64,000 nt of DNA, from NCBI GenBank assembly GCA_025463305.1, contig JAOBWK010000070.1, positions 102,530-166,529 on the forward strand, written 5' to 3'. Shown here in pieces: positions 1 through 64,000 of this stretch. The stretch comes from Ilumatobacteraceae bacterium (GTDB lineage Bacteria > Actinomycetota > Acidimicrobiia > Acidimicrobiales > Ilumatobacteraceae). Below the pieces are notes generated by a model. That model made no database searches, had not been told where the DNA came from, and was given only the letters and a program-made list of their open reading frames with translations. Position 1 is the first letter of the stretch, and every line of letters starts with the position of its first letter. The position numbers and the translations under genes are program-made.

Positions 1-136
1 AATCAGGCGAGCCGTCGACCGGACCCGCAGATGCCCACGACGGTGAGATTGCGACCAATGCCACGCTCACCACGACCAAGCTGACGACCCGCCGACTGAG
101 CTGGTGACGGCCCACAGAGCACGATGTGTCCTTCAT
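1..136 (-). CDS. Secreted protein, N-terminal part only (runs off the left edge)
   Basis: An ATG at 134-136 (minus strand) is preceded by a strong GGAGG ribosome-binding site seven bases away (144-148). The 45 visible codons encode a typical Sec signal peptide: MKDTSC..., basic residues (RHQLSRR), a hydrophobic core (VVSLVVVSVALVAI), then an Ala-rich region with a likely cleavage after WASA. The mature protein is outside the window, so its function cannot be told. It is divergent from the M23 peptidase gene at 256 and shares the two-copy 31-bp motif between them, which suggests co-regulation with an envelope or transfer role. Confidence 0.7.
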   Translation of the reverse strand, partial: MKDTSCSVGRHQLSRRVVSLVVVSVALVAISPSWASAGPVDGSPD

Positions 137-182
137 TGCTGCACCTCCTGCTATTGCCGGCCGCACTCTGGGGCCGTCACCA

Positions 183-213
183 ACACATGCCTCTGAAATC
201 GCGGTTTCGTGAC
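183..213 (-). promoter_or_regulatory. 31-bp element motif, copy A
   Basis: Read on the minus strand this begins GTCACGAAA, contains the dyad GAAACCGCGATTTC and ends AGGCATGTGT. It matches three other copies in the element in length and in both ends. It ends 46 bases before the start of the leftward secreted-protein gene. Copy B lies only seven bases away in the opposite orientation, so the pair forms a divergent control region. Whether it is an operator or an unusual promoter is not settled. Confidence 0.65.
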
Positions 214-220
214 GGCCGTC

Positions 221-251
221 GTCACGAAACCCGGATTCCGCAGGCATGAGT
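221..251 (+). promoter_or_regulatory. 31-bp element motif, copy B
   Basis: It begins GTCACGAAA and ends AGGCATGAGT, with the degenerate dyad GAAACCCGGATTCC. It ends four bases before the GTG start of the M23 peptidase gene, so that gene has no room for a normal ribosome-binding site and may be translated from a near-leaderless transcript. The same tight spacing is seen at the relaxase gene (copy D). Confidence 0.65.
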
Positions 252-255
252 TGAT

Positions 256-1248
256 GTGACTGTCAAAGCGCCCCTCATCGCCGTCCTTCTCCTCGCCGGC
301 GCACTCCTCGGCATCCCCGTAGTCATCGGCGGAAGCGGCGGACCCAGCGCGGCGGGTTGCGCAGAGCTCGCTGCCATCCTCGACACGATCCGAACCATCG
401 AGTCCGGAAGCGACTACACGATCGCCAAGAACACGGGCGGAGCTTCAGGCGCGTACCAATACATCGACAGCACTTGGAACGACTACGAGGGCTTCGAGTC
501 TGCATATCTCGCGCCGCCCGAGGTCCAGGACGCCCGAGCTGCCACGGATGTCCAAGCCGTCCTCGCGACGTACGGCGACGTCGCCCTCGTCCCGATCATC
601 TGGTACTGGCCGAGGGCCGCCACCGATCCCAGCCAACTCGACGTCATCCCGTACCCGTCAGCCGGCAACCGACTGACGGTGCGCGAATACCAACAGCATT
701 GGCTTGCGGTCTACGCGACCAAGAGCGCTGCGGTCGACGCCGCATCGAGCTGCGCCGGCACGACACCGTCCGAGGATGGCTACGCGCTCTCGATCGATCG
801 CGCCCTCATCACAGCGCGCCCGAAGATGCTCGACGAACCGCACCACGACTACCCCGCCGTCGACCTCCTGGTTCCGGTCGGGTCGCCTGTCTATGCAGGG
901 CGCGGCGGGACCATCACCCGCATCGTCAACTGGCCATACAACTGCTGGGAACTCGGCCGCTGTGACCGGACCTGCGGAGTCGGCGTCTCCATCGACGGCG
1001 ACGACGGCGCGCACTACATCTACTGCCACGGCAGCCGCCTCAACGGGGTGATAGTCGGGGCCACCGTCGCAACCGGCCAGCTGCTCATGTGGTCGGGCAA
1101 CACTGGCCGATCCGGAGCACCGCATCTCCACTTCGAGATTCGCATCGACGGTACGCAGCGATGTCCACAAAGGTTCCTACGTGACATCTACGAAACGGGT
1201 CACGCTCCACCACCACGCTCTCTCGCCAGCACGGGTTGTACCTTCTGA
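256..1248 (+). CDS. Secreted lysozyme-like / M23 metallopeptidase two-domain cell-wall hydrolase
   Basis: This 330-residue protein starts at a GTG four bases after motif copy B. Residues 1-28 are a signal peptide or membrane anchor. Residues about 36-135 resemble transglycosylase-like domains of actinobacterial elements (TIESGSDYT, GASGAYQYIDSTW, then YGDVALVPIIWYWP). Residues about 195-310 are a LytM/M23 peptidase: HHDYPAVD gives the HxxxD zinc motif, YIYCHGS follows, and APHLHFEIR gives the HxH motif. Such proteins locally open peptidoglycan for pili or conjugation machinery, which fits the neighbouring pilus and relaxase genes. The peptidase call is firm; the lysozyme-like half is less certain. 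Confidence 0.85.
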   Translation: MTVKAPLIAVLLLAGALLGIPVVIGGSGGPSAAGCAELAAILDTIRTIESGSDYTIAKNTGGASGAYQYIDSTWNDYEGFESAYLAPPEVQDARAATDVQAVLATYGDVALVPIIWYWPRAATDPSQLDVIPYPSAGNRLTVREYQQHWLAVYATKSAAVDAASSCAGTTPSEDGYALSIDRALITARPKMLDEPHHDYPAVDLLVPVGSPVYAGRGGTITRIVNWPYNCWELGRCDRTCGVGVSIDGDDGAHYIYCHGSRLNGVIVGATVATGQLLMWSGNTGRSGAPHLHFEIRIDGTQRCPQRFLRDIYETGHAPPPRSLASTGCTF

Positions 1249-1271
1249 CCAGGGTCGTGGCGACCGCGACT

Positions 1272-2135
1272 TCACAGCGAGACAGAACTCAAACTGGGTG
1301 CTCCGAGTTCCCGTTTGCAACGGGCCACGACAATTGAGGGCGCGAAGTGTGCACGATGCCTCAGAACTGACAGCTCGGTGTGTGGGAACTGCTCGCCGAC
1401 GATGATGGCTTGCAAAGCGGAGCCGAACGGAGCCCTGACGGGTTCGTCGGCCTTGTCAACCGGGAGATCCCACAGCACGACCACCTGTCGATACTCACTC
1501 TCGGACTCCCAATCGCGATTTTTCGTGAAGTACAGCTCCATCAACCAGCGGCGGTCCGTCTGCAGGTCCGCGATGGCAGTTTCCAGACCGTTGCGCTCGA
1601 TCTCGTCTAGCCACAGGTCGTAGCGCATCGGGCGATCTACGTACCGAATGTTGCCGAAGGTCCACATGTCACCATTGCCATGCCGGGTGCCCTGATCGAC
1701 CGCCAGATTCAAGTCGGCCTTGTCAAACACAACGCAAGCGCCTCGATGGTGATCTGCGTACTGCTCCCACATCCTCGAACGCGCCCAACCACGATGGAAC
1801 AGACCGTCGTCTTCGTCCGAAGGTGTCCGATCGACTGTGTGACAGCCGAGCCGGGCACCGCCCCGAAGCAAGCGGTCAGCTTCACGGCGTTCGTGCTCAA
1901 ATCCTGTCTGCGAAGTCCCGGCGAGCTCGTTCTCGAACACGTTCGGTATCCACTCCTGCTTCTCTCGCGGGTCGTTCGTATAACGGTACGGCGATAGCCA
2001 GAATTCGCCACCGTCGAGCATCAGTGCCAGCTTCTCGGCGGTCGTGTAGTGGAACAGCAAGTCGTCGAACGGATCCGACGGGATCGCGACGTCAAGATCG
2101 CAAAGTTCGCGCACCAGCAATACTCGCACCGTCAC
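1272..2135 (-). CDS. DUF2971 family protein
   Basis: A 287-residue protein with the DUF2971 pattern: LLFHYTTAEKLALML near residues 26-40, GEFWLSPYRYTNDPRE just after, then RSRMWEQYADHHRGACVVFD around 120-140 and YFTKNRDWESESEYRQVVV around 200-220. The biochemical function of the family is not established; members often sit in variable islands and near defence genes. It converges on the M23 gene and is divergent from the nuclease-like pair at 2273, with 137 bases between the starts. The first 20 residues are poorly supported, so a start slightly further in is possible. Confidence 0.8.
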   Translation of the reverse strand: MTVRVLLVRELCDLDVAIPSDPFDDLLFHYTTAEKLALMLDGGEFWLSPYRYTNDPREKQEWIPNVFENELAGTSQTGFEHERREADRLLRGGARLGCHTVDRTPSDEDDGLFHRGWARSRMWEQYADHHRGACVVFDKADLNLAVDQGTRHGNGDMWTFGNIRYVDRPMRYDLWLDEIERNGLETAIADLQTDRRWLMELYFTKNRDWESESEYRQVVVLWDLPVDKADEPVRAPFGSALQAIIVGEQFPHTELSVLRHRAHFAPSIVVARCKRELGAPSLSSVSL

Positions 2136-2272
2136 GCGACGCCTGCGTACACGGCGGCGTCGTCTCGACGCTCCATCAGGCCGCAGACTCTATGGGGCGT
2201 CGAACGAGGGGCGTGGACGTCCGCAGATGTATGCGACAATCAAGATGCCCGCATCGATGGGGCGACTCCGCG

Positions 2273-2974
2273 ATGACTACGTTCCTCGATCTGCGCAACC
2301 TGATGTTCCATGCCATCCGAGGCACGTTCACTGATCAGCAGCAGTTGCCGGTGCCTCAACGCCGGTATGACGTCGGCGAGACAACGCTCGTTGGCCGCAT
2401 GGCAATACATGGTGACCGATATTTGCAGATGCATCGCGAGCGATTCGACCCGACGATGACGATTGATGTCGAGTACTCACTAGCGGGCGACTATCGGAAC
2501 AAGCGCTTTCCACACTGGGTCGACGAGGATCGCCGCCGACTCGACCTGAATATTCATAGCCGCGGAGATCCAACTGGCAACCTGCTCTGTGTAGAGGTCA
2601 AACGCGCTGAGGGGGTGCGACCACCGGGAGACGATTACGACGCGATCGATGCGGTGCACGTCACTGTCATGACTGGCCCCGACGTGCCCGCGTGGGATCC
2701 ACCGTTCTACGGATATCGAGTTGGTGCCGTCGTAACCCTGCAAGGTCGCGAGAAAGAGGCCTCGGTGTGGTGGCTTCATTGCGCCGCTGAGAGCGCGCAC
2801 CACCCCGCACACCGGGTCGGCATGGTTGAGCACTGGCGCACAACACCGCTCGATGATGACGTGCGGGACCGATGGGGTCCTGACGATTGGGACGCCGGTG
2901 AACCTGGCCCAATCCCAAACGGACTTCACATTGCCAACGAATGGTTCGCCGACTTGAACGGCGTAGAACCGTGA
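2273..2974 (+). CDS. PD-(D/E)XK nuclease-like protein (module gene 1)
   Basis: A 233-residue protein. Residues 88-111 read as a nuclease core: RRLDLNIHSRG, a short turn, then NLLCVEVKRA, giving Asp91 and Glu108-x-Lys110. This resembles restriction-endonuclease-like families whose pattern is RpDiiihkRg...Nllv(i/v)E(i/v)K, including the later Tyr-x-x-Gly strand (YGYRVGAVVTL, 146-156). Its stop overlaps the GTG start of the next gene by four bases (GTGA), so the two are probably translated together. It has no recognised DNA-binding domain. The fold is inferred from motifs only; the substrate is unknown. Confidence 0.6.
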   Translation: MTTFLDLRNLMFHAIRGTFTDQQQLPVPQRRYDVGETTLVGRMAIHGDRYLQMHRERFDPTMTIDVEYSLAGDYRNKRFPHWVDEDRRRLDLNIHSRGDPTGNLLCVEVKRAEGVRPPGDDYDAIDAVHVTVMTGPDVPAWDPPFYGYRVGAVVTLQGREKEASVWWLHCAAESAHHPAHRVGMVEHWRTTPLDDDVRDRWGPDDWDAGEPGPIPNGLHIANEWFADLNGVEP

Positions 2975-4293
2975 CGCGACTTGTTGTGTGGGCGCTTGAT
3001 GACGACGTGATCGGCGCGGGAGATGACGGGCTCGAGAAGCCGTACAGGACGGTGATCGTTCGAGCGGGCGAAAGGCCCGCCGTATCAAGCGTGGCACTGT
3101 GCATCGGGTTTGAAGAGCGGACACATCTGCCAGCCCTGTTTGCAGTCGCCAAGGTCCGCAATGCGCAACGCGTCGCGACGAATCGCTTAAGGGTCCGGCT
3201 TGAGCCATTCGAACTCCTCCACGAACCGGTCCTACTCGACGACCTCGCCCGAATTACAGATGATCGGGCGAGAGCGGCCGTTACCGACGCAGGCCGGCCA
3301 GGAACGGTCGCGATCCCTCTAACTGAGCGCACCTCTGGTCTACTCCGAGAACATCTCCGGACCGCCCAGCCAGATATCTCCGAGATCGTGGAGCGACTCG
3401 TGGCGGAGAACGCAATAGTCGTTCAGGGCAACGAAGGAGAGCGCATTCGCGAGGAACGAGATGCCGTGCAGCTGGCTGCGATTCTCGCTGGCATGCCTGA
3501 TGCTCTGGAGATCACAACGGCGAACAGGTCACCCGATGCCACTGGCATCGCATTCGCTGTCGCGCTCAATCCATACTTCCTCTTGGACACTGAGGACGAC
3601 CTTATAGCGTCTGACCTACTCGCATTTGACGGCAACGGAACTCTGACCCGCATCGCAGGTTCTGCCTCTCGGATCGACGATGCGACGACCACGTTGACCA
3701 TCATCAATGTGAATCGCAAGCCGCTGGAGCACGTGCTCGGGGTTGATCTCGTTTACTACGATCACGCGAGAAAGAGCACATCGCTTGTCCAGTACAAGCG
3801 GCTTCGACGGGTCACCGAAGAACTTGACGAGGGAAAGCAGCGGTCCGACTGGGTGTACTCGGACGAAGCCGATCTGCGCAAGCAGCTCAAACTCATGGCT
3901 GCCGCATCAACGGTCCGGCCACCGGCGACAGCGGTTGCCGACTGGCGGCTCGGCCATTCTCCGTTCTTCTATAAGTTCGTCCGCGCAGAGGACTTCGCTC
4001 CGAACGACAACGTCACGCTGAGAGGGATGTACGTCCCAGCGGAATTTCTCCGCGTTGGCATCGAGGAAGGCCATTTCAGATCGGGACCTCGCGGCGGCTT
4101 CCGGGTGTCATACGACAATACGCCGCACATGACGAGAGATACCTTTACTCAGTTAGTGAGGACCGGGTGGCTGGGCTCAAGCTCGTCGGACCCGAATATA
4201 GCCGTCGAGCTAGTTGCCGAACTTGCGGGCGATCACGAGGTAGTCCTCGCCATCAGGCAGTCGAAGTTACCAAAGCCTCGAACAACTCCATAG
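2971..4293 (+). CDS. Unknown protein with a QxK-type nuclease-like motif (module gene 2)
   Basis: Starting at the GTG that overlaps the preceding stop, this encodes 440 residues. I do not recognise the family. Residues 253-279 (EHVLGVDLVYYDH, then SLVQYKRL) have the Asp...Gln-x-Lys arrangement of Mrr-like PD-(D/E)XK enzymes, with Asp259 and Gln274-Tyr-Lys276. The first 150 residues are alpha/beta and Arg-rich without a clear domain; the C-terminal 130 are also unassigned. Tight coupling to another nuclease-like protein suggests that the two work as one complex, perhaps a defence or element-competition module. Confidence 0.5.
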   Translation: MTRLVVWALDDDVIGAGDDGLEKPYRTVIVRAGERPAVSSVALCIGFEERTHLPALFAVAKVRNAQRVATNRLRVRLEPFELLHEPVLLDDLARITDDRARAAVTDAGRPGTVAIPLTERTSGLLREHLRTAQPDISEIVERLVAENAIVVQGNEGERIREERDAVQLAAILAGMPDALEITTANRSPDATGIAFAVALNPYFLLDTEDDLIASDLLAFDGNGTLTRIAGSASRIDDATTTLTIINVNRKPLEHVLGVDLVYYDHARKSTSLVQYKRLRRVTEELDEGKQRSDWVYSDEADLRKQLKLMAAASTVRPPATAVADWRLGHSPFFYKFVRAEDFAPNDNVTLRGMYVPAEFLRVGIEEGHFRSGPRGGFRVSYDNTPHMTRDTFTQLVRTGWLGSSSSDPNIAVELVAELAGDHEVVLAIRQSKLPKPRTTP

Positions 4294-4426
4294 GGAGTGA
4301 AATTGCTCTGCCTCCGTCTGGCAGCACAGTTCGAAGCCGCAACTGGCGAACCGCGACGCTGCGACCTCCGAATCCTGGCTGACCCAGCGCGAGGTCTAGG
4401 ACACCTCCTCCGCCTCACCCAGCGCA
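4294..4426. other. Convergent intergenic region
   Basis: This lies between the stop of the nuclease-like pair and the stop of the pilus operon. It holds only a weak short inverted repeat near 4,285-4,301 (ACTCC/GGAGT) that might help termination. I see no gene. Confidence 0.4.
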
Positions 4427-7414
4427 TCAGAGCATGCGTCTACCTGGTCCGTCGCCACCCACCCGGCGAGCGATCTCGTCGAACGATTGATAGTCATCGC
4501 CCTCGGTGACGTCGACTGCCCTAGCCGCACTCGCTGCGGCGTGCGCGGCCTCCAGCGGCTCCTCTCGTTCATTATGGATGTCGACGCACCGGCGGGCGAT
4601 TGCTTTGACCGTTTCGGCGATCAACGTGGCGGTGCCGTCGCTGTAGGCCCACGAGTAGCCCGTCGCTGCGCGGAACGGAGGCCCGTCGACGAGTTCCAAC
4701 GCCTGGTCCAGGAGCGCGATGGCCTCTTCCGCAGGTTGACCATCGGCACGTCGTGCCAACGCAACGAAGCGGTCCCAGTCGGTGATTACGCGAGGTGACA
4801 GCCGGTAGACGTACTGATTGTCTCGGCCAAGCGGAAACAGCATCTCGCCGTCGGACCCGGTGCCCAGCTTTCTGCGGAGACTCGCCATCGCGTTGGTGAT
4901 CGTTCGGTCAGCTGCGCCCTTCGGCCAGACCATGGTCGCGATGGTGTCCGAGTTCTCGCCATTGCGATGGAAGGCGAGGTAGATCGCGAGGTGGAGTTCT
5001 GTCGGTGTGAGCGGCTGCTTGGTACCCGAGCTGCGCACCTGGCCGAGCACCTTCAGCTCGACGTCCCAATCGTGCTCCGCGTCGGCCACCGATTCGGGAC
5101 CTACATCCTCAGTAGTGGCCATCATCTGATTCCGGGAGAAGTGGTCCGCAAGAACCAGCTCAAGTTGAGGGGACTCGACCTCCTCGTCCGCATCAATCTC
5201 GTCTTCCTCTGGTTTTGGTGGAGGCACGATTTCGCTGATCGCCGAGAGCAACGACGAAGTGAGAACAGCGGGCTCGAGCACGAGCCCGAGAGGTCGGATC
5301 GTGACTGCGTCCGCTGAGAAGTCGAGCTGCCATTCGATTGAGGGCTGCGCGCCAGCAACGACGACAACGGCGCCGAGGTCTCCGTTGGCGAGGCCGATGA
5401 GTGTGGCAACGTCATCGGCCGACTCCGCTGTCGGGTCGATGACGATGATCACCGGTTCGTGCCCGTCCTGGGCGCGCGACCGGGCTCGGATCGCGAAGAG
5501 CGATGTGAGACGGCGATGTGCGAGCAGGGCGCCGGCGGATTCACTCCGGTCTCGAAGCCAACCAATCGCCTCCGACGCCTCGCATTGACGGGCGTGCTCC
5601 GGCTCACCCGGAAGGCGGCCGGCCCCGACGACGAGGACCGTGGGCGTGTCAGCGAAAGCGCTGCAGGCCAGTTCTGTCGACATCGATCGCATGACCGCTG
5701 CAACGATCTCGGCGTCGCCGGTCACGGCCAACGCACCGCAGCTTTCGAGATTGAGAAGTACGTCGACCCCGCCGTGGCGACCGATGGTGACCAGACACGG
5801 ACACGGGTTCGGATTGTCCGGCGCTGAGCGTTCGATCGAGCGCTCAAGCGTCCACGACCAGCCGCCGTCAGGTGACAGCCAGGGATCAGGCGAGTCTGTG
5901 CAGGGGGTGTCCCACACCAACTCGATCTGATCGCCGGCGAGACGCAAAAATCGAGGGACGGGCGTCGGTTCGCCCGGTCGAGGTCGGAGGCGGCCAGCCA
6001 CTGTTCGGAGAGCCCGGGCTGCCCAGTCGACAGCGGAGAGATTGTCGGTTTCACGAAGCGCCACTCCGAGGTCGACGGCGCGTTTGCTCGGTCGTTGCAA
6101 TCGGTCCGCAAGTGGGAGTCGCCGACGGCGTCGTACGACGAGGCCGAGAAGCGCGGCCGCAAGGCCCGCACCCCCGGTCCAGCCGATCAATTGAGCGAGA
6201 GATGGTCCGACTTCTTCGTCCGCGACGTGAGACCCGTTGATGTTCACAATGGAAGCGGTGGACGTGGCGACGGGCACCGCCACGGTCGGTTGCGCGACTG
6301 GAGGAGCCAACGAGGTTGTCGCCGTTGACGGCGAAGGCTCAGTGACCTGGCTCTCCGACGGTTCGACTGGAACCACGACGAGGGGGGTAGTCGGCGGGGT
6401 GGTGGCGCCCGGTGCCGCTGGCGCAGGCACCACGACGATGGGCGCAGTAGACACCGTGGTGGTGTCCGGCGCCCCCGGCGCGGTCGGCGCACTCGCAGTT
6501 GGCAGAGCAGCCGGCGACCCGACGGCGGTCGGTGGAAGCGTGATGAGTTGGCCGGCGAAGATGAGGTTCGGATCCGAGAGGCCGGGGTTCGCTTCGACAG
6601 TGGCCCACACGAGATCCGCCGTCGCGTGTCCGTAGTGGCGGTCGACTATGTCCCACAGCGTGTCACCGCGCCCGACGGTCACTACCGCCCACGTCGCCTC
6701 GCCCCGCACGTCTGCAGCGACTGGCGGTGGCTCGATGAAAGCCTCCTCGTCGGGTAGGGCGATTGTCCAGCCAACAACGATCAGGTTCGGATCGCCGATT
6801 TGGGGATTGGCGTCCAGGACGTCTTGTAGCAGCTGCGTGTCGAACCGCCCGTAGCGAGCAGCGATGATCTGGCTGAGCGTCTCGCCCCTACGAACCAAGT
6901 GTGCATCCGGCGGGTCCGCCTCGGCTGCCGCATTCGTCGGAATTCCAAAGCCCTGGAACTCTCCACGAAGCGCGACCATCGGAACCGAGGCGCTGCTGTC
7001 GACGACCAACGAGGTCGATGCGGGCGCGGCCGTGGCGCCAGCGGGTAGGGCATGGAGCGATGATGCTGTGATCGTCGCGACCGTGGCCAGTTCGAGAAGT
7101 CGACGTCGAAGCGCCGGCAGCGCGACCGCTCCAACCAGTCGATGCAGCCAGCGATGGACTCGGGGCATTCGAGCTGTGGCGGCGATCTCGGCGAGGAGTG
7201 CCCCGAATGAAACGATCGCCACGTAGGTCGCGAGACCAAGTCCGAGCCACCGAGCGATCTCGGCGAAGGCGTCGACCGGATCCGATCTGTCCAGCCATCC
7301 GGCGAGATCGCTCGTGTCCAGTCGCTGCGGACTGAGTCGACCTGCGCCGACGAAGCCCGCGATTGCAGCAACGGATGCACCGGTGAACATGGCGGGACGG
7401 ACCAGGCGACGCAT
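4427..7414 (-). CDS. Membrane protein with two LysM domains and a C-terminal winged-helix/BTAD regulator
   Basis: A 995-residue protein starting at an ATG behind GGAGG. Hydrophobic segments lie near residues 5-25, 55-80 and 95-125. LysM1 is about 172-221 (VRRGETLSQIIAARYG) and LysM2 about 244-294 (VGRGDTLWDIVDRHYG). A Pro/Thr-rich linker (about 295-400) leads to another membrane segment (IGWTGGAGLAAALLGLVV) and a basic stop. The C-terminal part has a winged-helix region (LTPTELHLAIYLAFHRN...SLRRKLG) and a BTAD-type helical domain (ALLDQALELVDGPPF). BTAD domains occur in SARP-type activators. Here the combination could link wall or pilus state to transcription. It is the last gene of the pilus operon. 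Confidence 0.8.
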   Translation of the reverse strand: MRRLVRPAMFTGASVAAIAGFVGAGRLSPQRLDTSDLAGWLDRSDPVDAFAEIARWLGLGLATYVAIVSFGALLAEIAATARMPRVHRWLHRLVGAVALPALRRRLLELATVATITASSLHALPAGATAAPASTSLVVDSSASVPMVALRGEFQGFGIPTNAAAEADPPDAHLVRRGETLSQIIAARYGRFDTQLLQDVLDANPQIGDPNLIVVGWTIALPDEEAFIEPPPVAADVRGEATWAVVTVGRGDTLWDIVDRHYGHATADLVWATVEANPGLSDPNLIFAGQLITLPPTAVGSPAALPTASAPTAPGAPDTTTVSTAPIVVVPAPAAPGATTPPTTPLVVVPVEPSESQVTEPSPSTATTSLAPPVAQPTVAVPVATSTASIVNINGSHVADEEVGPSLAQLIGWTGGAGLAAALLGLVVRRRRRLPLADRLQRPSKRAVDLGVALRETDNLSAVDWAARALRTVAGRLRPRPGEPTPVPRFLRLAGDQIELVWDTPCTDSPDPWLSPDGGWSWTLERSIERSAPDNPNPCPCLVTIGRHGGVDVLLNLESCGALAVTGDAEIVAAVMRSMSTELACSAFADTPTVLVVGAGRLPGEPEHARQCEASEAIGWLRDRSESAGALLAHRRLTSLFAIRARSRAQDGHEPVIIVIDPTAESADDVATLIGLANGDLGAVVVVAGAQPSIEWQLDFSADAVTIRPLGLVLEPAVLTSSLLSAISEIVPPPKPEEDEIDADEEVESPQLELVLADHFSRNQMMATTEDVGPESVADAEHDWDVELKVLGQVRSSGTKQPLTPTELHLAIYLAFHRNGENSDTIATMVWPKGAADRTITNAMASLRRKLGTGSDGEMLFPLGRDNQYVYRLSPRVITDWDRFVALARRADGQPAEEAIALLDQALELVDGPPFRAATGYSWAYSDGTATLIAETVKAIARRCVDIHNEREEPLEAAHAAASAARAVDVTEGDDYQSFDEIARRVGGDGPGRRML

Positions 7415-7953
7415 CACGACCTCCTCAAGAGTTCGGCGGCGACTACAAAGATCGAGGCTCCAGCGAGTGCCGGGCCGAAGGGTACGAGACGATCTCGAGC
7501 TCGCAGAAGGACGCACGCCCCTGCGTGCGCCACAGCCGCGAGCAGGTACGCGGGGAGCACGAGCGGGACGGCGACGATGCCGATCCCGGCACCCAGGAGG
7601 ACGCCGAACTTGACGTCGCCGAATCCGAGTCCATCAGGTCGAGCCGAGTGCGCGACGAGCAACGGGAGACCGAGGAGAAGGGCTCCGAGCAGTGCACCGT
7701 CCAGCCTCCCGGCTCGGAGCGCCAACCCGAGCACCAGAAGGATCGATGGCAGGATGATTACATTGAGCAGACGCCGTGTGCGCATGTCGATCGCTGCCGC
7801 GACGATCGCCGCAATACCCCACGCGACGATGAGTGCACCGACAGAACCATGCGATGGCCACGCCGCGACGATCACGAGTGCTGTGGCAAGCACCGCTGCC
7901 GCGTACACGTGGGATCTGTGGCGCTCGCGGCGAGGAAGAAGGGCGATGGTCAT
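7414..7953 (-). CDS. Prepilin peptidase, A24 family (TadV/CpaA-like)
   Basis: A 179-residue polytopic membrane protein. It has the two aspartate sites of the A24 family: AAIDMRTRRLLN near residue 56 and GLGFGDVKFG near residue 112 (GxGDxK). It would cleave the leader of the pilin and pseudopilins of this operon at the cytoplasmic face of the membrane. Its length suits the short CpaA/TadV type without the methylase domain. Its stop overlaps the ATG of the LysM-BTAD gene (TGATG), and its own start overlaps the upstream stop (ATGA). Confidence 0.85.
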   Translation of the reverse strand: MTIALLPRRERHRSHVYAAAVLATALVIVAAWPSHGSVGALIVAWGIAAIVAAAIDMRTRRLLNVIILPSILLVLGLALRAGRLDGALLGALLLGLPLLVAHSARPDGLGFGDVKFGVLLGAGIGIVAVPLVLPAYLLAAVAHAGACVLLRARDRLVPFGPALAGASIFVVAAELLRRS

Positions 7954-8777
7954 CCGGTGAGCTCCCCGCGGTACTCATCGACCGGATACGGCTGCGCAGG
8001 TGCTGTCAGTGGTACAGGACCCAAGGGGAAGGTGCCCATGTCGGCTCCGTCGTACGACAGGTCCCAACTTCCGGCCCATACCGAAGTGAGCACCACCGAG
8101 TACTGACCAGCCGTTTGCGGCGTCCACGTCACCGAGGGCGCATTCTGCGATCCGCACGACGTGCTTGTCTCGGCGACGCCGTCGGCACCATTCATCTCCC
8201 ATCCGACCTCGACGACCTGCACGGCACCGGACGCTGTCCAGCCGCGCAGGGTCACGGCGGTACCCACGGGCCCAGGATCGGCGCACCACAACCATGAGGC
8301 GAGTCCGGTCAGTCCGCCGATCGCAAGCGATGGACTGACGTCTGGCTGAAGAGTCATCGCGCTCGTCTTTGCATCAACGAATTCGGCCATCGTCGGTGGA
8401 GGAAGGGGCGGCGGGGGCGGCGGGTCGCCCGGCCACGTACACACGTAGCGCAGGTAGAGCTGCTCGAGGGTTGCGGCGTTGCTCAAGGTGATCGCGTATC
8501 CGACACCGATTTCGGTGACTCCTGCGACAGAGCGCGTGCAGCCGTGGCCGCGAGCTATCAACTCGTTGACGTTCAACGGGATTCTGCGCCACTCGAGCGG
8601 CAGGTCGACGCTCAACCGGACGGTGATCGGTGGCTGAGGGGAGGCGACGAGCGTGCACTGCAGGAGCCCGCTGACCGGATCCAATATGCAGGTCCGGTCA
8701 TCCGCGTACGAGCGCGCGCCGATAGCTAGGCCGCCGATAAGAGTCGCGGCGACAACGAGCGCAGCACGTCGAATCAC
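7950..8777 (-). CDS. Secreted protein of the pilus operon, unknown function
   Basis: The GTG at 8777 is chosen because GGAGGT lies six bases before it; a longer reading to 8819 has no such site. The 275-residue product has a signal peptide (RRAALVVAATLIGGLAIGA), several Cys residues, a Pro-rich stretch (PPPPPPLPPP) and a C-terminal beta-rich part resembling an Ig/PKD-like fold (VTWTPQTAGQYSVVLTS). I do not recognise a family. Its place between the lipoprotein and the prepilin peptidase suggests an outer or wall-associated pilus assembly part. Confidence 0.7.
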   Translation of the reverse strand: MIRRAALVVAATLIGGLAIGARSYADDRTCILDPVSGLLQCTLVASPQPPITVRLSVDLPLEWRRIPLNVNELIARGHGCTRSVAGVTEIGVGYAITLSNAATLEQLYLRYVCTWPGDPPPPPPLPPPTMAEFVDAKTSAMTLQPDVSPSLAIGGLTGLASWLWCADPGPVGTAVTLRGWTASGAVQVVEVGWEMNGADGVAETSTSCGSQNAPSVTWTPQTAGQYSVVLTSVWAGSWDLSYDGADMGTFPLGPVPLTAPAQPYPVDEYRGELTG

Positions 8778-9514
8778 GCAGGTACCTCCGGGAGGGTTTC
8801 CTGCGAGACGATCCGCCATGGATCTTCGCTTGGACCGACGCGAGCGAGGAGGAACCTGCCGCGAGCGTTGTTCCCGACCGCCGTCTGCGCTTCAACGTTC
8901 GCGACGAGCGAACCGGTCGAGTCGACGATCGTGCCGGCCTCGGCAGGACGCTGGATGACGGCCACCACAGTGACAAGAAGGGAAGCCTCGAGGGTGTCGC
9001 CGTCGAACTTCTCGATGCTTGCATTCAGCACGACGTACGGATCGGCGCCGACAACCTTCCAGCCCTTTGTCGCCAGGTCGCCAATCTGAGTGTTCAGTTG
9101 GTCTGCGCACTGGCTCTGGTCTCCGCACACCTCCGGGATGAGTGTCACGTCAGGACCGGCATACAGGCCCTGCCTCCGTTGCCCGAGGGTCTGAATCACG
9201 GAGATCCAGTCAATGGGGCCGCCACTCGTCGTCGTGGCCACGGTCGTGGACGGATCGGTGGCGGACGTCGGCGGCGGCGTCGTGGCCGCCCCGGTTGCCG
9301 GAACAGTTGTCGGTGGAGTCGGCGCGGAGGTGGAGGTGGATGTCGCGGCGGAGCCAGCAGTCGTCGTCGTCGTGGTGCTGCTCGCAGCAGCGGTCGTGGG
9401 GACAGCCGATGAAGCAGGTGAGCTGTTCGGCAGTTGGCTGTCGTTCGTATTGCCCTCGCTGCTGCATGCTGCGACGGTCAGAAGGACGGCAAGGACGATC
9501 GGGCGGTGGTTCAT
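8774..9514 (-). CDS. Lipoprotein of the pilus operon
   Basis: A 246-residue protein with a lipobox: the signal sequence VLAVLLTVAAC ends in a Cys at position 17. A low-complexity Thr/Ser/Ala/Pro linker covers about residues 25-98. The C-terminal 140 residues form a globular domain (WKVVGADPYVVLNASIEKF, LVTVVAVIQRP, WRIVSQETLPEVPA). It would be anchored on the outer face of the membrane with the domain projected through the wall. Start and stop both overlap neighbouring genes. Confidence 0.75.
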   Translation of the reverse strand: MNHRPIVLAVLLTVAACSSEGNTNDSQLPNSSPASSAVPTTAAASSTTTTTTAGSAATSTSTSAPTPPTTVPATGAATTPPPTSATDPSTTVATTTSGGPIDWISVIQTLGQRRQGLYAGPDVTLIPEVCGDQSQCADQLNTQIGDLATKGWKVVGADPYVVLNASIEKFDGDTLEASLLVTVVAVIQRPAEAGTIVDSTGSLVANVEAQTAVGNNARGRFLLARVGPSEDPWRIVSQETLPEVPA

Positions 9515-9936
9515 GGGTTGGCCTCTCGCGGTTGTCCGACGGCGCGGACGTGTACGACGAGGGGTTCGCCTCCCCCGAAGATGCGCAGGAGGCCGACGTC
9601 AACTGTTGCCGTCAGTTCCACGGTGACCTGATCGGCGTCCGCCACGATGACGACGTCAGTGACGCCGGGAAGGGCCTGCGCGGCGAGATTCTCTTCAGCC
9701 AGCGACTTGGCCAGCTGCGGGTCGAGCTTACGCTCGCCGGTCGCACGATAGGTCGCCTCGTCGAGAGCGTTTGCTCCCGCCTGAGCGGCTTGATCCGCAG
9801 CACCGGCGTACTCGCGGCGCGTCGAGAAACCGCTCCACAGGTCGAAGGTGATTGCTCCGAGAAAGAGAACGACCAGCACCATCCCGAGGGTCCACACGGT
9901 GATCGAGCCACGGTCGGCAACACGACGTCGATTCAT
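9511..9936 (-). CDS. TadG-like pilus assembly protein (Flp/Tad N-terminal type)
   Basis: A 141-residue protein that begins MNRRRVADRGSITVWTL, followed by a single membrane segment (VLVVLFLGAITFDLW). This is the pattern of Rv3660-type or TadG-like proteins of actinobacterial Tad loci, where DRGS/ERGS precedes the helix. The rest includes an Ala-rich helix (AGAADQAAQAGANALDE) and a beta-rich end. The gene overlaps its neighbours by four bases on each side. It is shorter than proteobacterial TadG, which carries a von Willebrand domain. Confidence 0.75.
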   Translation of the reverse strand: MNRRRVADRGSITVWTLGMVLVVLFLGAITFDLWSGFSTRREYAGAADQAAQAGANALDEATYRATGERKLDPQLAKSLAEENLAAQALPGVTDVVIVADADQVTVELTATVDVGLLRIFGGGEPLVVHVRAVGQPREANP

Positions 9937-10379
9937 GGCTGCACGTCGTCGGTGAGGCTGCGGTAGTCGTCGATACGGGCAGAGCTCGTTGCGGTCCAGG
10001 TGAACGATCCGATGGAACCGGCGAATGGGAGGTCGATGGCTGGGATGTCGACGGTGACTCGCGCGGTCACGGTGCATGCTCGGCACCACTCTCCGCTCAG
10101 CTCGATGGTGAGAGCTCCCGGAGCGAGCCCGTAGTTGGTAGCGGCCTGGGCGACGCTCGCTGCCGCGTCGGCGGCGCCGGCGACAGGGTCTGCCGCATTT
10201 GCGTAGATCGACGCCGCGTCCTTTGCGGCTGCACTGGCCACGGTCTGACGTTCCGGCCATTGCGGTATCAACATGACGATCATCGAGATTGGAAGCAAGA
10301 GCAACCCGACGGCGAGCGGCATCTCGATCGCAGCGGAGCCACGATCGCGGGCGATCCGAGAGCGACGGACGGTACTCAC
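9933..10379 (-). CDS. TadE/TadF-like pseudopilin
   Basis: The GTG at 10379 overlaps the preceding stop (GTGA). The 148-residue product has a basic start, then DRGSAAIEMPLAVGLLLLPISMIVML: a Gly-Ser-Ala-x-x-Glu pseudopilin-like site followed by one hydrophobic helix. The remaining part includes a CxxC (EWCRACTVT) and beta strands. TadE/TadF proteins are processed by the prepilin peptidase and are needed for Flp pilus assembly. The precise E or F assignment is not possible from sequence alone. Confidence 0.75.
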   Translation of the reverse strand: MSTVRRSRIARDRGSAAIEMPLAVGLLLLPISMIVMLIPQWPERQTVASAAAKDAASIYANAADPVAGAADAAASVAQAATNYGLAPGALTIELSGEWCRACTVTARVTVDIPAIDLPFAGSIGSFTWTATSSARIDDYRSLTDDVQP

Positions 10380-10798
10380 TGATTCTCCTTCATCGCCGAG
10401 GCCGTCAGAGTTGCGTCGTAGTCGGTGAGCGATCCGAACCAGCCGTCGAAGTGAACCTGTGCTGTCACGACGACGTGGTCGCCGGCATCTGTGCACGTCA
10501 CGTGAACGCCCTTGCCCATGTCGCCACCAAGCAGATCGGCCAACACGTTGGCGGCGCGCTCCTGGCACGTCTCCATGCTGTTCGGTGCCCGTGCTCCTGC
10601 GCGTGCGGCTTCGTCGAGCGCGGCGCGCGTGGTGCCCTTGCCGTACTGGAAGACGATGACTTGGATGATGCCGGTCAGGAGGATGAGCACGAACCCTGTG
10701 GCGAACACGAGCGCGATGAAGGTCGCTCCACTGTCGCCGTGGAAGCGACGCGTGTGCGGCCCAGTCTCCCTGCGGTCGGGTGCGCTCATGGGCCTCAC
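10376..10798 (-). CDS. TadE-like pseudopilin
   Basis: A 140-residue protein with GDSGATFIALVFATGFVLILLTGIIQ, a short basic leader followed by a membrane helix, then an Ala-rich helix (RAALDEAARAGARA) typical of TadE-like proteins. A Met at residue 4 (10789) is an alternative start. It lies just after the pilin gene. Confidence 0.75.
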   Translation of the reverse strand: MRPMSAPDRRETGPHTRRFHGDSGATFIALVFATGFVLILLTGIIQVIVFQYGKGTTRAALDEAARAGARAPNSMETCQERAANVLADLLGGDMGKGVHVTCTDAGDHVVVTAQVHFDGWFGSLTDYDATLTASAMKENQ

Positions 10799-10802
10799 GG
10801 GA

Positions 10803-11012
10803 TCAGACGCCGAGCTGGGTTCGTACGTAGTTGATGACGTCGAGGCCGAGCACTTGCAGTGCTGCGCCGATGGCGACGATCGCGACGACCGACATCGCGG
10901 CCCATGAGAGCACTTCGACCGTCGAGGCGCCGGCCTCGGATCGGACTCGGGCGCGAATGGCGGCGAGCATCAGATTCAGACGGCGAGTACGAGTGGTGGT
11001 TGTTGGGAACAT
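10803..11012 (-). CDS. Flp-type major pilin
   Basis: A 69-residue protein. After a basic leader it has EAGASTVEVLSWAAMSVVAIV: cleavage would follow Gly or Ala and leave a Glu near position +5, as in type IVb Flp pilins. One hydrophobic helix follows and then a short tail. Length and position between TadC and TadE fit the major pilin. There are 41 bases between it and TadC, the longest gap in the operon, which may allow separate expression of the pilin. Confidence 0.85.
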   Translation of the reverse strand: MFPTTTTRTRRLNLMLAAIRARVRSEAGASTVEVLSWAAMSVVAIVAIGAALQVLGLDVINYVRTQLGV

Positions 11013-11053
11013 GGCTGATCTCCTTGATTGGGTTGCGTTGGTTGACTGACTCC

Positions 11054-11980
11054 TCAGCGGCCGAAGACGATGTGTGGGATGGCGGCGGCAACGAACAAGA
11101 TCAAGATCGGGCCGATGACCAGAACGAGTGGCAGCGCCATTGCGGTCTCGCGTTTGGTCATCAACCTGCTCAGGTCCTCACGGCGTGATGCGCGCATGTC
11201 GTCGGCAAGCGCGAGCAGTGCGTCGGCGTCGCCGCCGGCCGTCCAGGTTGACGAGAGCACTCGGTAGAGCCGGGCTGCCGACGGTTCCGGCGTCGTCGAG
11301 GTCAACTGTTCGAAGACGAACGTGGCCGTGTTGCCTGCTCGTACCTGAGCGCTCGCCTCGGCGAGTTCGCTGACCACCTCGCCGTTGGCGCGTCGGACAA
11401 GGCGGTCAACCGCGCCAGCTGGGGTGTCTCCCGTGCGTAGGTAGATCGCGATCAGCTGGCAAACGGTGTACATCTCGGAGCGCATCCGCTCGCGCCGCTT
11501 CGTGATCATCTTGTCGACGCGGGCACGCCACCTCGTCGCTCCCCACAGTGCGGCGGCACCAGAGAGCAAGACAACCGTGCCGGCGCTCCGGCCAAGGAGG
11601 AGCCCAAAGAACGCTCCAGCCGCGAATGCGCCAACGGTGTAGGCGAGCTGTCGCGTGCGGTATTGCTCAGCGGTCATCGACAGGCCCGCCTGACGCAGCC
11701 GGAGTTCGGCCGATGTGGATGCTGACGCGTCAACGAGCCGGGCGAGACCTGCCGAAAGGCCGCGGACGAACGGCCCGAAAACGAGGGTGAAGCCAGCCTG
11801 CGACGAGTTCGGACCTTCATCGCCGCTCTCCGGGCGGATCGTGCCGAGGCGTCCTCGAAGGCCAGACGCATATGGCTGCACGCGTGAGGCCAGCGGCCTC
11901 GGCTGACGCACAAGGGCTCGCGCGAGACAACCGGCGGCGATCGCGCAGGCCGTGGCGCTGGTGACAACCCGAGGTTCCAT
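11054..11980 (-). CDS. TadC-like type II secretion F-family platform protein
   Basis: A 308-residue inner-membrane protein. It has N-terminal and central hydrophobic segments, the cytoplasmic T2SSF domain (RRERMRSEMYTVCQLIAIYLRTGDTPAGAVDRL, and DDMRASRREDLSRLMTKRETAMALP), and a final membrane helix pair (LVLVIGPILILFVAAAIPHIVF). It acts with TadB as the membrane platform on which the ATPase works. Its ATG overlaps the TadB stop (TGATG). Confidence 0.85.
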   Translation of the reverse strand: MEPRVVTSATACAIAAGCLARALVRQPRPLASRVQPYASGLRGRLGTIRPESGDEGPNSSQAGFTLVFGPFVRGLSAGLARLVDASASTSAELRLRQAGLSMTAEQYRTRQLAYTVGAFAAGAFFGLLLGRSAGTVVLLSGAAALWGATRWRARVDKMITKRRERMRSEMYTVCQLIAIYLRTGDTPAGAVDRLVRRANGEVVSELAEASAQVRAGNTATFVFEQLTSTTPEPSAARLYRVLSSTWTAGGDADALLALADDMRASRREDLSRLMTKRETAMALPLVLVIGPILILFVAAAIPHIVFGR

Positions 11981-12867
11981 CAGCGCTCACCGCCCCGGTG
12001 GACGAGCACGCGTTGTTCGGCCGGGATCCGACCGAGCAACGTGATCAACTTCCAGCCCCCGACTGCCATGCCGACTCCGATGGTGACGACGATCCATCCG
12101 CCGGTCGTTCGGTAAAACGACCGGTAGCTGGCATTCGCTGCGACGAGGAAGGCAAGCACCGCAAACGGGAGGATGACGGCGATCACTGCTTGAGAGCGCA
12201 TCTCCGTCTGGCCGGTGGCGATCTGCTCGACGAGCTGCAGGTCGCGTGTCACGTTGTCCGCCAAGGAACGAAGTACCGACATGATTACCTCCCGCCCGTG
12301 CTCATGCGCCGCAGCGAAGGCTTCGATGACGCGATCCGATACCGGATCTGCCAGTTCTGCTCGGGCGAGGTCAAGAGCCGTTGGCACGTCGAGCGCCGCC
12401 GAGTTCCTTTCATAGCGTTGCCATGTCGGCCGCAATGGGATCGGCCCGGACTCCCCTAACAAGCACAGCGAGCGATGCAGGGTCTGCCCGGCCGATAGGT
12501 GCGCGAGGACATCGCGGATCGCTTCCGGCCATGCTCCGCGACGCTCGGCGAGAACCTTGGCCTCGCGTCGCTCGAAGAACAGCTTCGGGGCGAGGCCGAT
12601 CGCGAGTGCGGGCGGAACGGCAAGTGATGCCGTACCGGTCAACGCATAGATCACGAATCCGACTCCGCAGACGGTGCCGAGCACGGTGATCCTGTAGCGG
12701 CCGGCGGAGATGCCGGCACTCGATTGATCGAGTCGTTGTTGCAGGGTAGATCGATGCCTGGCACGAACGCGTGGAGTTCGCGGAGCGCGCGGCCGGCGCC
12801 AGTCGAGGACTCCAGCGACGACCACATACGCATCGATGGCGGCCAGAAGCGCAATCAGGAGTCTCAC
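11980..12867 (-). CDS. TadB-like type II secretion F-family platform protein
   Basis: A 295-residue protein starting at GTG that overlaps the ATPase stop (GTGA). It has a leading membrane segment (LLIALLAAIDAYVVVAGVL), two more near residues 55-90, the T2SSF domain (EAIRDVLAHLSAGQTLHRSL ... ADNVTRDLQLVEQIATGQ) and C-terminal helices. It pairs with the TadC-like protein encoded next. Confidence 0.85.
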   Translation of the reverse strand: MRLLIALLAAIDAYVVVAGVLDWRRPRAPRTPRVRARHRSTLQQRLDQSSAGISAGRYRITVLGTVCGVGFVIYALTGTASLAVPPALAIGLAPKLFFERREAKVLAERRGAWPEAIRDVLAHLSAGQTLHRSLCLLGESGPIPLRPTWQRYERNSAALDVPTALDLARAELADPVSDRVIEAFAAAHEHGREVIMSVLRSLADNVTRDLQLVEQIATGQTEMRSQAVIAVILPFAVLAFLVAANASYRSFYRTTGGWIVVTIGVGMAVGGWKLITLLGRIPAEQRVLVHRGGER

Positions 12868-14198
12868 AGCAACACTGCCGATCCGTCAGCGAGATCGCGC
12901 ACGGTCACGCCCGCCGGGAGAGCGCGATTGAGGCGCCGCTCGAGATCGTCCGGCAAATGGTGACCGACGAATTCGAGCGGACGACCAAAGTCCTCGCGGA
13001 TGAAGAGCGGCTCGAGCACGAACTCGTCGTTGGAGATCTGTGCTGGGACTGCGCTGATCTCCATCACCTGGCGACGACGACTGCCGCCGATTGGAACGCG
13101 GTGCAACGGCTCAGCCTCGCAATGCACGACCAGATCGATCAACCTGGCAAAGGTCACGCGAACCACTCGCTCGGGGATGTTCTCGCCAGCCATCAGTGCC
13201 GCGGTGACGAGTGACTGCATGCCGAGTTGGGCCGAGTTCGCGTGCAGTGTTGTGAGGAACCCACAGCCGGCGTTACCTGCCTTCAACAGCTCGAACGCCT
13301 CTTCGCCGAGTGTCTCGCCGACCACGAGAAGTTGCGGGGCGAATTGCAAAGAACGACGCACCAGCGACCGGATGGTGTGGCCGCCGGCCTCCGGAGACCA
13401 TCGACCGCCCGGAAGATGTGCAGCGTCCAGTTCTCGCACCTCTTGCACGATGCGGGCGATCGTCGTGGCCGGTGTCACCCGAAGCAGAGCCGCAGCGATC
13501 GTCGACTTCCCGCTGCCCGGACCGCCTGTCACCAAGACGCCCGTCGGTGCCCGCTGGAATGCGGCGAGTACGTTCGCCGCTGCGGGGTTCAGCGAGCCGA
13601 GGTCGACGAGGTCGACGAGGTCGGTTCGATGGGCACGGTAGATGCGGAACGTGCCGTCGAGACAGTCGGCGACAGGTGGAATCGACACCGATGCACGCAC
13701 CTGGTTGCCCCATACCTGGTGCACGACGACAGGGTTCTCCAGATCGACTGCGACGCCCGCGTCTGCGAGGAGCCGCTGACAGATCGCAGTCAGCTCCGCT
13801 TCCGATGTCGGATCGCTATCGATCATCTGTCGGCCATCGCGCGTGAAGTACGTGATCACGTCCTTCTTGAAGCTCACCTCGTCAGCAAGGTCAGGGTTCA
13901 CGAAGAACTTCTCGAACGGGCCGGCACCTGTCAGCGACCGGACCAGTCGTTCCCCGATGTCATCGGGGTTCGAGAACCGAACGCCGTTGCCCGACTCTGC
14001 CGTGCGCTGGTAGCGCTCGACGTGCGCACGAACCAGTGTCGCGACCTCGGCGCGGTCGCGACTATCGATCTTCGATTGCGCGACCTCGTCGAGCACGGCG
14101 AGTCGCATCGCTTCGTAGGTGGAGGTGCCGCCATCATCGGAAGGACGCGAGCGGACGCCCGGGCCTTCGACGAGATGCAGGCTCGAGACCGCAGTCAC
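12864..14198 (-). CDS. TadA/CpaF-type pilus assembly ATPase
   Basis: A 444-residue cytoplasmic secretion ATPase. The Walker A is TGGPGSGKST, the Walker B region LLVVGETLGEEAFELL, and the His box GFLTTLHANSA, all in the expected order and spacing for the VirB11/PulE family. The N-terminal 150 residues match the CpaF all-helical region. The GTG at 14198 is chosen because it overlaps the upstream stop; a longer reading begins with unlikely Arg-rich sequence. It powers pilin extrusion through the TadB/TadC platform. Confidence 0.9.
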   Translation of the reverse strand: MTAVSSLHLVEGPGVRSRPSDDGGTSTYEAMRLAVLDEVAQSKIDSRDRAEVATLVRAHVERYQRTAESGNGVRFSNPDDIGERLVRSLTGAGPFEKFFVNPDLADEVSFKKDVITYFTRDGRQMIDSDPTSEAELTAICQRLLADAGVAVDLENPVVVHQVWGNQVRASVSIPPVADCLDGTFRIYRAHRTDLVDLVDLGSLNPAAANVLAAFQRAPTGVLVTGGPGSGKSTIAAALLRVTPATTIARIVQEVRELDAAHLPGGRWSPEAGGHTIRSLVRRSLQFAPQLLVVGETLGEEAFELLKAGNAGCGFLTTLHANSAQLGMQSLVTAALMAGENIPERVVRVTFARLIDLVVHCEAEPLHRVPIGGSRRRQVMEISAVPAQISNDEFVLEPLFIREDFGRPLEFVGHHLPDDLERRLNRALPAGVTVRDLADGSAVLL

Positions 14199-15385
14199 GA
14201 CGACACTTCGATCGACGCGAGCGCGAGCTGCCGCTCCGTCGCCTGCACGACCGCAGCGATCGACTTGGTGAACTTGCCCCGCTTGACGAGCGTGCCGTCC
14301 CATTCGGCGATACCGACGTGGCGGTCGAAGGGGATCTCCGAGATGTCGTCGATCAACGCGCCACCGATGTCGAAAAGCTGGAGCGCAGCGTCGGCCGCGG
14401 ATCGCTTGGCCTTTGGTGCCCTGTTGATGACGGTGAGCACCTTCGGCCGCGTGCCGGCGACGTCCGCAAGCCAGTCCAGATAGCGGAGCACTCCGCGTGG
14501 CGAGGGCTCTGCGCAGCCGACGATCGTGTCAGCCGCAGCCAAGACTCGCCGCGAGTTCCCGAAGCGGTCACCCCAACGCTGCAGATCCTCGATGAGCGGA
14601 CTGGTCGTGACGACGATCCGCTCCCATCGCGAGCGACAGGCGTCGAGGAGAGCAGCGACATCGTTACCGACCAGACGATCCCAGTCCCGCGGCGTCGGCA
14701 GACCCACGATGACGTCGAAAGCCGAATGGCCGACTCGATCCGCGAGCGCTGCGCTGACACCCGATGGTCCTTCGACGCGAACTCGATCAACGGCCGTGAG
14801 CAGATGTGGGTACACGCCGAGCCCGAGCCGGCGAGCGACACCGGGTGTTGTCTCGTTCGCGTCGATCAGGAGTGTCGCGAACCCTTCGGACGCCCATTCG
14901 GCTGCGAGTGCTATCGCGATCTCACGAGCACCAGACCCCGATGGGCCGCCAGCGGCAACGATCGCGCCGCGCTCACCATCGGGCAGCAGTTCGTCATTCG
15001 CATGTGCCTCGCCCTGGATGGGCAAACTCATGGGGCGCAGACGATCGAGCAAAAAGACGATGTCGTCGGACGGCATCGCCTCCTCGATCAGGTGAGTGAG
15101 GCCCAGCGAAGCGAGACGATCGCGTCCAACGCCTCCGTCGATGCGGTCGTACACCCCAACCAGTCGCAGACCGGCGCGCTCCGCCTCTTCGACAAATCGA
15201 GCGTTCAACCACGGCGTCGAGTCATCGATCAACAGCACATCCGCCGCCGCCTCGATTGCAGCGCGCTGATCACGCACGACCACCAGTTCGACCTCGTGGA
15301 CATGGTCAGCGATGAAGGAGTGCAAGCGCCCTGACCATGGGCGTGGCGACAGTACAACGCCGATCCGGAACAGCTCGACGCTCAT
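14195..15385 (-). CDS. TadZ/CpaE-like protein with a degenerate P-loop
   Basis: A 396-residue protein with a receiver-like first half (VLLIDDSTPWLN) and a MinD/ParA-like second half. The P-loop position reads AAGGPSGSGAREIA: both signature lysines of the deviant Walker A (K-GG-x-GK-T/S) are missing. Later motifs are TLLIDANETTPGVARRLGL and a conserved ...VINRAPK. TadZ/CpaE proteins position the pilus machine at the pole; some homologues are inactive ATPases. Its neighbours on both sides overlap it by four bases. Confidence 0.8.
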   Translation of the reverse strand: MSVELFRIGVVLSPRPWSGRLHSFIADHVHEVELVVVRDQRAAIEAAADVLLIDDSTPWLNARFVEEAERAGLRLVGVYDRIDGGVGRDRLASLGLTHLIEEAMPSDDIVFLLDRLRPMSLPIQGEAHANDELLPDGERGAIVAAGGPSGSGAREIAIALAAEWASEGFATLLIDANETTPGVARRLGLGVYPHLLTAVDRVRVEGPSGVSAALADRVGHSAFDVIVGLPTPRDWDRLVGNDVAALLDACRSRWERIVVTTSPLIEDLQRWGDRFGNSRRVLAAADTIVGCAEPSPRGVLRYLDWLADVAGTRPKVLTVINRAPKAKRSAADAALQLFDIGGALIDDISEIPFDRHVGIAEWDGTLVKRGKFTKSIAAVVQATERQLALASIEVSS

Positions 15386-16116
15386 CCCGCCGGCACCGAT
15401 GCGGTGGTGGCGGTTGCCTCGACGGGCGGAGCGCCCGTCGAGCGGACCACCGTGATCGTCCCAGCTTCGATTGCCGCGGCAAGGTCGAGTGCCTGAGCCG
15501 AGTCGACTTCGACCGAGATGACGAGATCGCCCGTTCGAAGACCTCCCGCCAGTCCGCCACCCTCCGTTCCGCTCGAACGTCCAACGACTGCGGCGTTCGT
15601 GAGGACGTATCGGGCGCCCGTCTTGGTCGTCTCGATGACATCGACCTGATCGCCGATCTGGATCTCCCCGTTGGCAGCCTGCCAGGTCTTCAGCGAGATC
15701 GACATCACGCGTTGGCCAGACGCAGTTCCCGATGCGCCGACTGCGGAGGATGTCAATGGCTCCCCCGACTGTAGGGTCCGAGTCGCCACCAGCGTCGTCG
15801 AACCAATGCGGCTGAACGGCACCAGCGAACTCGCAAACCCGGTGTTCGCCGGAACTTGCTCGCTCGTCACCATGTCAGGCGTGATCACTGCGCCGACGGC
15901 GATGCGCTCCCGAGCTACAGCCACCGTCATCATCTCCCGCCGGTCGCTAAGCAGCGAGGCCGCGAGTACAAACGCCAGCAGCGCTGCTACTAAGCCGATC
16001 ACGACGTTCAGCGTGAGTCGCTCCGATAGGGCCCTGCGACCAGGACGCCGGAGCGGCCGAAGGGACGGCGTGCTTGCTCGGTGACGTAGATGCGTCTCAG
16101 GTGCTACGACTGCCAT
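15382..16116 (-). CDS. CpaB/RcpC-like SAF-domain pilus protein
   Basis: The ATG at 16116 is preceded by GAGGT at good spacing, so it is preferred over the longer reading to 16134. The 244-residue product has a membrane anchor near residues 36-55 (LNVVIGLVAALLAFVLAASLL), a SAF domain (VAVARERIAVGAVITPDMV, TRTLQSGEPLTSSAVG) and a second beta domain (GDQVDVIETT, AALEAG-like VVRSTGAPP). CpaB binds wall polymers and supports Flp pilus assembly. First main gene of the operon. Confidence 0.85.
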   Translation of the reverse strand: MAVVAPETHLRHRASTPSLRPLRRPGRRALSERLTLNVVIGLVAALLAFVLAASLLSDRREMMTVAVARERIAVGAVITPDMVTSEQVPANTGFASSLVPFSRIGSTTLVATRTLQSGEPLTSSAVGASGTASGQRVMSISLKTWQAANGEIQIGDQVDVIETTKTGARYVLTNAAVVGRSSGTEGGGLAGGLRTGDLVISVEVDSAQALDLAAAIEAGTITVVRSTGAPPVEATATTASVPAG

Positions 16117-16231
16117 GAGGGTCACCTCGTCCATTTCGGAACGAGACCCAGAGATGGCCTTTCGATGCCGTTGAGCAGAACCCGCCGACCCGCGGCCCCA
16201 CCCAAATTCCGCTTTCGCTCGGACTGCCCAT
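16097..16231 (-). CDS. Possible small leader ORF of the pilus operon
   Basis: A 44-codon ORF with an ATG seven bases behind AAGGAG. The product begins MGSPSESGIW and is Gly/Ser/Arg-rich. It overlaps the CpaB start by 20 bases, as the operon's other genes overlap. I do not recognise it. It may be a real small protein, a translational leader for CpaB, or chance. Confidence 0.35.
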   Translation of the reverse strand: MGSPSESGIWVGPRVGGFCSTASKGHLWVSFRNGRGDPHGSRST

Positions 16232-16440
16232 GATGGGACTCCTTGCTTCTGGAAGTTTGGATTGGAGACTTCAGCGTTCCCCCCGCAGCACCATCTGTCA
16301 AGGGGTCTGCGATATTGGTTGCTTCATCGCAAGCGGTCAAGGTTGACGAATGGAGCCCACTGGGCGCACGATGAACCGGCAATATCGCCGCGAACGCATA
16401 CGAGCGGCCAGTCGAAATCGTCGAGTACAGAGGAGGGCTC
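16232..16440. other. Intergenic region ahead of the pilus operon
   Basis: This 209-base stretch separates the divergent pilus operon and the RHH gene. Any promoter of the pilus operon not provided by motif copy C would lie here. I see no convincing -35/-10 pair and no gene. AGGAGG at 16431-16436 belongs to the RHH gene. Confidence 0.4.
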
Positions 16441-16665
16441 ATGTCGCCTCCCACCAAGTCAGCGGGCGCTGAACCGATGGCGCAGACCACCGTGCGCTTC
16501 CCACGCGCGTTGCTCAGGCAAGCCCGAATACGCGCCGCGACGGATGAACTTACGCTCCAGGCGCTGCTCATCGTGGCACTCGATGCTGAACTCGCGCGTC
16601 GGGACAAGGCCGACACGCGCCGCGCCATCCAACGCTCAGGTCGCGGACCAACCGCGCATCGATAG
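16441..16665 (+). CDS. Ribbon-helix-helix (CopG/Arc-type) small regulator
   Basis: A 74-residue protein with AGGAGG four bases before its ATG. Residues about 14-52 fit the RHH pattern: a beta strand (QTTVRFPRALL), helix (RQARIRAATDE), turn and second helix (TLQALLIVALDAELARR). Such proteins bind short dyads as dimers and act as antitoxins or autorepressors. No toxin gene is adjacent. It is divergent from the pilus operon and ends 12 bases before motif copy C, so it is a candidate regulator of one or both. Confidence 0.65.
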   Translation: MSPPTKSAGAEPMAQTTVRFPRALLRQARIRAATDELTLQALLIVALDAELARRDKADTRRAIQRSGRGPTAHR

Positions 16666-16677
16666 TGCCTCACACAG

Positions 16678-16708
16678 ACACATGCCTCTCGAATCGCGAT
16701 TTCGTGAC
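16678..16708 (-). promoter_or_regulatory. 31-bp element motif, copy C
   Basis: Read on the minus strand it begins GTCACGAAA, contains GAAATCGCGATTCG and ends AGGCATGTGT. It sits between the RHH gene (ends 16665) and the HTH gene (starts 16778) and points leftward, towards the pilus operon about 450-560 bases away. If it is a promoter, its transcript would be antisense to the RHH gene before entering the pilus operon. If it is an operator, it could equally control the HTH gene, 70 bases to its right. Confidence 0.6.
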
Positions 16709-16777
16709 GCACGCGTTGCTGAAAGTATTTTGGTCTGTCGGCCCGGGCCGGAGTCAGGCAGCTGGCATGATGTGCGG

Positions 16778-17098
16778 GTGACCGAGCGGCCAACGAATCG
16801 GCAACTCGAGCACCGCTACCGCCGCCTGAAGAGCGTTCCAGCGTTGGCAGAAGAGCTCGGTATCGCCTTCGAGACGGCGCGCCGCTGGCTCATCGAAGCA
16901 GGCGTGGAGATGCAGTCAAAGGGTCGCCCTAGCAAGAAGGCTCAGAAGCTCGACCCCGTGGTGCTCGCGACGCGTTACGCAGCCGGCGAGAGCATCGCCA
17001 CCATCGGTGAGGCGTTCGGAGTCAGCCCAGCAACTGTGAGAGCCCGACTGATCGACGCTGGAGTCGAGCTCCGCCCACGCCGCGGGTGGAGCTACTGA
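16778..17098 (+). CDS. Small regulator with two tandem helix-turn-helix motifs
   Basis: A 106-residue protein read from GTG at 16778 (another GTG lies at 16772). It holds two similar HTH units: VPALAEELGIAFETARRWL with IEAGVE, and ESIATIGEAFGVSPATVRARL with IDAGVE. Both resemble the Hin/resolvase-type HTH, and both end in the same (I)xAGVE, so the gene may have arisen by internal duplication. A linker with KGRPSKKA connects them. It is a candidate for binding the element's 31-bp dyad. Confidence 0.7.
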   Translation: MTERPTNRQLEHRYRRLKSVPALAEELGIAFETARRWLIEAGVEMQSKGRPSKKAQKLDPVVLATRYAAGESIATIGEAFGVSPATVRARLIDAGVELRPRRGWSY

Positions 17099-17322
17099 CG
17101 ACTGCGCGGCGGTCAGTGATGCGGTCACGTCGAGGCTGATCCTGGCGGCCACGACGTGAGACAGTCGGCGCGAGGCCAAAGCGCAGGCTCATCGGATCCG
17201 ACTGATCCGACGGATCCGACGCGGATTACTCGATCAAGTCAACGGTCGAGGCTGCTCGAGGCCCTGGACGTGTGTGGCACGTCGAGCGAAGTGGGCTCCG
17301 CCAGAGTCGGTATGTTGGCGCC
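17099..17322. other. Intergenic region ahead of the ART-RT operon, with iterons
   Basis: No convincing gene. It contains three 9-bp tandem repeats (listed separately). This is where a promoter, an operator or a non-coding RNA of the reverse transcriptase unit would be expected, as several defence RTs have an upstream ncRNA. Confidence 0.4.
17194..17220. repeat. Three 9-bp tandem repeats (GGATCCGAC type)
   Basis: The units are GGATCCGAC, TGATCCGAC and GGATCCGAC, directly adjacent. They sit about 100 bases before the putative ADP-ribosyltransferase start. A short iteron array like this could be a regulator-binding site. Confidence 0.7.
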
Positions 17323-17718
17323 GTGGACGGTCAGAGCGACAGGAAATATTTTCGCGCCATGCGCGCCAACGGCGCTGTTCCTGCAGCGGGGCCGGAGGAC
17401 CTGGGCATCAGGACGAAGATCGACATTCAACCCGACTCAGAGGGGCGCGTCGATCCAGGCACCGGCGGAATGTCGATGGCTCCCGACAACCCGCTACATC
17501 TACCCCGGTTCCATCGCCCACCGAGCCTTGGTGGCTCAGGCACGAAACCCGTCTGGGCCATCAACCGAGATGGGTTGCCGGGGACCCTCTCAATTAGGCA
17601 CGACCCGAAAAAACCTCTTGTGCACGCCTTGCTGGAGCCGACGGCCCGGATGACTTTTGACGAATACGTCGACGAGATCGAGGGAACCGCGGAAGACTGG
17701 GCGATCAAAGATGTCTGA
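17323..17718 (+). CDS. Putative Tse2-like ADP-ribosyltransferase-fold protein
   Basis: A 131-residue protein from GTG 17323; an in-frame GTG at 17272 would add 17 residues. From memory, its second half follows the Tse2 toxin pattern: an acidic/Gly turn (RVDPGTGGMSM, 42-52), then LPRFHRPPSLG, then DLK-like LPGTLSIRHDP, and HALLEPTARMTFDEY (101-115). Compare Pseudomonas Tse2 with YAPDTGGTSVF and later HYTIMPAKPM. Tse2 is a cytoplasmic toxin with an ADP-ribosyltransferase fold. The gene overlaps the reverse transcriptase by eight bases, so the two are surely co-translated. Family membership is probable, not proven. Confidence 0.5.
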   Translation: MDGQSDRKYFRAMRANGAVPAAGPEDLGIRTKIDIQPDSEGRVDPGTGGMSMAPDNPLHLPRFHRPPSLGGSGTKPVWAINRDGLPGTLSIRHDPKKPLVHALLEPTARMTFDEYVDEIEGTAEDWAIKDV

Positions 17719-19564
17719 CCACCTTGTCCTACCCACCGCCATCGGTGAACTCCAGGCTCGGATGCAGCGAGCGGAGTCCACTCCCGACGACCTGCTTCAA
17801 GTTCTTCGAGCGCTACAGCGGATGGGATTGCCTCGGACGGACATCGAGGTCCACCTCGAGCGGATACGCGCCGTGAACGACGCAACCGTCCGGGATGCAG
17901 CCGTCGAACGAAATTGCCTCCTCGCTCTCGAGATGACAGTTGGAGACGCAGGCGAATTCTCATTGTCGTGGGACAGCATTGAGATGGCGAGCATCTACGT
18001 GCCGCGAGTCGTAACTCAGGCAGTCGCGACGGAGAACCTCGAGGCGGCACTCGAACCTAGCGACATGCTGCCCCCGCGCCCCGGCGGCGCCGCGGCAAGC
18101 GGCGTAGTAGCCGCCGTTCCGTCGAAATTGATAGAAGCCCTGCGAATCGGCGAGTGGTTTCCCCTTCCTGTGGATGAGTTCCGGGTTCCGAAGGGATCGT
18201 TCACAACGCGCCCTGCCGCTCTGCTGTCGTTGCCGGACCGCCTCGTATTCGAGGTCCTTGCGTCGCGGATCGAGACAGAACTCGACCGACAGCTGCCGGG
18301 TCACGTGATCTGGCCGCGCCGACGGGGACCGCGGGCGCAACCAAACGAGTTCCGAGATATGCCGAAATCGTGGTCGGCGCCGTACGTGGTGAAGGCGGAC
18401 ATCAGTGGCTTCTACGAATCAATTGATCATTCCGTACTCGCCATGATCCTTGCCGGCACGCTGGACGCACGGAGTGACGAGGTACAGGCGACGGAGCATT
18501 TTCTTGGTGCGGTTATGGGTCGACCTGTCGGGCTGCCTCAGGGTCCGCTCGCCAGCGACGTGTTCGCATCCGCGTACCTGCTCCTCATTGACCAACGAAT
18601 GGTTAAGGAGGGTTGGCAGATCGCACGGTTCGCTGACGACTACTTCATCGCGGCGGACTCAATGGCTGATGGGCGAAATAAGATTGAGGAGCTAGAGCGA
18701 TATCTGGCCGATCACCACCTTCGTCTGAACGACACAAAAACCACGATCATGCGCCATGACACATATCTGGCCGGACTCGATCGGCCGGCGCCGGGTCAAG
18801 ACCTGTCGCCCACGGAGTTCCACCGACTGTACGAGGAGGACCTTCACGCTTCGAAGGACGACCGCGAAATCGGAGGGATTCTCAGCGCATTGGGAGCCGA
18901 CGAACAGTTGCTCTTCGATGTCTTGTATCACCAGTCGATGACGATCGAAGAGGCAATTGAGGAACTCGCAGCCGACCTGAACCCCGGCGCAGTAAGTCTT
19001 CGACTAGCGAATCTCAGTCGAATTGACGAGGACTTGCGTGTGGCCGAAGCAGCGGACGACATGTCTGCCATCGCCCTCTCTGTCCGCGACAGCCTTGCCT
19101 TCATGGCCGCCGCCAAACAAGTAGACGCCCTCGGCCCCACAGAGCGATTGCTCCATTGGTTTCCGGATCTTGGTCGAGTTGCGTCCGCGTACTTTGAAGC
19201 TGTTTCGATTGATGCCCCGTACGACGTGGACCTGGCACTTGTGCGGCTTCTACAGGTGGGCGAACTGCCCGATTGGACCAGCGCGTGGCTCTGCCGCTCG
19301 GTTCAGCGGCGAGCCGACACGCCTGACGAGACGCTGATGGCATTGCTCCGAACCATCATCTTCAGTCCGCAGTACGGGGCTCTCACCCACATGGCATCGA
19401 CGTGGGCGCTTGCGAGCAAGGGCGCGCTGACCACTGAACTCTGGACAAAGGCGCTTGCCGACGCATCGAGCGCCGTTCGTGCGGAGTTGCTTCTTGCGAA
19501 GCAGAGCAACCCGCAGTTATACCCCGACGCAGATACGCCAGCGCTTTCGCCGCCGTCGACCTAG
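17711..19564 (+). CDS. Reverse transcriptase of defence/unknown-group type
   Basis: A 617-residue protein from ATG 17711, which overlaps the previous stop (ATGTCTGA). RT motifs are complete: KADISGFYESID (Asp230), GLPQGPLASDVFASAYL (274-290), IARFADDYF with the FADD catalytic pair (Asp309-Asp310), and LRLNDTKTTIM (337-347). No maturase, HNH or Cas1 domain is present, so it is not a group II intron or CRISPR RT. The last 250 residues are predicted helical without a known domain, like the alpha-helical repeats in AbiA/AbiK and UG/DRT enzymes. I cannot place it in a named DRT class. Confidence 0.85.
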   Translation: MSDHLVLPTAIGELQARMQRAESTPDDLLQVLRALQRMGLPRTDIEVHLERIRAVNDATVRDAAVERNCLLALEMTVGDAGEFSLSWDSIEMASIYVPRVVTQAVATENLEAALEPSDMLPPRPGGAAASGVVAAVPSKLIEALRIGEWFPLPVDEFRVPKGSFTTRPAALLSLPDRLVFEVLASRIETELDRQLPGHVIWPRRRGPRAQPNEFRDMPKSWSAPYVVKADISGFYESIDHSVLAMILAGTLDARSDEVQATEHFLGAVMGRPVGLPQGPLASDVFASAYLLLIDQRMVKEGWQIARFADDYFIAADSMADGRNKIEELERYLADHHLRLNDTKTTIMRHDTYLAGLDRPAPGQDLSPTEFHRLYEEDLHASKDDREIGGILSALGADEQLLFDVLYHQSMTIEEAIEELAADLNPGAVSLRLANLSRIDEDLRVAEAADDMSAIALSVRDSLAFMAAAKQVDALGPTERLLHWFPDLGRVASAYFEAVSIDAPYDVDLALVRLLQVGELPDWTSAWLCRSVQRRADTPDETLMALLRTIIFSPQYGALTHMASTWALASKGALTTELWTKALADASSAVRAELLLAKQSNPQLYPDADTPALSPPST

Positions 19565-19840
19565 TCGTCGCCAGTTCACTGGTGCCCACGAACGCCCTCT
19601 CGTGGTGCCGAGCGATCGATAGAGGTCGGACGCAGATGCGTGCTGGAAATCGCACATGTGCGCTGAGCGCCGTACATCCGGTCGCTTTGCAGATGAAAAT
19701 ACTTGACAGGTGCGAGTATTTTTGATTGTATGGAGACACCGGATCGGTGACCGCCACCTTGGGGAAGGCGACGGCGGCACCGATCCGGTTCTCGGCCTCG
19801 CAGGCCCGCTTATTCCCCCTCTCTCCCTTCGGAGGTAGCG
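19565..19840. other. Intergenic region carrying the maintenance-block promoter
   Basis: This 276-base gap is locally AT-rich around 19,690-19,735 and holds a promoter with an overlapping operator (listed separately). The region between the promoter and the start at 19841 could be an untranslated leader of about 100 bases. I see no gene. Confidence 0.5.
19696..19731 (+). promoter_or_regulatory. Sigma-70-type promoter with an overlapping operator dyad
   Basis: A perfect -35 TTGACA (19703-19708), a 17-base spacer, and -10 TTGTAT (19726-19731). The dyad AAAATACT (19696-19703) and AGTATTTT (19715-19722), separated by 11 bases, brackets the -35 box and is exact over eight bases per arm. A dimeric repressor bound there would block the promoter. 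It faces the maintenance block (19841 onward), which suggests autoregulation. Confidence 0.75.
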
Positions 19841-20254
19841 ATGGACCACCATCACCTCGCCAGCTCACTTCTCTCACGCCCGTTGTTCGACGTGATCGCA
19901 TGGAACGACCCGGTCTGCGCCCACGGCACACCGTCCGATACCGATGAGGCGCTCGTCATGCTCTGCCCCGTTCTCGGCCCGTCAGCGACGCTGGTTCTTC
20001 ACCGGCTGTCCCGGTACGCCGCAGCCGGACCGACGTCGTGGGAGCCGAGCGTTTTCGCCGCCACCTTCGGCTTGTCGGCAAACGCAGCCACTGGTCTGGC
20101 CGTGAAGGCACTGACCCGACTCGCCCGGTTCGGCTTCGCAACGATCGGATCGTCCACGCTCTCCGTCCGCACGCATGTACCCCCACTGCCCCAACGGTGG
20201 CTGGCGGCGATGCCCGATTACCTGCGCGTGCACCCGACGGCCGCCGCAGCGTGA
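19841..20254 (+). CDS. Unknown maintenance-block protein, helical and possibly winged-helix
   Basis: A 137-residue protein with GGAGG at good spacing from its ATG. It has a His-rich start (MDHHHLASSLL) and a central segment that reads like a winged helix: LVLHRLSRYAA, SWEPSVFAATFGLSANAATGLAVKALTRLARFGFATIGSSTLSVRT in parts. The helix-turn-helix (VFAATFGLSANAATGLAVKAL) followed by a beta hairpin is suggestive. Being first behind an operator-controlled promoter ahead of ParB, it could be the autorepressor of this block. Family not recognised. Confidence 0.6.
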   Translation: MDHHHLASSLLSRPLFDVIAWNDPVCAHGTPSDTDEALVMLCPVLGPSATLVLHRLSRYAAAGPTSWEPSVFAATFGLSANAATGLAVKALTRLARFGFATIGSSTLSVRTHVPPLPQRWLAAMPDYLRVHPTAAAA

Positions 20255-20327
20255 CCGGCCACCGGTGCGTCCCCCACCCAGGTGCCACCCGGATCACCAC
20301 CCCGGTTGCTACCCGGAGGCACGTGCG

Positions 20328-20663
20328 GTGAGTCGGCCTGCGATGAGTCCAGCGCTCATATACGTGCCCCTCGCCACCGGCACGCAGATCAGGTTCCGAG
20401 TCGTCACACCCGATCACCATCCGATCACGGTCACCGTCGAGCCAGCCCTTGCAGCAGCGACCGCGCTCGCTGTCGCCCGCCACCACCCAGCCCACTACGC
20501 CGCCATCGCCGCCAGCGATGGGCGATGGCTCGAGGTCCACCTCGACGGCCACACCACGCTCATACCACCGTCCAGCGACCGCGCAGGCTGGCCCGCCACG
20601 GTGACACGAGCACTCGGGCACCTCGCCCCGTCCCCCCTGAATCCCCAAGGAGTCAGCCCATGA
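20328..20663 (+). CDS. Unknown small protein coupled to ParB
   Basis: A 111-residue protein from GTG 20328, which has GGAGG eight bases upstream. It looks like a compact alpha/beta protein: IYVPLATGTQIRFRV, ITVTVEPALAAATALAVARHH, then DGRWLEVHLDGHTTLI. Its stop overlaps the ParB ATG (ATGA). Family not recognised. Confidence 0.6.
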   Translation: MSRPAMSPALIYVPLATGTQIRFRVVTPDHHPITVTVEPALAAATALAVARHHPAHYAAIAASDGRWLEVHLDGHTTLIPPSSDRAGWPATVTRALGHLAPSPLNPQGVSP

Positions 20664-21970
20664 CCACAACCACCATCGAGGCAGTCGTCGAGATCGACCT
20701 CGACCACCTCGCGCCACACCCACGAAACGTCCGACGTTCCCTCGGCGACCTCAAAGACCTGACGCGATCGATCCGCGACCGTGGCATCGAGACTCCGCTG
20801 ATCGTGCTGCCGGCAGACGGCAACGGGGTGCATCACATCGTCGCCGGCCACCGCCGCCGGGCCGCCGCCGAAACTGCCGGCCTGCTAACACTGCCCTGCC
20901 TAGTCCGAGACTTCAACGACGAGGCTGATGTGCTGCTGTCGATGATCGCTGAGAACACTCAGCGCTCCGAAGGACTGAACATCGTTGACGAAGCTCAAGC
21001 GCTCGCCGCCGTGATCGACCTCCGCGGAGGCACCGTGTCGGCACGCAAGCTCGCCGCCGCGGTCGGCCACAGCGAGGGATGGGTCCGTACCCGCCTCGCA
21101 CTGCTCTGCCTGCCCGACTCGGCCCTCGACGCATTGCGCGCCGCCAAGCTCACCCTCGACGTGGCCGCAGCGCTGACCGTCGCCGCCGACCACCCCGAAC
21201 TGATCGATCAACTCGTCACCCAACGTGGTCTGTCGGTCTGGCATGTCGAGGCGGCCCAGCGCAAGCTGCTCGCTGACCTTGCTGTCACCGAAGCTGCAGT
21301 CCGCATCGAGGCCACTGGAGTCGCCGCCATCGGCGAGGACGAATGGCGAGCGAACCAGGCGTCGTGGAAGACGCTCGACGACCTCGGCCTCGACCCCAAG
21401 TCACACCGCAGCGAGTCGTGTCACACCGTCGTCGTCAAGGCGCGCTACGACGGCACCGTGGTCGAGATCCCGGCCTGCATTGAGCCGCGGCGCCACCGCG
21501 GACGCAAGCCCGACAGCGAGCTCGTCGTCGCGGCATCGAGACCGTCCGAGGCAGATCAGACAGCAACCGCGGATCGGCGCGAACGCCGCCTCGCCACCCA
21601 AAGCCGCATCGACTGGGTCGGCGAACGACTCCGCACCGGACGCCCACCAGCGATCGCGGGTGCCTCTCCGTTAGCGATGGCCACATGGATCGACAGCGCC
21701 CCGTACGCGGTAACGCAGAGGGCTGTCACGCTGCTCGGGATCGATCGACCGGACGACGGCTACGTCAAGTTGCTCCAGGAGCACCTCGCGGCCGACCCGA
21801 AGCAACTCGCGACCATCGCGCTCGCGCTCGTCGCGGCGACAGCCGAGGAGTGCGCTCGCCAGTCCCCGGCCTCGACTGTCGTGGTCCGCTACCTCGACGC
21901 GATCGAACGCCTCGGCTACCAGCCCACCGATTGGGAACAGGCCAAGCGCCTCACCAACGACGCCGCCTGA
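20660..21970 (+). CDS. ParB/RepB/Spo0J-family partition-like protein
   Basis: A 436-residue protein starting at ATG behind AAGGAG. The N-terminal ParB/sulfiredoxin-fold domain shows IDLDHLAPHPRNVRR, IETPLIVLP, IVAGHRRRAAAE and MIAENTQRSEGLN, which includes the CTP-binding GHRR-type and ENxQR boxes. The next section is the HTH KorB-like domain (ARKLAAAVGHSEGWVRTRLALLCLP). No ParA gene is next to it. The longer-than-usual C-terminal 200 residues are unassigned. It likely supports maintenance of the element when excised or controls its transcription. Confidence 0.85.
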   Translation: MTTTTIEAVVEIDLDHLAPHPRNVRRSLGDLKDLTRSIRDRGIETPLIVLPADGNGVHHIVAGHRRRAAAETAGLLTLPCLVRDFNDEADVLLSMIAENTQRSEGLNIVDEAQALAAVIDLRGGTVSARKLAAAVGHSEGWVRTRLALLCLPDSALDALRAAKLTLDVAAALTVAADHPELIDQLVTQRGLSVWHVEAAQRKLLADLAVTEAAVRIEATGVAAIGEDEWRANQASWKTLDDLGLDPKSHRSESCHTVVVKARYDGTVVEIPACIEPRRHRGRKPDSELVVAASRPSEADQTATADRRERRLATQSRIDWVGERLRTGRPPAIAGASPLAMATWIDSAPYAVTQRAVTLLGIDRPDDGYVKLLQEHLAADPKQLATIALALVAATAEECARQSPASTVVVRYLDAIERLGYQPTDWEQAKRLTNDAA

Positions 21971-21997
21971 CGCGCGCGCAACATCCAATCCGCCACC

Positions 21998-22029
21998 GAA
22001 GGCCCGAACCCCACCCGGTTCGGGCCTTC
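21998..22029 (+). terminator. Strong hairpin after parB
   Basis: A 13-bp perfect stem (GAAGGCCCGAACC and its complement) around a six-base loop CCACCC. It is GC-rich and not followed by a U-run, as is common in high-GC actinobacteria. It separates the maintenance block from the relaxase gene. The location also fits an oriT-associated inverted repeat near a relaxase, so that reading stays open. Confidence 0.65.
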
Positions 22030-22099
22030 TCGCGCGCCCCCACAATCGCAACGCGTTTTCCCGATCTTCTGCACAGCTGCACCAATGGTGCCCGTACCC

Positions 22100-22130
22100 G
22101 TCACGAAATCGGGTTTTCACAGGCATGTGT
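22100..22130 (+). promoter_or_regulatory. 31-bp element motif, copy D
   Basis: Begins GTCACGAAA, contains the exact dyad GAAATCGGGTTTTC and ends AGGCATGTGT. It ends 2-8 bases before the possible relaxase starts (GTG 22133, ATG 22136, ATG 22139), so there is no ribosome-binding site in between. This matches copy B at the M23 gene and points to leaderless or near-leaderless expression, with the motif covering the promoter. Confidence 0.7.
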
Positions 22131-22135
22131 CAGTG

Positions 22136-25100
22136 ATGATGTCGTTGTGGAAACTCCGGGTCGGGGTCGAGTCGTATTACCTCGCCCAGGTCGCCTCCGG
22201 TCTCGACGAGTACTACACCGGCGCAGGTGAAGCCGCCGGCCAATGGACGGGGACCGCTTCGGAGCTACTCGGGCTCTCCGGCACCGTTGCCGGTGACGAC
22301 CTGCGCGCGGTGCTCGCTGGGCTGGCCCCAGACACTGGACTGACTCCGAACGGCACACGCCTCGCGGCCCACGCTCGACGGGTCCCTGGCTTCGACCTGA
22401 CGTTCTCGGTGCCGAAGTCCGTATCGGTCGTCTACGCGCTCGGCGACCCACTGGTCCAAGCCAGCGTCGTCGAAGCATGCCAGGCGGCGTTGACCGAAGC
22501 GTTGAGCTGGTTGGAGCGCGAGGCGTGCTTCGTGCGCCGTGGAACGAACAACCGCAAGATGGCCACCGATCCAGCCGGGTTCGGGACGCGCAGGATGATC
22601 GCCGACGGCCTCGTCGCCGCCCAGTTCCCGCATCGCACCTCGAGGATGGGAGACCCTCATCTGCACTGGCACGTGCTCGTTGCGAACACCGCTCGCGGGA
22701 TTGACGGCCGCTGGACCGCTCTCGACGGAACCGCCCTTTACCGGGCGCAACGCACCGTCGGAGTCCTCTATCAGACGGCGATGCGCCGCGAGCTCTCCCT
22801 ACGGCTCGGGCTCGAGTGGGGACCGACGCACTCCGACTCAGCCGAGATCGCAGGGATCCCGACACGGGTCCTGCGCGAGTTCTCCCAACGCCACGACCAG
22901 ATCGCCGAATGGCTCGACCACAGCGGCCGTTCCGGCCCTGAGGCAGCCCGCCAGGCACTCCTGGAAACGCGCACCAACAAACAGACCCAAGTGGACTTCG
23001 CGATCATCGAGGCCGAGTGGCATCAACGGGCCCAAGCCTTGGGCTGGGGTCCGGCCGAACTCGAACAACTCCTCGCCACCTCTCCCGGCACACCGCCCAA
23101 CACGGACGACAACCGATGGTTCATCCGTGACGCGACCTGGCACCAGGGCGAATCGACACCAGCGGCTCGGGCAGTGCCATTTGATGAATGGGTCGACTGG
23201 TTGCTGACTACCCGTGTCACCGAGAAGTCGGGAACGTTCACCCGCTTCGACCTCACCCAGGCAATCGCCGCCGTGCTCCCGACAGGGACCACCATCACCT
23301 CCGTCGAGACCACCGTCGGTCGAGCGCTTGCCTCCCCCGCCATCGTGCAAGTAGGAGATCACTGGATCGAACGGCGCACCATCGACGCGCAAGGGAGGAT
23401 CGTCGCCGACGACCGCGAACTGCTCTACACCTCACGATCACTGCTCGCCGTCGAGCAGCAGCTTCTCGCCCAACTGACCAACGGCACCCTGTGCGGTGCT
23501 GGGATCCTCGACGCCGCCGAAGTCGAAGCAGCGATCGCCGCGTCGACCTTGGGCGACGATCAAGCCACCGCCATCCGGGTACTCACCCGTGCAGGCGACC
23601 GGGTAGCAGTGATGGTCGGACGAGCAGGCACCGGCAAGACCCACACCCTCGGCACGCTCCGCACCGTCTACGAAACCGCCGGTTGGGACGTCATTGGACT
23701 CGCACCCTCAGCCCGAGCAGCACGCGAACTCCAAGACGGCGCCGACATCACCTCGACGACCATCGCCCGACACCGAGTCGAACAACGAGAGATCACCGCC
23801 ACCACGCTGATCGTCGTCGACGAAGCTGCGATGGCCGGCACCCGCGACGTGGCTACGCTGGTCGATCAAGCCACCAGCGCAGGGGCAAAGGTCGTGCTGG
23901 TTGGCGATCACCACCAACTCCCCGAAGTCTCCGCAGGCGGCGCATTCCGAGCAGCGCTCGACACCCTCGACGATCGGGTGGTCGAGCTCACCGTCAACCG
24001 CCGCCAAACACATCTCTGGGAACAAGCCGCACTCGACCAACTCCGCAACGGCGATGTCCCCACAGCATTCGCCGCCTACCTCGAATATGGTCGCGTCGTC
24101 ATCACCGATACGCCAGAAGACCTCCACGCGATCGTGCTCGCTGACTGGAACACCACCCGCACCACCGGCACCACCCTCCTCCTCGCCGGCACCCGCGCCG
24201 AAGCTCGACTGCTGAACCGCCACGCCCGCGAGATCCTCGCCGACGGCGGGGAACTCGACCTCGCCAAGCAGATCGAGGTCGGAGGGCGAGCGTTCACGAT
24301 CGGCGACCAGATCGTCCTCGGACGCAACGATCCCCGCCAACACCTCGACACGGGAGAGACGTTCGCGGTCGACAACGGGATGCGCGGCACCGTCACCAAA
24401 CTGTCAGCCGAACAGATGACGATCCAGGTGACGAGCGGCGACCACGTCGTCATCGACCGCGACTACCTCGACTCCGGATGGGTCGACCACGCCTACGCGC
24501 TGACGATCCACAAAGCCCAAGGCGTCACTTGCGACCACGTCCTCGTTGTCGGCCCAGCCGGCCTCTACCGCGAAGGCGCCTACGTTGCGCTCTCCCGCGC
24601 CCGAGACACCGCCCGTCTCTACGCCACCACAAGCCAGGCAGCCGGCGTCGAAGAGCGCCACTCGAACGGCATCCCACTCCCCTCCGAGCCCGTCGCCGAC
24701 CCGGAAGCCGAACTCCTCGCCCGACTCCAACACTCCGCAGCGAAGAACCTCGTCATCATCGACGACCCCGACGCCGCAAGAGTGGCCGAACTCGTCACCA
24801 ATGTCCCGGCCGACGAACTCATGCGCCTCGCCCGGCACGCAGCCGACACCGAACTCAACTGCGGTGTGGCAAACCCCAGCGTCGACCGAGGCGCTCTCGA
24901 CGCTGCGACCGCGACGCGCACCCACATCGCCATCGGCAGCCGCGTGCGAGCCGTCGACCGCGACAACGTCGGCCACGTCCATGACATCAACGACACCGAC
25001 GGCAACTGCACCGTGCACTTCGAAAGCACCGACGGCCGCACAGCCATCCGAACCCTCACATGGGAACGGCTCATCGCGATCGACAACCCCAACCCCGTCA

Positions 25101-26341
25101 CCCTCACCGTGGCAGCTGCCGACACACTCGCCCACCGAGGCGAGGTCGTCGCCGAAGCCGAGCAGGAATGGGCCCTCGCTCTCGCCAAGCGCGGCGTGCA
25201 ACCAGGCGATGCCGACCTGTACCGCCGCGCTGTCCACACCGCAGCGGACCAGGCCGCCCGGAGCCTCCAGGCGGAACCACCCGAGTGGCTCACCAGCATG
25301 CTCGGACAACGCCCCGCCCACTCTGCGGCAGCGTCCGTGTGGGACGACGCCGCCACTCGCATCGCACACCACCGCCTCCTCCACGCAATACCCGAGACCG
25401 AATCAGGCATCGGACCTCGACCAGCCGACATCGCAGATGCCGGCAGGTGGCAACACCTGATGCTCCGCCTCCTCGAGGACCGGGTCTGGCTCACCGACCA
25501 TCCCACCCCGATCGCAGAGCCATTGACACGCGCAACCCCGAGCGAACTCCTCGGCCGCCAGCACGACCTGCAGCAACTGCTCGACACAGCGCCAGCCGAC
25601 CAGCGGCAATTCATCGACCGGATCATCAACTCTGCCCTCGACCCCACCCAAATGCATGACTACCTGACCGCCGCGATGAGCGAGCAGGACGCACGGCGCG
25701 ACTGGATCATCGCCAACTGGCCGCACATCGTCGAACTCGAACAAGTCACCCAGATCATCTCTATTCAGGAAGGCGCGCCACATTGGCCGACCGGCCAACC
25801 CGACCCCGTGAAGACCATGCTCGACCAACTCCGTCAACTCGCCCCCGACAACACCGAGCGCGAAGATCGCTCCCTCGCCGAACTCACCAGGCGGGAGAAC
25901 GATCGGGACCGCGTCCGTCAGCTTGAAGGTCGACAGGGTGAGCTCCAACAACTCAGTCATCAGAAGCTGGTGCCCGACGAGAGCGCAGCGCTGCAAACCG
26001 AACTCGTCAACATCGGCAGAGAGCTACGTCAGGCACGCAGCACGAGAGCCTCCGAGCAGGCGTTCAACCGCTACATCCCCAACCCGATCGACGACGCCCG
26101 CACCACCCGCATCACCACCCTCGCTGCCGACGCACTCACTAACCAGCCGGTATGGGTCATTGACCACGTCCGCTACCTCCACGACCATCACGGGCTCGCG
26201 GGCACGGAGCCCGCTGGGCTGGCGAAACGAGTCATCACCGCCGCAGCCCATCTCGACCTTCACGGTGACCTCCCAACCTCCTGGCCGGCGCCGACATCGC
26301 TCGCCATCGAGCATGCGCAGCCCGGCATCGAAGTCGGGTAG
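22136..26341 (+). CDS. MobF-family relaxase-helicase (TrwC/TraI/TraA type)
   Basis: About 1,401 residues. The relaxase domain has N-terminal tyrosines (ESYYLAQVASGLDEYY), FDLTFSVPKSVSVVYAL, and the three-His metal site: FPHRTSR (His166) with DPHLHWHVLVAN (His177, His179). The helicase part has Walker A VGRAGTGKTHTLG (about 493-505), IVVDEAAMAGT and VLVGDHHQLPEVSAGG, and later HKAQGVTCDHVLVV plus ALSRARDT typical of RecD/TraI. A long helical C-terminal tail follows. It nicks oriT, stays bound to the strand and unwinds it in transfer. An upstream ATG at 22085 is in frame but would read through motif D. Confidence 0.9.
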   Translation: MMSLWKLRVGVESYYLAQVASGLDEYYTGAGEAAGQWTGTASELLGLSGTVAGDDLRAVLAGLAPDTGLTPNGTRLAAHARRVPGFDLTFSVPKSVSVVYALGDPLVQASVVEACQAALTEALSWLEREACFVRRGTNNRKMATDPAGFGTRRMIADGLVAAQFPHRTSRMGDPHLHWHVLVANTARGIDGRWTALDGTALYRAQRTVGVLYQTAMRRELSLRLGLEWGPTHSDSAEIAGIPTRVLREFSQRHDQIAEWLDHSGRSGPEAARQALLETRTNKQTQVDFAIIEAEWHQRAQALGWGPAELEQLLATSPGTPPNTDDNRWFIRDATWHQGESTPAARAVPFDEWVDWLLTTRVTEKSGTFTRFDLTQAIAAVLPTGTTITSVETTVGRALASPAIVQVGDHWIERRTIDAQGRIVADDRELLYTSRSLLAVEQQLLAQLTNGTLCGAGILDAAEVEAAIAASTLGDDQATAIRVLTRAGDRVAVMVGRAGTGKTHTLGTLRTVYETAGWDVIGLAPSARAARELQDGADITSTTIARHRVEQREITATTLIVVDEAAMAGTRDVATLVDQATSAGAKVVLVGDHHQLPEVSAGGAFRAALDTLDDRVVELTVNRRQTHLWEQAALDQLRNGDVPTAFAAYLEYGRVVITDTPEDLHAIVLADWNTTRTTGTTLLLAGTRAEARLLNRHAREILADGGELDLAKQIEVGGRAFTIGDQIVLGRNDPRQHLDTGETFAVDNGMRGTVTKLSAEQMTIQVTSGDHVVIDRDYLDSGWVDHAYALTIHKAQGVTCDHVLVVGPAGLYREGAYVALSRARDTARLYATTSQAAGVEERHSNGIPLPSEPVADPEAELLARLQHSAAKNLVIIDDPDAARVAELVTNVPADELMRLARHAADTELNCGVANPSVDRGALDAATATRTHIAIGSRVRAVDRDNVGHVHDINDTDGNCTVHFESTDGRTAIRTLTWERLIAIDNPNPVTLTVAAADTLAHRGEVVAEAEQEWALALAKRGVQPGDADLYRRAVHTAADQAARSLQAEPPEWLTSMLGQRPAHSAAASVWDDAATRIAHHRLLHAIPETESGIGPRPADIADAGRWQHLMLRLLEDRVWLTDHPTPIAEPLTRATPSELLGRQHDLQQLLDTAPADQRQFIDRIINSALDPTQMHDYLTAAMSEQDARRDWIIANWPHIVELEQVTQIISIQEGAPHWPTGQPDPVKTMLDQLRQLAPDNTEREDRSLAELTRRENDRDRVRQLEGRQGELQQLSHQKLVPDESAALQTELVNIGRELRQARSTRASEQAFNRYIPNPIDDARTTRITTLAADALTNQPVWVIDHVRYLHDHHGLAGTEPAGLAKRVITAAAHLDLHGDLPTSWPAPTSLAIEHAQPGIEVG

Positions 26342-26347
26342 CGATCG

Positions 26348-26647
26348 GTGATGTCCCACGTCCACCGTGGTCTCATGCACAACGTCATCAGCCTCCGAGG
26401 ACAACGCATCGTCGACGATTCAAAGGCTTCGGCCGAGATACCCTCCGGTGCGCCGAGTCGTCCCCTCACGTACACCGTCGAGCAGGTCGCCGAGATGCTC
26501 CGTATCTCGCGGTCGACGGCATACAGATGCGTCGAGTCCGGCGAGATCCCATGCCTTCGCCTGCGGAGGCGAATCGTGGTTCCCGCTGCCGCCATAGACG
26601 CGATGCTTCTCAGCGGTGGTTCGCCCGAGGCTAGGGCGAAATATTGA
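26348..26647 (+). CDS. Excisionase-like HTH protein (MerR-type HTH_17)
   Basis: A protein of about 99 residues (GTG 26348 or ATG 26351; a Met at 26375 would also serve). The domain TYTVEQVAEMLRISRSTAYRCVESGEIPCLRLRRRIVVPAAAI is in pattern the DNA-binding excisionase domain, with the typical VxxVAxxLxIS...Y..I..GxIP..R. It lies six bases after the relaxase gene. Xis-type proteins direct the integrase to excise; in this case transfer and excision would be co-expressed. Confidence 0.8.
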   Translation: MMSHVHRGLMHNVISLRGQRIVDDSKASAEIPSGAPSRPLTYTVEQVAEMLRISRSTAYRCVESGEIPCLRLRRRIVVPAAAIDAMLLSGGSPEARAKY

Positions 26648-26764
26648 AGCGCCTGACTCGGATGCAGGCACTCGCCAAGGTTCAGCGCGGGGCCCTGCCG
26701 GACCGATGTGCGGGTTCGACGATCCAATGGACCCTGACAGTCCAGCGGCGGTACCGCTGCGACG

Positions 26765-29296
26765 TCAGATTTCAACCATAGTTGTGGCGATCGGTATTCG
26801 CAGTTCTGTCGCGATCGGCGTGTAGAGGTCGATATCAGCGCTCGAAGTGCGCAGCGACACGATGAGGGCGTAGCGCACCGGTCGATCGAGCCGGTCGGCC
26901 CGGTGGTTGTTCTTCCACCAGCCCCCGACTGCGTTGACGGCAAGAATTCCACCACTTCGGGCAAGCTGGCTGCCGAACCCGGCCCAGATGTCCTGATGGA
27001 GCGAACCCTTGTGCCGTTGCCCGGGCCCAACTACCCAGGCATCGTCGCTGTCGCCACTTGGCAGGATGCCATCCTCCTCGGTGGCGGCTTCGCGGTTGAC
27101 GCGCCGAACGAAATCGTCAGTGGTTTCACCCGGTCGGCCGAGGTCGAAGCGAAGGCCGTGCGACGCGTATGCGTACCGGGTACGCCAGCCGCGGCGGGCA
27201 GCAGCTGGCTCGATGAAGTACGAAAGCGTGACACGGAGTTCGACATCGACGTCACCGAGGTCAGCGAGTATCTCACGGGGCCAAGGAAGCTGATGCAGCC
27301 GAAACTGGCGCATCTTGTATTCCGGACCGGCGAACGGCACGAACTCGTCCTGAACGACCATCGTGACGGCGTTCTGCGTTGACGAGAGCACTGCCTCTGC
27401 GGTGGGGACGCCCCAGCCGTAGCGTTTCAATAGCAGTCGCTTCTCCTTCTTCCGGCCCTCGCGATCGATCGTGGAACGCATCAGCGGGGTCCACTGAGCA
27501 TGATGAGTTAGCAGACCCCTGACCGTCTCGGGCCAGTAGGACGGGTACTGAGCCATGGTGAGGGCCGCAAGCCGTGCTGCCTGCGCTGTTGCCGCACTCG
27601 TCGCATTGGCATTGCCAATGCTGGCGTCATCGCGATTTTCGGTGGTCCGCAACATCAGGACGGGATGACTGTCGTGAAAGTCACCGGCACCGTCAGCAAG
27701 AACGTTGCCGCCCTCCATACATATGTCTGGCTTGATTGGCCATTGTTGACCGCCGGCGATCACGCCCGTGCGGCTGTGCGGTGACAATTCGCCGACAACA
27801 GCGAGCGCCGACCAAGCCTCGTATGTGGGATCGGTGGGAGCGCCGGTGAGCATCGTTGACGCACCGACGGTGAGCACGTTCCACGCTTGCGCTGGATCGT
27901 CGATCGGTTCAAGCTCGCTCTTTGTGACGTGGTCGGCCTCGTAGGGCGGGTCGACGTTGCCAGCTGCGACCACGATCAGACGACACGCACCTGAGTCGGG
28001 CGGTCCGAGCAGGTCGATCCCGGATGCAGATACGCCGACATCTGTGCCCGCCGCGAGCGCGTCGAGCGCCGCTGACCACAGAGATGGCTCTCCCGGGCGA
28101 TCTGCCGCCTTGGTAACCGTCATGCAGTAGACGCGTCGGCGCGTCGATGCGATCTCCGGCAACGTCACAGCTTGCGCAGTGATCACTCCGTAGGACTCTG
28201 GGTCATGGTCCGGCATCGTCGAGTCGGGCAGGTATTTGACCGACTCGAGGCGATGGCGAAGCCGTACCGCCGTGCCGCTCAGCAAGGCGTCGTCAAGCGG
28301 TCCAAAAAGCGCTAAGCCAGCCATCAGAGTGCCGTGACCGTGGATGTCTCCGACCGGCGGTGGCAACACTGAGTGCACATCACCCTCCGCGAGGGACCCG
28401 CTCAGCAACGCATGCGTTCTGCGTACTCCCGTGTCGATCAAACACACCGCCGGGGCCGACACATCGGCCGCCGTGACGCGGAGTACGAGATCGTCGACCA
28501 GCTCGATCTGCTCGCTAACTTCAAGAGAATCGACGGTGTCGACGAATTGCGGACGACGGATCTCGGTCACAGGTACGGCCGTGTGCGGCAGCGTCTGAAG
28601 ATCGCTCCACCGAGCGTTGATCCACATCACCTGACGACTGTCAAAGCGGAGTCGACGGTTCGCTACCGGCAGCTGCAACGCCGTCGCAAATCGCTCGAGC
28701 AGATCCTCGGCTCCGTCACCGGGTGTCAGCCAGATCTCCCACCAGTGATGACCTGAAGTTGGCGGCTCCCCCTCCGACTGCCACAGGTCTCTCAGAACTG
28801 CAGCTTCGATCCGAGAGATGTTGGCGACCAAGGCACCGTTCTTCGGTTTGTCGCTGCCCTCGCTGGCCGGTTTTGTCAGGTAGTTCTCGAAGAGTTGCAA
28901 GAATTCGGCCCGGTACTCATCACTGATCCAGACCAGGGCTCGCTCAGGGTCGTCGTCGGTCTGAGGAAATGCGCTCAGCAAGAGCCATTTTGGCCGTTTC
29001 GCAGTAAGCCGATGTCGCGACATCTGCTCCAAGGATTCGATTCTGAGCGGAAAATCCGGCGTTCCCTCAATCGTCAGGACCACGCCGAGCGACTGCAACT
29101 CGACGAGACCGTCGCGTGATCGAAACAGATCCTGCGCTGTCATGGCCGATATTGCTTCGCTTTGAATTCGTCGGCCGTGTGCACGACGTTCGACATCCCG
29201 AATCTTGGTGTGCCCTTGCCCCCGTCGGGTGAAGTCGCGATCACTCGCTCGATCGGTGACCAGCAGGTGAATGTAGTGCGACGTCGGCTCAGCCAC
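26765..29296 (-). CDS. ietS: Subtilisin-like (S8) protease, IetS-like
   Basis: An 843-residue protein from GTG 29296, which overlaps the ATPase stop by eight bases; the longer reading to 29467 runs into the ATPase gene. The S8 triad is visible: CLIDTGVRR (Asp288), GDIHGHGTLMAG (His321), and ANATSAATAQAA (Ser567), plus the oxyanion Asn in VVAAGN (about 447). The start (HYIHLLV, RRGQGHTKIRDVERRAHG) fits the large subtilases paired with an AAA ATPase. Such a pair, ietAS, is known as a plasmid incompatibility locus and as an anti-phage system. No signal peptide, so it acts in the cytoplasm. Confidence 0.8.
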   Translation of the reverse strand: MAEPTSHYIHLLVTDRASDRDFTRRGQGHTKIRDVERRAHGRRIQSEAISAMTAQDLFRSRDGLVELQSLGVVLTIEGTPDFPLRIESLEQMSRHRLTAKRPKWLLLSAFPQTDDDPERALVWISDEYRAEFLQLFENYLTKPASEGSDKPKNGALVANISRIEAAVLRDLWQSEGEPPTSGHHWWEIWLTPGDGAEDLLERFATALQLPVANRRLRFDSRQVMWINARWSDLQTLPHTAVPVTEIRRPQFVDTVDSLEVSEQIELVDDLVLRVTAADVSAPAVCLIDTGVRRTHALLSGSLAEGDVHSVLPPPVGDIHGHGTLMAGLALFGPLDDALLSGTAVRLRHRLESVKYLPDSTMPDHDPESYGVITAQAVTLPEIASTRRRVYCMTVTKAADRPGEPSLWSAALDALAAGTDVGVSASGIDLLGPPDSGACRLIVVAAGNVDPPYEADHVTKSELEPIDDPAQAWNVLTVGASTMLTGAPTDPTYEAWSALAVVGELSPHSRTGVIAGGQQWPIKPDICMEGGNVLADGAGDFHDSHPVLMLRTTENRDDASIGNANATSAATAQAARLAALTMAQYPSYWPETVRGLLTHHAQWTPLMRSTIDREGRKKEKRLLLKRYGWGVPTAEAVLSSTQNAVTMVVQDEFVPFAGPEYKMRQFRLHQLPWPREILADLGDVDVELRVTLSYFIEPAAARRGWRTRYAYASHGLRFDLGRPGETTDDFVRRVNREAATEEDGILPSGDSDDAWVVGPGQRHKGSLHQDIWAGFGSQLARSGGILAVNAVGGWWKNNHRADRLDRPVRYALIVSLRTSSADIDLYTPIATELRIPIATTMVEI

Positions 29297-30257
29297 CGGC
29301 ACGCTCGCCGCGCTGGCGAAGAGCCTCGAGCAATGCCGTCGTCTCCACGTGGTCGGCACCCGCGAGCACCGCCTGCTTTGCCGCACTCTCGGCTGCTTGT
29401 ACGACCTCCGCATGGCTGAGACCATCCGTGTGCGCCACCACTGTCTTCCAGCGCACACCCTTGCCAAACGAGCCCAATCGCGCCTTCATCACCTGCGCGG
29501 CGGCATCCGGGGTCGGCCGCTCATAGGTGATGACCATGTCAAATCGACGGAACAGGGCGCGATCGAGAATCGACAAATGGTTGGTGGCCGCGACGACGAT
29601 GCTCTCCGAACTTGCCTGCTCCAGGAATACGAGGAAGGAATTGAGGATGCGCCTGGCCTCGCCGACGTCGTTTCCTGTCCGATGTCCGCCCAAAGCGTCG
29701 AACTCGTCGAACAAATAGACTCCGCGCTGGATGGCCACGGCATCGAACAGGATCCGTAGCTTGCTTGCAGTTTCGCCCAGGTACTTACTCAAGACGCTGT
29801 CGAGCCTGACCGTGAAGAGGGGCAGATCGAACTCGTGAGCGAGCACAGCGGCAGTCATCGTCTTACCCGTGCCCGGTGGGCCCTCGAGTAGCAGCCGATG
29901 GACTGGCTGAAAGCCTCGATCCATCAACGCGTGCCGCTGTCGCTGCTCTGCGATGACCTGTTCCAATCGACTCTTCACCTCGTCGGTCACGATCAGGTCA
30001 CGCACTCGAACCTTCGGGAACGTCGCAGTGACCAAATCCGCCAGCTCGCCGCGAGGCTGCGCTATCGGTGTCACGACATTGGCCGTCGACGTTCGTCGTG
30101 CTGCGTCCACGAGCTGCTTCAATTCACCAGCGAGCACGTGATGTCCCTGCCGGGCGGCCTTCGAGGCGACCTGCAACGCGACCGCGTAGAACGCCGCGTC
30201 ATCGCCGGCCGTGTGGCTCCTCACCATCGCTTTGATGTGATCAGCCGACGCAGCCAC
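29289..30257 (-). CDS. ietA: AAA+ ATPase, IetA-like
   Basis: A 322-residue AAA+ protein. It has Walker A LLLEGPPGTGKTMTA, a pore-type segment SKYLGETASKLR, Walker B GVYLFDEFDALGG, sensor-1 IVVAATNHLSILDRAL and an Arg-finger region FRRFDMV. It belongs with ATPases that pair with the subtilase encoded immediately downstream and is probably co-translated with it. I infer that the ATPase regulates or feeds the protease. Gene name given by analogy to the known pair, not by alignment. Confidence 0.8.
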   Translation of the reverse strand: MAASADHIKAMVRSHTAGDDAAFYAVALQVASKAARQGHHVLAGELKQLVDAARRTSTANVVTPIAQPRGELADLVTATFPKVRVRDLIVTDEVKSRLEQVIAEQRQRHALMDRGFQPVHRLLLEGPPGTGKTMTAAVLAHEFDLPLFTVRLDSVLSKYLGETASKLRILFDAVAIQRGVYLFDEFDALGGHRTGNDVGEARRILNSFLVFLEQASSESIVVAATNHLSILDRALFRRFDMVITYERPTPDAAAQVMKARLGSFGKGVRWKTVVAHTDGLSHAEVVQAAESAAKQAVLAGADHVETTALLEALRQRGERAGG

Positions 30258-30387
30258 GACAACCCCCTAGACACAATGACTGTAGTGGATCCAACCGCTG
30301 GCGAAACCGGTACTCGACGTGTCGCCGGACGCACGGAGGTTCGTCTTTCGTCTCACCGATCGTCAGTGATCACGCCGAGCCACGTCG

Positions 30388-31530
30388 TCACGGGCCGTAG
30401 ATCCGGCTCGCCACGACATCTGCTGCTTCACGGGCGATCGACGGAACGACGTGGGAGTAGAGGTCGAGCGTGACACCGACCGTGGCGTGCCCGAGGCGCT
30501 CGGAGACGACCTTCGGGTGGACGCCGGCCTTGAGCGCCAACGTGGCATATGTGTGGCGCAAGTCGTGGAGCCGGATGCGTGACACGTCGAGCGAACGCGC
30601 GATCCGGTCGAAGTCGCGGGAGAACCCGTCGGGATGGATCATCCCGCCCAACTCATCGCGGAAAGCCAAGTCCCCTGACCCATCCCACGCTTCGCCCGCG
30701 GCGAGCCGCTCTTCGCGCTGGCGTTGGCGGTGGGCTCGCAGTACCTCGACTGTCTGCGAGTCGAGATACACGTGGCGTCGACTCCTCGGTGTCTTCGGCG
30801 GACCGAGCACCAGTTCGTTGTAGCCCGCGGTGGTCAGGGTCTGGGACACGGCGAGCTGTGCCCCGTCGAAGTCGATGTCGCCCCATCGCAGTCCGAGAAC
30901 TTCACCTCGGCGCATCCCCGTCGTGGCGAGCAGAGCGAAGGCCGCGTACAGCCGATCGTTTGCGACGGCACCGAAGAACACGCGAAGCTCGTCAGACGAC
31001 CATGTGGTGTGGTCCATCCGGGTCGTCGCCGGAGGCCTCGCTGATCCAGCAGCGTTGCGAACGACGACTCCGAGACGCTCCGCGTCCGACAGCGCCTTAC
31101 GGAGCACGACGTGCGTGTTCCGCACTGTCTTCGCGGCCAAGGGTTTGCCCTCACGAGAGCCGGTCGCGAGCAGGCCCGCGTAGAATTTCTCGATCTGCAT
31201 CGGCGTGAGCGATTGCAATGTGTGCCGGCCGAGTTGTCGGTTGATCCGCGCTACGGCCATCTCGTAGCTGTGCCACGTGGACGGCCGGAGTCTGCCCCGC
31301 TCGTTGGTCAACCAATCGCGCAAGAACTCGTCGACCTTTACTGATGACTTCGACACGACGTTGCCGCGCGAGGTGTCTCGCACGGCCTCGGCCAACGCGA
31401 TCTCCGCGTCCTTCTTGGTGGCGAAACCCTGCTTCAACGACTGGCGGCGCTGACCGGTCTCGGGCTGGAATCCGGCATCGACGCGGTAGCCCCATCCGCC
31501 GCTCCTCCGGAACACAGATCCTCGTGCCAT
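30388..31530 (-). CDS. int: Site-specific tyrosine integrase
   Basis: A 380-residue integrase from ATG 31530 (MARGSVFRRSGGWGYRV). The N-terminal AP2-like arm-binding region contains RRSGGWGYRVDAGF and RQSLKQGFATKKDAE; the SAM-like core-binding domain follows. The catalytic domain has the first Arg in TTGMRRGEVLGLRWGDID, then RLHDLRHTYATLAL (HxxR), ERLGHATVGVT and the Tyr nucleophile in LDLYSHV. It is 111 bases from the 3' end of tRNA-Leu, which it presumably uses as attB. A longer reading to 31581 starts with an unlikely Cys-rich sequence. Confidence 0.95.
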   Translation of the reverse strand: MARGSVFRRSGGWGYRVDAGFQPETGQRRQSLKQGFATKKDAEIALAEAVRDTSRGNVVSKSSVKVDEFLRDWLTNERGRLRPSTWHSYEMAVARINRQLGRHTLQSLTPMQIEKFYAGLLATGSREGKPLAAKTVRNTHVVLRKALSDAERLGVVVRNAAGSARPPATTRMDHTTWSSDELRVFFGAVANDRLYAAFALLATTGMRRGEVLGLRWGDIDFDGAQLAVSQTLTTAGYNELVLGPPKTPRSRRHVYLDSQTVEVLRAHRQRQREERLAAGEAWDGSGDLAFRDELGGMIHPDGFSRDFDRIARSLDVSRIRLHDLRHTYATLALKAGVHPKVVSERLGHATVGVTLDLYSHVVPSIAREAADVVASRIYGP

Positions 31531-31641
31531 GGAGAGATCGTAACCGGCGTGTGCATACTTCTGTGCACATATTGTGCACATCGGCGCATGGCAAGCCTGC
31601 CGGAAGGCATTGCGAGATCACATAATACCTGTTCAGAGCAG

Positions 31642-31725
31642 TGCCCGGGGTGGGGATCGAACCCACATGACCTTGCGGTCAGGGGGGTTTAAGCCCCCCG
31701 CGTCTGCCAATTCCGCCACCCGGGC
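31642..31725 (-). tRNA. tRNA-Leu (anticodon UAA)
   Basis: On the minus strand a full tRNA folds: acceptor GCCCGGG/CCCGGGC, D-arm with GGCAGACGC, anticodon stem GGGGG/CCCCC around CTTAAAC (anticodon TAA), a long variable arm (TGACCGCAAGGTCA), and T-arm with GGTTCGATCC. The variable arm is that of class II tRNAs. CCA is not encoded. The 3' end faces the integrase and is the likely attachment site. Confidence 0.95.
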
Positions 31726-31738
31726 CTGGAGCGGAATC

Positions 31739-32059
31739 CTACGCGACCTTGTTGACGGCGGGGCTCGCTGAGTAGCCGAGCGTCTCCCACAGCTCGCCAC
31801 GCAGGCGGATGGCCTGGGTGGCGTTGAGGCCGTTGGCGACGACGACGCCTTCGATCATGTCGGCGAGGACGGCGACGAATGCCCGGCCGCGCAGGCGGAC
31901 GGCGATGACCGTGCCGGCGGCGTGGCGGCGGAGGGTGCGATCCACGCCGACGACTCGTGGCGGGCAGCGGTAGCTGGGGCCGATGAGGCCACGGCGCTGC
32001 GCCTCCATGGTGAGCGCGCGGGCGGCGTGAGCGAATTCGATAGCAGTGCCCGACTCCAT
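31739..32059 (-). CDS. Conserved-looking hypothetical protein
   Basis: A 106-residue protein from ATG 32059. It has a helix with MEAQRRGLIGPSYRCPPRVV, a beta-rich centre (RHAAGTVIAVRLRGRAFVAVLADMIEGVV) and a helix with NATQAIRLRGELWETLGY. Family not recognised. It is the first chromosomal gene past the tRNA and is divergent from the RecB-like nuclease gene, 79 bases away. Confidence 0.6.
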   Translation of the reverse strand: MESGTAIEFAHAARALTMEAQRRGLIGPSYRCPPRVVGVDRTLRRHAAGTVIAVRLRGRAFVAVLADMIEGVVVANGLNATQAIRLRGELWETLGYSASPAVNKVA

Positions 32060-32138
32060 GACCGCACTCTGGCAGAGGGGTGCGCGACAGTTTCCGGGGC
32101 TCCCGTGACCAGGGAGAACGGGTCGGTAGTGTCGGGGC

Positions 32139-33098
32139 GTGAGCGACTCGTCGGCCCCCACCAGTCGGCTCACGCCGGCGCAGGAGTCGACGCTCGAGCT
32201 GATCCGGCGCAGCGGCGAGCCGCTGATCTTCAGCGCCGAGTTCGTGGCGGACCTGCGCGACGAGGCCAACGAGGCGTTCGCCCACTTCGGCGACCGGCTC
32301 GAGGGCAACACGGTGTTCGTCACCAAGCACACCCTCGCCGGCGTGTTCGGCTGCGAGGCCCAGTTCCTCGCGCCCGACGATTTCGAGTGGACGCCGAGCC
32401 GGGCGCGCGGGCAGGTGTCGCACCGGGCGATCCAGCTGCTGATCAACTGGCGCGGCGAGCCGGCGCCGGCGGAGCTTGTGGACGAGGCGATCGCCCGCCT
32501 GCTGAACGAAGAGAAGGGCCTGTCGCCGTGGCTCGAGTCGTTGGGCGAGGGCGATCTGGCCGACCTGCGCGCGATGTCGAGCGACCACGTCACCAAGTTC
32601 ATGGAGTGCTTCCCGCCGATCGACGCCCGCTCGCGGCCGGTGACGGAGTCGAGCACGCAGTGGCCGGTCGACGGCGCGATCCTGCTGCGCGGCCGCGCCG
32701 ACCTGACGATGGGCAAGCCGTTCGAGCGCGAGAGCCGCAAGCTGATCGTCGACTTCAAGACCGGGCGCGTCGTGCAGCGCCACCGAGAGGACCTGCGGTT
32801 CTACGCGATCGTCGAGACGCTCTCGCGCCAGGTGCCGCCGCGCAAGCTGGCCAGCTTCTACCTCGACGCCGCCCAGCCGATCGTCGAGGACGTCACCGAG
32901 AACATGCTCCGCTCCACGCTGCGACGCACACTCGACGGGATCAACTCGCTGATCGAGCTGCGCGTCGAGGGTCGTCCACCGACCAAGACCGCCGGAGCGC
33001 CGTGCCGCTGGTGCCCGCTCGCCCCGACGTGCGACGAGGGCCAGGCGTACCTGCACCGCGACGACATCGCCGACGCGACCGACGACGACACCGAGTAA
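32139..33098 (+). CDS. RecB-family (PD-(D/E)XK) nuclease-like protein
   Basis: A 319-residue protein from GTG 32139. The RecB-type core is visible: LRGRADLTMG, LIVDFKTGRVVQRHREDLRFYAIVETL in pattern, giving Asp...Asp-x-Lys and the following conserved helix. A C-terminal Cys cluster (CRWCPLAPTC) resembles the Fe-S cluster of AddB/Cas4-like nucleases, although the matching first Cys is not obvious. This family is widespread in actinobacteria as PD-(D/E)XK nucleases linked to repair; substrate not known. Confidence 0.75.
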   Translation: MSDSSAPTSRLTPAQESTLELIRRSGEPLIFSAEFVADLRDEANEAFAHFGDRLEGNTVFVTKHTLAGVFGCEAQFLAPDDFEWTPSRARGQVSHRAIQLLINWRGEPAPAELVDEAIARLLNEEKGLSPWLESLGEGDLADLRAMSSDHVTKFMECFPPIDARSRPVTESSTQWPVDGAILLRGRADLTMGKPFERESRKLIVDFKTGRVVQRHREDLRFYAIVETLSRQVPPRKLASFYLDAAQPIVEDVTENMLRSTLRRTLDGINSLIELRVEGRPPTKTAGAPCRWCPLAPTCDEGQAYLHRDDIADATDDDTE

Positions 33099-33196
33099 CG
33101 ATCGAGCCATCGCCGGCGCCGAGAAGCGCCCTTGCGCGAGGCGTGCTCGGTGCCGATACGAATCGGAGACCTGACGTTGGGTGGGCCGGCGACTGG

Positions 33197-34471
33197 ATGA
33201 CGATGCAACTGAACACGATGGACATGGACACGGCCACGCTGCTCGACGCACCCTCGGCCACCGGCGTTCGCACCGCGTACCAGCCGATCGTCGACATCGA
33301 GACCGGCGCGGTCGTCGCCTACGAGGCGCTCGCCCGCTGGCCGACCGGGCAGGGCGCCACCCCCGATGCGATGTTCGACGCGGCGAGGGCCGAGGGCCGG
33401 CTCGCCGAGCTCGACTGGGAGTGCCGCCTCGCTGCCGTCCAGGGTGCGCTCGCGCATGAGCTCGGGCGCGACCTCGTCCTGTTCGTCAACGTCGAGCCGG
33501 AGACGCTCGGCGAGCCCGCCCCGGCCGGTTCCGCAGCGACCATCGCCGCCGCCGATCGCGAGCTGCGCGTGATGCTCGAGCTGACCGAGCGCTCGCTGAC
33601 CCGAGACCCGGCGATGTTGCTGCGTGCCGTCGAGTGGGCACGCCGGCACGGCTGGGGCATCGCCCTCGACGACGTCGGCACCGATCCGGACTCACTCGCG
33701 CTGCTGCCGTTCGTGGCGCCCGATGTCATCAAGCTCGACATGACGCTGATCCGCAACCACCCCACTGCGGCGCAGGCCGCGATCATGGCCGCCGTCATGG
33801 CGCACAGCGAGCGCACCGAGGCGATCATCCTCGCCGAGGGGATCGAGACCGAGCGCGATCTCGGGCAGGCCATCGCCCTCGGGGCCACCCTCGGGCAGGG
33901 CTGGTACTACGGCCGGCCGGGTCCGCTGCGTTCCATCCCGACACCGCCGACACCGCTCGTGCTCCGGTCGATGCCCACACCGTCGCACCCGCTCACCGAC
34001 GCGACGCCGTTCGATCTCGTCGCCGGCAGCCCACGCGTGCGCGTCGGCCGCAAGGACCTGCTGCTCGAGCTGTCGCATCACGTCGAGACCCGAGGCATGC
34101 ACATCGACCCGGCGGCGGTGGTCGTCAGCGCGTTCCAGACGTCGGCTCGCTTCACGCCGCCGACCGAGCGCCGCTACCGCGCCCTCGCCGAACGCTGCCC
34201 GTTGGTGTGCGCGATCGGGCTCGACCTCCATCCGGGACGTGACCCGTTGCTCCACACCGCATCGATCGATCCGACGGATCCGCTGGTGCGCGAGTGGACG
34301 GTGACCGTGGTGAGCTCGCACTACGCGGCGGCGCTGATCGCCCGCGACCTCGGCGACGATGGCCCCGACGCATCCCGTCGCTTCGAGTTCGTCGTCACCC
34401 ACGATCGCGACCTCGTGGTGGCAGCCGCACGGATGTTGATGTCCCGCACCACCCTGCGCGACGTCGTCTGA
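33197..34471 (+). CDS. EAL-domain protein with C-terminal DICT domain
   Basis: A 424-residue protein from ATG 33197. The EAL domain has AYQPIVDIETGAVVAYEALAR, FVNVEP, LELTER, IALDDVGT, VIKLDM and AEGIET, so the metal- and c-di-GMP-binding residues look mostly present, but the usual DDFGTG reads DDVGTD. From about residue 265 a DICT domain follows (LLLELSHHVETRG, VVSAFQTSARFTP, TERRYRALAERC). DICT is a sensory domain found with cyclic-di-GMP and regulatory modules. It may degrade or sense c-di-GMP. Confidence 0.8.
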   Translation: MTMQLNTMDMDTATLLDAPSATGVRTAYQPIVDIETGAVVAYEALARWPTGQGATPDAMFDAARAEGRLAELDWECRLAAVQGALAHELGRDLVLFVNVEPETLGEPAPAGSAATIAAADRELRVMLELTERSLTRDPAMLLRAVEWARRHGWGIALDDVGTDPDSLALLPFVAPDVIKLDMTLIRNHPTAAQAAIMAAVMAHSERTEAIILAEGIETERDLGQAIALGATLGQGWYYGRPGPLRSIPTPPTPLVLRSMPTPSHPLTDATPFDLVAGSPRVRVGRKDLLLELSHHVETRGMHIDPAAVVVSAFQTSARFTPPTERRYRALAERCPLVCAIGLDLHPGRDPLLHTASIDPTDPLVREWTVTVVSSHYAAALIARDLGDDGPDASRRFEFVVTHDRDLVVAAARMLMSRTTLRDVV

Positions 34472-34513
34472 CAACGCCTCGGTCGGGTGTCTCCAGCAAC
34501 CGCGATGCCTGGA

Positions 34514-34609
34514 CCGCACGAGATGCGGCGAAGTCATCACGGTCGCGAGGCCGATCGTCAGCCCTGATCGTTTTGCCGCACGAGGTGCGGCAAAGGCATC
34601 ACGGTTGCG
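34514..34609. repeat. Two 34-bp direct repeats; second forms a terminator-like hairpin
   Basis: Copies at 34514-34547 and 34576-34609 share CCGCACGAG(a/g)TGCGGC followed by ATCACGG. The second copy makes a perfect 10-bp stem, TTTGCCGCAC (34572-34581) and GTGCGGCAAA (34585-34594), around GAG. It lies between convergent genes and could terminate transcription from both sides. The first copy has a weaker stem. Confidence 0.7.
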
Positions 34610-34645
34610 GCGGCGCCTTCCCCTGATCTGAGCGGACGAGCGCGG

Positions 34646-36025
34646 TCAGTCCTCCAGCGCGGCCAAGGCGTCGAGGGCGCCTCGGTAGAACGTCGGGTAG
34701 GCGTAGATCATCGTGCGCAGCTGGGCGACCGGTACGCGGGCGTGGACGGCGAGGTTGAACAGGCTCAGCACCTCACCACCGCGCGGGCCGACCGAGCTGG
34801 CACCGACGAGGATGCCCTTGTCGGCGTCGGCGACGAGCTTCATCAAGCCGTCGTTGCCCTCGCCGTGGATCCAGCCGCGGGTGGACGTCGACGAGTCGGC
34901 GAGGCCGACGTGCACGTTGATGCCGGCGTGGCGCGCCTGAGCCTCGGTCATCCCGACCGAGCCGACCTCGGGATCGGTGAACGTCACCCGCGACACCGCG
35001 TGGGTCTGGGCCACGCGTGGGTTGGCGACGCCGCGGATGTCGTCGACCGCGATGCCGGCCTCGTACACGGCCATGTGGGTGAAGCCGCCGCGGCCGGTGA
35101 TGTCGCCGACGGCCCACAGCTTCTCGGTGCCGATGACGCGCATGTGCTCGTCGACGGTGAACGTCGGCTTCGCGGTCTCGTCGAGGCCGACCGTGCCGAG
35201 CCCGATGCCGCGCACGTTCGGGCGCCGGCCGGCTGCGACGAGGATCTCGGCGGCCGAGACCTCGGTGCCGTCGGACAGCGACAGCGTCACCGTGCCGTCG
35301 GCGGCGCGGGAGACGTTCGACGCCGAGACGCCGTCGCGGATGTCGATGCCCTCGCGACGCAGGACCTTGGTGACGAGCTCGCTCGTCTCCGGCTCCTCGA
35401 GCAGCAGGATCCGCGCCGATTCCTCGATCACCGTCACCTTCGTGCCGAACCGGCTGTAGGCCTGGGCCAGCTCGAGCCCGATCGCTCCCCCGCCGACCAC
35501 GATCAACGAGTCGGGCGCATGGTCGATCTTGACCACCTCGCGGTTGGTCCACGGCTTGGCGTCCGCCAGCCCGGGGACCGCCGGCAGGGCCGGCGACGTG
35601 CCCGTGGCGATGACGACGCCCATCTTCGCCACGTACACGTCGTCGCCGACGATGACGCGCCCGGTGCCGTCGAGCACGCCCGTGCCGCGCACGAAGATCC
35701 CGCCCTTGCCGACGAAGCGGTCGACGGCGACGGTGTCGTCCCAGTCGTCGGTGGCTTCGTCACGGATGCGCTTGGCGACGATCGAGTAGTTCGGCACGAC
35801 GGTGGTGGAGCCCGCCATCACGTTGGCGCGCCGGGTCTCCTGGAGCAGATCCGCGGCGCGGATGATCATCTTCGACGGCACGCAGCCGTAGTACGGGCAC
35901 TCGCCACCGACGAGGTGGCTCTCGACCCCGACGACCTTCAACCCGGCGGTCGCCAGCTCGCCGGCGACGTCCTCACCGCCCGGCCCCAACCCAACGACCA
36001 CCACATCGACCTCGTGTGTTTGCAT
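34646..36025 (-). CDS. FAD-dependent pyridine nucleotide-disulfide oxidoreductase
   Basis: About 459 residues from ATG 36025 (a Met at 36043 would add six). FAD-binding VVVVGLGPGGEDVAGEL, redox pair GGECPYYGCVPSK, NAD(P)-binding VVGGGAIGLELAQAYSRFG and the second FAD motif LWAVGDITG are all present. This is the lipoamide dehydrogenase/mercuric reductase superfamily. The C-terminus reads AYPTFYRGALDAL where lipoamide dehydrogenases and glutathione reductases have HPT and a His-Glu pair, so the catalytic base is missing and the substrate is uncertain. Confidence 0.85.
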   Translation of the reverse strand: MQTHEVDVVVVGLGPGGEDVAGELATAGLKVVGVESHLVGGECPYYGCVPSKMIIRAADLLQETRRANVMAGSTTVVPNYSIVAKRIRDEATDDWDDTVAVDRFVGKGGIFVRGTGVLDGTGRVIVGDDVYVAKMGVVIATGTSPALPAVPGLADAKPWTNREVVKIDHAPDSLIVVGGGAIGLELAQAYSRFGTKVTVIEESARILLLEEPETSELVTKVLRREGIDIRDGVSASNVSRAADGTVTLSLSDGTEVSAAEILVAAGRRPNVRGIGLGTVGLDETAKPTFTVDEHMRVIGTEKLWAVGDITGRGGFTHMAVYEAGIAVDDIRGVANPRVAQTHAVSRVTFTDPEVGSVGMTEAQARHAGINVHVGLADSSTSTRGWIHGEGNDGLMKLVADADKGILVGASSVGPRGGEVLSLFNLAVHARVPVAQLRTMIYAYPTFYRGALDALAALED

Positions 36026-36076
36026 GGCCGTACTGTCGCCCATCCGGCGGCCGATGACACGTCATCCGCGCATTCG

Positions 36077-36700
36077 TCACGCACGGACGTGCGGGGTCAT
36101 CACCGCGACCGGCGTGCCGAGACCCGCCACCTCGCGGAACGACGCGATGCGCCGGCCCTGCTGCACGGCGTCCTTCGGGGCGCTCATCAGCTCAGCGCCG
36201 CACCGTTCGTACAGCCCGTCGATGTCGACCACGTTCAGCGCCAGCCCCCAGAAGACCGCCCGCTCGGCGTCGATGCCCGGGAAGTTGACGACCTCGACGA
36301 TGAGCGGGCCGAGGCGGTGGAACCCCTGCCGCAGCTGGCCGACCTCGCGGATGCGCTTCAACGGCTCGCCGGTGGCGTGCTCGACGGCCGCGCACGTGCG
36401 CTCGAGATCGGGCGTGTAGACGACGATGTGATCGATCGAATCGACGCCGTTCGGTTGGGTCACGGTCGCGAGGTCACCCGGCGCGGCGTGCGTGGTCGGC
36501 AAGCCATCGATGTCGGCGATGTCCGGGCGGGGCGCGTCGGCGAGCACCCAACCGGTGATGCCGCCGTCGCCAGCACCAGCACCGCTCAACCGGATCGCGA
36601 TGCCGCCGAGCGCGACGACGCCATCGGGATCGACGGCGAACCCAACGGCCCGCCAGGCATCGGGCTCAGCCGCGAGGGTGATCTCGACCGCGGTGGTCAC
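36077..36700 (-). CDS. VOC/glyoxalase-like protein
   Basis: A 207-residue protein with two pseudo-repeats of the vicinal-oxygen-chelate fold; the clearer one has SIDHIVVYTPDLERTCAAVEHATG, then GPLIVEVVNF and FWGLALNVVDIDGL. Typical members are dioxygenases, isomerases or resistance proteins; metal ligands and substrate cannot be assigned. Its start overlaps the stop of the prolyl oligopeptidase gene by four bases. Confidence 0.75.
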   Translation of the reverse strand: MTTAVEITLAAEPDAWRAVGFAVDPDGVVALGGIAIRLSGAGAGDGGITGWVLADAPRPDIADIDGLPTTHAAPGDLATVTQPNGVDSIDHIVVYTPDLERTCAAVEHATGEPLKRIREVGQLRQGFHRLGPLIVEVVNFPGIDAERAVFWGLALNVVDIDGLYERCGAELMSAPKDAVQQGRRIASFREVAGLGTPVAVMTPHVRA

Positions 36701-38760
36701 GCCGCCGGCTCGCTCGACGGCCCGCTCGACAGCCCGCCCAGTTGCCAGGCGAAGAACGACAGCACGTCGGCCGATTCATCGGCGCGCTTGCTCGCTGGCT
36801 TGCCGACGCCGTGGCCGGCCCGACCGGCCTGGAACAGCAGGACCGGGCGCTCGTCCTGATCCGCTGCGGCGAACTGCATCTCGGCCGCCATCTTGCGGGC
36901 GTGCAGCGGATCCACCCGGCTGTCGCCTTCGGCCGTCGTCAGCAGCAGTGCCGGGTACGCCGTGCCGGGCACGACGTGGTGGTACGGCGAGTACGCCCAC
37001 AGCCAGGCGAACTCCTCGGCGATGTCGGGGTCGCCGTACTCGTCGGTCCACAGCCGGGCGATGAGGAAGTTCGGGAAGCGGATCATGTCGAGCAGCGGCA
37101 CCGCGCACCACACCGCGCGGCACAGATCAGGACCCTGGGTCAGCGCCGCGCCGACGAGCAGCCCGCCGTTCGAGCCACCGGCGATGGCGAGGCGCTCACG
37201 GCTGGCGCGGCCCGTGGACACGAGCCAGTCGGCGGCGGCGTGGAAGTCGTCGAACACGTTCTGCTTGTTCGCCCGGCGGCCGGCCTGGTGCCAGGCCTCG
37301 CCCTCCTCCAACCCGCCGCGCAGACCGGCGATCGCGTACTGGCCACCCCGCTCGCACCACGCCGCGATGAGCGGCGACCACAGCGGCGTCTCGGAGATCG
37401 CGAAGCCGCCGTAGCCGTTGAGGATGGTGGGCGTGTCGGGGCCGGGCACGACGTCGCGCCGATGGATCACGAACAGCCCGATCGGCGTGCCGTCCAGCGA
37501 CGGGTACGTCACCTGGCTGACCGCGAGGTCGGGGATGCCGGCGCCGGGATCGCGCGCCTGCCATCCGGTGACACCGGCGTCGGGGCGGTAGCGGAACATC
37601 GAGGCCGGCGAGTCGAAGCCGGCGACGACGATGAACGCGTCGTTCGACTCCGCCGATGCGCTGAGCCCACCGACGGACACGATCCCGAGGTCGGCGATCG
37701 GGCCGAGCGGCGCGCCGTCGATGGAGCAGCGCTCGATGCGATCGACCGCGTGATCGGTGACGAGCACGAGGATCTCGCCGCCGGAGCCGACGGCACGACC
37801 GATCACGCCGTCGCCCTCGGCCACGATGGTGCGCCAGTGCTCGACGCCCGGTTCGGCGAGCGCCACGACGGCAACCCGGCCGCGTGGCGCGTCGAGCGTG
37901 GTGACGATCAACACTTGGTCGCCGACGATGTCGAAGCTCGACATCGCCTCGACGCCGGCGATGATCGTCGTCCACGCGCCGGTCTCCCGATCGAGCACGA
38001 ACGCCTCGACCTGCCCCCAGCCGACCATGACCTCGACGAGCAGGTACCGACCGTCGGCAGAGACCTGCACGCCCGGCCATGACTGCGGTGCGTCCGGATC
38101 GCTCCACACCACGGGATCGTCGGCGGGATCGGTGCCGAGCACGTGCAGCAGCACGCGCCGGTTGTACTGATCGCCGGCCGGATAGGCGGTGTAGGAGAAC
38201 GCGCTCGAATCCGGCAGCCACGCCACGCTCGCGGCGCGGGTGTTCTCGATGACGTCGGCGAGGTGCCGCCCGCTGTCGACGTCGAGCACGACGAGCGTGC
38301 TGTCCTCGGTGCCGCCCTCGCTCGTGCCGTAGGCGACGAAGCGGCCGTCGACGCTGGGCTCGTACCAGTCGATCGCCGTGGCCGCGTCGCTCGACGACAT
38401 CGCCGGGTCGACGAGGGTGCGGGGCGGCGCGGCGGGATCGACAGCGGACCGCAGCACCAGGGCGTGCTGCTCGGCGCCGAGGCCACGTTCGAGGACGAAC
38501 AGCCGCTCGCCACGCGCCGTCGCCTGGAGCACCACCGGAAGGCTGCCGAGCGCGACGAGGCGCTCGTGCCACTGGCCGTGATCGGGCCGGGCATCGAGCG
38601 CCTGACGGGTTCGTTCGTTCTGCTCGGCCACCCAGTGCTGGGTTGCCGGTGCCTCGCCGTCTTCGAGCCACCGATACGGATCGGGGACGGAAACGCCGTG
38701 GTAGAGGTCTGCGTCGGCCTGCCGAGGTGTCGGCGGCGCAGGCAGGACGGTGTTAGCCAC
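36697..38760 (-). CDS. Prolyl oligopeptidase (S9A) family peptidase
   Basis: A 687-residue protein from GTG 38760. It has the S9A start (DPYRWLED), a beta-propeller section in the middle, and the alpha/beta hydrolase end with the triad in GGSNGGLLVG (Ser530), GDSRVDPLH (Asp613) and AGRAGHGVGKP (His650). No signal peptide, so it acts in the cytoplasm on short proline-containing peptides. Its start overlaps the end of the small bL37-like gene by eight bases. Confidence 0.9.
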   Translation of the reverse strand: MANTVLPAPPTPRQADADLYHGVSVPDPYRWLEDGEAPATQHWVAEQNERTRQALDARPDHGQWHERLVALGSLPVVLQATARGERLFVLERGLGAEQHALVLRSAVDPAAPPRTLVDPAMSSSDAATAIDWYEPSVDGRFVAYGTSEGGTEDSTLVVLDVDSGRHLADVIENTRAASVAWLPDSSAFSYTAYPAGDQYNRRVLLHVLGTDPADDPVVWSDPDAPQSWPGVQVSADGRYLLVEVMVGWGQVEAFVLDRETGAWTTIIAGVEAMSSFDIVGDQVLIVTTLDAPRGRVAVVALAEPGVEHWRTIVAEGDGVIGRAVGSGGEILVLVTDHAVDRIERCSIDGAPLGPIADLGIVSVGGLSASAESNDAFIVVAGFDSPASMFRYRPDAGVTGWQARDPGAGIPDLAVSQVTYPSLDGTPIGLFVIHRRDVVPGPDTPTILNGYGGFAISETPLWSPLIAAWCERGGQYAIAGLRGGLEEGEAWHQAGRRANKQNVFDDFHAAADWLVSTGRASRERLAIAGGSNGGLLVGAALTQGPDLCRAVWCAVPLLDMIRFPNFLIARLWTDEYGDPDIAEEFAWLWAYSPYHHVVPGTAYPALLLTTAEGDSRVDPLHARKMAAEMQFAAADQDERPVLLFQAGRAGHGVGKPASKRADESADVLSFFAWQLGGLSSGPSSEPAA

Positions 38761-38839
38761 GCCCCATGTTGGGACGCTTACCGTGGTTGGCCTTGCTGCG
38801 GCGCATCTTGGCCTTGCGCTTCTTGGTCTTCTTCGACAT
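38753..38839 (-). CDS. Small ribosomal protein bL37 homologue
   Basis: A 28-residue, very basic protein: it begins MSKKTKKRKAKMRR and ends SKANHGKRPNMGRG. The SKANHGKRPN stretch is what I remember from the 24-residue bL37 found in the Mycobacterium smegmatis 50S structure. The gene is far shorter than usual annotation cut-offs. It lies just upstream of, and overlaps, the prolyl oligopeptidase gene, which is probably a chance neighbour. Confidence 0.8.
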   Translation of the reverse strand: MSKKTKKRKAKMRRSKANHGKRPNMGRG

Positions 38840-38866
38840 GGCGAACGAGCCTAGCGGCGGCGGCTG

Positions 38867-39868
38867 TCAGGACCCACCCGTCCAGGCCAGCAGATCGTCG
38901 GCCGACCAGGTGTTGATGACGCGGTCGATGTCGACACCGCCGGCAGCGGCACGATCGCACCCGAGCGGCTGCCACTCCAGCTGACCCGTGGCGTGGGCGT
39001 CGGAGTCGATCGAGAAGTAGCAGCCGGCCGCGATCGCGGCGGCGAGCAGTGGCTCCGGCGGGTCGAGACGCTCGGGCCGGCAGTTCAGCTCGACCGCCGT
39101 CCCGTTGGCCGCGCAGGCGGCGAAGACCTTCTCGGCGTCGAACGTGGACTCGGGGCGCTTGCCGATCATCCGCCCGGTGCAGTGGCCGAGGATGTCGACG
39201 TGAGGCGACTCGACCGCACGCAGCATCCGCGCCGTCATCCCCGCTGACTCCATCCGCAGCTTGCTGTGCACGCTGGCGACGACGACGTCGAGGTGGGCGA
39301 GCAGGTCGTCGTCGAGGTCGAGCGCGCCGTCCTCGAGGATGTCGACCTCCATGCCCGTGAGGATCCGGAAGTCGTCCATCTCGTCGTTGATCGCGGCGAC
39401 CTCGCCGAGCTGGCGGATCAGCCGCTCGCGGTCGAGCCCGTGGGCGATGGTGAGCCTGGCGCTGTGGTCGGTGAGCACCATGTAGTCGTGGCCGAGCGCC
39501 TGCGCCGTGGCGGCCATGGCCTCGATCGTCGCACCGCCGTCGCTCCAGCGCGAGTGCAGGTGGCAGTCGCCACGCAGCGCAGCTCGGTAGCGCTGTCCCG
39601 CCGGCGTGATCTTCACCTGCGTCTGCTGGTCGAGCTTGTCCAGGTAGGCGGTGTCGCCGCGCAGCGCCTCGAGGATGACCTTGGCCGAGCTGTCGCCGAT
39701 GCCGTCGAGCTCCTTCAGCGTGTTGTGCTGGGCCCGCTCGACGATCTCGTCCTCGGGCGTGGACTTCACGACGTCGAGCGCCCGTGAGAACGCCTTGGTC
39801 TTGAAGCCGGTCTCGTGGGCACGATCCAGGCAGTGCACGACGCGTTCGAGCGCTTCGACGGGGGTCAC
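38867..39868 (-). CDS. PHP-domain phosphoesterase with helix-hairpin-helix (PolX C-terminal-like)
   Basis: A 333-residue protein from GTG 39868, overlapping the upstream stop (GTGA). Residues about 50-70 hold a helix-hairpin-helix (LKELDGIGDSSAKVILEAL). The PHP domain then shows RGDCHLHSRWSDGG, VLTDHSARL, LTGMEVDILEDG, VVVASVHSKL, HVDILGHCTGR and SIDSDAHATG, the complete metal-binding set. It looks like the C-terminal half of bacterial PolX without the polymerase domain. Likely a nuclease or phosphatase in repair. Confidence 0.85.
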   Translation of the reverse strand: MTPVEALERVVHCLDRAHETGFKTKAFSRALDVVKSTPEDEIVERAQHNTLKELDGIGDSSAKVILEALRGDTAYLDKLDQQTQVKITPAGQRYRAALRGDCHLHSRWSDGGATIEAMAATAQALGHDYMVLTDHSARLTIAHGLDRERLIRQLGEVAAINDEMDDFRILTGMEVDILEDGALDLDDDLLAHLDVVVASVHSKLRMESAGMTARMLRAVESPHVDILGHCTGRMIGKRPESTFDAEKVFAACAANGTAVELNCRPERLDPPEPLLAAAIAAGCYFSIDSDAHATGQLEWQPLGCDRAAAGGVDIDRVINTWSADDLLAWTGGS

Positions 39869-41334
39869 CCCACCGATCGTAATCGCCGACGCACGACGCC
39901 GATCATGCCGATTCCGGCCACGATCATCGACGTGCCGAGGTACGCCGGAGCGTTCGAGGATCCGGTGTGTGGAAGCACGGCGGGCACCGTGTCCGGTGCG
40001 GTCCCGGGCACCGTCTCCGGCACGGGCGGCAGCTGCTCGACGGTCACGAACGGCGCCGTCGACTCGGGCACCGCGACGGTCGTGGTCGGTGCTGGTGTCG
40101 TGGGCGGAACGGTGGTCGGCGCCACGGTCTCGGGCGGCGTCGTGTCCAGCGGGATCACCACCTCTCGCGCAGTCGTGGTCGTCGCGGCCTCCGTGGTCGT
40201 CGGCACCTCCGTCGTCGTGGTCACGGCCTCCGTCGTGGTCGGCGCTTCCGTCGTGGTCGGCGCTTCGGTGGTCGTCGTCGGCGCCTCGGTGGTCGAGGGT
40301 GCCTCCGTCGTCGTCGGCGCCTCCGTCGTCGTCGGGGCTTCCGTGCTCGCCGGTGCCTCCGTGGTCGTGGTCGGTGGCGCGTCGAGGGTGACGGTCGCAC
40401 CACCGGTGACCCACGCCGGCGGACCGGGCGTGATCAGCGTCTGCGGGAGGTGCCCGACGGGATCGGCTGCGGCCGCCCGGTAGACCTGCGCTGCGCTCGG
40501 CGCCGAGGTCTTCGCCGAGACGGTGGCGGTCTGCGCTGGGCCGACGATCTCGAACGCAGCGGTGCCGTCACCGCCCGTCAGCAACGTCGTCGACACCGAG
40601 TCGTCGTCGAACGCCGCGCCCTGGACGTCGATGTTCACCGGCACGTTCGGCACCGGTTGGTCGCCCGCGTGGACCCGCGCCGAGCCACGGCCGTCGGACC
40701 CCACGGTGACGTCGAGCGCGAACGCCGGCGACAGGCGCGCGGCCTCGGCATCGAGCGCGATCGCCAGGTCTTCCAGATCCTGCCGTCCCGATGCCTCGCT
40801 GATGCCCTGCAGGGACGGCACCAGCGGCGCCGACGGGTTGCTGGCCCGGTTCGAGCCGGCCGCGTCCTGGGCGTAGTAGTGGACGACGGCCCAGAGCGCC
40901 GTCGCCGTCGTGTTGTCGTCGGTGTTGCCGTAGCGCCACATCAGGTAGGCGCTCTTCGCCCCGCCGGGATCCCTCGGCAGGGTCTGGCCGACGGGGGTGG
41001 ACGGCGCGTCGATGGTGGGGTGGATGCCGCGGTTGAAGGTGCAGAAGCCGAACCGGAAGTTGCCGGCCTCGTCGAGCAACAGCCACTGCCCGGCCCAGAT
41101 CAGGCTTGGGCTGTGGCTGACGCCGGCGGTGTGGAAGTCGATCGCCGTGCCGGCACAGCGGAAGTCGTCGGCGTAGTCGGGACCGCCGGGCACGAACGTG
41201 GTGTGCGCGACGCAGCCGGGCGGCACCGACGGTGCCGCCAACGCGGTCTGCATCCGCCAGCAGAACACGAGCATCACGAGCAGACCGGCGGCGAGGACGA
41301 GCAGCGGATGGACGGGGCGACGGATGCGCTTCAT
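39865..41334 (-). CDS. Cell-wall-anchored surface protein with TTTEAP repeats and LPHTG signal
   Basis: A 489-residue protein from ATG 41334. Signal peptide LLVLAAGLLVMLVFC, then an N-terminal domain with Cys pairs (GCVAHTT, FRCAGT, FCTFNRG) and LMWRYGNTDDNTTATALWAVVHYYAQ, an Ig-like region (PNVPVNIDVQG), and a long low-complexity stalk of EAPTTT-type units. It ends with LPHTGSSNAPAYLG, a hydrophobic helix and VRRRLRSVG, a sortase sorting signal. The N-terminal domain resembles Gram-positive adhesins with thioester domains, but I cannot confirm that. Confidence 0.8.
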   Translation of the reverse strand: MKRIRRPVHPLLVLAAGLLVMLVFCWRMQTALAAPSVPPGCVAHTTFVPGGPDYADDFRCAGTAIDFHTAGVSHSPSLIWAGQWLLLDEAGNFRFGFCTFNRGIHPTIDAPSTPVGQTLPRDPGGAKSAYLMWRYGNTDDNTTATALWAVVHYYAQDAAGSNRASNPSAPLVPSLQGISEASGRQDLEDLAIALDAEAARLSPAFALDVTVGSDGRGSARVHAGDQPVPNVPVNIDVQGAAFDDDSVSTTLLTGGDGTAAFEIVGPAQTATVSAKTSAPSAAQVYRAAAADPVGHLPQTLITPGPPAWVTGGATVTLDAPPTTTTEAPASTEAPTTTEAPTTTEAPSTTEAPTTTTEAPTTTEAPTTTEAVTTTTEVPTTTEAATTTTAREVVIPLDTTPPETVAPTTVPPTTPAPTTTVAVPESTAPFVTVEQLPPVPETVPGTAPDTVPAVLPHTGSSNAPAYLGTSMIVAGIGMIGVVRRRLRSVG

Positions 41335-41419
41335 CCCTGCGTGGGTGCTCCGATCCGGCGGATGTGGAAAACACCGGCCCCGGGATCGCACCGGCTGCGG
41401 GGATAGCCTCCGGTGCGTT

Positions 41420-42508
41420 ATGGAACGCTTCGGCCTGGTCGGCCTCCCCAACGCGGGCAAGAGCTCGCTGTACAACGCTCTCACCGGGGGCGGCGCGCTG
41501 GCGGCTCCGTATCCGTTCGCCACCAAGGACCCGAACATCGGCGTCGCCAAGGTGCCCGACACCCGCGTCGATCAGCTCGGCGTGATGAGCAAGTCGAAGC
41601 AGCTCGTCCACGCGGCCGTTCAGGTGGTCGACATCGGCGGTCTCGTCGAGGGCGCGTCGAAGGGTGAGGGTCTCGGCAACAAGTTCCTCGCCAACATCCG
41701 CGAGGTCGAGGCGACGGTGTTCGTGCTGCGCGCGTTCGAGGACGACGACGTGATGGGTCCCGACGATCCGCTCGAGCACCTGCGCGTGGTCGAGATCGAG
41801 CTCGCCCTCGCCGACCTCGAGACCGTCGAGAAGCGGCTGCGCACCACCCAGCGCCAGGCCAAGCTCGACAAGGCGCTCGGCGGCGAGATCGAGGCCCTCG
41901 AGGCCGCGTACGCGTCACTCAGCGAAGGCCGCCCGCTCTACCGCGCCGCGCTGAAGCCCGACCACGTCGAGGCACTGCAGCCCCACTTCCTGCTCACCAA
42001 CCGCCCGGTGTTGGCCGTCGTCAACGTCGGCGAGAACGAGCTCGACAAGATCCCCGAGGTCGAGGCCCGCGTGCGCGCCGAGATGAACGACGCCGGCGCC
42101 AACGTCGAGGTCATCGGGATGTGCGTGCAGCTCGAGGCCGAGGCCGCCACCATCACCGACCCCGACGAGCGGGCCGAGATGCTCGAGGGCTTCGGCCTCG
42201 GCGAGGGCGCGCTGTTCCGGATGGTGCGCAGCGCGTACCACCTGCTCGGCCTGCGCACGTTCCTCACCACGGGCGTGCAGGAGAGCCGGGCCTGGACGTT
42301 CCACGCCGGCGACAAGGCCCCGGTCTGCGCCGGCAAGATCCACACCGACATCCAGCGCGGCTTCATCCGCGCCGAGGTCATCCACTGGGACGAGCTGCTC
42401 GCCCTCGGCTCGTGGAACAAGGCCAAGGAGATCGGCAAGCTCCGCGTCGAGGGCAAGGACTACGAGTTCGTCGACGGAGACGTCACCGAGTTCCGCTTCA
42501 ACGTCTGA
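41420..42508 (+). CDS. ychF: Redox-regulated ATPase YchF (OLA1 family)
   Basis: A 362-residue translation-associated P-loop ATPase. It has G1 VGLPNAGKSSLYNAL, switch PYPFATKDPNIG, G3 VVDIGGLVEGASKGEGLGNKFL and the NVGEN segment in place of NKxD, which is characteristic of YchF and of ATP preference. The C-terminal TGS-like region has RTFLTTGVQESRAWTF, GKIHTDIQRGFIRAEV and GKDYEFVDGD. Standard length. Binds ribosomes and takes part in stress responses. Confidence 0.97.
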   Translation: MERFGLVGLPNAGKSSLYNALTGGGALAAPYPFATKDPNIGVAKVPDTRVDQLGVMSKSKQLVHAAVQVVDIGGLVEGASKGEGLGNKFLANIREVEATVFVLRAFEDDDVMGPDDPLEHLRVVEIELALADLETVEKRLRTTQRQAKLDKALGGEIEALEAAYASLSEGRPLYRAALKPDHVEALQPHFLLTNRPVLAVVNVGENELDKIPEVEARVRAEMNDAGANVEVIGMCVQLEAEAATITDPDERAEMLEGFGLGEGALFRMVRSAYHLLGLRTFLTTGVQESRAWTFHAGDKAPVCAGKIHTDIQRGFIRAEVIHWDELLALGSWNKAKEIGKLRVEGKDYEFVDGDVTEFRFNV

Positions 42509-42603
42509 CAGGGTTCGGCGACCGCGGTCGCCCATTCGGGTCGGTGGGCGAATCGATCGTGAACATCGATGGAACTCGGCGAATGAGGCCGAGGGACTGA
42601 TCG

Positions 42604-43599
42604 ATGCCTGTGTCAGACTCGATGGTCGTGGCCACGATCGCTCCCTCCTCCGTCTCGGCCACGCACCGGGTGCCGATGTTCGCGTCGTTCCTGGCGTTCG
42701 GCGCGGGCGTCATCTGGAGCCTCGGCTCGCTGACGGCACGGCTGGCCAAGCACGCCGACGCCTGGCAGTACCTGATCTGGCGCTCGGTCGGCGTCCTCGT
42801 GGTGATGGAGGTCGCGAGCAAGATCCGCGGCAAGGGCTGGGTGACGCCACGGGCGTTCAACCAGGGCTGGATCATGTTCCTCGGCACGTTCGGGCTGATG
42901 ATGTCGTCACTCACGTTCGTCTACGCGATCAAGAACACGACGGCCGCCAACGCCGCGTTCCTGGCCTCGGTCACACCGCTGTTCGCCGTCGTGCTGTCGC
43001 GCATCTTCCTCGGCGAGCGCCTCACCCGGATCACCATCGGGGCGATGTTCATGGCGCTGTGCGGGCTGACGCTGATGGTTGCCACCGACGTGAGCGGCGG
43101 GAACATGGTCGGCAACGTCTCGGCCCTGTTGAGCTCGCTCGGCTTCGCGATCTACACCGTGTGCGTGCGCTCCGAGCCGCACCGTGACTGGTCGCCGATC
43201 CTTCCGGGGTACGCCTCGATGATGATCGTCCTGTGCGGCGTCGTGACCGTCGCACAGGGCCACACCCTCACGCCTCCCACCCACGACATCACGCTCGGCC
43301 TGGTCCACGGCGGGCTGCTGATCGTGGTGGGAACGCTGCTGTTCAACTACGGCTCGCGCTCGGTGCCGGCGGTCGCGATGACGATCCTCGCCCAGAGCGA
43401 GATGGCGTTCGTGCCGTTCTGGATCTACCTCTGGTTCGGCGAGGCGCCGAAGCCGTGGGCGCTCGTCGGCGGCCTGATCATCCTCACCGCGATCATCGGC
43501 AAGGCCGTGCTCGAGGCCGCACCGGCGCAGCACGAATCGAGCCTGCTCACGACCGTCGACGGCGAAACTCGGGACGCCGATCCCGGGTTCATCGCGTAG
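42604..43599 (+). CDS. EamA-family (DMT) transporter
   Basis: A 331-residue membrane protein with about ten hydrophobic segments in two repeats. Typical EamA features are seen in WSLGSLTARLA, YAIKNTTAANAAFLASVTPLFAVVLSRIFLGERL and in the second repeat SVPAVAMTILAQSEMAFVPFW with LWFGEAP. Probably exports a metabolite; substrate unknown. Followed 11 bases later by the MFS gene. Confidence 0.88.
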   Translation: MPVSDSMVVATIAPSSVSATHRVPMFASFLAFGAGVIWSLGSLTARLAKHADAWQYLIWRSVGVLVVMEVASKIRGKGWVTPRAFNQGWIMFLGTFGLMMSSLTFVYAIKNTTAANAAFLASVTPLFAVVLSRIFLGERLTRITIGAMFMALCGLTLMVATDVSGGNMVGNVSALLSSLGFAIYTVCVRSEPHRDWSPILPGYASMMIVLCGVVTVAQGHTLTPPTHDITLGLVHGGLLIVVGTLLFNYGSRSVPAVAMTILAQSEMAFVPFWIYLWFGEAPKPWALVGGLIILTAIIGKAVLEAAPAQHESSLLTTVDGETRDADPGFIA

Positions 43600-43610
43600 C
43601 GTCGACGCCC

Positions 43611-44816
43611 GTGTACAACCGCCGGCTCGTCTTCACCTTCGGGCTGCTCAACGGTCTGTTCGCAGCGGGCTATGGCGTGATGTTCACGCTGCTCGACGAC
43701 TTCCGCGACCGCTACGGCATCTCCGAGAGCTCGCTCGGGGCCGTCGTCGCGATCGGGTTCTTCGCCTCGTTCGCCGCCCAGGTCTTCTTCGCGCCGCTCG
43801 CCGATCGCGGCCACGCCCGTCGCCTCGTGAACGTCGGCATGTCGTTCAACCTCGTCGGCCTGCTGACGATGGCGTTCGGCAAGACCATCCTCCTGCTGCT
43901 CCTCGGACGGCTGCTGATGGGCATCGGCACGGGCATGGGCGTGCCCGCCATCCGCCGCATCGTGATCCTCGCCGACCCCGACAACCTCGGCAGCAACATC
44001 GGCCGGCTGCTGGCCGCCGACGTCGCCGGGTTCGCCGCCGGACCCGCGATCTCTGCCGTGCTCGTGGGTCCGTTGGGCATCGCCGCGCCGTTCCTGTTCA
44101 TCGCCGTCGTCACGGTCGCCTGCTACCCGGTCGTGGCTCGCGCCCACGTCGACGAGACATCAACCGCGGATCGACCCCAGGCCCGGTTCGCTTTCGACCT
44201 GCTGCGGTCACGCACCTACGTGGGCGCGCTGATGTTCGGCTCGGCCGTGTTCTTGATGGTCGGCACGTTCGACGCGCTGTGGGTGCTCGTGCTCGACGAC
44301 CTCCACACCGCCGACTGGATCGCCAACCTCGGCATCACCCTGTTCGCGCTGCCGCTGATCTTCTTCGGCTCCACCGGCGGGCGGCTGGCCCAGCGCGTCG
44401 GGCCGTTCCGGGTGTGCACCGTCGGGCTGCTCGGCGGTGCGGCGTTCATGTTCTCCTACGGCCGGTTGCCGACCGGCCTGGCAATGTTCGCCGTCGCGAT
44501 GGTGCACGCGCTCAACGACGGCGTGTCCGTCGCGAGCTCGGGCGTGGCCGTCGGCGTCGTCGCGCCGAAGGAGCGGATGGCCGGCGCGCAGGGGCTGCTC
44601 GGCGGGGCTCAGACCCTCACCGGTGGCATCGCCGCGCTGGTGGCCGGCGAGCTCTACCAGAACCACGGTCGGGCCGCGGCCTACACCACGTGCGCCGTGC
44701 TGATGGCTGTGTTCGTGCTGATCGGCGTGCTCTGCGTGGGCAAGGAATGGGGCGCTCGCCCCGACCAGGACGACGTCGCAGAAGCGGCCGCCGGAGCGCT
44801 CGCGCACCAGTCGTAG
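43611..44816 (+). CDS. Major facilitator superfamily transporter
   Basis: A 401-residue protein from GTG 43611 with about twelve hydrophobic segments. The loop after helix 2 reads APLADRGHARRLVNVGM, matching the MFS motif A (G-x-LaD-r-x-Gr-r). RLLMGIGTGMGVPAIRRIV follows as helix 4. Likely a drug or metabolite exporter; substrate not known. Close spacing suggests transcription with the EamA gene. Confidence 0.88.
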   Translation: MYNRRLVFTFGLLNGLFAAGYGVMFTLLDDFRDRYGISESSLGAVVAIGFFASFAAQVFFAPLADRGHARRLVNVGMSFNLVGLLTMAFGKTILLLLLGRLLMGIGTGMGVPAIRRIVILADPDNLGSNIGRLLAADVAGFAAGPAISAVLVGPLGIAAPFLFIAVVTVACYPVVARAHVDETSTADRPQARFAFDLLRSRTYVGALMFGSAVFLMVGTFDALWVLVLDDLHTADWIANLGITLFALPLIFFGSTGGRLAQRVGPFRVCTVGLLGGAAFMFSYGRLPTGLAMFAVAMVHALNDGVSVASSGVAVGVVAPKERMAGAQGLLGGAQTLTGGIAALVAGELYQNHGRAAAYTTCAVLMAVFVLIGVLCVGKEWGARPDQDDVAEAAAGALAHQS

Positions 44817-44846
44817 CCGCTGTCGGCCATCGTGCAGACTGCTGCG

Positions 44847-45986
44847 ATGAGCAGCGATCAGATCAACGATTTCCACGCCGCGACGCCGCAGGCCGTCATC
44901 GACGATCTGCGCGCCCGGCTCGCCCACACCCGCTGGCCCGACGAGATCGCCGGCACCGACTGGGAGTACGGCACCGACCTCGCCTACCTCCAGGAGCTGT
45001 GCGAGTCGTGGCAGACGTTCGACTGGCCGGCGGTCGAGGCCCGTTTCAACGCCTGGCCACAGATCACCACCACCATCGACGGCCAGAACGTGCACGCCAT
45101 CCACGCGACATCGCCGGAGCCCGACGCCTTCCCGATCGTGCTCACGCATGGCTGGCCGGGCTCGGTGGTGGAGTTCCTCGACGTGATCGAGCCCCTGCGC
45201 GATCCACGCAGCCACGGCGGCGATCCGGCCGACGCGTTCCATGTGATCGTGCCCTCCATCCCCGGCTACGGCTGGAGCGGGCCCACCCACGAGGCCGGCT
45301 GGGACGTCCGCCGTGTCGCGGAGGCGTGGAAGGTGCTGATGGCCCGGCTCGGCTACGACCGCTACGGCGCACAGGGCGGCGACTGGGGCTCGATGATCTC
45401 TGCCCAGGTCGGCGTGGTCGACCCCGAGCACTGCGCCGGCGTGCACATCAACATGGTGCTCGGACTCCCCGACGACAAGCCGCTCAGCGACGACGAGCAG
45501 GCCGCGATGGCCGCCACCGGCGAGTTCATGAACAAGGGGTCGGCGTACCAGCAGATCCAGGGCAAGAACGCCCAGACGCTGGCCTACGGGCTCACCGACT
45601 CCCCCGCCGGGATGGCCGGGTGGATCGTCGAGAAGTTCCACCACTGGACGCACCATCCCGACGGCGACCTCGAGACCGCGGTGACGCGCGACCAGGTGCT
45701 CGCCAACCTCACCCTCTACTGGGTGACGGAGACCATCAACTCCAGCACCCGCCTGTACTTCGAGTCGCAGAAGGCCGGCCGGTTCCCGCCGTTCGACCGC
45801 GTCGAGGTGCCCACCGGCCTCGCCTACTTCCCCGGCGAGATCCTGACGATGCCCGAGGGCTGGGCGCGCAACCTCTACAACGTCACCCACGTCAGCCGGT
45901 TCGACCGCGGCGGCCACTTCGCAGCGATGGAGGAGCCCGACCTGTTCGTCGACGAGGTGCGCACGTTCTTCCGGACGGTCCGCTGA
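44847..45986 (+). CDS. Epoxide hydrolase, alpha/beta hydrolase family
   Basis: About 379 residues from ATG 44847 (an in-frame GTG at 44832 is less likely). N-terminal EHN-type region (DLRARLAHTRWPDEI, DWEYG), then HGWPGSVVEF (oxyanion), nucleophile elbow GAQGGDWGSMI with the Asp, the lid Tyr region, and the catalytic His in RGGHFAAMEEPDL. These are the hallmarks of microsomal-type epoxide hydrolases. Hydrolyses epoxides to diols; natural substrate unknown. Confidence 0.92.
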   Translation: MSSDQINDFHAATPQAVIDDLRARLAHTRWPDEIAGTDWEYGTDLAYLQELCESWQTFDWPAVEARFNAWPQITTTIDGQNVHAIHATSPEPDAFPIVLTHGWPGSVVEFLDVIEPLRDPRSHGGDPADAFHVIVPSIPGYGWSGPTHEAGWDVRRVAEAWKVLMARLGYDRYGAQGGDWGSMISAQVGVVDPEHCAGVHINMVLGLPDDKPLSDDEQAAMAATGEFMNKGSAYQQIQGKNAQTLAYGLTDSPAGMAGWIVEKFHHWTHHPDGDLETAVTRDQVLANLTLYWVTETINSSTRLYFESQKAGRFPPFDRVEVPTGLAYFPGEILTMPEGWARNLYNVTHVSRFDRGGHFAAMEEPDLFVDEVRTFFRTVR

Positions 45987-46140
45987 GGTTCGGCCGCAGA
46001 GACCGCTTCGGCCGCGATCGACGAACTGCACGCTCACATGGCCCGGTCTCGGGCCGATCATGCGTGCATTTCACGGACCGTCGCGCTCACGGACAACATC
46101 GCCGTGCCGGGCGGGCGTCCGTCGTGGCAGGCTGTGCACC

Positions 46141-46491
46141 ATGGCCTGGTTGATGAGCGGAGCACGCGTGCTGGCCTCGCTCGACGTGGCCACGAACCGG
46201 GCAGCCAGGGCGAAGGGACTGCTCGGCCGTGACACGATCGAGGGGGCGTTCGCGATCCCGAAGTGCCGTTGGGTGCACACCGTCGGCATGCGGTTTCCCA
46301 TCGACGTCGCGTACGTCGACGAGCGCGACACGGTGATCAAGGTGGCGACGATGCGACCGCACCGCTTCGCCTGCCCGGTGCCCAGGGCGCGCACGGTCAT
46401 CGAGGCCCGCGCCGGCTCGTTCGAGCGCTGGGGTCTGCGCGTCGGGGATCCGATCGAGATCCGCACCACCGATCCGCACCGTGTCTCCTGA
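46141..46491 (+). CDS. DUF192 family protein
   Basis: A 116-residue protein. It shows TNRAARAKGLLGRD, VHTVGMRFPIDVAYVDERDTVI and ARTVIEARAGSFERWGLRVGD, the conserved pieces of DUF192 (GLmgR, T.gM.fpiDvvf.d, vlE...g...g...GD). Function not established. No signal peptide, unlike many members. Precedes rsmI by 12 bases. Confidence 0.9.
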   Translation: MAWLMSGARVLASLDVATNRAARAKGLLGRDTIEGAFAIPKCRWVHTVGMRFPIDVAYVDERDTVIKVATMRPHRFACPVPRARTVIEARAGSFERWGLRVGDPIEIRTTDPHRVS

Positions 46492-46503
46492 GGCGCGCCC
46501 GTA

Positions 46504-47343
46504 GTGGGCACCCTCGTCCTCGTCGCGACCCCTCTCGGCAACCTCGCCGATCTGTCGCCGCGCGCCATCGAGGCCCTGCAGGGCGCGGCGCTGATCTGCT
46601 GCGAGGACACCCGGCGAACGGGCGGACTGCTGTCGCACTTCGGCATCCGCGGTGTGCGGATGGCCATCGCCAACGAGCACACCGAGACGGCGCGCATCGA
46701 CGAGGTGCTCGACCTGCTCGCCGCCGGCAGCACCGTCGCCGTGGTCACCGACGCCGGCACGCCCGGCATCAGCGATCCGGGCGAGCGGCTGGTCGCGGCT
46801 GCGATCGCGAACGGCCACACGGTGTCGGCCGTGCCCGGCCCGTCGGCCGACGTGATGGCGCTCGTGGTGTCCGGCCTGCCGAGCGCCCGCTACGTGATGG
46901 ACGGGTTCCTGCCGCGCAGCGGGCCCGAGCGCGCGGTGCGGCTGCACGACGCCGTCACTGAGTCGCGCACCGTGGTGCTGTACGAGGCGCCACACCGGTT
47001 GGTGCGCACGCTCACCGACCTGCACGCCCGTTGCGGCGACGATCGTCGGGTCGTCCTGGCGCGCGAGCTGACCAAGCTGCACGAGGAGATCTGGCGCGGC
47101 ACGCTCGCCGAGGCGCTCGTCCACGTCGCCCAGCGCGAACCGCTCGGCGAGTACGTGATCGTGCTCGACGGCGCACCCGCGGCGGTCGAGGCGAGCGACG
47201 ACGACATCCGCGACGGCCTCACCCGTGAGCTGGCGAGCGGGGCGAGCAAGAAGTCGGCCGTGTCGACGGTGGCCGATCACCTCGGCGTCCCGAAGAACCG
47301 GGTCTACGACCTCGCGCTCACCCTCGGCCGAACGACACCCTGA
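46504..47343 (+). CDS. rsmI: 16S rRNA (cytidine(1402)-2'-O)-methyltransferase
   Basis: A 279-residue SAM-dependent enzyme from GTG. It has the tetrapyrrole-methylase fold motifs LVLVATPLGNLADLSPRA, CEDTRRTGGLL, VAVVTDAGTPGISDPG and VLYEAPHRLVRTL, and ELTKLHEEIWRG. The C-terminal helical part (SKKSAVSTVADHLGVPKNRVYDLAL) is standard. Methylates C1402 in the ribosomal P site. Confidence 0.97.
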   Translation: MGTLVLVATPLGNLADLSPRAIEALQGAALICCEDTRRTGGLLSHFGIRGVRMAIANEHTETARIDEVLDLLAAGSTVAVVTDAGTPGISDPGERLVAAAIANGHTVSAVPGPSADVMALVVSGLPSARYVMDGFLPRSGPERAVRLHDAVTESRTVVLYEAPHRLVRTLTDLHARCGDDRRVVLARELTKLHEEIWRGTLAEALVHVAQREPLGEYVIVLDGAPAAVEASDDDIRDGLTRELASGASKKSAVSTVADHLGVPKNRVYDLALTLGRTTP

Positions 47344-47367
47344 ACGACGCCAACCTGCAACCCGGCG

Positions 47368-49158
47368 TCAGGGCACCCACCAGCCGGTGGTGTCGAAGAG
47401 CAGGTGGCTGCCGACGGAGTTGCGCAGGCACAGCGTGCCCGTCGTCGCGGTGGTGACGGCATTGGCGACGATGGCCGTTGCCGAGGCGTTCACCGACGAC
47501 GTCGCGGGCAACGGCTGCGAGCAGCCGTAGGCGGTGGCGTAGCCGTCGAAGCCGGGCTGGATCATCGTCAGGTTGCCGGTGACCGCCTGAGCGTTCGTCG
47601 GGGCGACGGCGACGTCGACGGTCTGGCCGAGGCCGACCTGGCCGTGCCACCCACCCGTGGCGGCGCGGGTGTCGAGCATCCGCTGCGGGGTCGACGGCTG
47701 GAACCGCAGCGCACCGCCCGACGTGAAGGTGCCCTGCAGATCGACGACGACGTCGGTGGCGACGTTGGCGTGCGCGCAGATCGTGCCAGCCGGTCCGACC
47801 GGCACGTACGCCGAACCGGCTGCCGCGTCGCGGGCGACGAAGTTGAGGTTCGACGTGTCCGGCACCGCGCCGTCGCACGGGTAGGCGACGAGGTAGCCAT
47901 CGCCCGCCGCGTTCACGGCGGTGATGTTGACCACCGCGCCCTGCGCGCCGGCGGGCATGGTGACGACGAGGGGATCGACCCGACCGGTGTTCCGCGTGTC
48001 GACCAGACGGGTGGGCGCCAACGGGTTGAGTCGCACGCCGCCCGACGGCACGAACGCGCCCTGGAGATCGACGATCAGGTCGGCAGGGGCGGACACGACG
48101 GCGCACAGCATCGCGCCAGCGCCGAGCGCGACGACGGCCTGGTTCGGACGGGTCTGCCCGGCGACGAAGTTGACGTTCGAGGTGACGGGCGGGTCGGTGC
48201 CGCACGGATACGCGGTGACGTATCCACCCGGGCCGGGACCGGGCGCGGCGACGGCGGTGAGGTTGACGCTGACCGCTGTCGTGCCGGCCGGGACGAACGC
48301 GCTCAGGTCGAGCGCGACCTGGGTCGGCCGCGCACCGAGCGTGCGGCTGTCGTAGACCCGGTGCTGGGTCAGCGGCACGTACTCGCTCGGCGAACCGAGC
48401 GTGGCCGGGATCGCCGCGCTCGCGCCGATCCGGTGCGACACACCGATCTGCGCGGTGAAGTCGTCGGCCATCAGGGTCGACTTCTTGCGGTACTCCGCGC
48501 CGTTGGGCAGGTGCACGCCGTCGGGGGCGAGCTGGATGTCGCTGGCCGCGAGCGCGGCCGGCCAGTTCCACAGGTGCAGGTTCGGACGCATCGCCGCGAC
48601 GGCCACCAGTGCGTTGTTCCACGGATCGGCCTGGCTCTGCGACGGCATCGTGATCATCGACCACCAGATCTCGCGGTCGGCCCCGATGGCATCGACGAGG
48701 TACAGGATGTCGCGCTGCGCGCACGCCTGGGAGAAGTTGCAGTTGCCGATGTCGTTCGGCCCGAGGCTCACCATGTAGGTCGGCGTGTCCCAGCCCTCGG
48801 CCCGGCGGTCGAGCACCCACTTCGTCATGTTCGCGCCCTGGTTCGAGGCCGACACGACGAGCCCCGCCTGCAGGCCGACGCCGGCCACCATCCGCACCGG
48901 ACCCCACCCGCGTTGGACGAGCATCTGCGAGACGGAGGGTCCGTAGCCGTCGGTGTCGAGCGCGGAGCCGAGCATCACCGAGTCGCCGATGGCGGTCACC
49001 GCGCCGCGCGGCCCGCCGACGTCGAGGACGTACTGGGAGAAGATCGGCTCGGCTGCGTGGGCGGGCGACGCGGTCTGCACGACGCCAGCGGCAACCAGTG
49101 CCGTGACCAACAACCCGCTGACGCGCCGCAACCGATTGAGTGACCCCGTTCGCGTCAT
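47368..49158 (-). CDS. Secreted SGNH-like hydrolase with beta-rich repeats
   Basis: A 596-residue protein. Signal peptide ends AHAAEP. Residues about 45-235 look like an SGNH hydrolase: AIGDSVMLGSA (block I Ser), SLGPNDIGN (block III) and LAPDGVHLPN (block V Asp-x-x-His). Then three repeats of about 115 residues follow, each with DTR/DSR, VNxTAV, GYxTAYPC, SNxNF and VDLQGxF. Such repeats are common in secreted actinobacterial proteins. It probably deacylates a wall or extracellular polymer, with repeats serving adhesion. Confidence 0.85.
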   Translation of the reverse strand: MTRTGSLNRLRRVSGLLVTALVAAGVVQTASPAHAAEPIFSQYVLDVGGPRGAVTAIGDSVMLGSALDTDGYGPSVSQMLVQRGWGPVRMVAGVGLQAGLVVSASNQGANMTKWVLDRRAEGWDTPTYMVSLGPNDIGNCNFSQACAQRDILYLVDAIGADREIWWSMITMPSQSQADPWNNALVAVAAMRPNLHLWNWPAALAASDIQLAPDGVHLPNGAEYRKKSTLMADDFTAQIGVSHRIGASAAIPATLGSPSEYVPLTQHRVYDSRTLGARPTQVALDLSAFVPAGTTAVSVNLTAVAAPGPGPGGYVTAYPCGTDPPVTSNVNFVAGQTRPNQAVVALGAGAMLCAVVSAPADLIVDLQGAFVPSGGVRLNPLAPTRLVDTRNTGRVDPLVVTMPAGAQGAVVNITAVNAAGDGYLVAYPCDGAVPDTSNLNFVARDAAAGSAYVPVGPAGTICAHANVATDVVVDLQGTFTSGGALRFQPSTPQRMLDTRAATGGWHGQVGLGQTVDVAVAPTNAQAVTGNLTMIQPGFDGYATAYGCSQPLPATSSVNASATAIVANAVTTATTGTLCLRNSVGSHLLFDTTGWWVP

Positions 49159-49188
49159 GTGACCATCCTCCCAGGCGACCGCCGCCGT

Positions 49189-49242
49189 GTCGTGTTCAGG
49201 GGGTCGTGCTCAGGAGGGTCGTGTTCAGGGGGTCGCGTTCAG
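49189..49242. repeat. Four tandem 14-15-bp repeats
   Basis: Units at 49189-49202, 49203-49217, 49218-49231 and 49232-49242 share GTCGTGTTCAGGGG with small changes. They fill the gap between the secreted hydrolase start and the end of the thioesterase gene, and the last unit covers the thioesterase stop codon. Every unit contains TCA (TGA on the minus strand), so copy-number change would not extend the reading frame. Confidence 0.75.
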
Positions 49243-50069
49243 CCGCGCGGCACCAGCGCCAGCTGCCGGCTCTGGGCGACGAGCGCGCCCGTGCTGTCCC
49301 AGATCTCGCTGTCCTCGCTCAGGAACCCGTTCTGGATGTACTCGGTGTGGAACCGGCAGGCCAGCGGCCCGGGCGCAGGGATGCCACGCACGTGCACGGT
49401 GAGCTCGACCGTGGGCACCCAGCCGACGGGGATGTCGACGTTGAACACGGGCGGCGGGAACGCGTCGACCACGAGCATCAGGGCGAGCGTGTCGATCGTC
49501 CGGCCGTCGGCGAACTCGAACCAGCCGGCGACTTCGGCGCGACCGGACTTGATGCCCTCGTTGAACCGCCCACCCTCCGGTCGGAGGTGGATCTTCAGCC
49601 GGTTCATCAGCCCGATGCTCACCGGGCCGTTGTGGTCGTCGCGGGCGATGCACTCCGACTTCGGCGGGAGATCGGGCGGGCCACCGACGATCTCGCGGAA
49701 CCCACCGGACATCGCGCCGACATCGCCGAAGCTGCCGATCAGGCGGAGGATCTCGCGGTCCGCGCCGCGCATCGAGCCCGTCACGGTCGCGAGCTGGCGA
49801 CCGGACTTCACGACCGACGTGTCGATGGTGATCGGTCCGGGACGGCCGGGCGACAGGTAGTGCGCCGTCACCGTGAGCGGATCGGCACGACCACAGGTCT
49901 CGCGCATCGCGTTCACCGCGAGCGCCATCAGGTAGCCGCCGTTGGCGTTTCCGTTGATGTCCCAACTGGGCTCGATCTGCGCGTCGTACGTGCCGTCGCC
50001 GCGAGGCACGACCGCGGTCGCACGATCGAACTCGCTGTGCGCTGCGTCGGTCGGCTGGGCGTCGGTCAC
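49239..50069 (-). CDS. Acyl-CoA thioesterase family protein (TesB-like)
   Basis: A 276-residue protein from GTG 50069. The double hot-dog pattern is seen in WDINGNANGGYLMALAVNAMRE with LTVTAHYLSPGRPGPITI in the first half, and FRFADGR-like GWFEFADGRTIDTLALMLVVDAFPP in the second, ending in DSTGALVAQSRQLALV. This is the thioesterase-like 4HBT_3/TesB family. It likely hydrolyses acyl-CoA; substrate unknown. Divergent from metG, 63 bases away. Confidence 0.88.
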   Translation of the reverse strand: MTDAQPTDAAHSEFDRATAVVPRGDGTYDAQIEPSWDINGNANGGYLMALAVNAMRETCGRADPLTVTAHYLSPGRPGPITIDTSVVKSGRQLATVTGSMRGADREILRLIGSFGDVGAMSGGFREIVGGPPDLPPKSECIARDDHNGPVSIGLMNRLKIHLRPEGGRFNEGIKSGRAEVAGWFEFADGRTIDTLALMLVVDAFPPPVFNVDIPVGWVPTVELTVHVRGIPAPGPLACRFHTEYIQNGFLSEDSEIWDSTGALVAQSRQLALVPRG

Positions 50070-50132
50070 CGGGACATCCTCGCCGCTCGAATCGCCGATG
50101 GGAGGAGGCGGGGGTCGCCCTAGCCTGTCGGT

Positions 50133-51644
50133 GTGACCAACTTCTCGCTCACGACGCCGATCTACTACGTGACGGCCAAGCCCCATCTCGGGCACGCGTA
50201 CACCACCATCGTCGGCGACGCGCTCGCTCGTTGGCACCGGTTGCTGGGCGAGAACGTCTTCTACCTGACGGGCACCGACGAGCACGGTTTGAAGGTGCAG
50301 CAGGCGGCGGAGAAGGCCGGCCTCGAACCCAAGGCGTTCGTCGACACCATCGCTCCGGCGTACGAGGAGGCGTGGAAGAAGCTGAACATCAGCAACGACG
50401 ACTTCATCCGCACCACCGAGCCGCGCCACTACGCGGGCGTCGCCAAGCTGCTGCAGGCGTGCTACGACGCCGGCGACATCGAGCTCGACGTCTACACCGG
50501 CCTGTACTGCGTGTCGTGCGAGGAGTACTACACCGAGGAGGAGCTCGTCGACGGCCTGTGTCCGATCCACAAGATCCCGGTGCAGTCGGTGAACGAGGAG
50601 AACTACTTCTTCCGGCTCAGCCGGTTCGAGGACCGCCTGCTCCAGTGGTACTCGTCGCATCCCGATGCGATGAAGCCGGAGTTCCGCGGCAACGAGGCCA
50701 TCGGGCTGATCCGCAGCGGCCTGCGCGACTTCTCGATCAGCCGCACCAGCCTCTCGTGGGGCATCCCCCTGCCATGGGATGCCAAGCACGTCGCCTACGT
50801 GTGGTTCGACGCGCTCACCAACTACATGTCGGCCGTCGGCTACGGCACCGACGACGAGCGGTTCGCCGAGTGGTGGCCGGTCGACTATCACCTGATCGGC
50901 AAGGACATCGTCCGCCACCACTGCGTGTACTGGCCGGCGATGCTGATGTCGGCCGGCATCGACCTGCCCAAGGGCTGGGGCATCGGCGGTTGGTTGCTCA
51001 GCGGCGGCGAGAAGATGAGCAAGACCACCGGCAACGTCGTCAACCCCCTCGACCTCGTCGACGACATCGGCGTCGACGGGTTCCGCTACTACGTGCTCGC
51101 CGAGACCGCGTACGGCCAGGACGGCGACTTCACGTACGAGGGCCTGCTCGGCCGCTACAACAGCGATCTCGCCAACAACCTCGGCAACCTGCTCAGCCGC
51201 GTCGCGACCGTGGTCGGCAAGAAGTGCGACGGCATCGGGCCGGCGCCGGCCCCCGACAGCCCGCTCGCTGCGGCCGCGGCGAGCGCGTACGAAGTGGCGG
51301 CTGCCGCGTGGCAGGCGTTGCAGCCGAGCCGTGCGCTCGACGCGACGTGGTCGTTGATCCGCGCCACCAACGCGTACCTCGAGACCCACGAGCCGTGGAA
51401 GGCCGAGCCGGGCGAGGCGGTGGACCGGGTGATGGGCGACGCGCTCGAGGCCCTGCGCATCGTCGCCGTGCTCGCCTCGCCTGCGGTGCCGGACACGTCG
51501 CAGGCGGTGTGGGAGCGCATCGGGCTGAGCGGCCTCGTCGTCGATCAACGCCTGCCGGATGCAGCGGCATGGGGCGGCTACCCAGGCGGCGTCGCGGTCA
51601 CCAAGGGCGAGCCGATGTTCCCCCGCCGCCAGCTGCCCGCCTGA
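50133..51644 (+). CDS. metG: Methionyl-tRNA synthetase
   Basis: A 503-residue enzyme from GTG. HIGH motif as PHLGHAYTT, connective-peptide zinc knuckle CVSCEEYYTEEELVDGLCP, AYVWFDALTNYMSA, the KMSKS motif as GEKMSKTTGN, and the anticodon-binding helical domain (YLETHEPWKAE). The C-terminal EMAPII-like tRNA-binding domain is absent, as in the shorter bacterial type. Confidence 0.97.
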   Translation: MTNFSLTTPIYYVTAKPHLGHAYTTIVGDALARWHRLLGENVFYLTGTDEHGLKVQQAAEKAGLEPKAFVDTIAPAYEEAWKKLNISNDDFIRTTEPRHYAGVAKLLQACYDAGDIELDVYTGLYCVSCEEYYTEEELVDGLCPIHKIPVQSVNEENYFFRLSRFEDRLLQWYSSHPDAMKPEFRGNEAIGLIRSGLRDFSISRTSLSWGIPLPWDAKHVAYVWFDALTNYMSAVGYGTDDERFAEWWPVDYHLIGKDIVRHHCVYWPAMLMSAGIDLPKGWGIGGWLLSGGEKMSKTTGNVVNPLDLVDDIGVDGFRYYVLAETAYGQDGDFTYEGLLGRYNSDLANNLGNLLSRVATVVGKKCDGIGPAPAPDSPLAAAAASAYEVAAAAWQALQPSRALDATWSLIRATNAYLETHEPWKAEPGEAVDRVMGDALEALRIVAVLASPAVPDTSQAVWERIGLSGLVVDQRLPDAAAWGGYPGGVAVTKGEPMFPRRQLPA

Positions 51645-51663
51645 GCCGCACGGCTTCACCGTC

Positions 51664-52425
51664 ATGAACTGGACCGACAACCACTGCCACATCCACGACG
51701 CGAAGATCCCCGGCGGGCCCACTGCGGCGGTCGATGCGGCACGAGCTGCGGGCGTCACGACGATGATCACCGTCGGCTGCGACGCCGAGACGTCGCTCGC
51801 CGCCATCGCCGTGGCCGAGCAGTTCGACGGCGTGTGGGCGACGGTGGGTCTGCATCCCCACGATGCGATCAACGGCGTCGACACGATCGCCGGCATGTTC
51901 AACCACCCGAAGGTGATCGCCGTCGGCGAGTGCGGGCTCGACTTCCACTACGACCACTCCCCTCGTGACGTCCAGCGCGCCGCGTTCGTCGAGCAGATCC
52001 ACCTCGCCCACGAGCTGCAGCTGCCGCTCGTCATCCACACCCGCGAGGCGTGGGAGGAGACGTTCGAGATCCTCGCCGCGGAGGGCGCTCCCGCGCAGAC
52101 CATCTTCCACTGCTTCACCGGCGGCGCCGACGAGGCTCGCCGCTGCCTCGACCTCGGCGGGTTCGTCAGCTTCTCCGGCATCGTCACGTTCAAGACCGCC
52201 ACCGATGTGCAGGACGCGGCGAAGATCGTGCCGCTCGACCGACTGCTCGTCGAGACCGACAGCCCCTACCTCGCGCCGCTGCCGCATCGTGGGAAGCCGA
52301 ACCAACCGAGCCTGGTCACGCTGGTCGGCGAGTTCATCGCCGGGCTCCGCGACATCCCCGTCGCCGACGTCGCCGTGGCCTCCACGGCGACGGCGTGCCT
52401 TGCCTTTCCCAGATCCGCTCCGTAG
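51664..52425 (+). CDS. tatD: TatD-family hydrolase (DNase)
   Basis: A 253-residue metal-dependent hydrolase from ATG 51664. DNHCHIHD gives the first His pair, then TVGLHPHD, VIAVGECGLDFHYDHSP, LPLVIHTREAWEE, IFHCFTGG and LLVETDSPYLAP. All TatD metal ligands look present. Likely 3'-5' exonuclease in repair. In actinobacteria it sits between metG and an rpf-type gene, as here. Confidence 0.95.
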   Translation: MNWTDNHCHIHDAKIPGGPTAAVDAARAAGVTTMITVGCDAETSLAAIAVAEQFDGVWATVGLHPHDAINGVDTIAGMFNHPKVIAVGECGLDFHYDHSPRDVQRAAFVEQIHLAHELQLPLVIHTREAWEETFEILAAEGAPAQTIFHCFTGGADEARRCLDLGGFVSFSGIVTFKTATDVQDAAKIVPLDRLLVETDSPYLAPLPHRGKPNQPSLVTLVGEFIAGLRDIPVADVAVASTATACLAFPRSAP

Positions 52426-52473
52426 CCTCGACGCGAACGCCGGCACGGTTGCCGGCCTGCCGCTCAGGAGTAC

Positions 52474-53019
52474 GTGCTGAACCTCGACGTCACGGATCGT
52501 CGACGACTGGTTGTTGCTGCGGCGCTGACCATCGTCGCGTTGCCCGCCATCTGGCTGTTCGCCAGGAGCGAGCCCTCCCAGGGAACGGCCGCGCCCTCGG
52601 TCGTGGCCGGCGCCGGCATCGTCACCCCGCAGGGCGGCGTGGCCACCACGGCCGGCACGTCGGACCCCTTCGGCACCGACGGCCCGATCTTCGTCGACGG
52701 TCCCACCACGCCGCCGAAGCCGGCCATCGTGCCCATCGTCGTGCCCGCCCAGGCACCCGGCACCTCCATCGTCGGCAACGCCACGTACAAGACCAACGTC
52801 GACCCCAACGCGAACACGTGCTCGTCCGCGCTCGCCGAGTTCAACGCCACGCTCAAGGTCACCAACGTCGACAACGGGCGCTCGATCACGTGCATCAACC
52901 GCACGCCGCGGGTGCTCCCCGACGGCTTGACGATCGAGCTGACCACCGCCGACTTCCAGAAGATCGCCGCGCTCGTCGATGCACCCGTCCCGGTCAGCAT
53001 CAGCTGGGTGCCTGGATGA
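52474..53019 (+). CDS. Membrane-anchored protein with RlpA-like double-psi beta-barrel
   Basis: A 181-residue protein from GTG 52474 with AGGAG close upstream. It has one membrane segment (LVVAAALTIVALPAIWLFA), a Pro/Thr/Gly linker and a C-terminal domain: GNATYKTN, TCSSALAEFNATLKVTNVDNGRSITC, LPDGLTIELTTADFQKIAAL, VPVSISW. This resembles the RlpA/expansin-type barrel. The gene takes the place where actinobacteria usually have rpfB, so it may be a wall-remodelling protein related to the RpfB/YabE tail. The lysozyme-like Rpf domain itself is absent. Confidence 0.7.
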   Translation: MLNLDVTDRRRLVVAAALTIVALPAIWLFARSEPSQGTAAPSVVAGAGIVTPQGGVATTAGTSDPFGTDGPIFVDGPTTPPKPAIVPIVVPAQAPGTSIVGNATYKTNVDPNANTCSSALAEFNATLKVTNVDNGRSITCINRTPRVLPDGLTIELTTADFQKIAALVDAPVPVSISWVPG

Positions 53020-53843
53020 CCCTGTCGCGTCGCGACATCACCGATCTCCTCGCCGACAACGGACTGGCGCCACGCCGCGAGTTCGGCCAGAACTTCGTCG
53101 GTGACCCGAACACCGTTCGTCGCATCGCCCGCCTCGCGGCCGTCGGGCCGAACGATCACGTCGTCGAGATCGGCGCCGGGCTCGGCTCGCTCACCCGTGC
53201 GCTCGCCGAGACGGGCGCGACGATCCGGGCGATCGAGATCGACCGCGGCATCGTGCCGGTGCTGCGCACGGTCGTCGAGCCGTTCCCGAACGTCACGGTC
53301 GTCGAGGGCGACGCGCAAGAGCTGGTGTGGGCCGAAGTGCTCGCCGGCAGCGACGCCTGGGTGCTCGTCGCCAACCTGCCGTACAACGTCGGCACCCCAC
53401 TGGTGCTCGATCTGCTCGACGACGTCCCGCAGATCGCACGGATGCTGGTGATGGTGCAGCGCGAGGTGGCCGAGCGGATGATCGCCCCCGTCCGCACCGG
53501 TGCATACGGAGCGGTGAGCGTGAAGGTGGCGTACTGGGCGACCGCGCGCATCGCCGGCTACGTGCCCGCCACCGTGTTCGTGCCACAGCCGAAGGTGGAG
53601 AGCGCGCTGGTCGAGATCACCCGCCGAGCGTCGCCGGCCGTCGCCGATGTCGAGCCTGCGGCGCTGTTCGAGCTGATCAAGGCCGGGTTCGCGCACCGGC
53701 GGCAGATGCTGCGTCGCGTGCTCGCCGGCGTCGTGTCGCCCGAGCAGTTCGAGCGCGCCGGCATCGCACCCACCGCCCGCGCCGAGGAGCTCGACGTGCA
53801 CGCGTGGGGCCGGTTGACCGCGGCCGTGGCAGCGGACCGATGA
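53016..53843 (+). CDS. rsmA: 16S rRNA dimethyladenosine transferase
   Basis: A 275-residue KsgA-type methyltransferase whose ATG overlaps the previous stop. REFGQNFVGDPN, VVEIGAGLGSLTRAL (SAM motif I), RAIEIDRG, VEGDAQEL, VANLPYNVGTPLV (the NLPY active site), and the C-terminal PQPKVESALVEI are all present. Dimethylates A1518/A1519 of 16S rRNA. Confidence 0.97.
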   Translation: MTLSRRDITDLLADNGLAPRREFGQNFVGDPNTVRRIARLAAVGPNDHVVEIGAGLGSLTRALAETGATIRAIEIDRGIVPVLRTVVEPFPNVTVVEGDAQELVWAEVLAGSDAWVLVANLPYNVGTPLVLDLLDDVPQIARMLVMVQREVAERMIAPVRTGAYGAVSVKVAYWATARIAGYVPATVFVPQPKVESALVEITRRASPAVADVEPAALFELIKAGFAHRRQMLRRVLAGVVSPEQFERAGIAPTARAEELDVHAWGRLTAAVAADR

Positions 53844-54589
53844 ACGGCTCGGCGCCCGGCGACACCGTCGTGGTCGCCGCGCACGCGAAGCTGACGCTCA
53901 CGCTGCGCATCACCGGCGTGCGCGCCGACGGCTACCACCTGATCGACGCCGAGATGGTCACCCTCGACCTCGCCGACACGCTCACGATCGATCCCAGCGG
54001 CACGGGCCTACACGGGACCGGCCCGTTCAGCGCCGGCATGCCGCTCGACGGCTCGAACCTGGTGGCCAAGGCGCTCGTGCTCGTCGGGCGGACCGCGGCG
54101 ATCACGATCGACAAGCAGATCCCGCACGGCGGCGGCCTCGGCGGTGGCTCCGGCGACGCCGCCGCGGTGCTGCGCTGGGCCGGCCACACCGATCTCGATG
54201 CTGCCGCACGGCTCGGCGCCGACGTGCCGTTCTGCCTCGTCGGCGGCCGGGCACGCGTGACGGGCATCGGCGAGATCGTCGATCCGCTGCCGCCCGTGAC
54301 CGCGCCGTACACGCTGGTGATCCCGCCGCTCTCGTGCTCGACACCCGCCGTCTACCGCGCGTGGGACGACCTCGGCGGCCCCACCGGCGGCGGCCCGAAC
54401 GACCTGCTCGCGGCAGCGCTGGTCGTCGAGCCGCGCCTCGCCGGATGGCGCGACCGCGTCCGCGAGGCGTCCGGCATCGACCCGGTCCTCGCCGGCAGCG
54501 GTGCGACCTGGTTCGTCCTCGGCCACCACGGAGCCCTCGCTACTGCGCTCCCCGACGCCCGCGTCGTGCTCACCCACTCGATCGGTTGA
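53840..54589 (+). CDS. ispE: 4-diphosphocytidyl-2-C-methyl-D-erythritol kinase
   Basis: A 249-residue GHMP kinase; start ATG overlaps the rsmA stop. HAKLTLTLRITGVRADGYH replaces the usual AK(I/V)NL..., and the GHMP loop is PHGGGLGGGSGDAAAVL. The end has LAGSGATWFVLG. It is shorter than typical IspE (about 280-310) but retains the motifs. Acts in the MEP isoprenoid pathway. Placement after rsmA is the standard actinobacterial order. Confidence 0.92.
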   Translation: MNGSAPGDTVVVAAHAKLTLTLRITGVRADGYHLIDAEMVTLDLADTLTIDPSGTGLHGTGPFSAGMPLDGSNLVAKALVLVGRTAAITIDKQIPHGGGLGGGSGDAAAVLRWAGHTDLDAAARLGADVPFCLVGGRARVTGIGEIVDPLPPVTAPYTLVIPPLSCSTPAVYRAWDDLGGPTGGGPNDLLAAALVVEPRLAGWRDRVREASGIDPVLAGSGATWFVLGHHGALATALPDARVVLTHSIG

Positions 54590-54700
54590 CCAGGCCAGGG
54601 CGTGCGCGAGTCGCAGCATCCGAAAACGACAACGACCGCCCACCTCGGTGGACGGTCGGAGCGACGCCGCCACGAGGGCGGGTGCAGATCTTCGGTGCGG

Positions 54701-54793
54701 CTATTTACGACGCTGGTGACGGGTACGCCGGAGCATCTTCTTGTGCTTCTTCTTCCGCATGCGCTTACGGCGCTTCTTGATCAACGAACCCAT
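54701..54793 (-). CDS. Small ribosomal protein bS22 / AURKAIP1-COX24-like
   Basis: A 30-residue, extremely basic protein: it starts MGSLIKKRRKRMRKKKHKK and continues MLRRTRHQRRK. This matches the short actinobacterial proteins (MGSVIKKRRKRMSKKKHRK in mycobacteria, from memory) found as bS22 in the M. smegmatis 30S structure and in the AURKAIP1/COX24 family. On the opposite strand to ispE and tRNA-Gln. Confidence 0.88.
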   Translation of the reverse strand: MGSLIKKRRKRMRKKKHKKMLRRTRHQRRK

Positions 54794-54884
54794 AAGACGT
54801 AGAACCTATCCGTCACACCCTGGCGAGCCAACCTGGGTGGGTTCGGACGGCCGCGATCTCGGCGATAGCCTTCGGGCGTTCCTT

Positions 54885-54958
54885 TCCGGGGTCGTTCAAT
54901 GGTAGGACAACGGGTTTTGATCCCGTGTATAGGGGTTCGAGCCCTCTCCCCGGAGCCA
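54885..54958 (+). tRNA. tRNA-Gln (anticodon UUG)
   Basis: Acceptor stem TCCGGGG/CCCCGGA, D-arm with TTCAATGGTAGGACAA, anticodon stem ACGGG/CCCGT around TTTTGAT (anticodon TTG), T-loop GTTCGAGCC, discriminator G and an encoded CCA (54956-54958). It ends three bases before the next gene's start. Confidence 0.95.
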
Positions 54959-54961
54959 CTC

Positions 54962-56038
54962 ATGCGCACCATCTCGCCACTCAGCCCCACGTACGCGGCG
55001 GCGCGCACGGCGTTCCTCGCCGCGGCGCGAGCAGCCGGCGCCGACATCGAGACCACGGTCCATCCGCGCCGCGGCCTGGAGGGCGAGGAGCTGGCCGTCG
55101 ACGTCGCATCGCTCGGTCCCCCCGACGCCGAGCACGTCGTCGTCGTGCTCTCGGCCACCCACGGCGTCGAGGGCTACGCCGGCTCGGCGCTGCAGCGGCA
55201 CTGGCTGGAGACGTGCGCCGACGAGCGCCCACCGGCCGCGCGGCTGATGATGGTGCACGGGCTGAACCCGTTCGGCTTCTCGTGGGTGCGTCGCGTCAAC
55301 GAGGACAACGTCGATCTCAACCGCAACTTCATCGACTGGTCGGCGACGCCACCGAGCAACCCCGGCTACGACCGCATCGCCGATCTGCTCGTGCCCGCCG
55401 AGTGGACCGAGGCCGAGCAGACCCGCACCGTCACCGAGCTGCTCGGCGTGGTGGCCGAGATCGGGATGACGCAGATGCAGGCCGACGTCAGCGGTGGGCA
55501 GTACTTCGCGCCGACGGGCGTCTTCTACGGCGGCACCGCGCCGGTGTGGTCGCACGTCTGGCTGCGCGACTTCGCCAGGCGCCACCTCGCCGCCGCCTTG
55601 CGCGTCGGCATCCTCGACCTCCACACGGGTCTCGGCGAGTGGGGCCATGGCGAGCTGATCGGCAGCGAGTCCGTCACCAGCGCCGCGCACCAGCGCGCCG
55701 CGGCGTGGTGGGGCGACGTCCGCTCGATGGTCGACGGGGCGAGCGTCTCGGCCGCGCTCTCGGGCGACTGGCTGGCCGTCGCCGCCGAGCTCGCTCCGCA
55801 GGCCGAGGTCACCGGCGTCGCCATCGAGTACGGCACCGTCGACACGCTCACCAGCCTGCAGGCGCTGCGAGCCGACGCCTGGCTGCACGGCCACGGCGAC
55901 CCGACCGGGCCCGAGGCACCCGCGATCCGGGCCGCGTTGCGTGCCGCGTTCGCCGACGACGATCCAGCGTGGATCGAGGCGCTGTGGCCGCGGTTCGCCG
56001 AGGTCCTCGGCGCTGCGTTCCACCAGCTCGCGGCGTGA
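54962..56038 (+). CDS. DUF2817 family protein (M14-like zinc peptidase fold)
   Basis: A 358-residue protein. Zinc-peptidase features: VLSATHGVEGYAGSALQ (HxxE), NEDNVDLNRNFIDW (the N-x-NR substrate-binding type), ILDLHTGLGEWG (third ligand) and VAIEYGTVDT (possible Glu). DUF2817 resembles carboxypeptidases and succinylglutamate desuccinylases. Starts directly after tRNA-Gln, so it may be read through from the tRNA promoter. Substrate unknown. Confidence 0.85.
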   Translation: MRTISPLSPTYAAARTAFLAAARAAGADIETTVHPRRGLEGEELAVDVASLGPPDAEHVVVVLSATHGVEGYAGSALQRHWLETCADERPPAARLMMVHGLNPFGFSWVRRVNEDNVDLNRNFIDWSATPPSNPGYDRIADLLVPAEWTEAEQTRTVTELLGVVAEIGMTQMQADVSGGQYFAPTGVFYGGTAPVWSHVWLRDFARRHLAAALRVGILDLHTGLGEWGHGELIGSESVTSAAHQRAAAWWGDVRSMVDGASVSAALSGDWLAVAAELAPQAEVTGVAIEYGTVDTLTSLQALRADAWLHGHGDPTGPEAPAIRAALRAAFADDDPAWIEALWPRFAEVLGAAFHQLAA

Positions 56039-56100
56039 GCCGCGACACGCCTCGGAACAACTGCCTCCGGCACGTCGGAGGGGTGCGCTAGAACTGAGCC

Positions 56101-57198
56101 ATGTCGGTCTCTGCAATCGTCCTCGCCGCGGGTGAGGGCACGCGCATGCGCTCCACCCGTCCCAAGCCGCTGCACATGATCTGCGGGCGCGGGATGGTGA
56201 TGCACGTCATCCACTCGCTCGAGTCGGTGCACGTCGAGCGCACGGTGGTCGTCGTCGGCCATGGGGCCGAGCGGGTCACCAAGAAGGTGCAGGAGCAGTC
56301 ACCGCACTGGGCGAACGTCTCGTTCGTCGAGCAGGAGGTCCAGCGCGGCACGGGCGACGCGGCCATCGTCGGCCTCTCGGTGTTCCCCGGCGACGACCTC
56401 GACGACGAGTCCACGGTCATCGTCCTCCCCGGCGACACGCCGCTGCTGCGCCAGGAGACCATCGACGAGCTCGTCAGCACCCACGTCGCCAACGGCTACG
56501 CGGCAACGCTGCTGACGTCGGTGGTGGACGACCCCACGGGCTACGGGCGGGTCATCCGCTCCGATGCACGCGGCGCCCACGATCGCGTGATGCGCATCGT
56601 CGAGCAGCGCGACGCCACGCCCGACGAGCTCGCCGTCAACGAGATGAACACCAGCATCTACGCCTTCCGCCGCGACCTGCTCGGCCCGGCACTGCGCCAC
56701 CTCTCCCCCGACAACAGCCAGGGCGAGTACTACCTCACCGACGTGATCGGTGTGCTCAGCGGGATGGGTCACCGCATCGGCGCGGTGCAGGCATCTCCCG
56801 CCGAGACGATGGGCGTCAACGACCGCTGGCAGCTCGCCCTCGCCGAGCGCGAGTTGCGCAACCGCACCAACCGGCACTGGCTGCTCAACGGCGTGACGAT
56901 GCTCGATCCGCGCCAGACGTTCATCGACGTGACCGTCCAGCTCGGCCGCGACGTCACGCTCTACCCCGGCACGATCCTGCAGGGCCGCACCGTCGTCGGC
57001 AACGGCTGCGAGGTGGGGCCCGATGCCCGCCTCATCGACTGCGTGGTCGGCGAGGACTGCGTCGTCGAGAACTCGGTCGGCCGCGACGCGGAGATCGGTG
57101 CCGGTGCTCACGTCGGCCCGTACGCCCACCTCCCCGCCGGCAGCACCGTCGCTGCAGGAGACACGACGGGCGCCTTCTACACTGCAGCTGTCGACTGA
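56101..57198 (+). CDS. glmU: GlmU-type UDP-GlcNAc pyrophosphorylase, short form
   Basis: A 365-residue protein. The uridyltransferase domain is complete: SAIVLAAGEGTRMRSTRPKPLH, QRGTGDAA, VLPGDTPLLR, GYGRVIR, EMNTSIYAF and GEYYLTDVI. The beta-helix begins (GVTMLDPRQTFIDVTVQLGRDVTLYPGTIL) but the protein stops soon after VGPYAHLPAGSTVAAGD. Canonical GlmU is about 455-480 residues, and the acetyltransferase residues (E. coli His363, Tyr366, Asn377, Lys392) would lie beyond this end. So only the second reaction, UTP + GlcNAc-1-P, is supported. The ORF has a clean stop and prs follows 23 bases later. Confidence 0.9.
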   Translation: MSVSAIVLAAGEGTRMRSTRPKPLHMICGRGMVMHVIHSLESVHVERTVVVVGHGAERVTKKVQEQSPHWANVSFVEQEVQRGTGDAAIVGLSVFPGDDLDDESTVIVLPGDTPLLRQETIDELVSTHVANGYAATLLTSVVDDPTGYGRVIRSDARGAHDRVMRIVEQRDATPDELAVNEMNTSIYAFRRDLLGPALRHLSPDNSQGEYYLTDVIGVLSGMGHRIGAVQASPAETMGVNDRWQLALAERELRNRTNRHWLLNGVTMLDPRQTFIDVTVQLGRDVTLYPGTILQGRTVVGNGCEVGPDARLIDCVVGEDCVVENSVGRDAEIGAGAHVGPYAHLPAGSTVAAGDTTGAFYTAAVD

Positions 57199-57221
57199 TA
57201 CGAGATCCCCGGGAGCGGTAC

Positions 57222-58214
57222 ATGGAGAAGGTCACCACCAAACGGTTGTCGCTCTACACCGGGCGCACCCATCCTGCGCTGGCGCAGGAGGTGGCCGAGC
57301 ACCTCGAGCTCGCCCTCGGCAACGCCAACATCGTCGAGTTCGCGAACAGCGAGATCCGCCCGCGCTTCTCCGAGAGCGTCCGCGGCACCGACGTGTTCAT
57401 CATGCAGACCCACTTCGCCACCGAGGGTCGCAGCATCAACGACTCGATCATGGAGCAGCTGATCATGATCGACGCCGCGCACCGCGCGTCGGCCAAGCGC
57501 ATCACCGCTGTCTGCCCGTTCTACGGATACGCCCGCCAGGACCGCAAGGCCGAGGGCCGCGAGCCGATCACGGCCCGCCTCGTCGCCGACCTGTTCAAGG
57601 CCGCCGGAGCGAAGCGGATGGTGTCCATCGATCTCCACAGCGGTCAGATCCAGGGCTTCTTCGACGGCCCGGTCGATCACCTCACCGCGCTGCCGGTGCT
57701 CGAGCGCTACGTGCGCACCCACGCCAGCAAGGGCATGGTCATCGTCTCGCCCGACGCCGGCCGGGTGAAGGTGGCGGAGCGCTTCGCCCAGCACCTGTCC
57801 GACATGGACGCCGACGTCGCCTTCATCAACAAGCGCCGGCCGAAGGGCACCACCAACATCGCCGAGGCCAAAGAGGTCATCGGCGAGGTCGACGGTCGCT
57901 GCTGCATCATCACCGACGACATGATCGACACCGGCGGCACCGTCGTGTCGGCCGCGGAGCTGCTGCTCAAGCGCGGCGCCGCCGAGGTGTGGTGCATGGC
58001 CACCCACGGCGTGCTGTCCGGCCCCGCCGTGAAGCGCCTGCGCGACTCCCCGTTCAAGCGGGTCGTGCTCACCAACACGCTGCCGACCCCGTCGAAGGAC
58101 GAGCTCCCCCAGCTCGAGGTCCTCTCGATCGCCCCGATCATCGCCGAGGCCCTGAGCGCCGTCTTCGACGACACCAGCGTCAGCGAGATCTTTGGCGGCG
58201 AGAACCAAGCTTGA
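57222..58214 (+). CDS. prs: Ribose-phosphate pyrophosphokinase
   Basis: A 330-residue enzyme. FANSEIRPRFSESVRGTDVFIMQ, VCPFYGYARQDRK (ATP site), VDLHSGQIQGFF-type ISLDLH region as SIDLHSGQIQGFFDGPVDHL, VSPDAGRVKVAE, and the PRPP signature CCIITDDMIDTGGTVV are intact. Supplies PRPP for nucleotide, His and Trp synthesis. glmU-prs-rplY-pth is a conserved order. Confidence 0.97.
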   Translation: MEKVTTKRLSLYTGRTHPALAQEVAEHLELALGNANIVEFANSEIRPRFSESVRGTDVFIMQTHFATEGRSINDSIMEQLIMIDAAHRASAKRITAVCPFYGYARQDRKAEGREPITARLVADLFKAAGAKRMVSIDLHSGQIQGFFDGPVDHLTALPVLERYVRTHASKGMVIVSPDAGRVKVAERFAQHLSDMDADVAFINKRRPKGTTNIAEAKEVIGEVDGRCCIITDDMIDTGGTVVSAAELLLKRGAAEVWCMATHGVLSGPAVKRLRDSPFKRVVLTNTLPTPSKDELPQLEVLSIAPIIAEALSAVFDDTSVSEIFGGENQA

Positions 58215-58334
58215 TCGTCTCGCGCAGCATCTCCGGCCTCCCCCGGCCGGTAGGTTCCGCCAAACGCGCCAGATAGCATCGCCAACCGTTCTTTGCTGCA
58301 ACTCGTCAGCACGCAGACCACCAGGAAGCCCATC
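58215..58334. promoter_or_regulatory. Leader region of rplY
   Basis: A 120-base gap holds a GC-rich inverted repeat (CCGGCCTCCCCCGGCCGG region, near 58,232-58,250) that could end prs transcription, followed by TAGCAT at 58,275, a possible -10 for rplY. No gene seen. Confidence 0.35.
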
Positions 58335-58976
58335 ATGTCGCAGACCACCCTTGTTGCTCAGACCGGCCGCGAGACCGGCTCTTCCGCGTCGCGCCGCCTG
58401 CGCAGCGCCGATCTGATCCCCGGCGTGATCTACGGCCAGGGCATGGCCCCGGTCAGCGTGGCCGTCGGCCGCCGCGACCTGCGCCTCGCCCTGTCGGGCC
58501 CGGCCGGCTTCAACACCGTGCTCTCGCTCGAGGTCGACGGCAAGAAGTACCCCGCCGTCATCAAGGACGTGCAGCGTCACCCGGTGAAGCGCAACGTCAA
58601 CCACATCGACTTCCTGCAGATCAACATGAAGGAAGTCCTCACCGTCTCGGTGCCGCTGCACCTCGAGGGTGAGGCCAAGGCCGTCATGGCGCAGGGTGGC
58701 CTCGTCGACCCATCGGTCGACACCATCGAGGTCGAGTGCACGCCCGACAACATGCCGAACTCGTTCGTCGTCGACATCACCGACATGCAGCCCGGCGACG
58801 TCATCCGCCTGTCCGACCTGCCGATGCCCTCGGGCGTCACCGCACTGGGCGATCCGGAGATGGCCATCGTCACCGCGCTCCACGGCTTCAGCGACGCCGA
58901 CCTCGAGTCCGACGCCACGCCTGAGGCCGCCGAGGGCGACGAGGCAGCTGCCGGCGACGCCGACGCTGCTGAGTGA
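58335..58976 (+). CDS. rplY: 50S ribosomal protein L25/general stress protein Ctc
   Basis: A 213-residue protein from ATG 58335. The L25 domain (RETGSSASRRLRSADLIPGVIYG, VIKDVQRHPVKRNVNHIDFLQI) is followed by the TL5/Ctc C-terminal beta domain (VSVPLHLEGEAKAV, VDTIEVECTPDNMP, DVIRLSDLPMPSGV) and an acidic Ala-rich tail. Binds 5S rRNA. Confidence 0.96.
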   Translation: MSQTTLVAQTGRETGSSASRRLRSADLIPGVIYGQGMAPVSVAVGRRDLRLALSGPAGFNTVLSLEVDGKKYPAVIKDVQRHPVKRNVNHIDFLQINMKEVLTVSVPLHLEGEAKAVMAQGGLVDPSVDTIEVECTPDNMPNSFVVDITDMQPGDVIRLSDLPMPSGVTALGDPEMAIVTALHGFSDADLESDATPEAAEGDEAAAGDADAAE

Positions 58977-59017
58977 CGCCGCTCCGCTGACAGCACACCG
59001 CGTCTCGACCAGCTGGC

Positions 59018-59635
59018 ATGGCTCTCTTCGGTCGCGGTGACCGGACCGAGCGCCGTGGCACCCCCTACGACTTCCTGATCGTCGGCCTGGGCAATCCCGG
59101 CAAGGAGTACGCGCGCACCCGCCACAACGTGGGCGAGGAGGTCGTCGCGCTCCTCGCCGAGCGACTGGGCGCGTCGTTCAAGGCCGGCAAGGACAAGGCC
59201 AAGGTGGCCGAGGTGACGCTGCGCGAGCACCGCTGCGTGCTCGCCTTCCCACTGACGTACATGAACGACAGCGGCCAGGCCGTCAGCGCGATGACGCGCC
59301 GCTACGGGATCCTCGACCCGGCCCAGATCATCGTCGTCCACGACGAGCTCGATCTGCCCCCGGCCCAGATCCGGGTCAAGGTCGGTGGCGGCCTGGCCGG
59401 CAACAACGGCCTGCGCAGCATCACCCAGCACCTCAAGACGCAGGACTACCTGCGCGTGCGGATCGGCATCGGCAAGCCGCCGTCGAAGGAGCGTGGCGCG
59501 AACCACGTGCTCTCCAAGCTGCCCAAGGCCGAGCGCGAGGCGCTCGACGTCGCGATCCAGCTGGCGGCCGACGCCGTCGAGCTCCTCGTCGCCGAAGGCC
59601 CCGACGCCGCGATGCGCCAGTTCAACGTGCGCTGA
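59018..59635 (+). CDS. pth: Peptidyl-tRNA hydrolase
   Basis: A 205-residue enzyme. LIVGLGNPGKEYARTRHNVG includes the catalytic His, FPLTYMNDSGQAV, VVHDELDLPPAQIRVKVGGGLAGNNGLRS includes the catalytic Asp and Asn/His region in which NNGL replaces HNGL, and RIGIGKPP. An N-terminal extension of about 16 residues precedes the domain. Recycles peptidyl-tRNA. Confidence 0.95.
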   Translation: MALFGRGDRTERRGTPYDFLIVGLGNPGKEYARTRHNVGEEVVALLAERLGASFKAGKDKAKVAEVTLREHRCVLAFPLTYMNDSGQAVSAMTRRYGILDPAQIIVVHDELDLPPAQIRVKVGGGLAGNNGLRSITQHLKTQDYLRVRIGIGKPPSKERGANHVLSKLPKAEREALDVAIQLAADAVELLVAEGPDAAMRQFNVR

Positions 59636-59714
59636 CCCCGATCCATCCGAGGACGCCGCCGACGCCAGCACGTCGAATGTCGCGCGACGACATGGTGAGT
59701 GACATCGCGGGCCG

Positions 59715-61370
59715 CTACGACAGGGCTTCGTCGGCGGTGATGTGGCCGCCTTCGAGCTCGATGCGGCGGGTGAGGCGCACGTTGGCGAGCAGGGTGCGGT
59801 CGTGGGTGACGAGCAGCACCGTGCCGCCGAAGGACTCGAGCGCGATCTCGAGCTGCTCGATCGCGGCGAGGTCGAGGTGGTTGGTGGGCTCGTCGAGCAC
59901 GAGCAGGTTCGTGCCCTTGGCCATCAGCAGGGCGAGCACGAGCCGGGTGCGTTCGCCCGGCGAGAGCGAAGTGGTGGAGCGGTTCACCTCGCTGGCACCG
60001 ATGCCGAACTTGGCGAGCAGAGTGCGCGCGTCGGGCACCGTCATCGCGGTGGCGCGCATGAACGCCTCGAGCACGGTCTGCTGCTCCGTGAGCTGCAGGC
60101 GGGTCTGCTCGAGCTCGCCGACCACGACGCTGGGTCCGAGGTAGACCTCGCCGGCGTCGGGCGCCAGATGCCTGAGCAGCATCCGCAGCAGCGTGGACTT
60201 CCCGCTGCCGTTGTGGCCGACGATGGCCAGCCGCTCGCCGGCGCCGATCTGCAGATCGATCGGGCCGAGCGTGAACTCGCCGACGTGCGCGGTCGCGGCC
60301 TGCAACCGTGACACCACGGCACCGCTGCGAGCGGCCTCGCCGAACGTGAGCTTGAGCTGCCACGCCTCGCGCGGCTCCTCGACCACCTCGAGCCGCTCCA
60401 TCATCTTCTCCGTGCGGGCTGCCTTGCCCGCGAGCTGCTCGGTCTGGTTGATCTTGTAGTTGCGGATGTGCTTGTCCTTCTCGGACTTGTCGTTCTTCGC
60501 CTTGCCCAGGCCCTGGGTGGCCCATTCCCGCTCGCGCTGGGCGCGACCGGCGAGCGCGCCCTTCTTCTCGGCGTACTCCTCGTAGCGCTCGCGGGCGTGC
60601 TGGGCGGCGAGCTCGCGCTCGGCCAAGAACGCTTCCCAACCGCCCGAGTACATCGAGATGTCGTGGCTGAACTCGTCGATCTCGGCGACGTGGGTGACGA
60701 CGCGCCTCAGGAACTCGCGATCGTGGCTGACGACGACGAGCCCGGCCTGCAGCGACCCGACCCACGACTCGAGGCGGGCCAGACCGTCGAGGTCGAGGTC
60801 GTTGGTCGGCTCGTCGAGTAGGAACACGTCGAAGCGCGCGAGGAGCAGCGAGGCGAGGCTGCACCGAGCCGCCTCGCCGCCGGACAGGGTGGCCGTCCGC
60901 TGATCGAGCAGGCGAGCCGGCAGGCCGAGCTCGGCGAGCACCTCACCGACACGCGCGTCGAAGTCGGCCGCACCGATCGCGAGCCATCGATCGAGCGCGT
61001 CGGAGTAGCGGTCGTCGGCGCCCGGCTCGGCGCTGGCGAGCCCGGCCGTCGCGGCATCGAGCTCGACCGATGCCGGGCCGACGCCGGTGCGGCGGGCGAG
61101 GAACTCGGCCACCGTCTCGTCGGTGCGGCGTTCCGGTTCCTGCGGCAGGTAGCCGACGATGGCCTGTGGCGGGGCGACCGTGACGGCGCCCGAGTCGGGT
61201 CGGACCTGACCGCTGATGATCCGTAGCAGGGTGGACTTGCCGACACCGTTGGGGCCGACGAGGCCGACCCGCCAACCCGGCGAGACGGACAGATCGGCGC
61301 TGTCGAGGATGACCGCCTTGCCGATCGACAGCGAGATGGCACGGGCGTGGAGGGATGCGTGTGCAGACAT
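59715..61370 (-). CDS. ABC-F family ATPase (ribosome-associated)
   Basis: A 551-residue protein with two ABC domains and no membrane segments. Domain 1: GLVGPNGVGKSTLLR, TLSGGEAARCSLASLLL, VFLLDEPTNDLDLDGL. Linker rich in Lys/Arg/Glu (about 235-325). Domain 2: AIVGHNGSGKSTLLR, SLSPGERTRLVLALLM, LLVLDEPTNHLDLAAIEQ. ABC-F proteins rescue ribosomes or protect them from antibiotics. Which subfamily is unclear; it resembles the Msr/Vga/ARE-like or EttA-like actinobacterial group. It breaks up the usual pth-mfd order and is encoded on the opposite strand. Confidence 0.93.
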   Translation of the reverse strand: MSAHASLHARAISLSIGKAVILDSADLSVSPGWRVGLVGPNGVGKSTLLRIISGQVRPDSGAVTVAPPQAIVGYLPQEPERRTDETVAEFLARRTGVGPASVELDAATAGLASAEPGADDRYSDALDRWLAIGAADFDARVGEVLAELGLPARLLDQRTATLSGGEAARCSLASLLLARFDVFLLDEPTNDLDLDGLARLESWVGSLQAGLVVVSHDREFLRRVVTHVAEIDEFSHDISMYSGGWEAFLAERELAAQHARERYEEYAEKKGALAGRAQREREWATQGLGKAKNDKSEKDKHIRNYKINQTEQLAGKAARTEKMMERLEVVEEPREAWQLKLTFGEAARSGAVVSRLQAATAHVGEFTLGPIDLQIGAGERLAIVGHNGSGKSTLLRMLLRHLAPDAGEVYLGPSVVVGELEQTRLQLTEQQTVLEAFMRATAMTVPDARTLLAKFGIGASEVNRSTTSLSPGERTRLVLALLMAKGTNLLVLDEPTNHLDLAAIEQLEIALESFGGTVLLVTHDRTLLANVRLTRRIELEGGHITADEALS

Positions 61371-61414
61371 GGGAGCGAGACCTTCCGGGAGATGGTACGG
61401 ACGGGGACGTTCGC

Positions 61415-61426
61415 TCACAGACGCAT
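61415..61426 (-). promoter_or_regulatory. Three-codon upstream ORF (Met-Arg-Leu) before the ABC-F gene
   Basis: ATGCGTCTGTGA begins 56 bases before the ABC-F start, with stop at 61415. Mini-ORFs in leaders of antibiotic-resistance ABC-F genes sense stalled ribosomes. Here only the short ORF is seen; an attenuator hairpin is not obvious in the following 44 bases, although CCGGAAGG sits near the start as the likely ribosome-binding site. Confidence 0.35.
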
Positions 61427-61485
61427 GGCCACAGGTTCGCAGGTTCGTCGAGCGCCGCGCCACCGATTTGCGGCTGCGCCGGGCC

Positions 61486-61920
61486 TCAGTCGGCGACGGC
61501 GGTCTTGGCGACGATGTGCGTCGGCGTGACCCGCACGACCATCTCCGGCGCCACGGCGTTGCGGCGCCCGTACTGCTCGGCAGCTTCGGCACCCATGTAC
61601 CGCCCGGCGATCAGCGTGGCCCAGTGCAACAGGTCAGCGGGATCATCGGATGTGGTGGTGGTACCGCTGATCGTGACGAAGTCGAACGGCGGCGTCTCGT
61701 CGTCGAGGCACAGCGACACGCGCCCGTCGCGCAGGATCGACTTGCCCTTGATGGTGTCGGCCGACGTCATGAACACGATCTCGTCACCGTCGCGCGCGAT
61801 CCACACCGGCGCGACGAGCGGGCTGCCGTCGGCACGGACGATGGCAAGCTTGGCGGTGTGCGCCGGGAGCGCGTCGACGAACGTCTTCCACCAGCCCTCG
61901 GGTGCTTCGTTGTAGGCCAT
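61486..61920 (-). CDS. Pyridoxamine 5'-phosphate oxidase-like / F420-dependent family protein
   Basis: A 144-residue split-barrel protein: KLAIVRADGSPLVAPVWIARDGDEIVFMTSADTIKGKSILRDGRVSLCLDDETPPFDFV in segments, all conserved positions in the PPOX class F420-dependent group. It ends VVRVTPTHIVAKTAV. Probably binds F420 or FMN; substrate unknown. Confidence 0.85.
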   Translation of the reverse strand: MAYNEAPEGWWKTFVDALPAHTAKLAIVRADGSPLVAPVWIARDGDEIVFMTSADTIKGKSILRDGRVSLCLDDETPPFDFVTISGTTTTSDDPADLLHWATLIAGRYMGAEAAEQYGRRNAVAPEMVVRVTPTHIVAKTAVAD

Positions 61921-62002
61921 GCGGTTGTTCTACCACCCGGCTGTAACGGTCGGCCCGGTGCTCCACGACCATCCAGCACACCGAGTCATCAGGGGAGCCG
62001 CC

Positions 62003-62266
62003 ATGAACAACCGCCGCAACACCGTCGCCACGAACCGCATCGCCGCCGGTCGCCCGAACCGGGCTCGTCGCTTCCTCGCCGGCGTCGTGGTGGCCGGCTC
62101 GGTTGCCGGTGGCGCGGCGGCGTTCGGCTCGATCGCTCACGGCGGCTCGCTCGCCGACCCGATGAAGCCGGTCGTCACCACGAAGGACTACTTCCTCACG
62201 ATCGACGGCGTGAAGGGCGAATCGAAGGACGACACCCACAAGGACGAGATCCACGTGTCGAGCTGA
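62003..62266 (+). CDS. Secreted or membrane-anchored stub with an Hcp-like start
   Basis: An 87-residue protein with AGGGGAG before its ATG. N-terminal part: Arg-rich then FLAGVVVAGSVAGGAAAFG, a signal or anchor. The last part reads KDYFLTIDGVKGESKDDTHK and then DEIHVSS before the stop. That is nearly the N-terminal pattern of Hcp-family (type VI tube) proteins (DYFLKIDGIKGES-D-KHK-EIEVLS), which then go on for more than 100 residues. The rest is missing here; four bases later lies the next gene's stop. Perhaps a degraded gene, or a short protein that keeps only this motif. Confidence 0.6.
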   Translation: MNNRRNTVATNRIAAGRPNRARRFLAGVVVAGSVAGGAAAFGSIAHGGSLADPMKPVVTTKDYFLTIDGVKGESKDDTHKDEIHVSS

Positions 62267-62269
62267 GGC

Positions 62270-63046
62270 TCACGCCTCGGCAGCGACCGCATCGTCCGGC
62301 CCGTCGGGTTCCGGCAGCGGGTCGGTGAGGTTGTGGCGGAACATGATGCTCAACCGGGGGCCCTCCGCACGGGCGACCTTGGGGACGCAGTGCTCCCAGT
62401 CGTGCTGGCAGGCGCCGCCCATCACGAGCAGGTCGCCGTGGCCGATGCGAAAGGTGCGTGACGTGCCGCCACCGCGTGGACGGAGCATGAAGGAGCGAGC
62501 CGCGCCGGTGCTGACGATGGCGACCACGGGGTTCTCGTGGGTGAACCGAGACCGATCGCCGTGCCACGCCACCGAGTCCCGTCCGTCGCGGTAGAGGTTG
62601 AAGCCGATGCTGTCGAAGGACAGCGCGTAGTGGCGGGTGAGCGCGGTGCGGACGTCGGCGAGCACGGGCAGCGCCTCGGCCGTGCCGTCGGAGCCGTCCC
62701 ACCAGTGGGTGAGCCGCGGCTCGGGCAGCAGCCGCTCCCACATCGTGACCGTCCGCTGCCGCCAGGGCAGCGACGCGAACAGCTCGGCGAACACGTCGTC
62801 GGATGCACCCAGCCAGTTCGGCAGCGCGTCGACCCACGATTCGGCGTCGAGCTGATGGCGCTCGATGCCCGCGAACGTGGGGTCGATCACCGGCTCCGGC
62901 GCACCAAACAGGCTGCTCTGCCACATCAGCGAGATGGTGTCGAGGTCGGTTGCCACGTCGGATGCGATCGTTGCCACGGGTGCAGCCTCGCGCATCGAAC
63001 GCACGTTCGCAAGCGCGGCTCGGTCGAGGTCGTAGTGTGGCGTCAT
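62270..63046 (-). CDS. AlkB-like 2-oxoglutarate/Fe(II) dioxygenase
   Basis: A 258-residue reading; a Met at 62923 (MWQSSLFGAP) is the more likely start because the longer one overlaps the divergent VOC gene's start. The fold shows FNLYRDGRDSVAWHGDRSRF (HxD iron motif), SFMLRPRGGG, GDLLVMGGACQHDWEHCVPK (third ligand His) and RLSIMFRHN (2-oxoglutarate Arg). AlkB proteins repair alkylated DNA or RNA bases. Confidence 0.9.
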   Translation of the reverse strand: MTPHYDLDRAALANVRSMREAAPVATIASDVATDLDTISLMWQSSLFGAPEPVIDPTFAGIERHQLDAESWVDALPNWLGASDDVFAELFASLPWRQRTVTMWERLLPEPRLTHWWDGSDGTAEALPVLADVRTALTRHYALSFDSIGFNLYRDGRDSVAWHGDRSRFTHENPVVAIVSTGAARSFMLRPRGGGTSRTFRIGHGDLLVMGGACQHDWEHCVPKVARAEGPRLSIMFRHNLTDPLPEPDGPDDAVAAEA

Positions 63047-63416
63047 GCGCGTGCTCGGACTGGATCACATCGTGCTCGACGTCGCCGACGTCGAGCGCTC
63101 GCTCGCCTGGTACATCGACCTGCTCGGGCTCGCCCCCGTGCGTGTCGACCTCTGGCGCGACGGCAAGGCGCCGTTCCCGTCGGTCCGCGTCGACGAGGGG
63201 ACGATCATCGACCTGATCGGCGTCACCCCGACCGGGGCGAACATGGATCACCTCTGCCTCGTGGTCGATCGCGCCGACGTCGACGCGGTCGTCGACGATC
63301 CGCGCTTCACCGTGGTCGACGGCCCGGGCAGCCGCTACGGCGCCCGCGGCGACGGCTGGTCGGTCTACGTGAAGGACCCCGACGGCAACACCGTCGAGCT
63401 CCGCGCGTACGCATGA
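63045..63416 (+). CDS. VOC/glyoxalase-family protein
   Basis: A 123-residue single-domain protein: GLDHIVLDVADVERSLAWYIDLLGL, a mid-strand with TIIDLIG, MDHLCLVVDRADVDAVV and VYVKDPDGNTVELRAYA. His (LDH), a mid His (MDH) and the final Glu (VELR) are placed as VOC metal ligands. Likely a dioxygenase, lyase or binding protein; substrate unknown. Confidence 0.9.
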   Translation: MRVLGLDHIVLDVADVERSLAWYIDLLGLAPVRVDLWRDGKAPFPSVRVDEGTIIDLIGVTPTGANMDHLCLVVDRADVDAVVDDPRFTVVDGPGSRYGARGDGWSVYVKDPDGNTVELRAYA

Positions 63417-63474
63417 CGCGACGCGCCCGGGCCGAGGCTCCAACCGGCGCCACGCCGATATCGTCGAAGCTCCC

Positions 63475-64000
63475 GTGAACCTCGCGTCGCTCCCCCCGTT
63501 GCTCCGCTCGGAGCCAGCTCTGACCCAGGCGCTCGGCAAGCCGAACGCGGTCATCGCCGTGCCCGAGGCCGCCCGCCCGATCTCCATCGCCGCGCTGCAG
63601 CACCTCAGCGCGCGTCGCCCACTCGTTGTCGCCTGCCCCACCGGCACGGCCGCCGGCCAGCTGTACGACGACCTTCAGCAGTTCATGGGACCGGACGAGG
63701 TCGCGCTGTTCCCCGCGTGGGAGACGCTGCCGTTCGAGCGCGTCAGCCCCAGCGTCGAGACGATGGGCCGCCGGCTCGAAGTCCTGTGGCGGGTGCGCGA
63801 TGTCGAGCGCTGCCCCGCCGTCATCGTCGCCAGCGTGCGCTCGCTGCTCCAGCGGCTCGGGCCGGGCGCCGTCGACGTGGACCCGGTGCGCGTCGCGCCG
63901 GGCATGACCATCGATCCGGAGGAGCTGCTGCAGACGCTGGTGGCCAACGGCTATCGCCGCGAGGAGCTCGTCGAGCACCGGGGCGAGGTCGCCCGCCGCG
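63475..64000 (+). CDS. mfd: Transcription-repair coupling factor Mfd, N-terminal part (runs off the right edge)
   Basis: The first 175 residues of Mfd from GTG 63475. They contain the UvrB-like domain 1a pattern: RPLVVACPTGTAAGQLYDDLQQF, VALFPAWETLPFERVSPSVETMGRRLEVLWRV, AVIVASVRSLLQRLGP and ELLQTLVANGYRREELVEHRGEVA. Its place after pth is the usual genomic context. The remaining about 1,000 residues lie beyond the window. Confidence 0.92.
   Translation, partial: MNLASLPPLLRSEPALTQALGKPNAVIAVPEAARPISIAALQHLSARRPLVVACPTGTAAGQLYDDLQQFMGPDEVALFPAWETLPFERVSPSVETMGRRLEVLWRVRDVERCPAVIVASVRSLLQRLGPGAVDVDPVRVAPGMTIDPEELLQTLVANGYRREELVEHRGEVARR

Follow-up and report, generated by a model that had tools for sequence, protein, structure and literature searches.

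What does a reverse transcriptase (RT) do when its gene starts inside the end of a gene for a toxin-like protein? In the window (the whole 64-kb stretch of DNA that was analysed), a gene for a 131-aa Tse2-like protein with an ADP-ribosyltransferase (ART) fold (17323..17718, + strand, GTG start) runs into the gene for a 617-aa UG22-like RT (17711..19564, + strand, ATG start); the stop of the toxin gene and the start of the RT gene share 8 nt (17711..17718, + strand, ATGTCTGA). A program-made list of ORFs opens both frames earlier (at 17272 for the small gene and at 17657 for the RT gene); we use 17323 for the former because a homologue, P0003, which is also 131 aa long, aligns from there, and the RT starts, on which all overlap lengths given below rest, were picked by us. 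The protein lengths and the 8-nt overlap given in the first-pass annotation hold. The reading that we find best, and to which we give about an even chance as a whole, is a two-gene toxin–regulator module directed against phages, in which the RT would silence a Tse2-type toxin until infection and the RT gene would be translationally coupled to the toxin gene.

The same arrangement is found elsewhere. Eight RT loci were found when genome contigs were scanned. Two of them contain a near-full-length relative (L004 in Cellulosimicrobium marinum and L005 in Microbacterium sp.), and in both a Tse2-like gene lies immediately upstream of the RT gene. Further searches of 396, 394, 398, 396 and 42 genomes (overlapping sets) added two long-type RTs, L081 (G020) and L082 (G1197), beside which the Tse2-like gene scores 86.6 and 122.9 bits, respectively, with a profile built without both. 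All five long-type RTs, the window's included, have the ART gene in the same order and overlapping (8 nt in the window, L005 and L081, 11 nt in L082 and 1 nt in L004). Comparison of script-called genes across the five neighbourhoods (14.8–18 kb each, E 1e-4) found nothing in common beyond the ART and the RT, and six-frame ORFs of at least 60 aa (E 1e-6) gave as extra matches only shadow frames within the RT gene. The pairing is not due to chance, because it recurs in four further genomes and no other common gene was found, which bears out the earlier view of the two overlapping genes as a unit. These counts take each re-fetched locus once; they leave aside weaker RT matches (of other classes where classified) and L040, a 240-aa frame that corresponds to the C-terminal part of a UG22-like RT and near which neither an ART nor a HEPN partner (see below) was found.

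Two more ART/RT pairs, P0003/P0006 (3288) and P0086/P0008 (9764), are suggested solely by source records of equal size. With the five linked loci alone, the correlation between ART and RT identities carries no information (r −0.32, with 91 of 120 permutations as high); it becomes 0.77 (75 of 5040 permutations as high) with the two size-matched pairs added. The Tse2-like gene is rare within the order examined: 3 out of 198 genomes have a match, two of them beside long-type RTs, and the third a weak one (42.7 bits) within a 247-aa protein. The ART queries tried had no match in plasmid and phage records and matched three loci, with identical match figures, in viral contigs; searches run without a positive control found no ART in the genomes of L008 and L010 or in 169 further genomes from the Acidobacteria, the phylum to which L010 belongs. 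A phage contig (L002, 5956-6691) has a Tse2-like gene whose end overlaps by 8 nt the start of an unrelated gene for a 101-aa protein with no Pfam match, presumably its immunity gene; the two are a candidate toxin–immunity pair.

The small protein can be tied to Tse2 by profile and by fold. The Tse2 family (PFAM ID: PF18648) matches it with 24.4 bits (E 4.9e-5), just missing the gathering cut-off of 26.6, so the Tse2 assignment of the first-pass annotation found a match at sequence level, but one short of the family threshold; a homologue with 73% identity (P0002) carries the domain, as counted for 34 among the 120 relatives listed. Among the other paired ARTs, that of L081 scores 18.1 bits and those of L004, L005 and L082 have no match at E ≤ 0.1. 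The predicted structure has the Tse2 fold, in agreement with the ART fold proposed earlier: in a Foldseek search Tse2 ranked first (E 0.0011), with nothing below E 0.001. Sequence searches against solved structures gave no match for the single sequence; an 81-row ART profile weakly matched a single structure, SLL1785 (E 0.51), and not Tse2. The link to Tse2 is drawn solely from the Foldseek result and PF18648. Three residues are candidates for the active site, R11 (79 out of 81 rows, with two gaps), S51 (81/81) and E105 (81/81); they appear in the strand order expected for the Tse2 ADPRT family and may form an R-S-E triad. The L081 protein has a glycine at the position of the candidate catalytic glutamate, which may mean that this protein has lost its activity or that the residues of the triad are wrongly assigned.

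The RT is best matched by the PADLOC model RT_UG22 (276.9 bits; the runner-up, RT_UG21, scores 105.2), with which the RTs of L004, L005, L081 and L082 score 252–287 bits; UG22 is filed as a defence class in PADLOC, which agrees with the defence-type RT claimed before. Its polymerase domain (RVT_1, 55.8 bits; residues 159–348, 18185..18754, + strand) contains the FADD motif at residues 307–310, and the catalytic aspartates D230, D309 and D310 are retained in all 47 aligned RTs. In the structure model (pLDDT 87.3), this domain is preceded by an all-helical extension (residues 1–112, 17711..18046, + strand; delimited by the secondary structure of the model and by the lengths before the shared core) and followed by a helical tail (approximately residues 425–600, 18983..19510, + strand) that matches the helical-repeat tails of UG/Abi RTs; an RT domain with a C-terminal helical-repeat domain, the feature of class 1 UG/Abi RTs, is thus present in the predicted structure. 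The best solved-fold matches are DRT6 and DRT4; DRT4, DRT6 and AbiK align up to residues 603–617, sharing the helical-repeat tail, and AbiP2 also aligns over the tail. A retron RT was ruled out, as UG22 is the best PADLOC class and the sole retron model in the NCBIfam output scores 27.2 bits, far short of its cut-off (235).

An RT paired with a toxin-like protein is not new within UG22, because other members of the class pair with a HEPN protein, and this pairing is already known since PADLOC contains RTasHEPN. We collected canonical UG22 RTs (∼490–540 aa; 420–512 bits to RT_UG22) from eight genomes (L085–L090, L072 and L074), and all eight loci encode, downstream of the RT, a HEPN-type protein in which an R-N-A-x-x-H motif is present (the HEPN-partner profile was built without two of these loci). 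RTasHEPN matches all eight proteins (108–151 bits), and their genes are adjacent to the RT gene, overlapping it in several loci, much as the small partner is adjacent to the RT in the window. None of the eight loci has a Tse2-like gene, and neither the window nor the other four long-type loci yield a hit to the HEPN-partner profile, even with E values up to 10 allowed. The partner is therefore of another type here, a Tse2-type ART upstream of the RT instead of a HEPN protein downstream, and the RT itself differs: 110–131 residues precede the shared core in the five ART-paired RTs compared with 13–31 in the HEPN-paired RTs, i.e. the N-terminal extension is found in the toxin-paired RTs and is missing from the HEPN-paired ones.

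The tree of the RT core follows the partners. The five ART-paired RTs fall inside a clade of 47 rows (SH-aLRT 99; 42 of the rows are metagenomic proteins without readable surroundings, so that partner counts rest on five loci), the eight HEPN-paired RTs are in another clade (SH-aLRT 98), and each of the two retains its own partner. The presence of the ART (5/5 long-type versus 0/8 canonical) gives p 7.8e-4 if loci are assumed independent, which they are not, because the partner label follows the clades. A third clade (SH-aLRT 94) holds four metagenomic RTs and those of L083 (7718-9388) and L084 (7483-9237), which match UG22 and near which neither an ART nor a HEPN partner was found. By eye, a 153-aa protein encoded upstream of the L084 RT looks membrane-anchored, and the L083 RT lies near a long gene resembling the window relaxase. 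Placing the RT by class thus confirmed UG22, with a supported clade of its own, in a class whose other members have the HEPN partner, and of the undescribed toxin–RT class proposed in the first-pass annotation what stands as new is the Tse2-type partner: none of the five ARTs is matched by PADLOC, the literature searched, from which the main 2022 UG/Abi RT survey was out of scope, yielded no paper on a Tse2-type ART paired with an RT, and Table 4 of the myRT paper (PMC8934634) gives no UG22 partner. The recurrence of the pair in unrelated surroundings suggests an undescribed version of an antivirus system.

How might the two proteins work together? Restraint of a toxin by an RT is a notion shared with retrons, for which Bobonis reportedly described in 2022 tripartite toxin–antitoxin systems with the RT restraining the toxin; the RT of the locus is of a non-retron class, and Rfam gave no match to a retron RNA. 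In the module that we favour, the first gene would encode a Tse2-type ADP-ribosyltransferase toxin and the second a UG22-like RT, at the place that the immunity gene would occupy beside a Tse2-type toxin (in Tse2/Tsi2 of Pseudomonas aeruginosa the second gene encodes a small immunity protein, not an RT). In the healthy cell the RT would silence the toxin, through its N-terminal helical domain and/or the DNA that it synthesises; phage infection would disturb the RT or its DNA product, and the freed toxin would modify an essential target and stop growth (abortive infection). We propose this control because a Tse2 relative without a small immunity gene would need a brake and the RT is the sole other gene common to the five loci, and we read the RT as taking the immunity slot because the Tse2-like gene of phage contig L002 has its 101-aa neighbour in that position, with the same overlap. 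The model is built on the gene pairing, the folds, the kept active-site residues, the conserved unit and the presence of defence genes around some of the copies; that the ART is toxic, that the RT restrains it and makes DNA, and that phages are the trigger are its predicted elements. The sub-cut-off Pfam score, the sequence searches that miss Tse2 and the glycine of L081 count against it, as do the partnerless L083 and L084 and an RT N-terminal domain with no detectable kinship to the phage 101-aa protein (hhalign, run against that single sequence, gave a probability of 0.1% and thus no support for the domain as a fused copy of it).

A phage-sensitive DNA product would be a natural switch, because the class 1 RTs studied to date make DNA without a nucleic-acid template (PMC13174585) and the DNA product of DRT4 is described as building up on infection and turning toxic when a phage protein protects it (PMC13213688). 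In its most specific form, which we put forward tentatively and with some doubt, the UG22-like RT would be the antitoxin of a Tse2-type toxin, silencing it by template-independent DNA synthesis together with the N-terminal domain, and phage interference would fire the toxin. On this view the RTs of UG22 would serve as an all-purpose regulator that has acquired dissimilar toxins (HEPN, ART) on opposite sides of its gene. The partner swap between sister clades, with changed position and an extra RT domain on the ART side, hints at where the partner may bind.

The evidence does not tell restraint of the ART from its activation by the RT. An RT that exerts no restraint might make, on infection, a DNA product that activates or recruits an idle ART, the coupling serving stoichiometry; the gene order would be equally natural for this, canonical UG22 RTs likewise have their HEPN partner next to them, with overlapping genes at several loci, as expected for an effector, and the DRT4 product is described as building up on infection (PMC13213688). 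We consider it unlikely, though deserving serious weight: Tse2 inhibits growth when expressed (PMC12133291), so that an unguarded relative would need a brake, and no other candidate immunity gene is common to the five loci. Two reviews (PMC12133291 and PMC6099711) differ on the mechanism of Tse2, one giving it as unknown and the other as ADP-ribosyltransferase activity.

It is improbable that the RT defends alone by toxic DNA synthesis, in the manner of DRT4, with the ART as an add-on or addiction toxin checked by an unseen factor. DRT4 and DRT6, the best fold matches, are described as single-gene systems (PMC13213688), but here the second gene encodes an ART that is present in fixed order and with overlap at 5/5 long-type RTs, and neither the ART-paired nor the HEPN-paired subclade departs from its own partner. 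The DRTs studied to date are described as acting through synthesis products (PMC13213688), and retrons act through a toxin; both ideas would be united in a UG/Abi RT that is tied to a Tse2-type toxin. The pair would permit a clear test of whether RT activity restrains a toxin outside retrons, and it puts a Tse2-type toxin into a setting within its own cell.

Some regions around the pair could have belonged to it. The ncRNA that the first-pass annotation suspected in the 224 bases upstream (17,099-17,322) was not supported: the RNA fold has a z-score of −0.95 (32 out of 200 shuffles are as good), a lenient Rfam search of 16900-20000 gave no match, Rfam at the gathering cut-off found only two tRNAs in the whole window, and a divergent gene predicted at L082 comes as close as ∼135 nt to the region in which the ART is conserved. 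Neither a sigma-70-like promoter nor a terminator turned up in a simple scan. The sequence GATCCGAC occurs eight times on both strands of the 64 kb, and three of these copies stand in tandem at 9-bp spacing ∼100 nt before the toxin gene (17195..17220, + strand, starting at 17195, 17204 and 17213), where they are a possible operator. Further upstream on the same strand are an RHH-like gene (16441-16665; weak Antitox_RHH match below cut-off) and an HTH gene (16778-17098), neither with a counterpart at the other four loci; the HTH gene was rejected as part of the unit on this ground.

The window copy is on a mobile element, as had been proposed, with genes for ParB (20282-21970), a TrwC relaxase (22085-26341) and an integrase (30388-31581) that abuts tRNA-Leu(TAA) (31641-31725). 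An integrative conjugative element probably ends at the integrase/tRNA-Leu junction (30388-31725); the tRNA end (at least 15 nt, exact) is not repeated anywhere else in the window, and the other end of the element therefore probably lies outside it. A fitness or ordinary toxin–antitoxin cassette carried by mobile elements, or a pair domesticated for another role, would suit a copy on an integrative element near relaxase and ParB genes, but is the least probable reading, since UG22 counts as a defence class in PADLOC and defence genes lie near L082 and L091.

Such genes were sought with PADLOC among a few genes of the window and among the neighbours at three of the four other loci (L081, L082 and L091). 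Of the other defence-like units that the first-pass annotation placed nearby, a DUF2971 protein (1272-2135) has a modest match to PDC-S31 (41 bits), but the HTH gene has very weak matches only, which leaves that claim thinly supported. At L081 the neighbours gave only a weak DpdB match, at L082 an Old-type nuclease gene lies beside the ART–RT pair, and at L091 an Avs2-like protein is encoded ∼3 kb from the toxin–RT pair; the latter (3288-4265, 325 aa, 179 bits) matches only the first ∼300 residues of Avs2 and is a short Avs2-like protein. Among the canonical loci, a gene for a HamB-like helicase (226 bits) adjoins the UG22 RT–HEPN pair of L090 (3793-6961).
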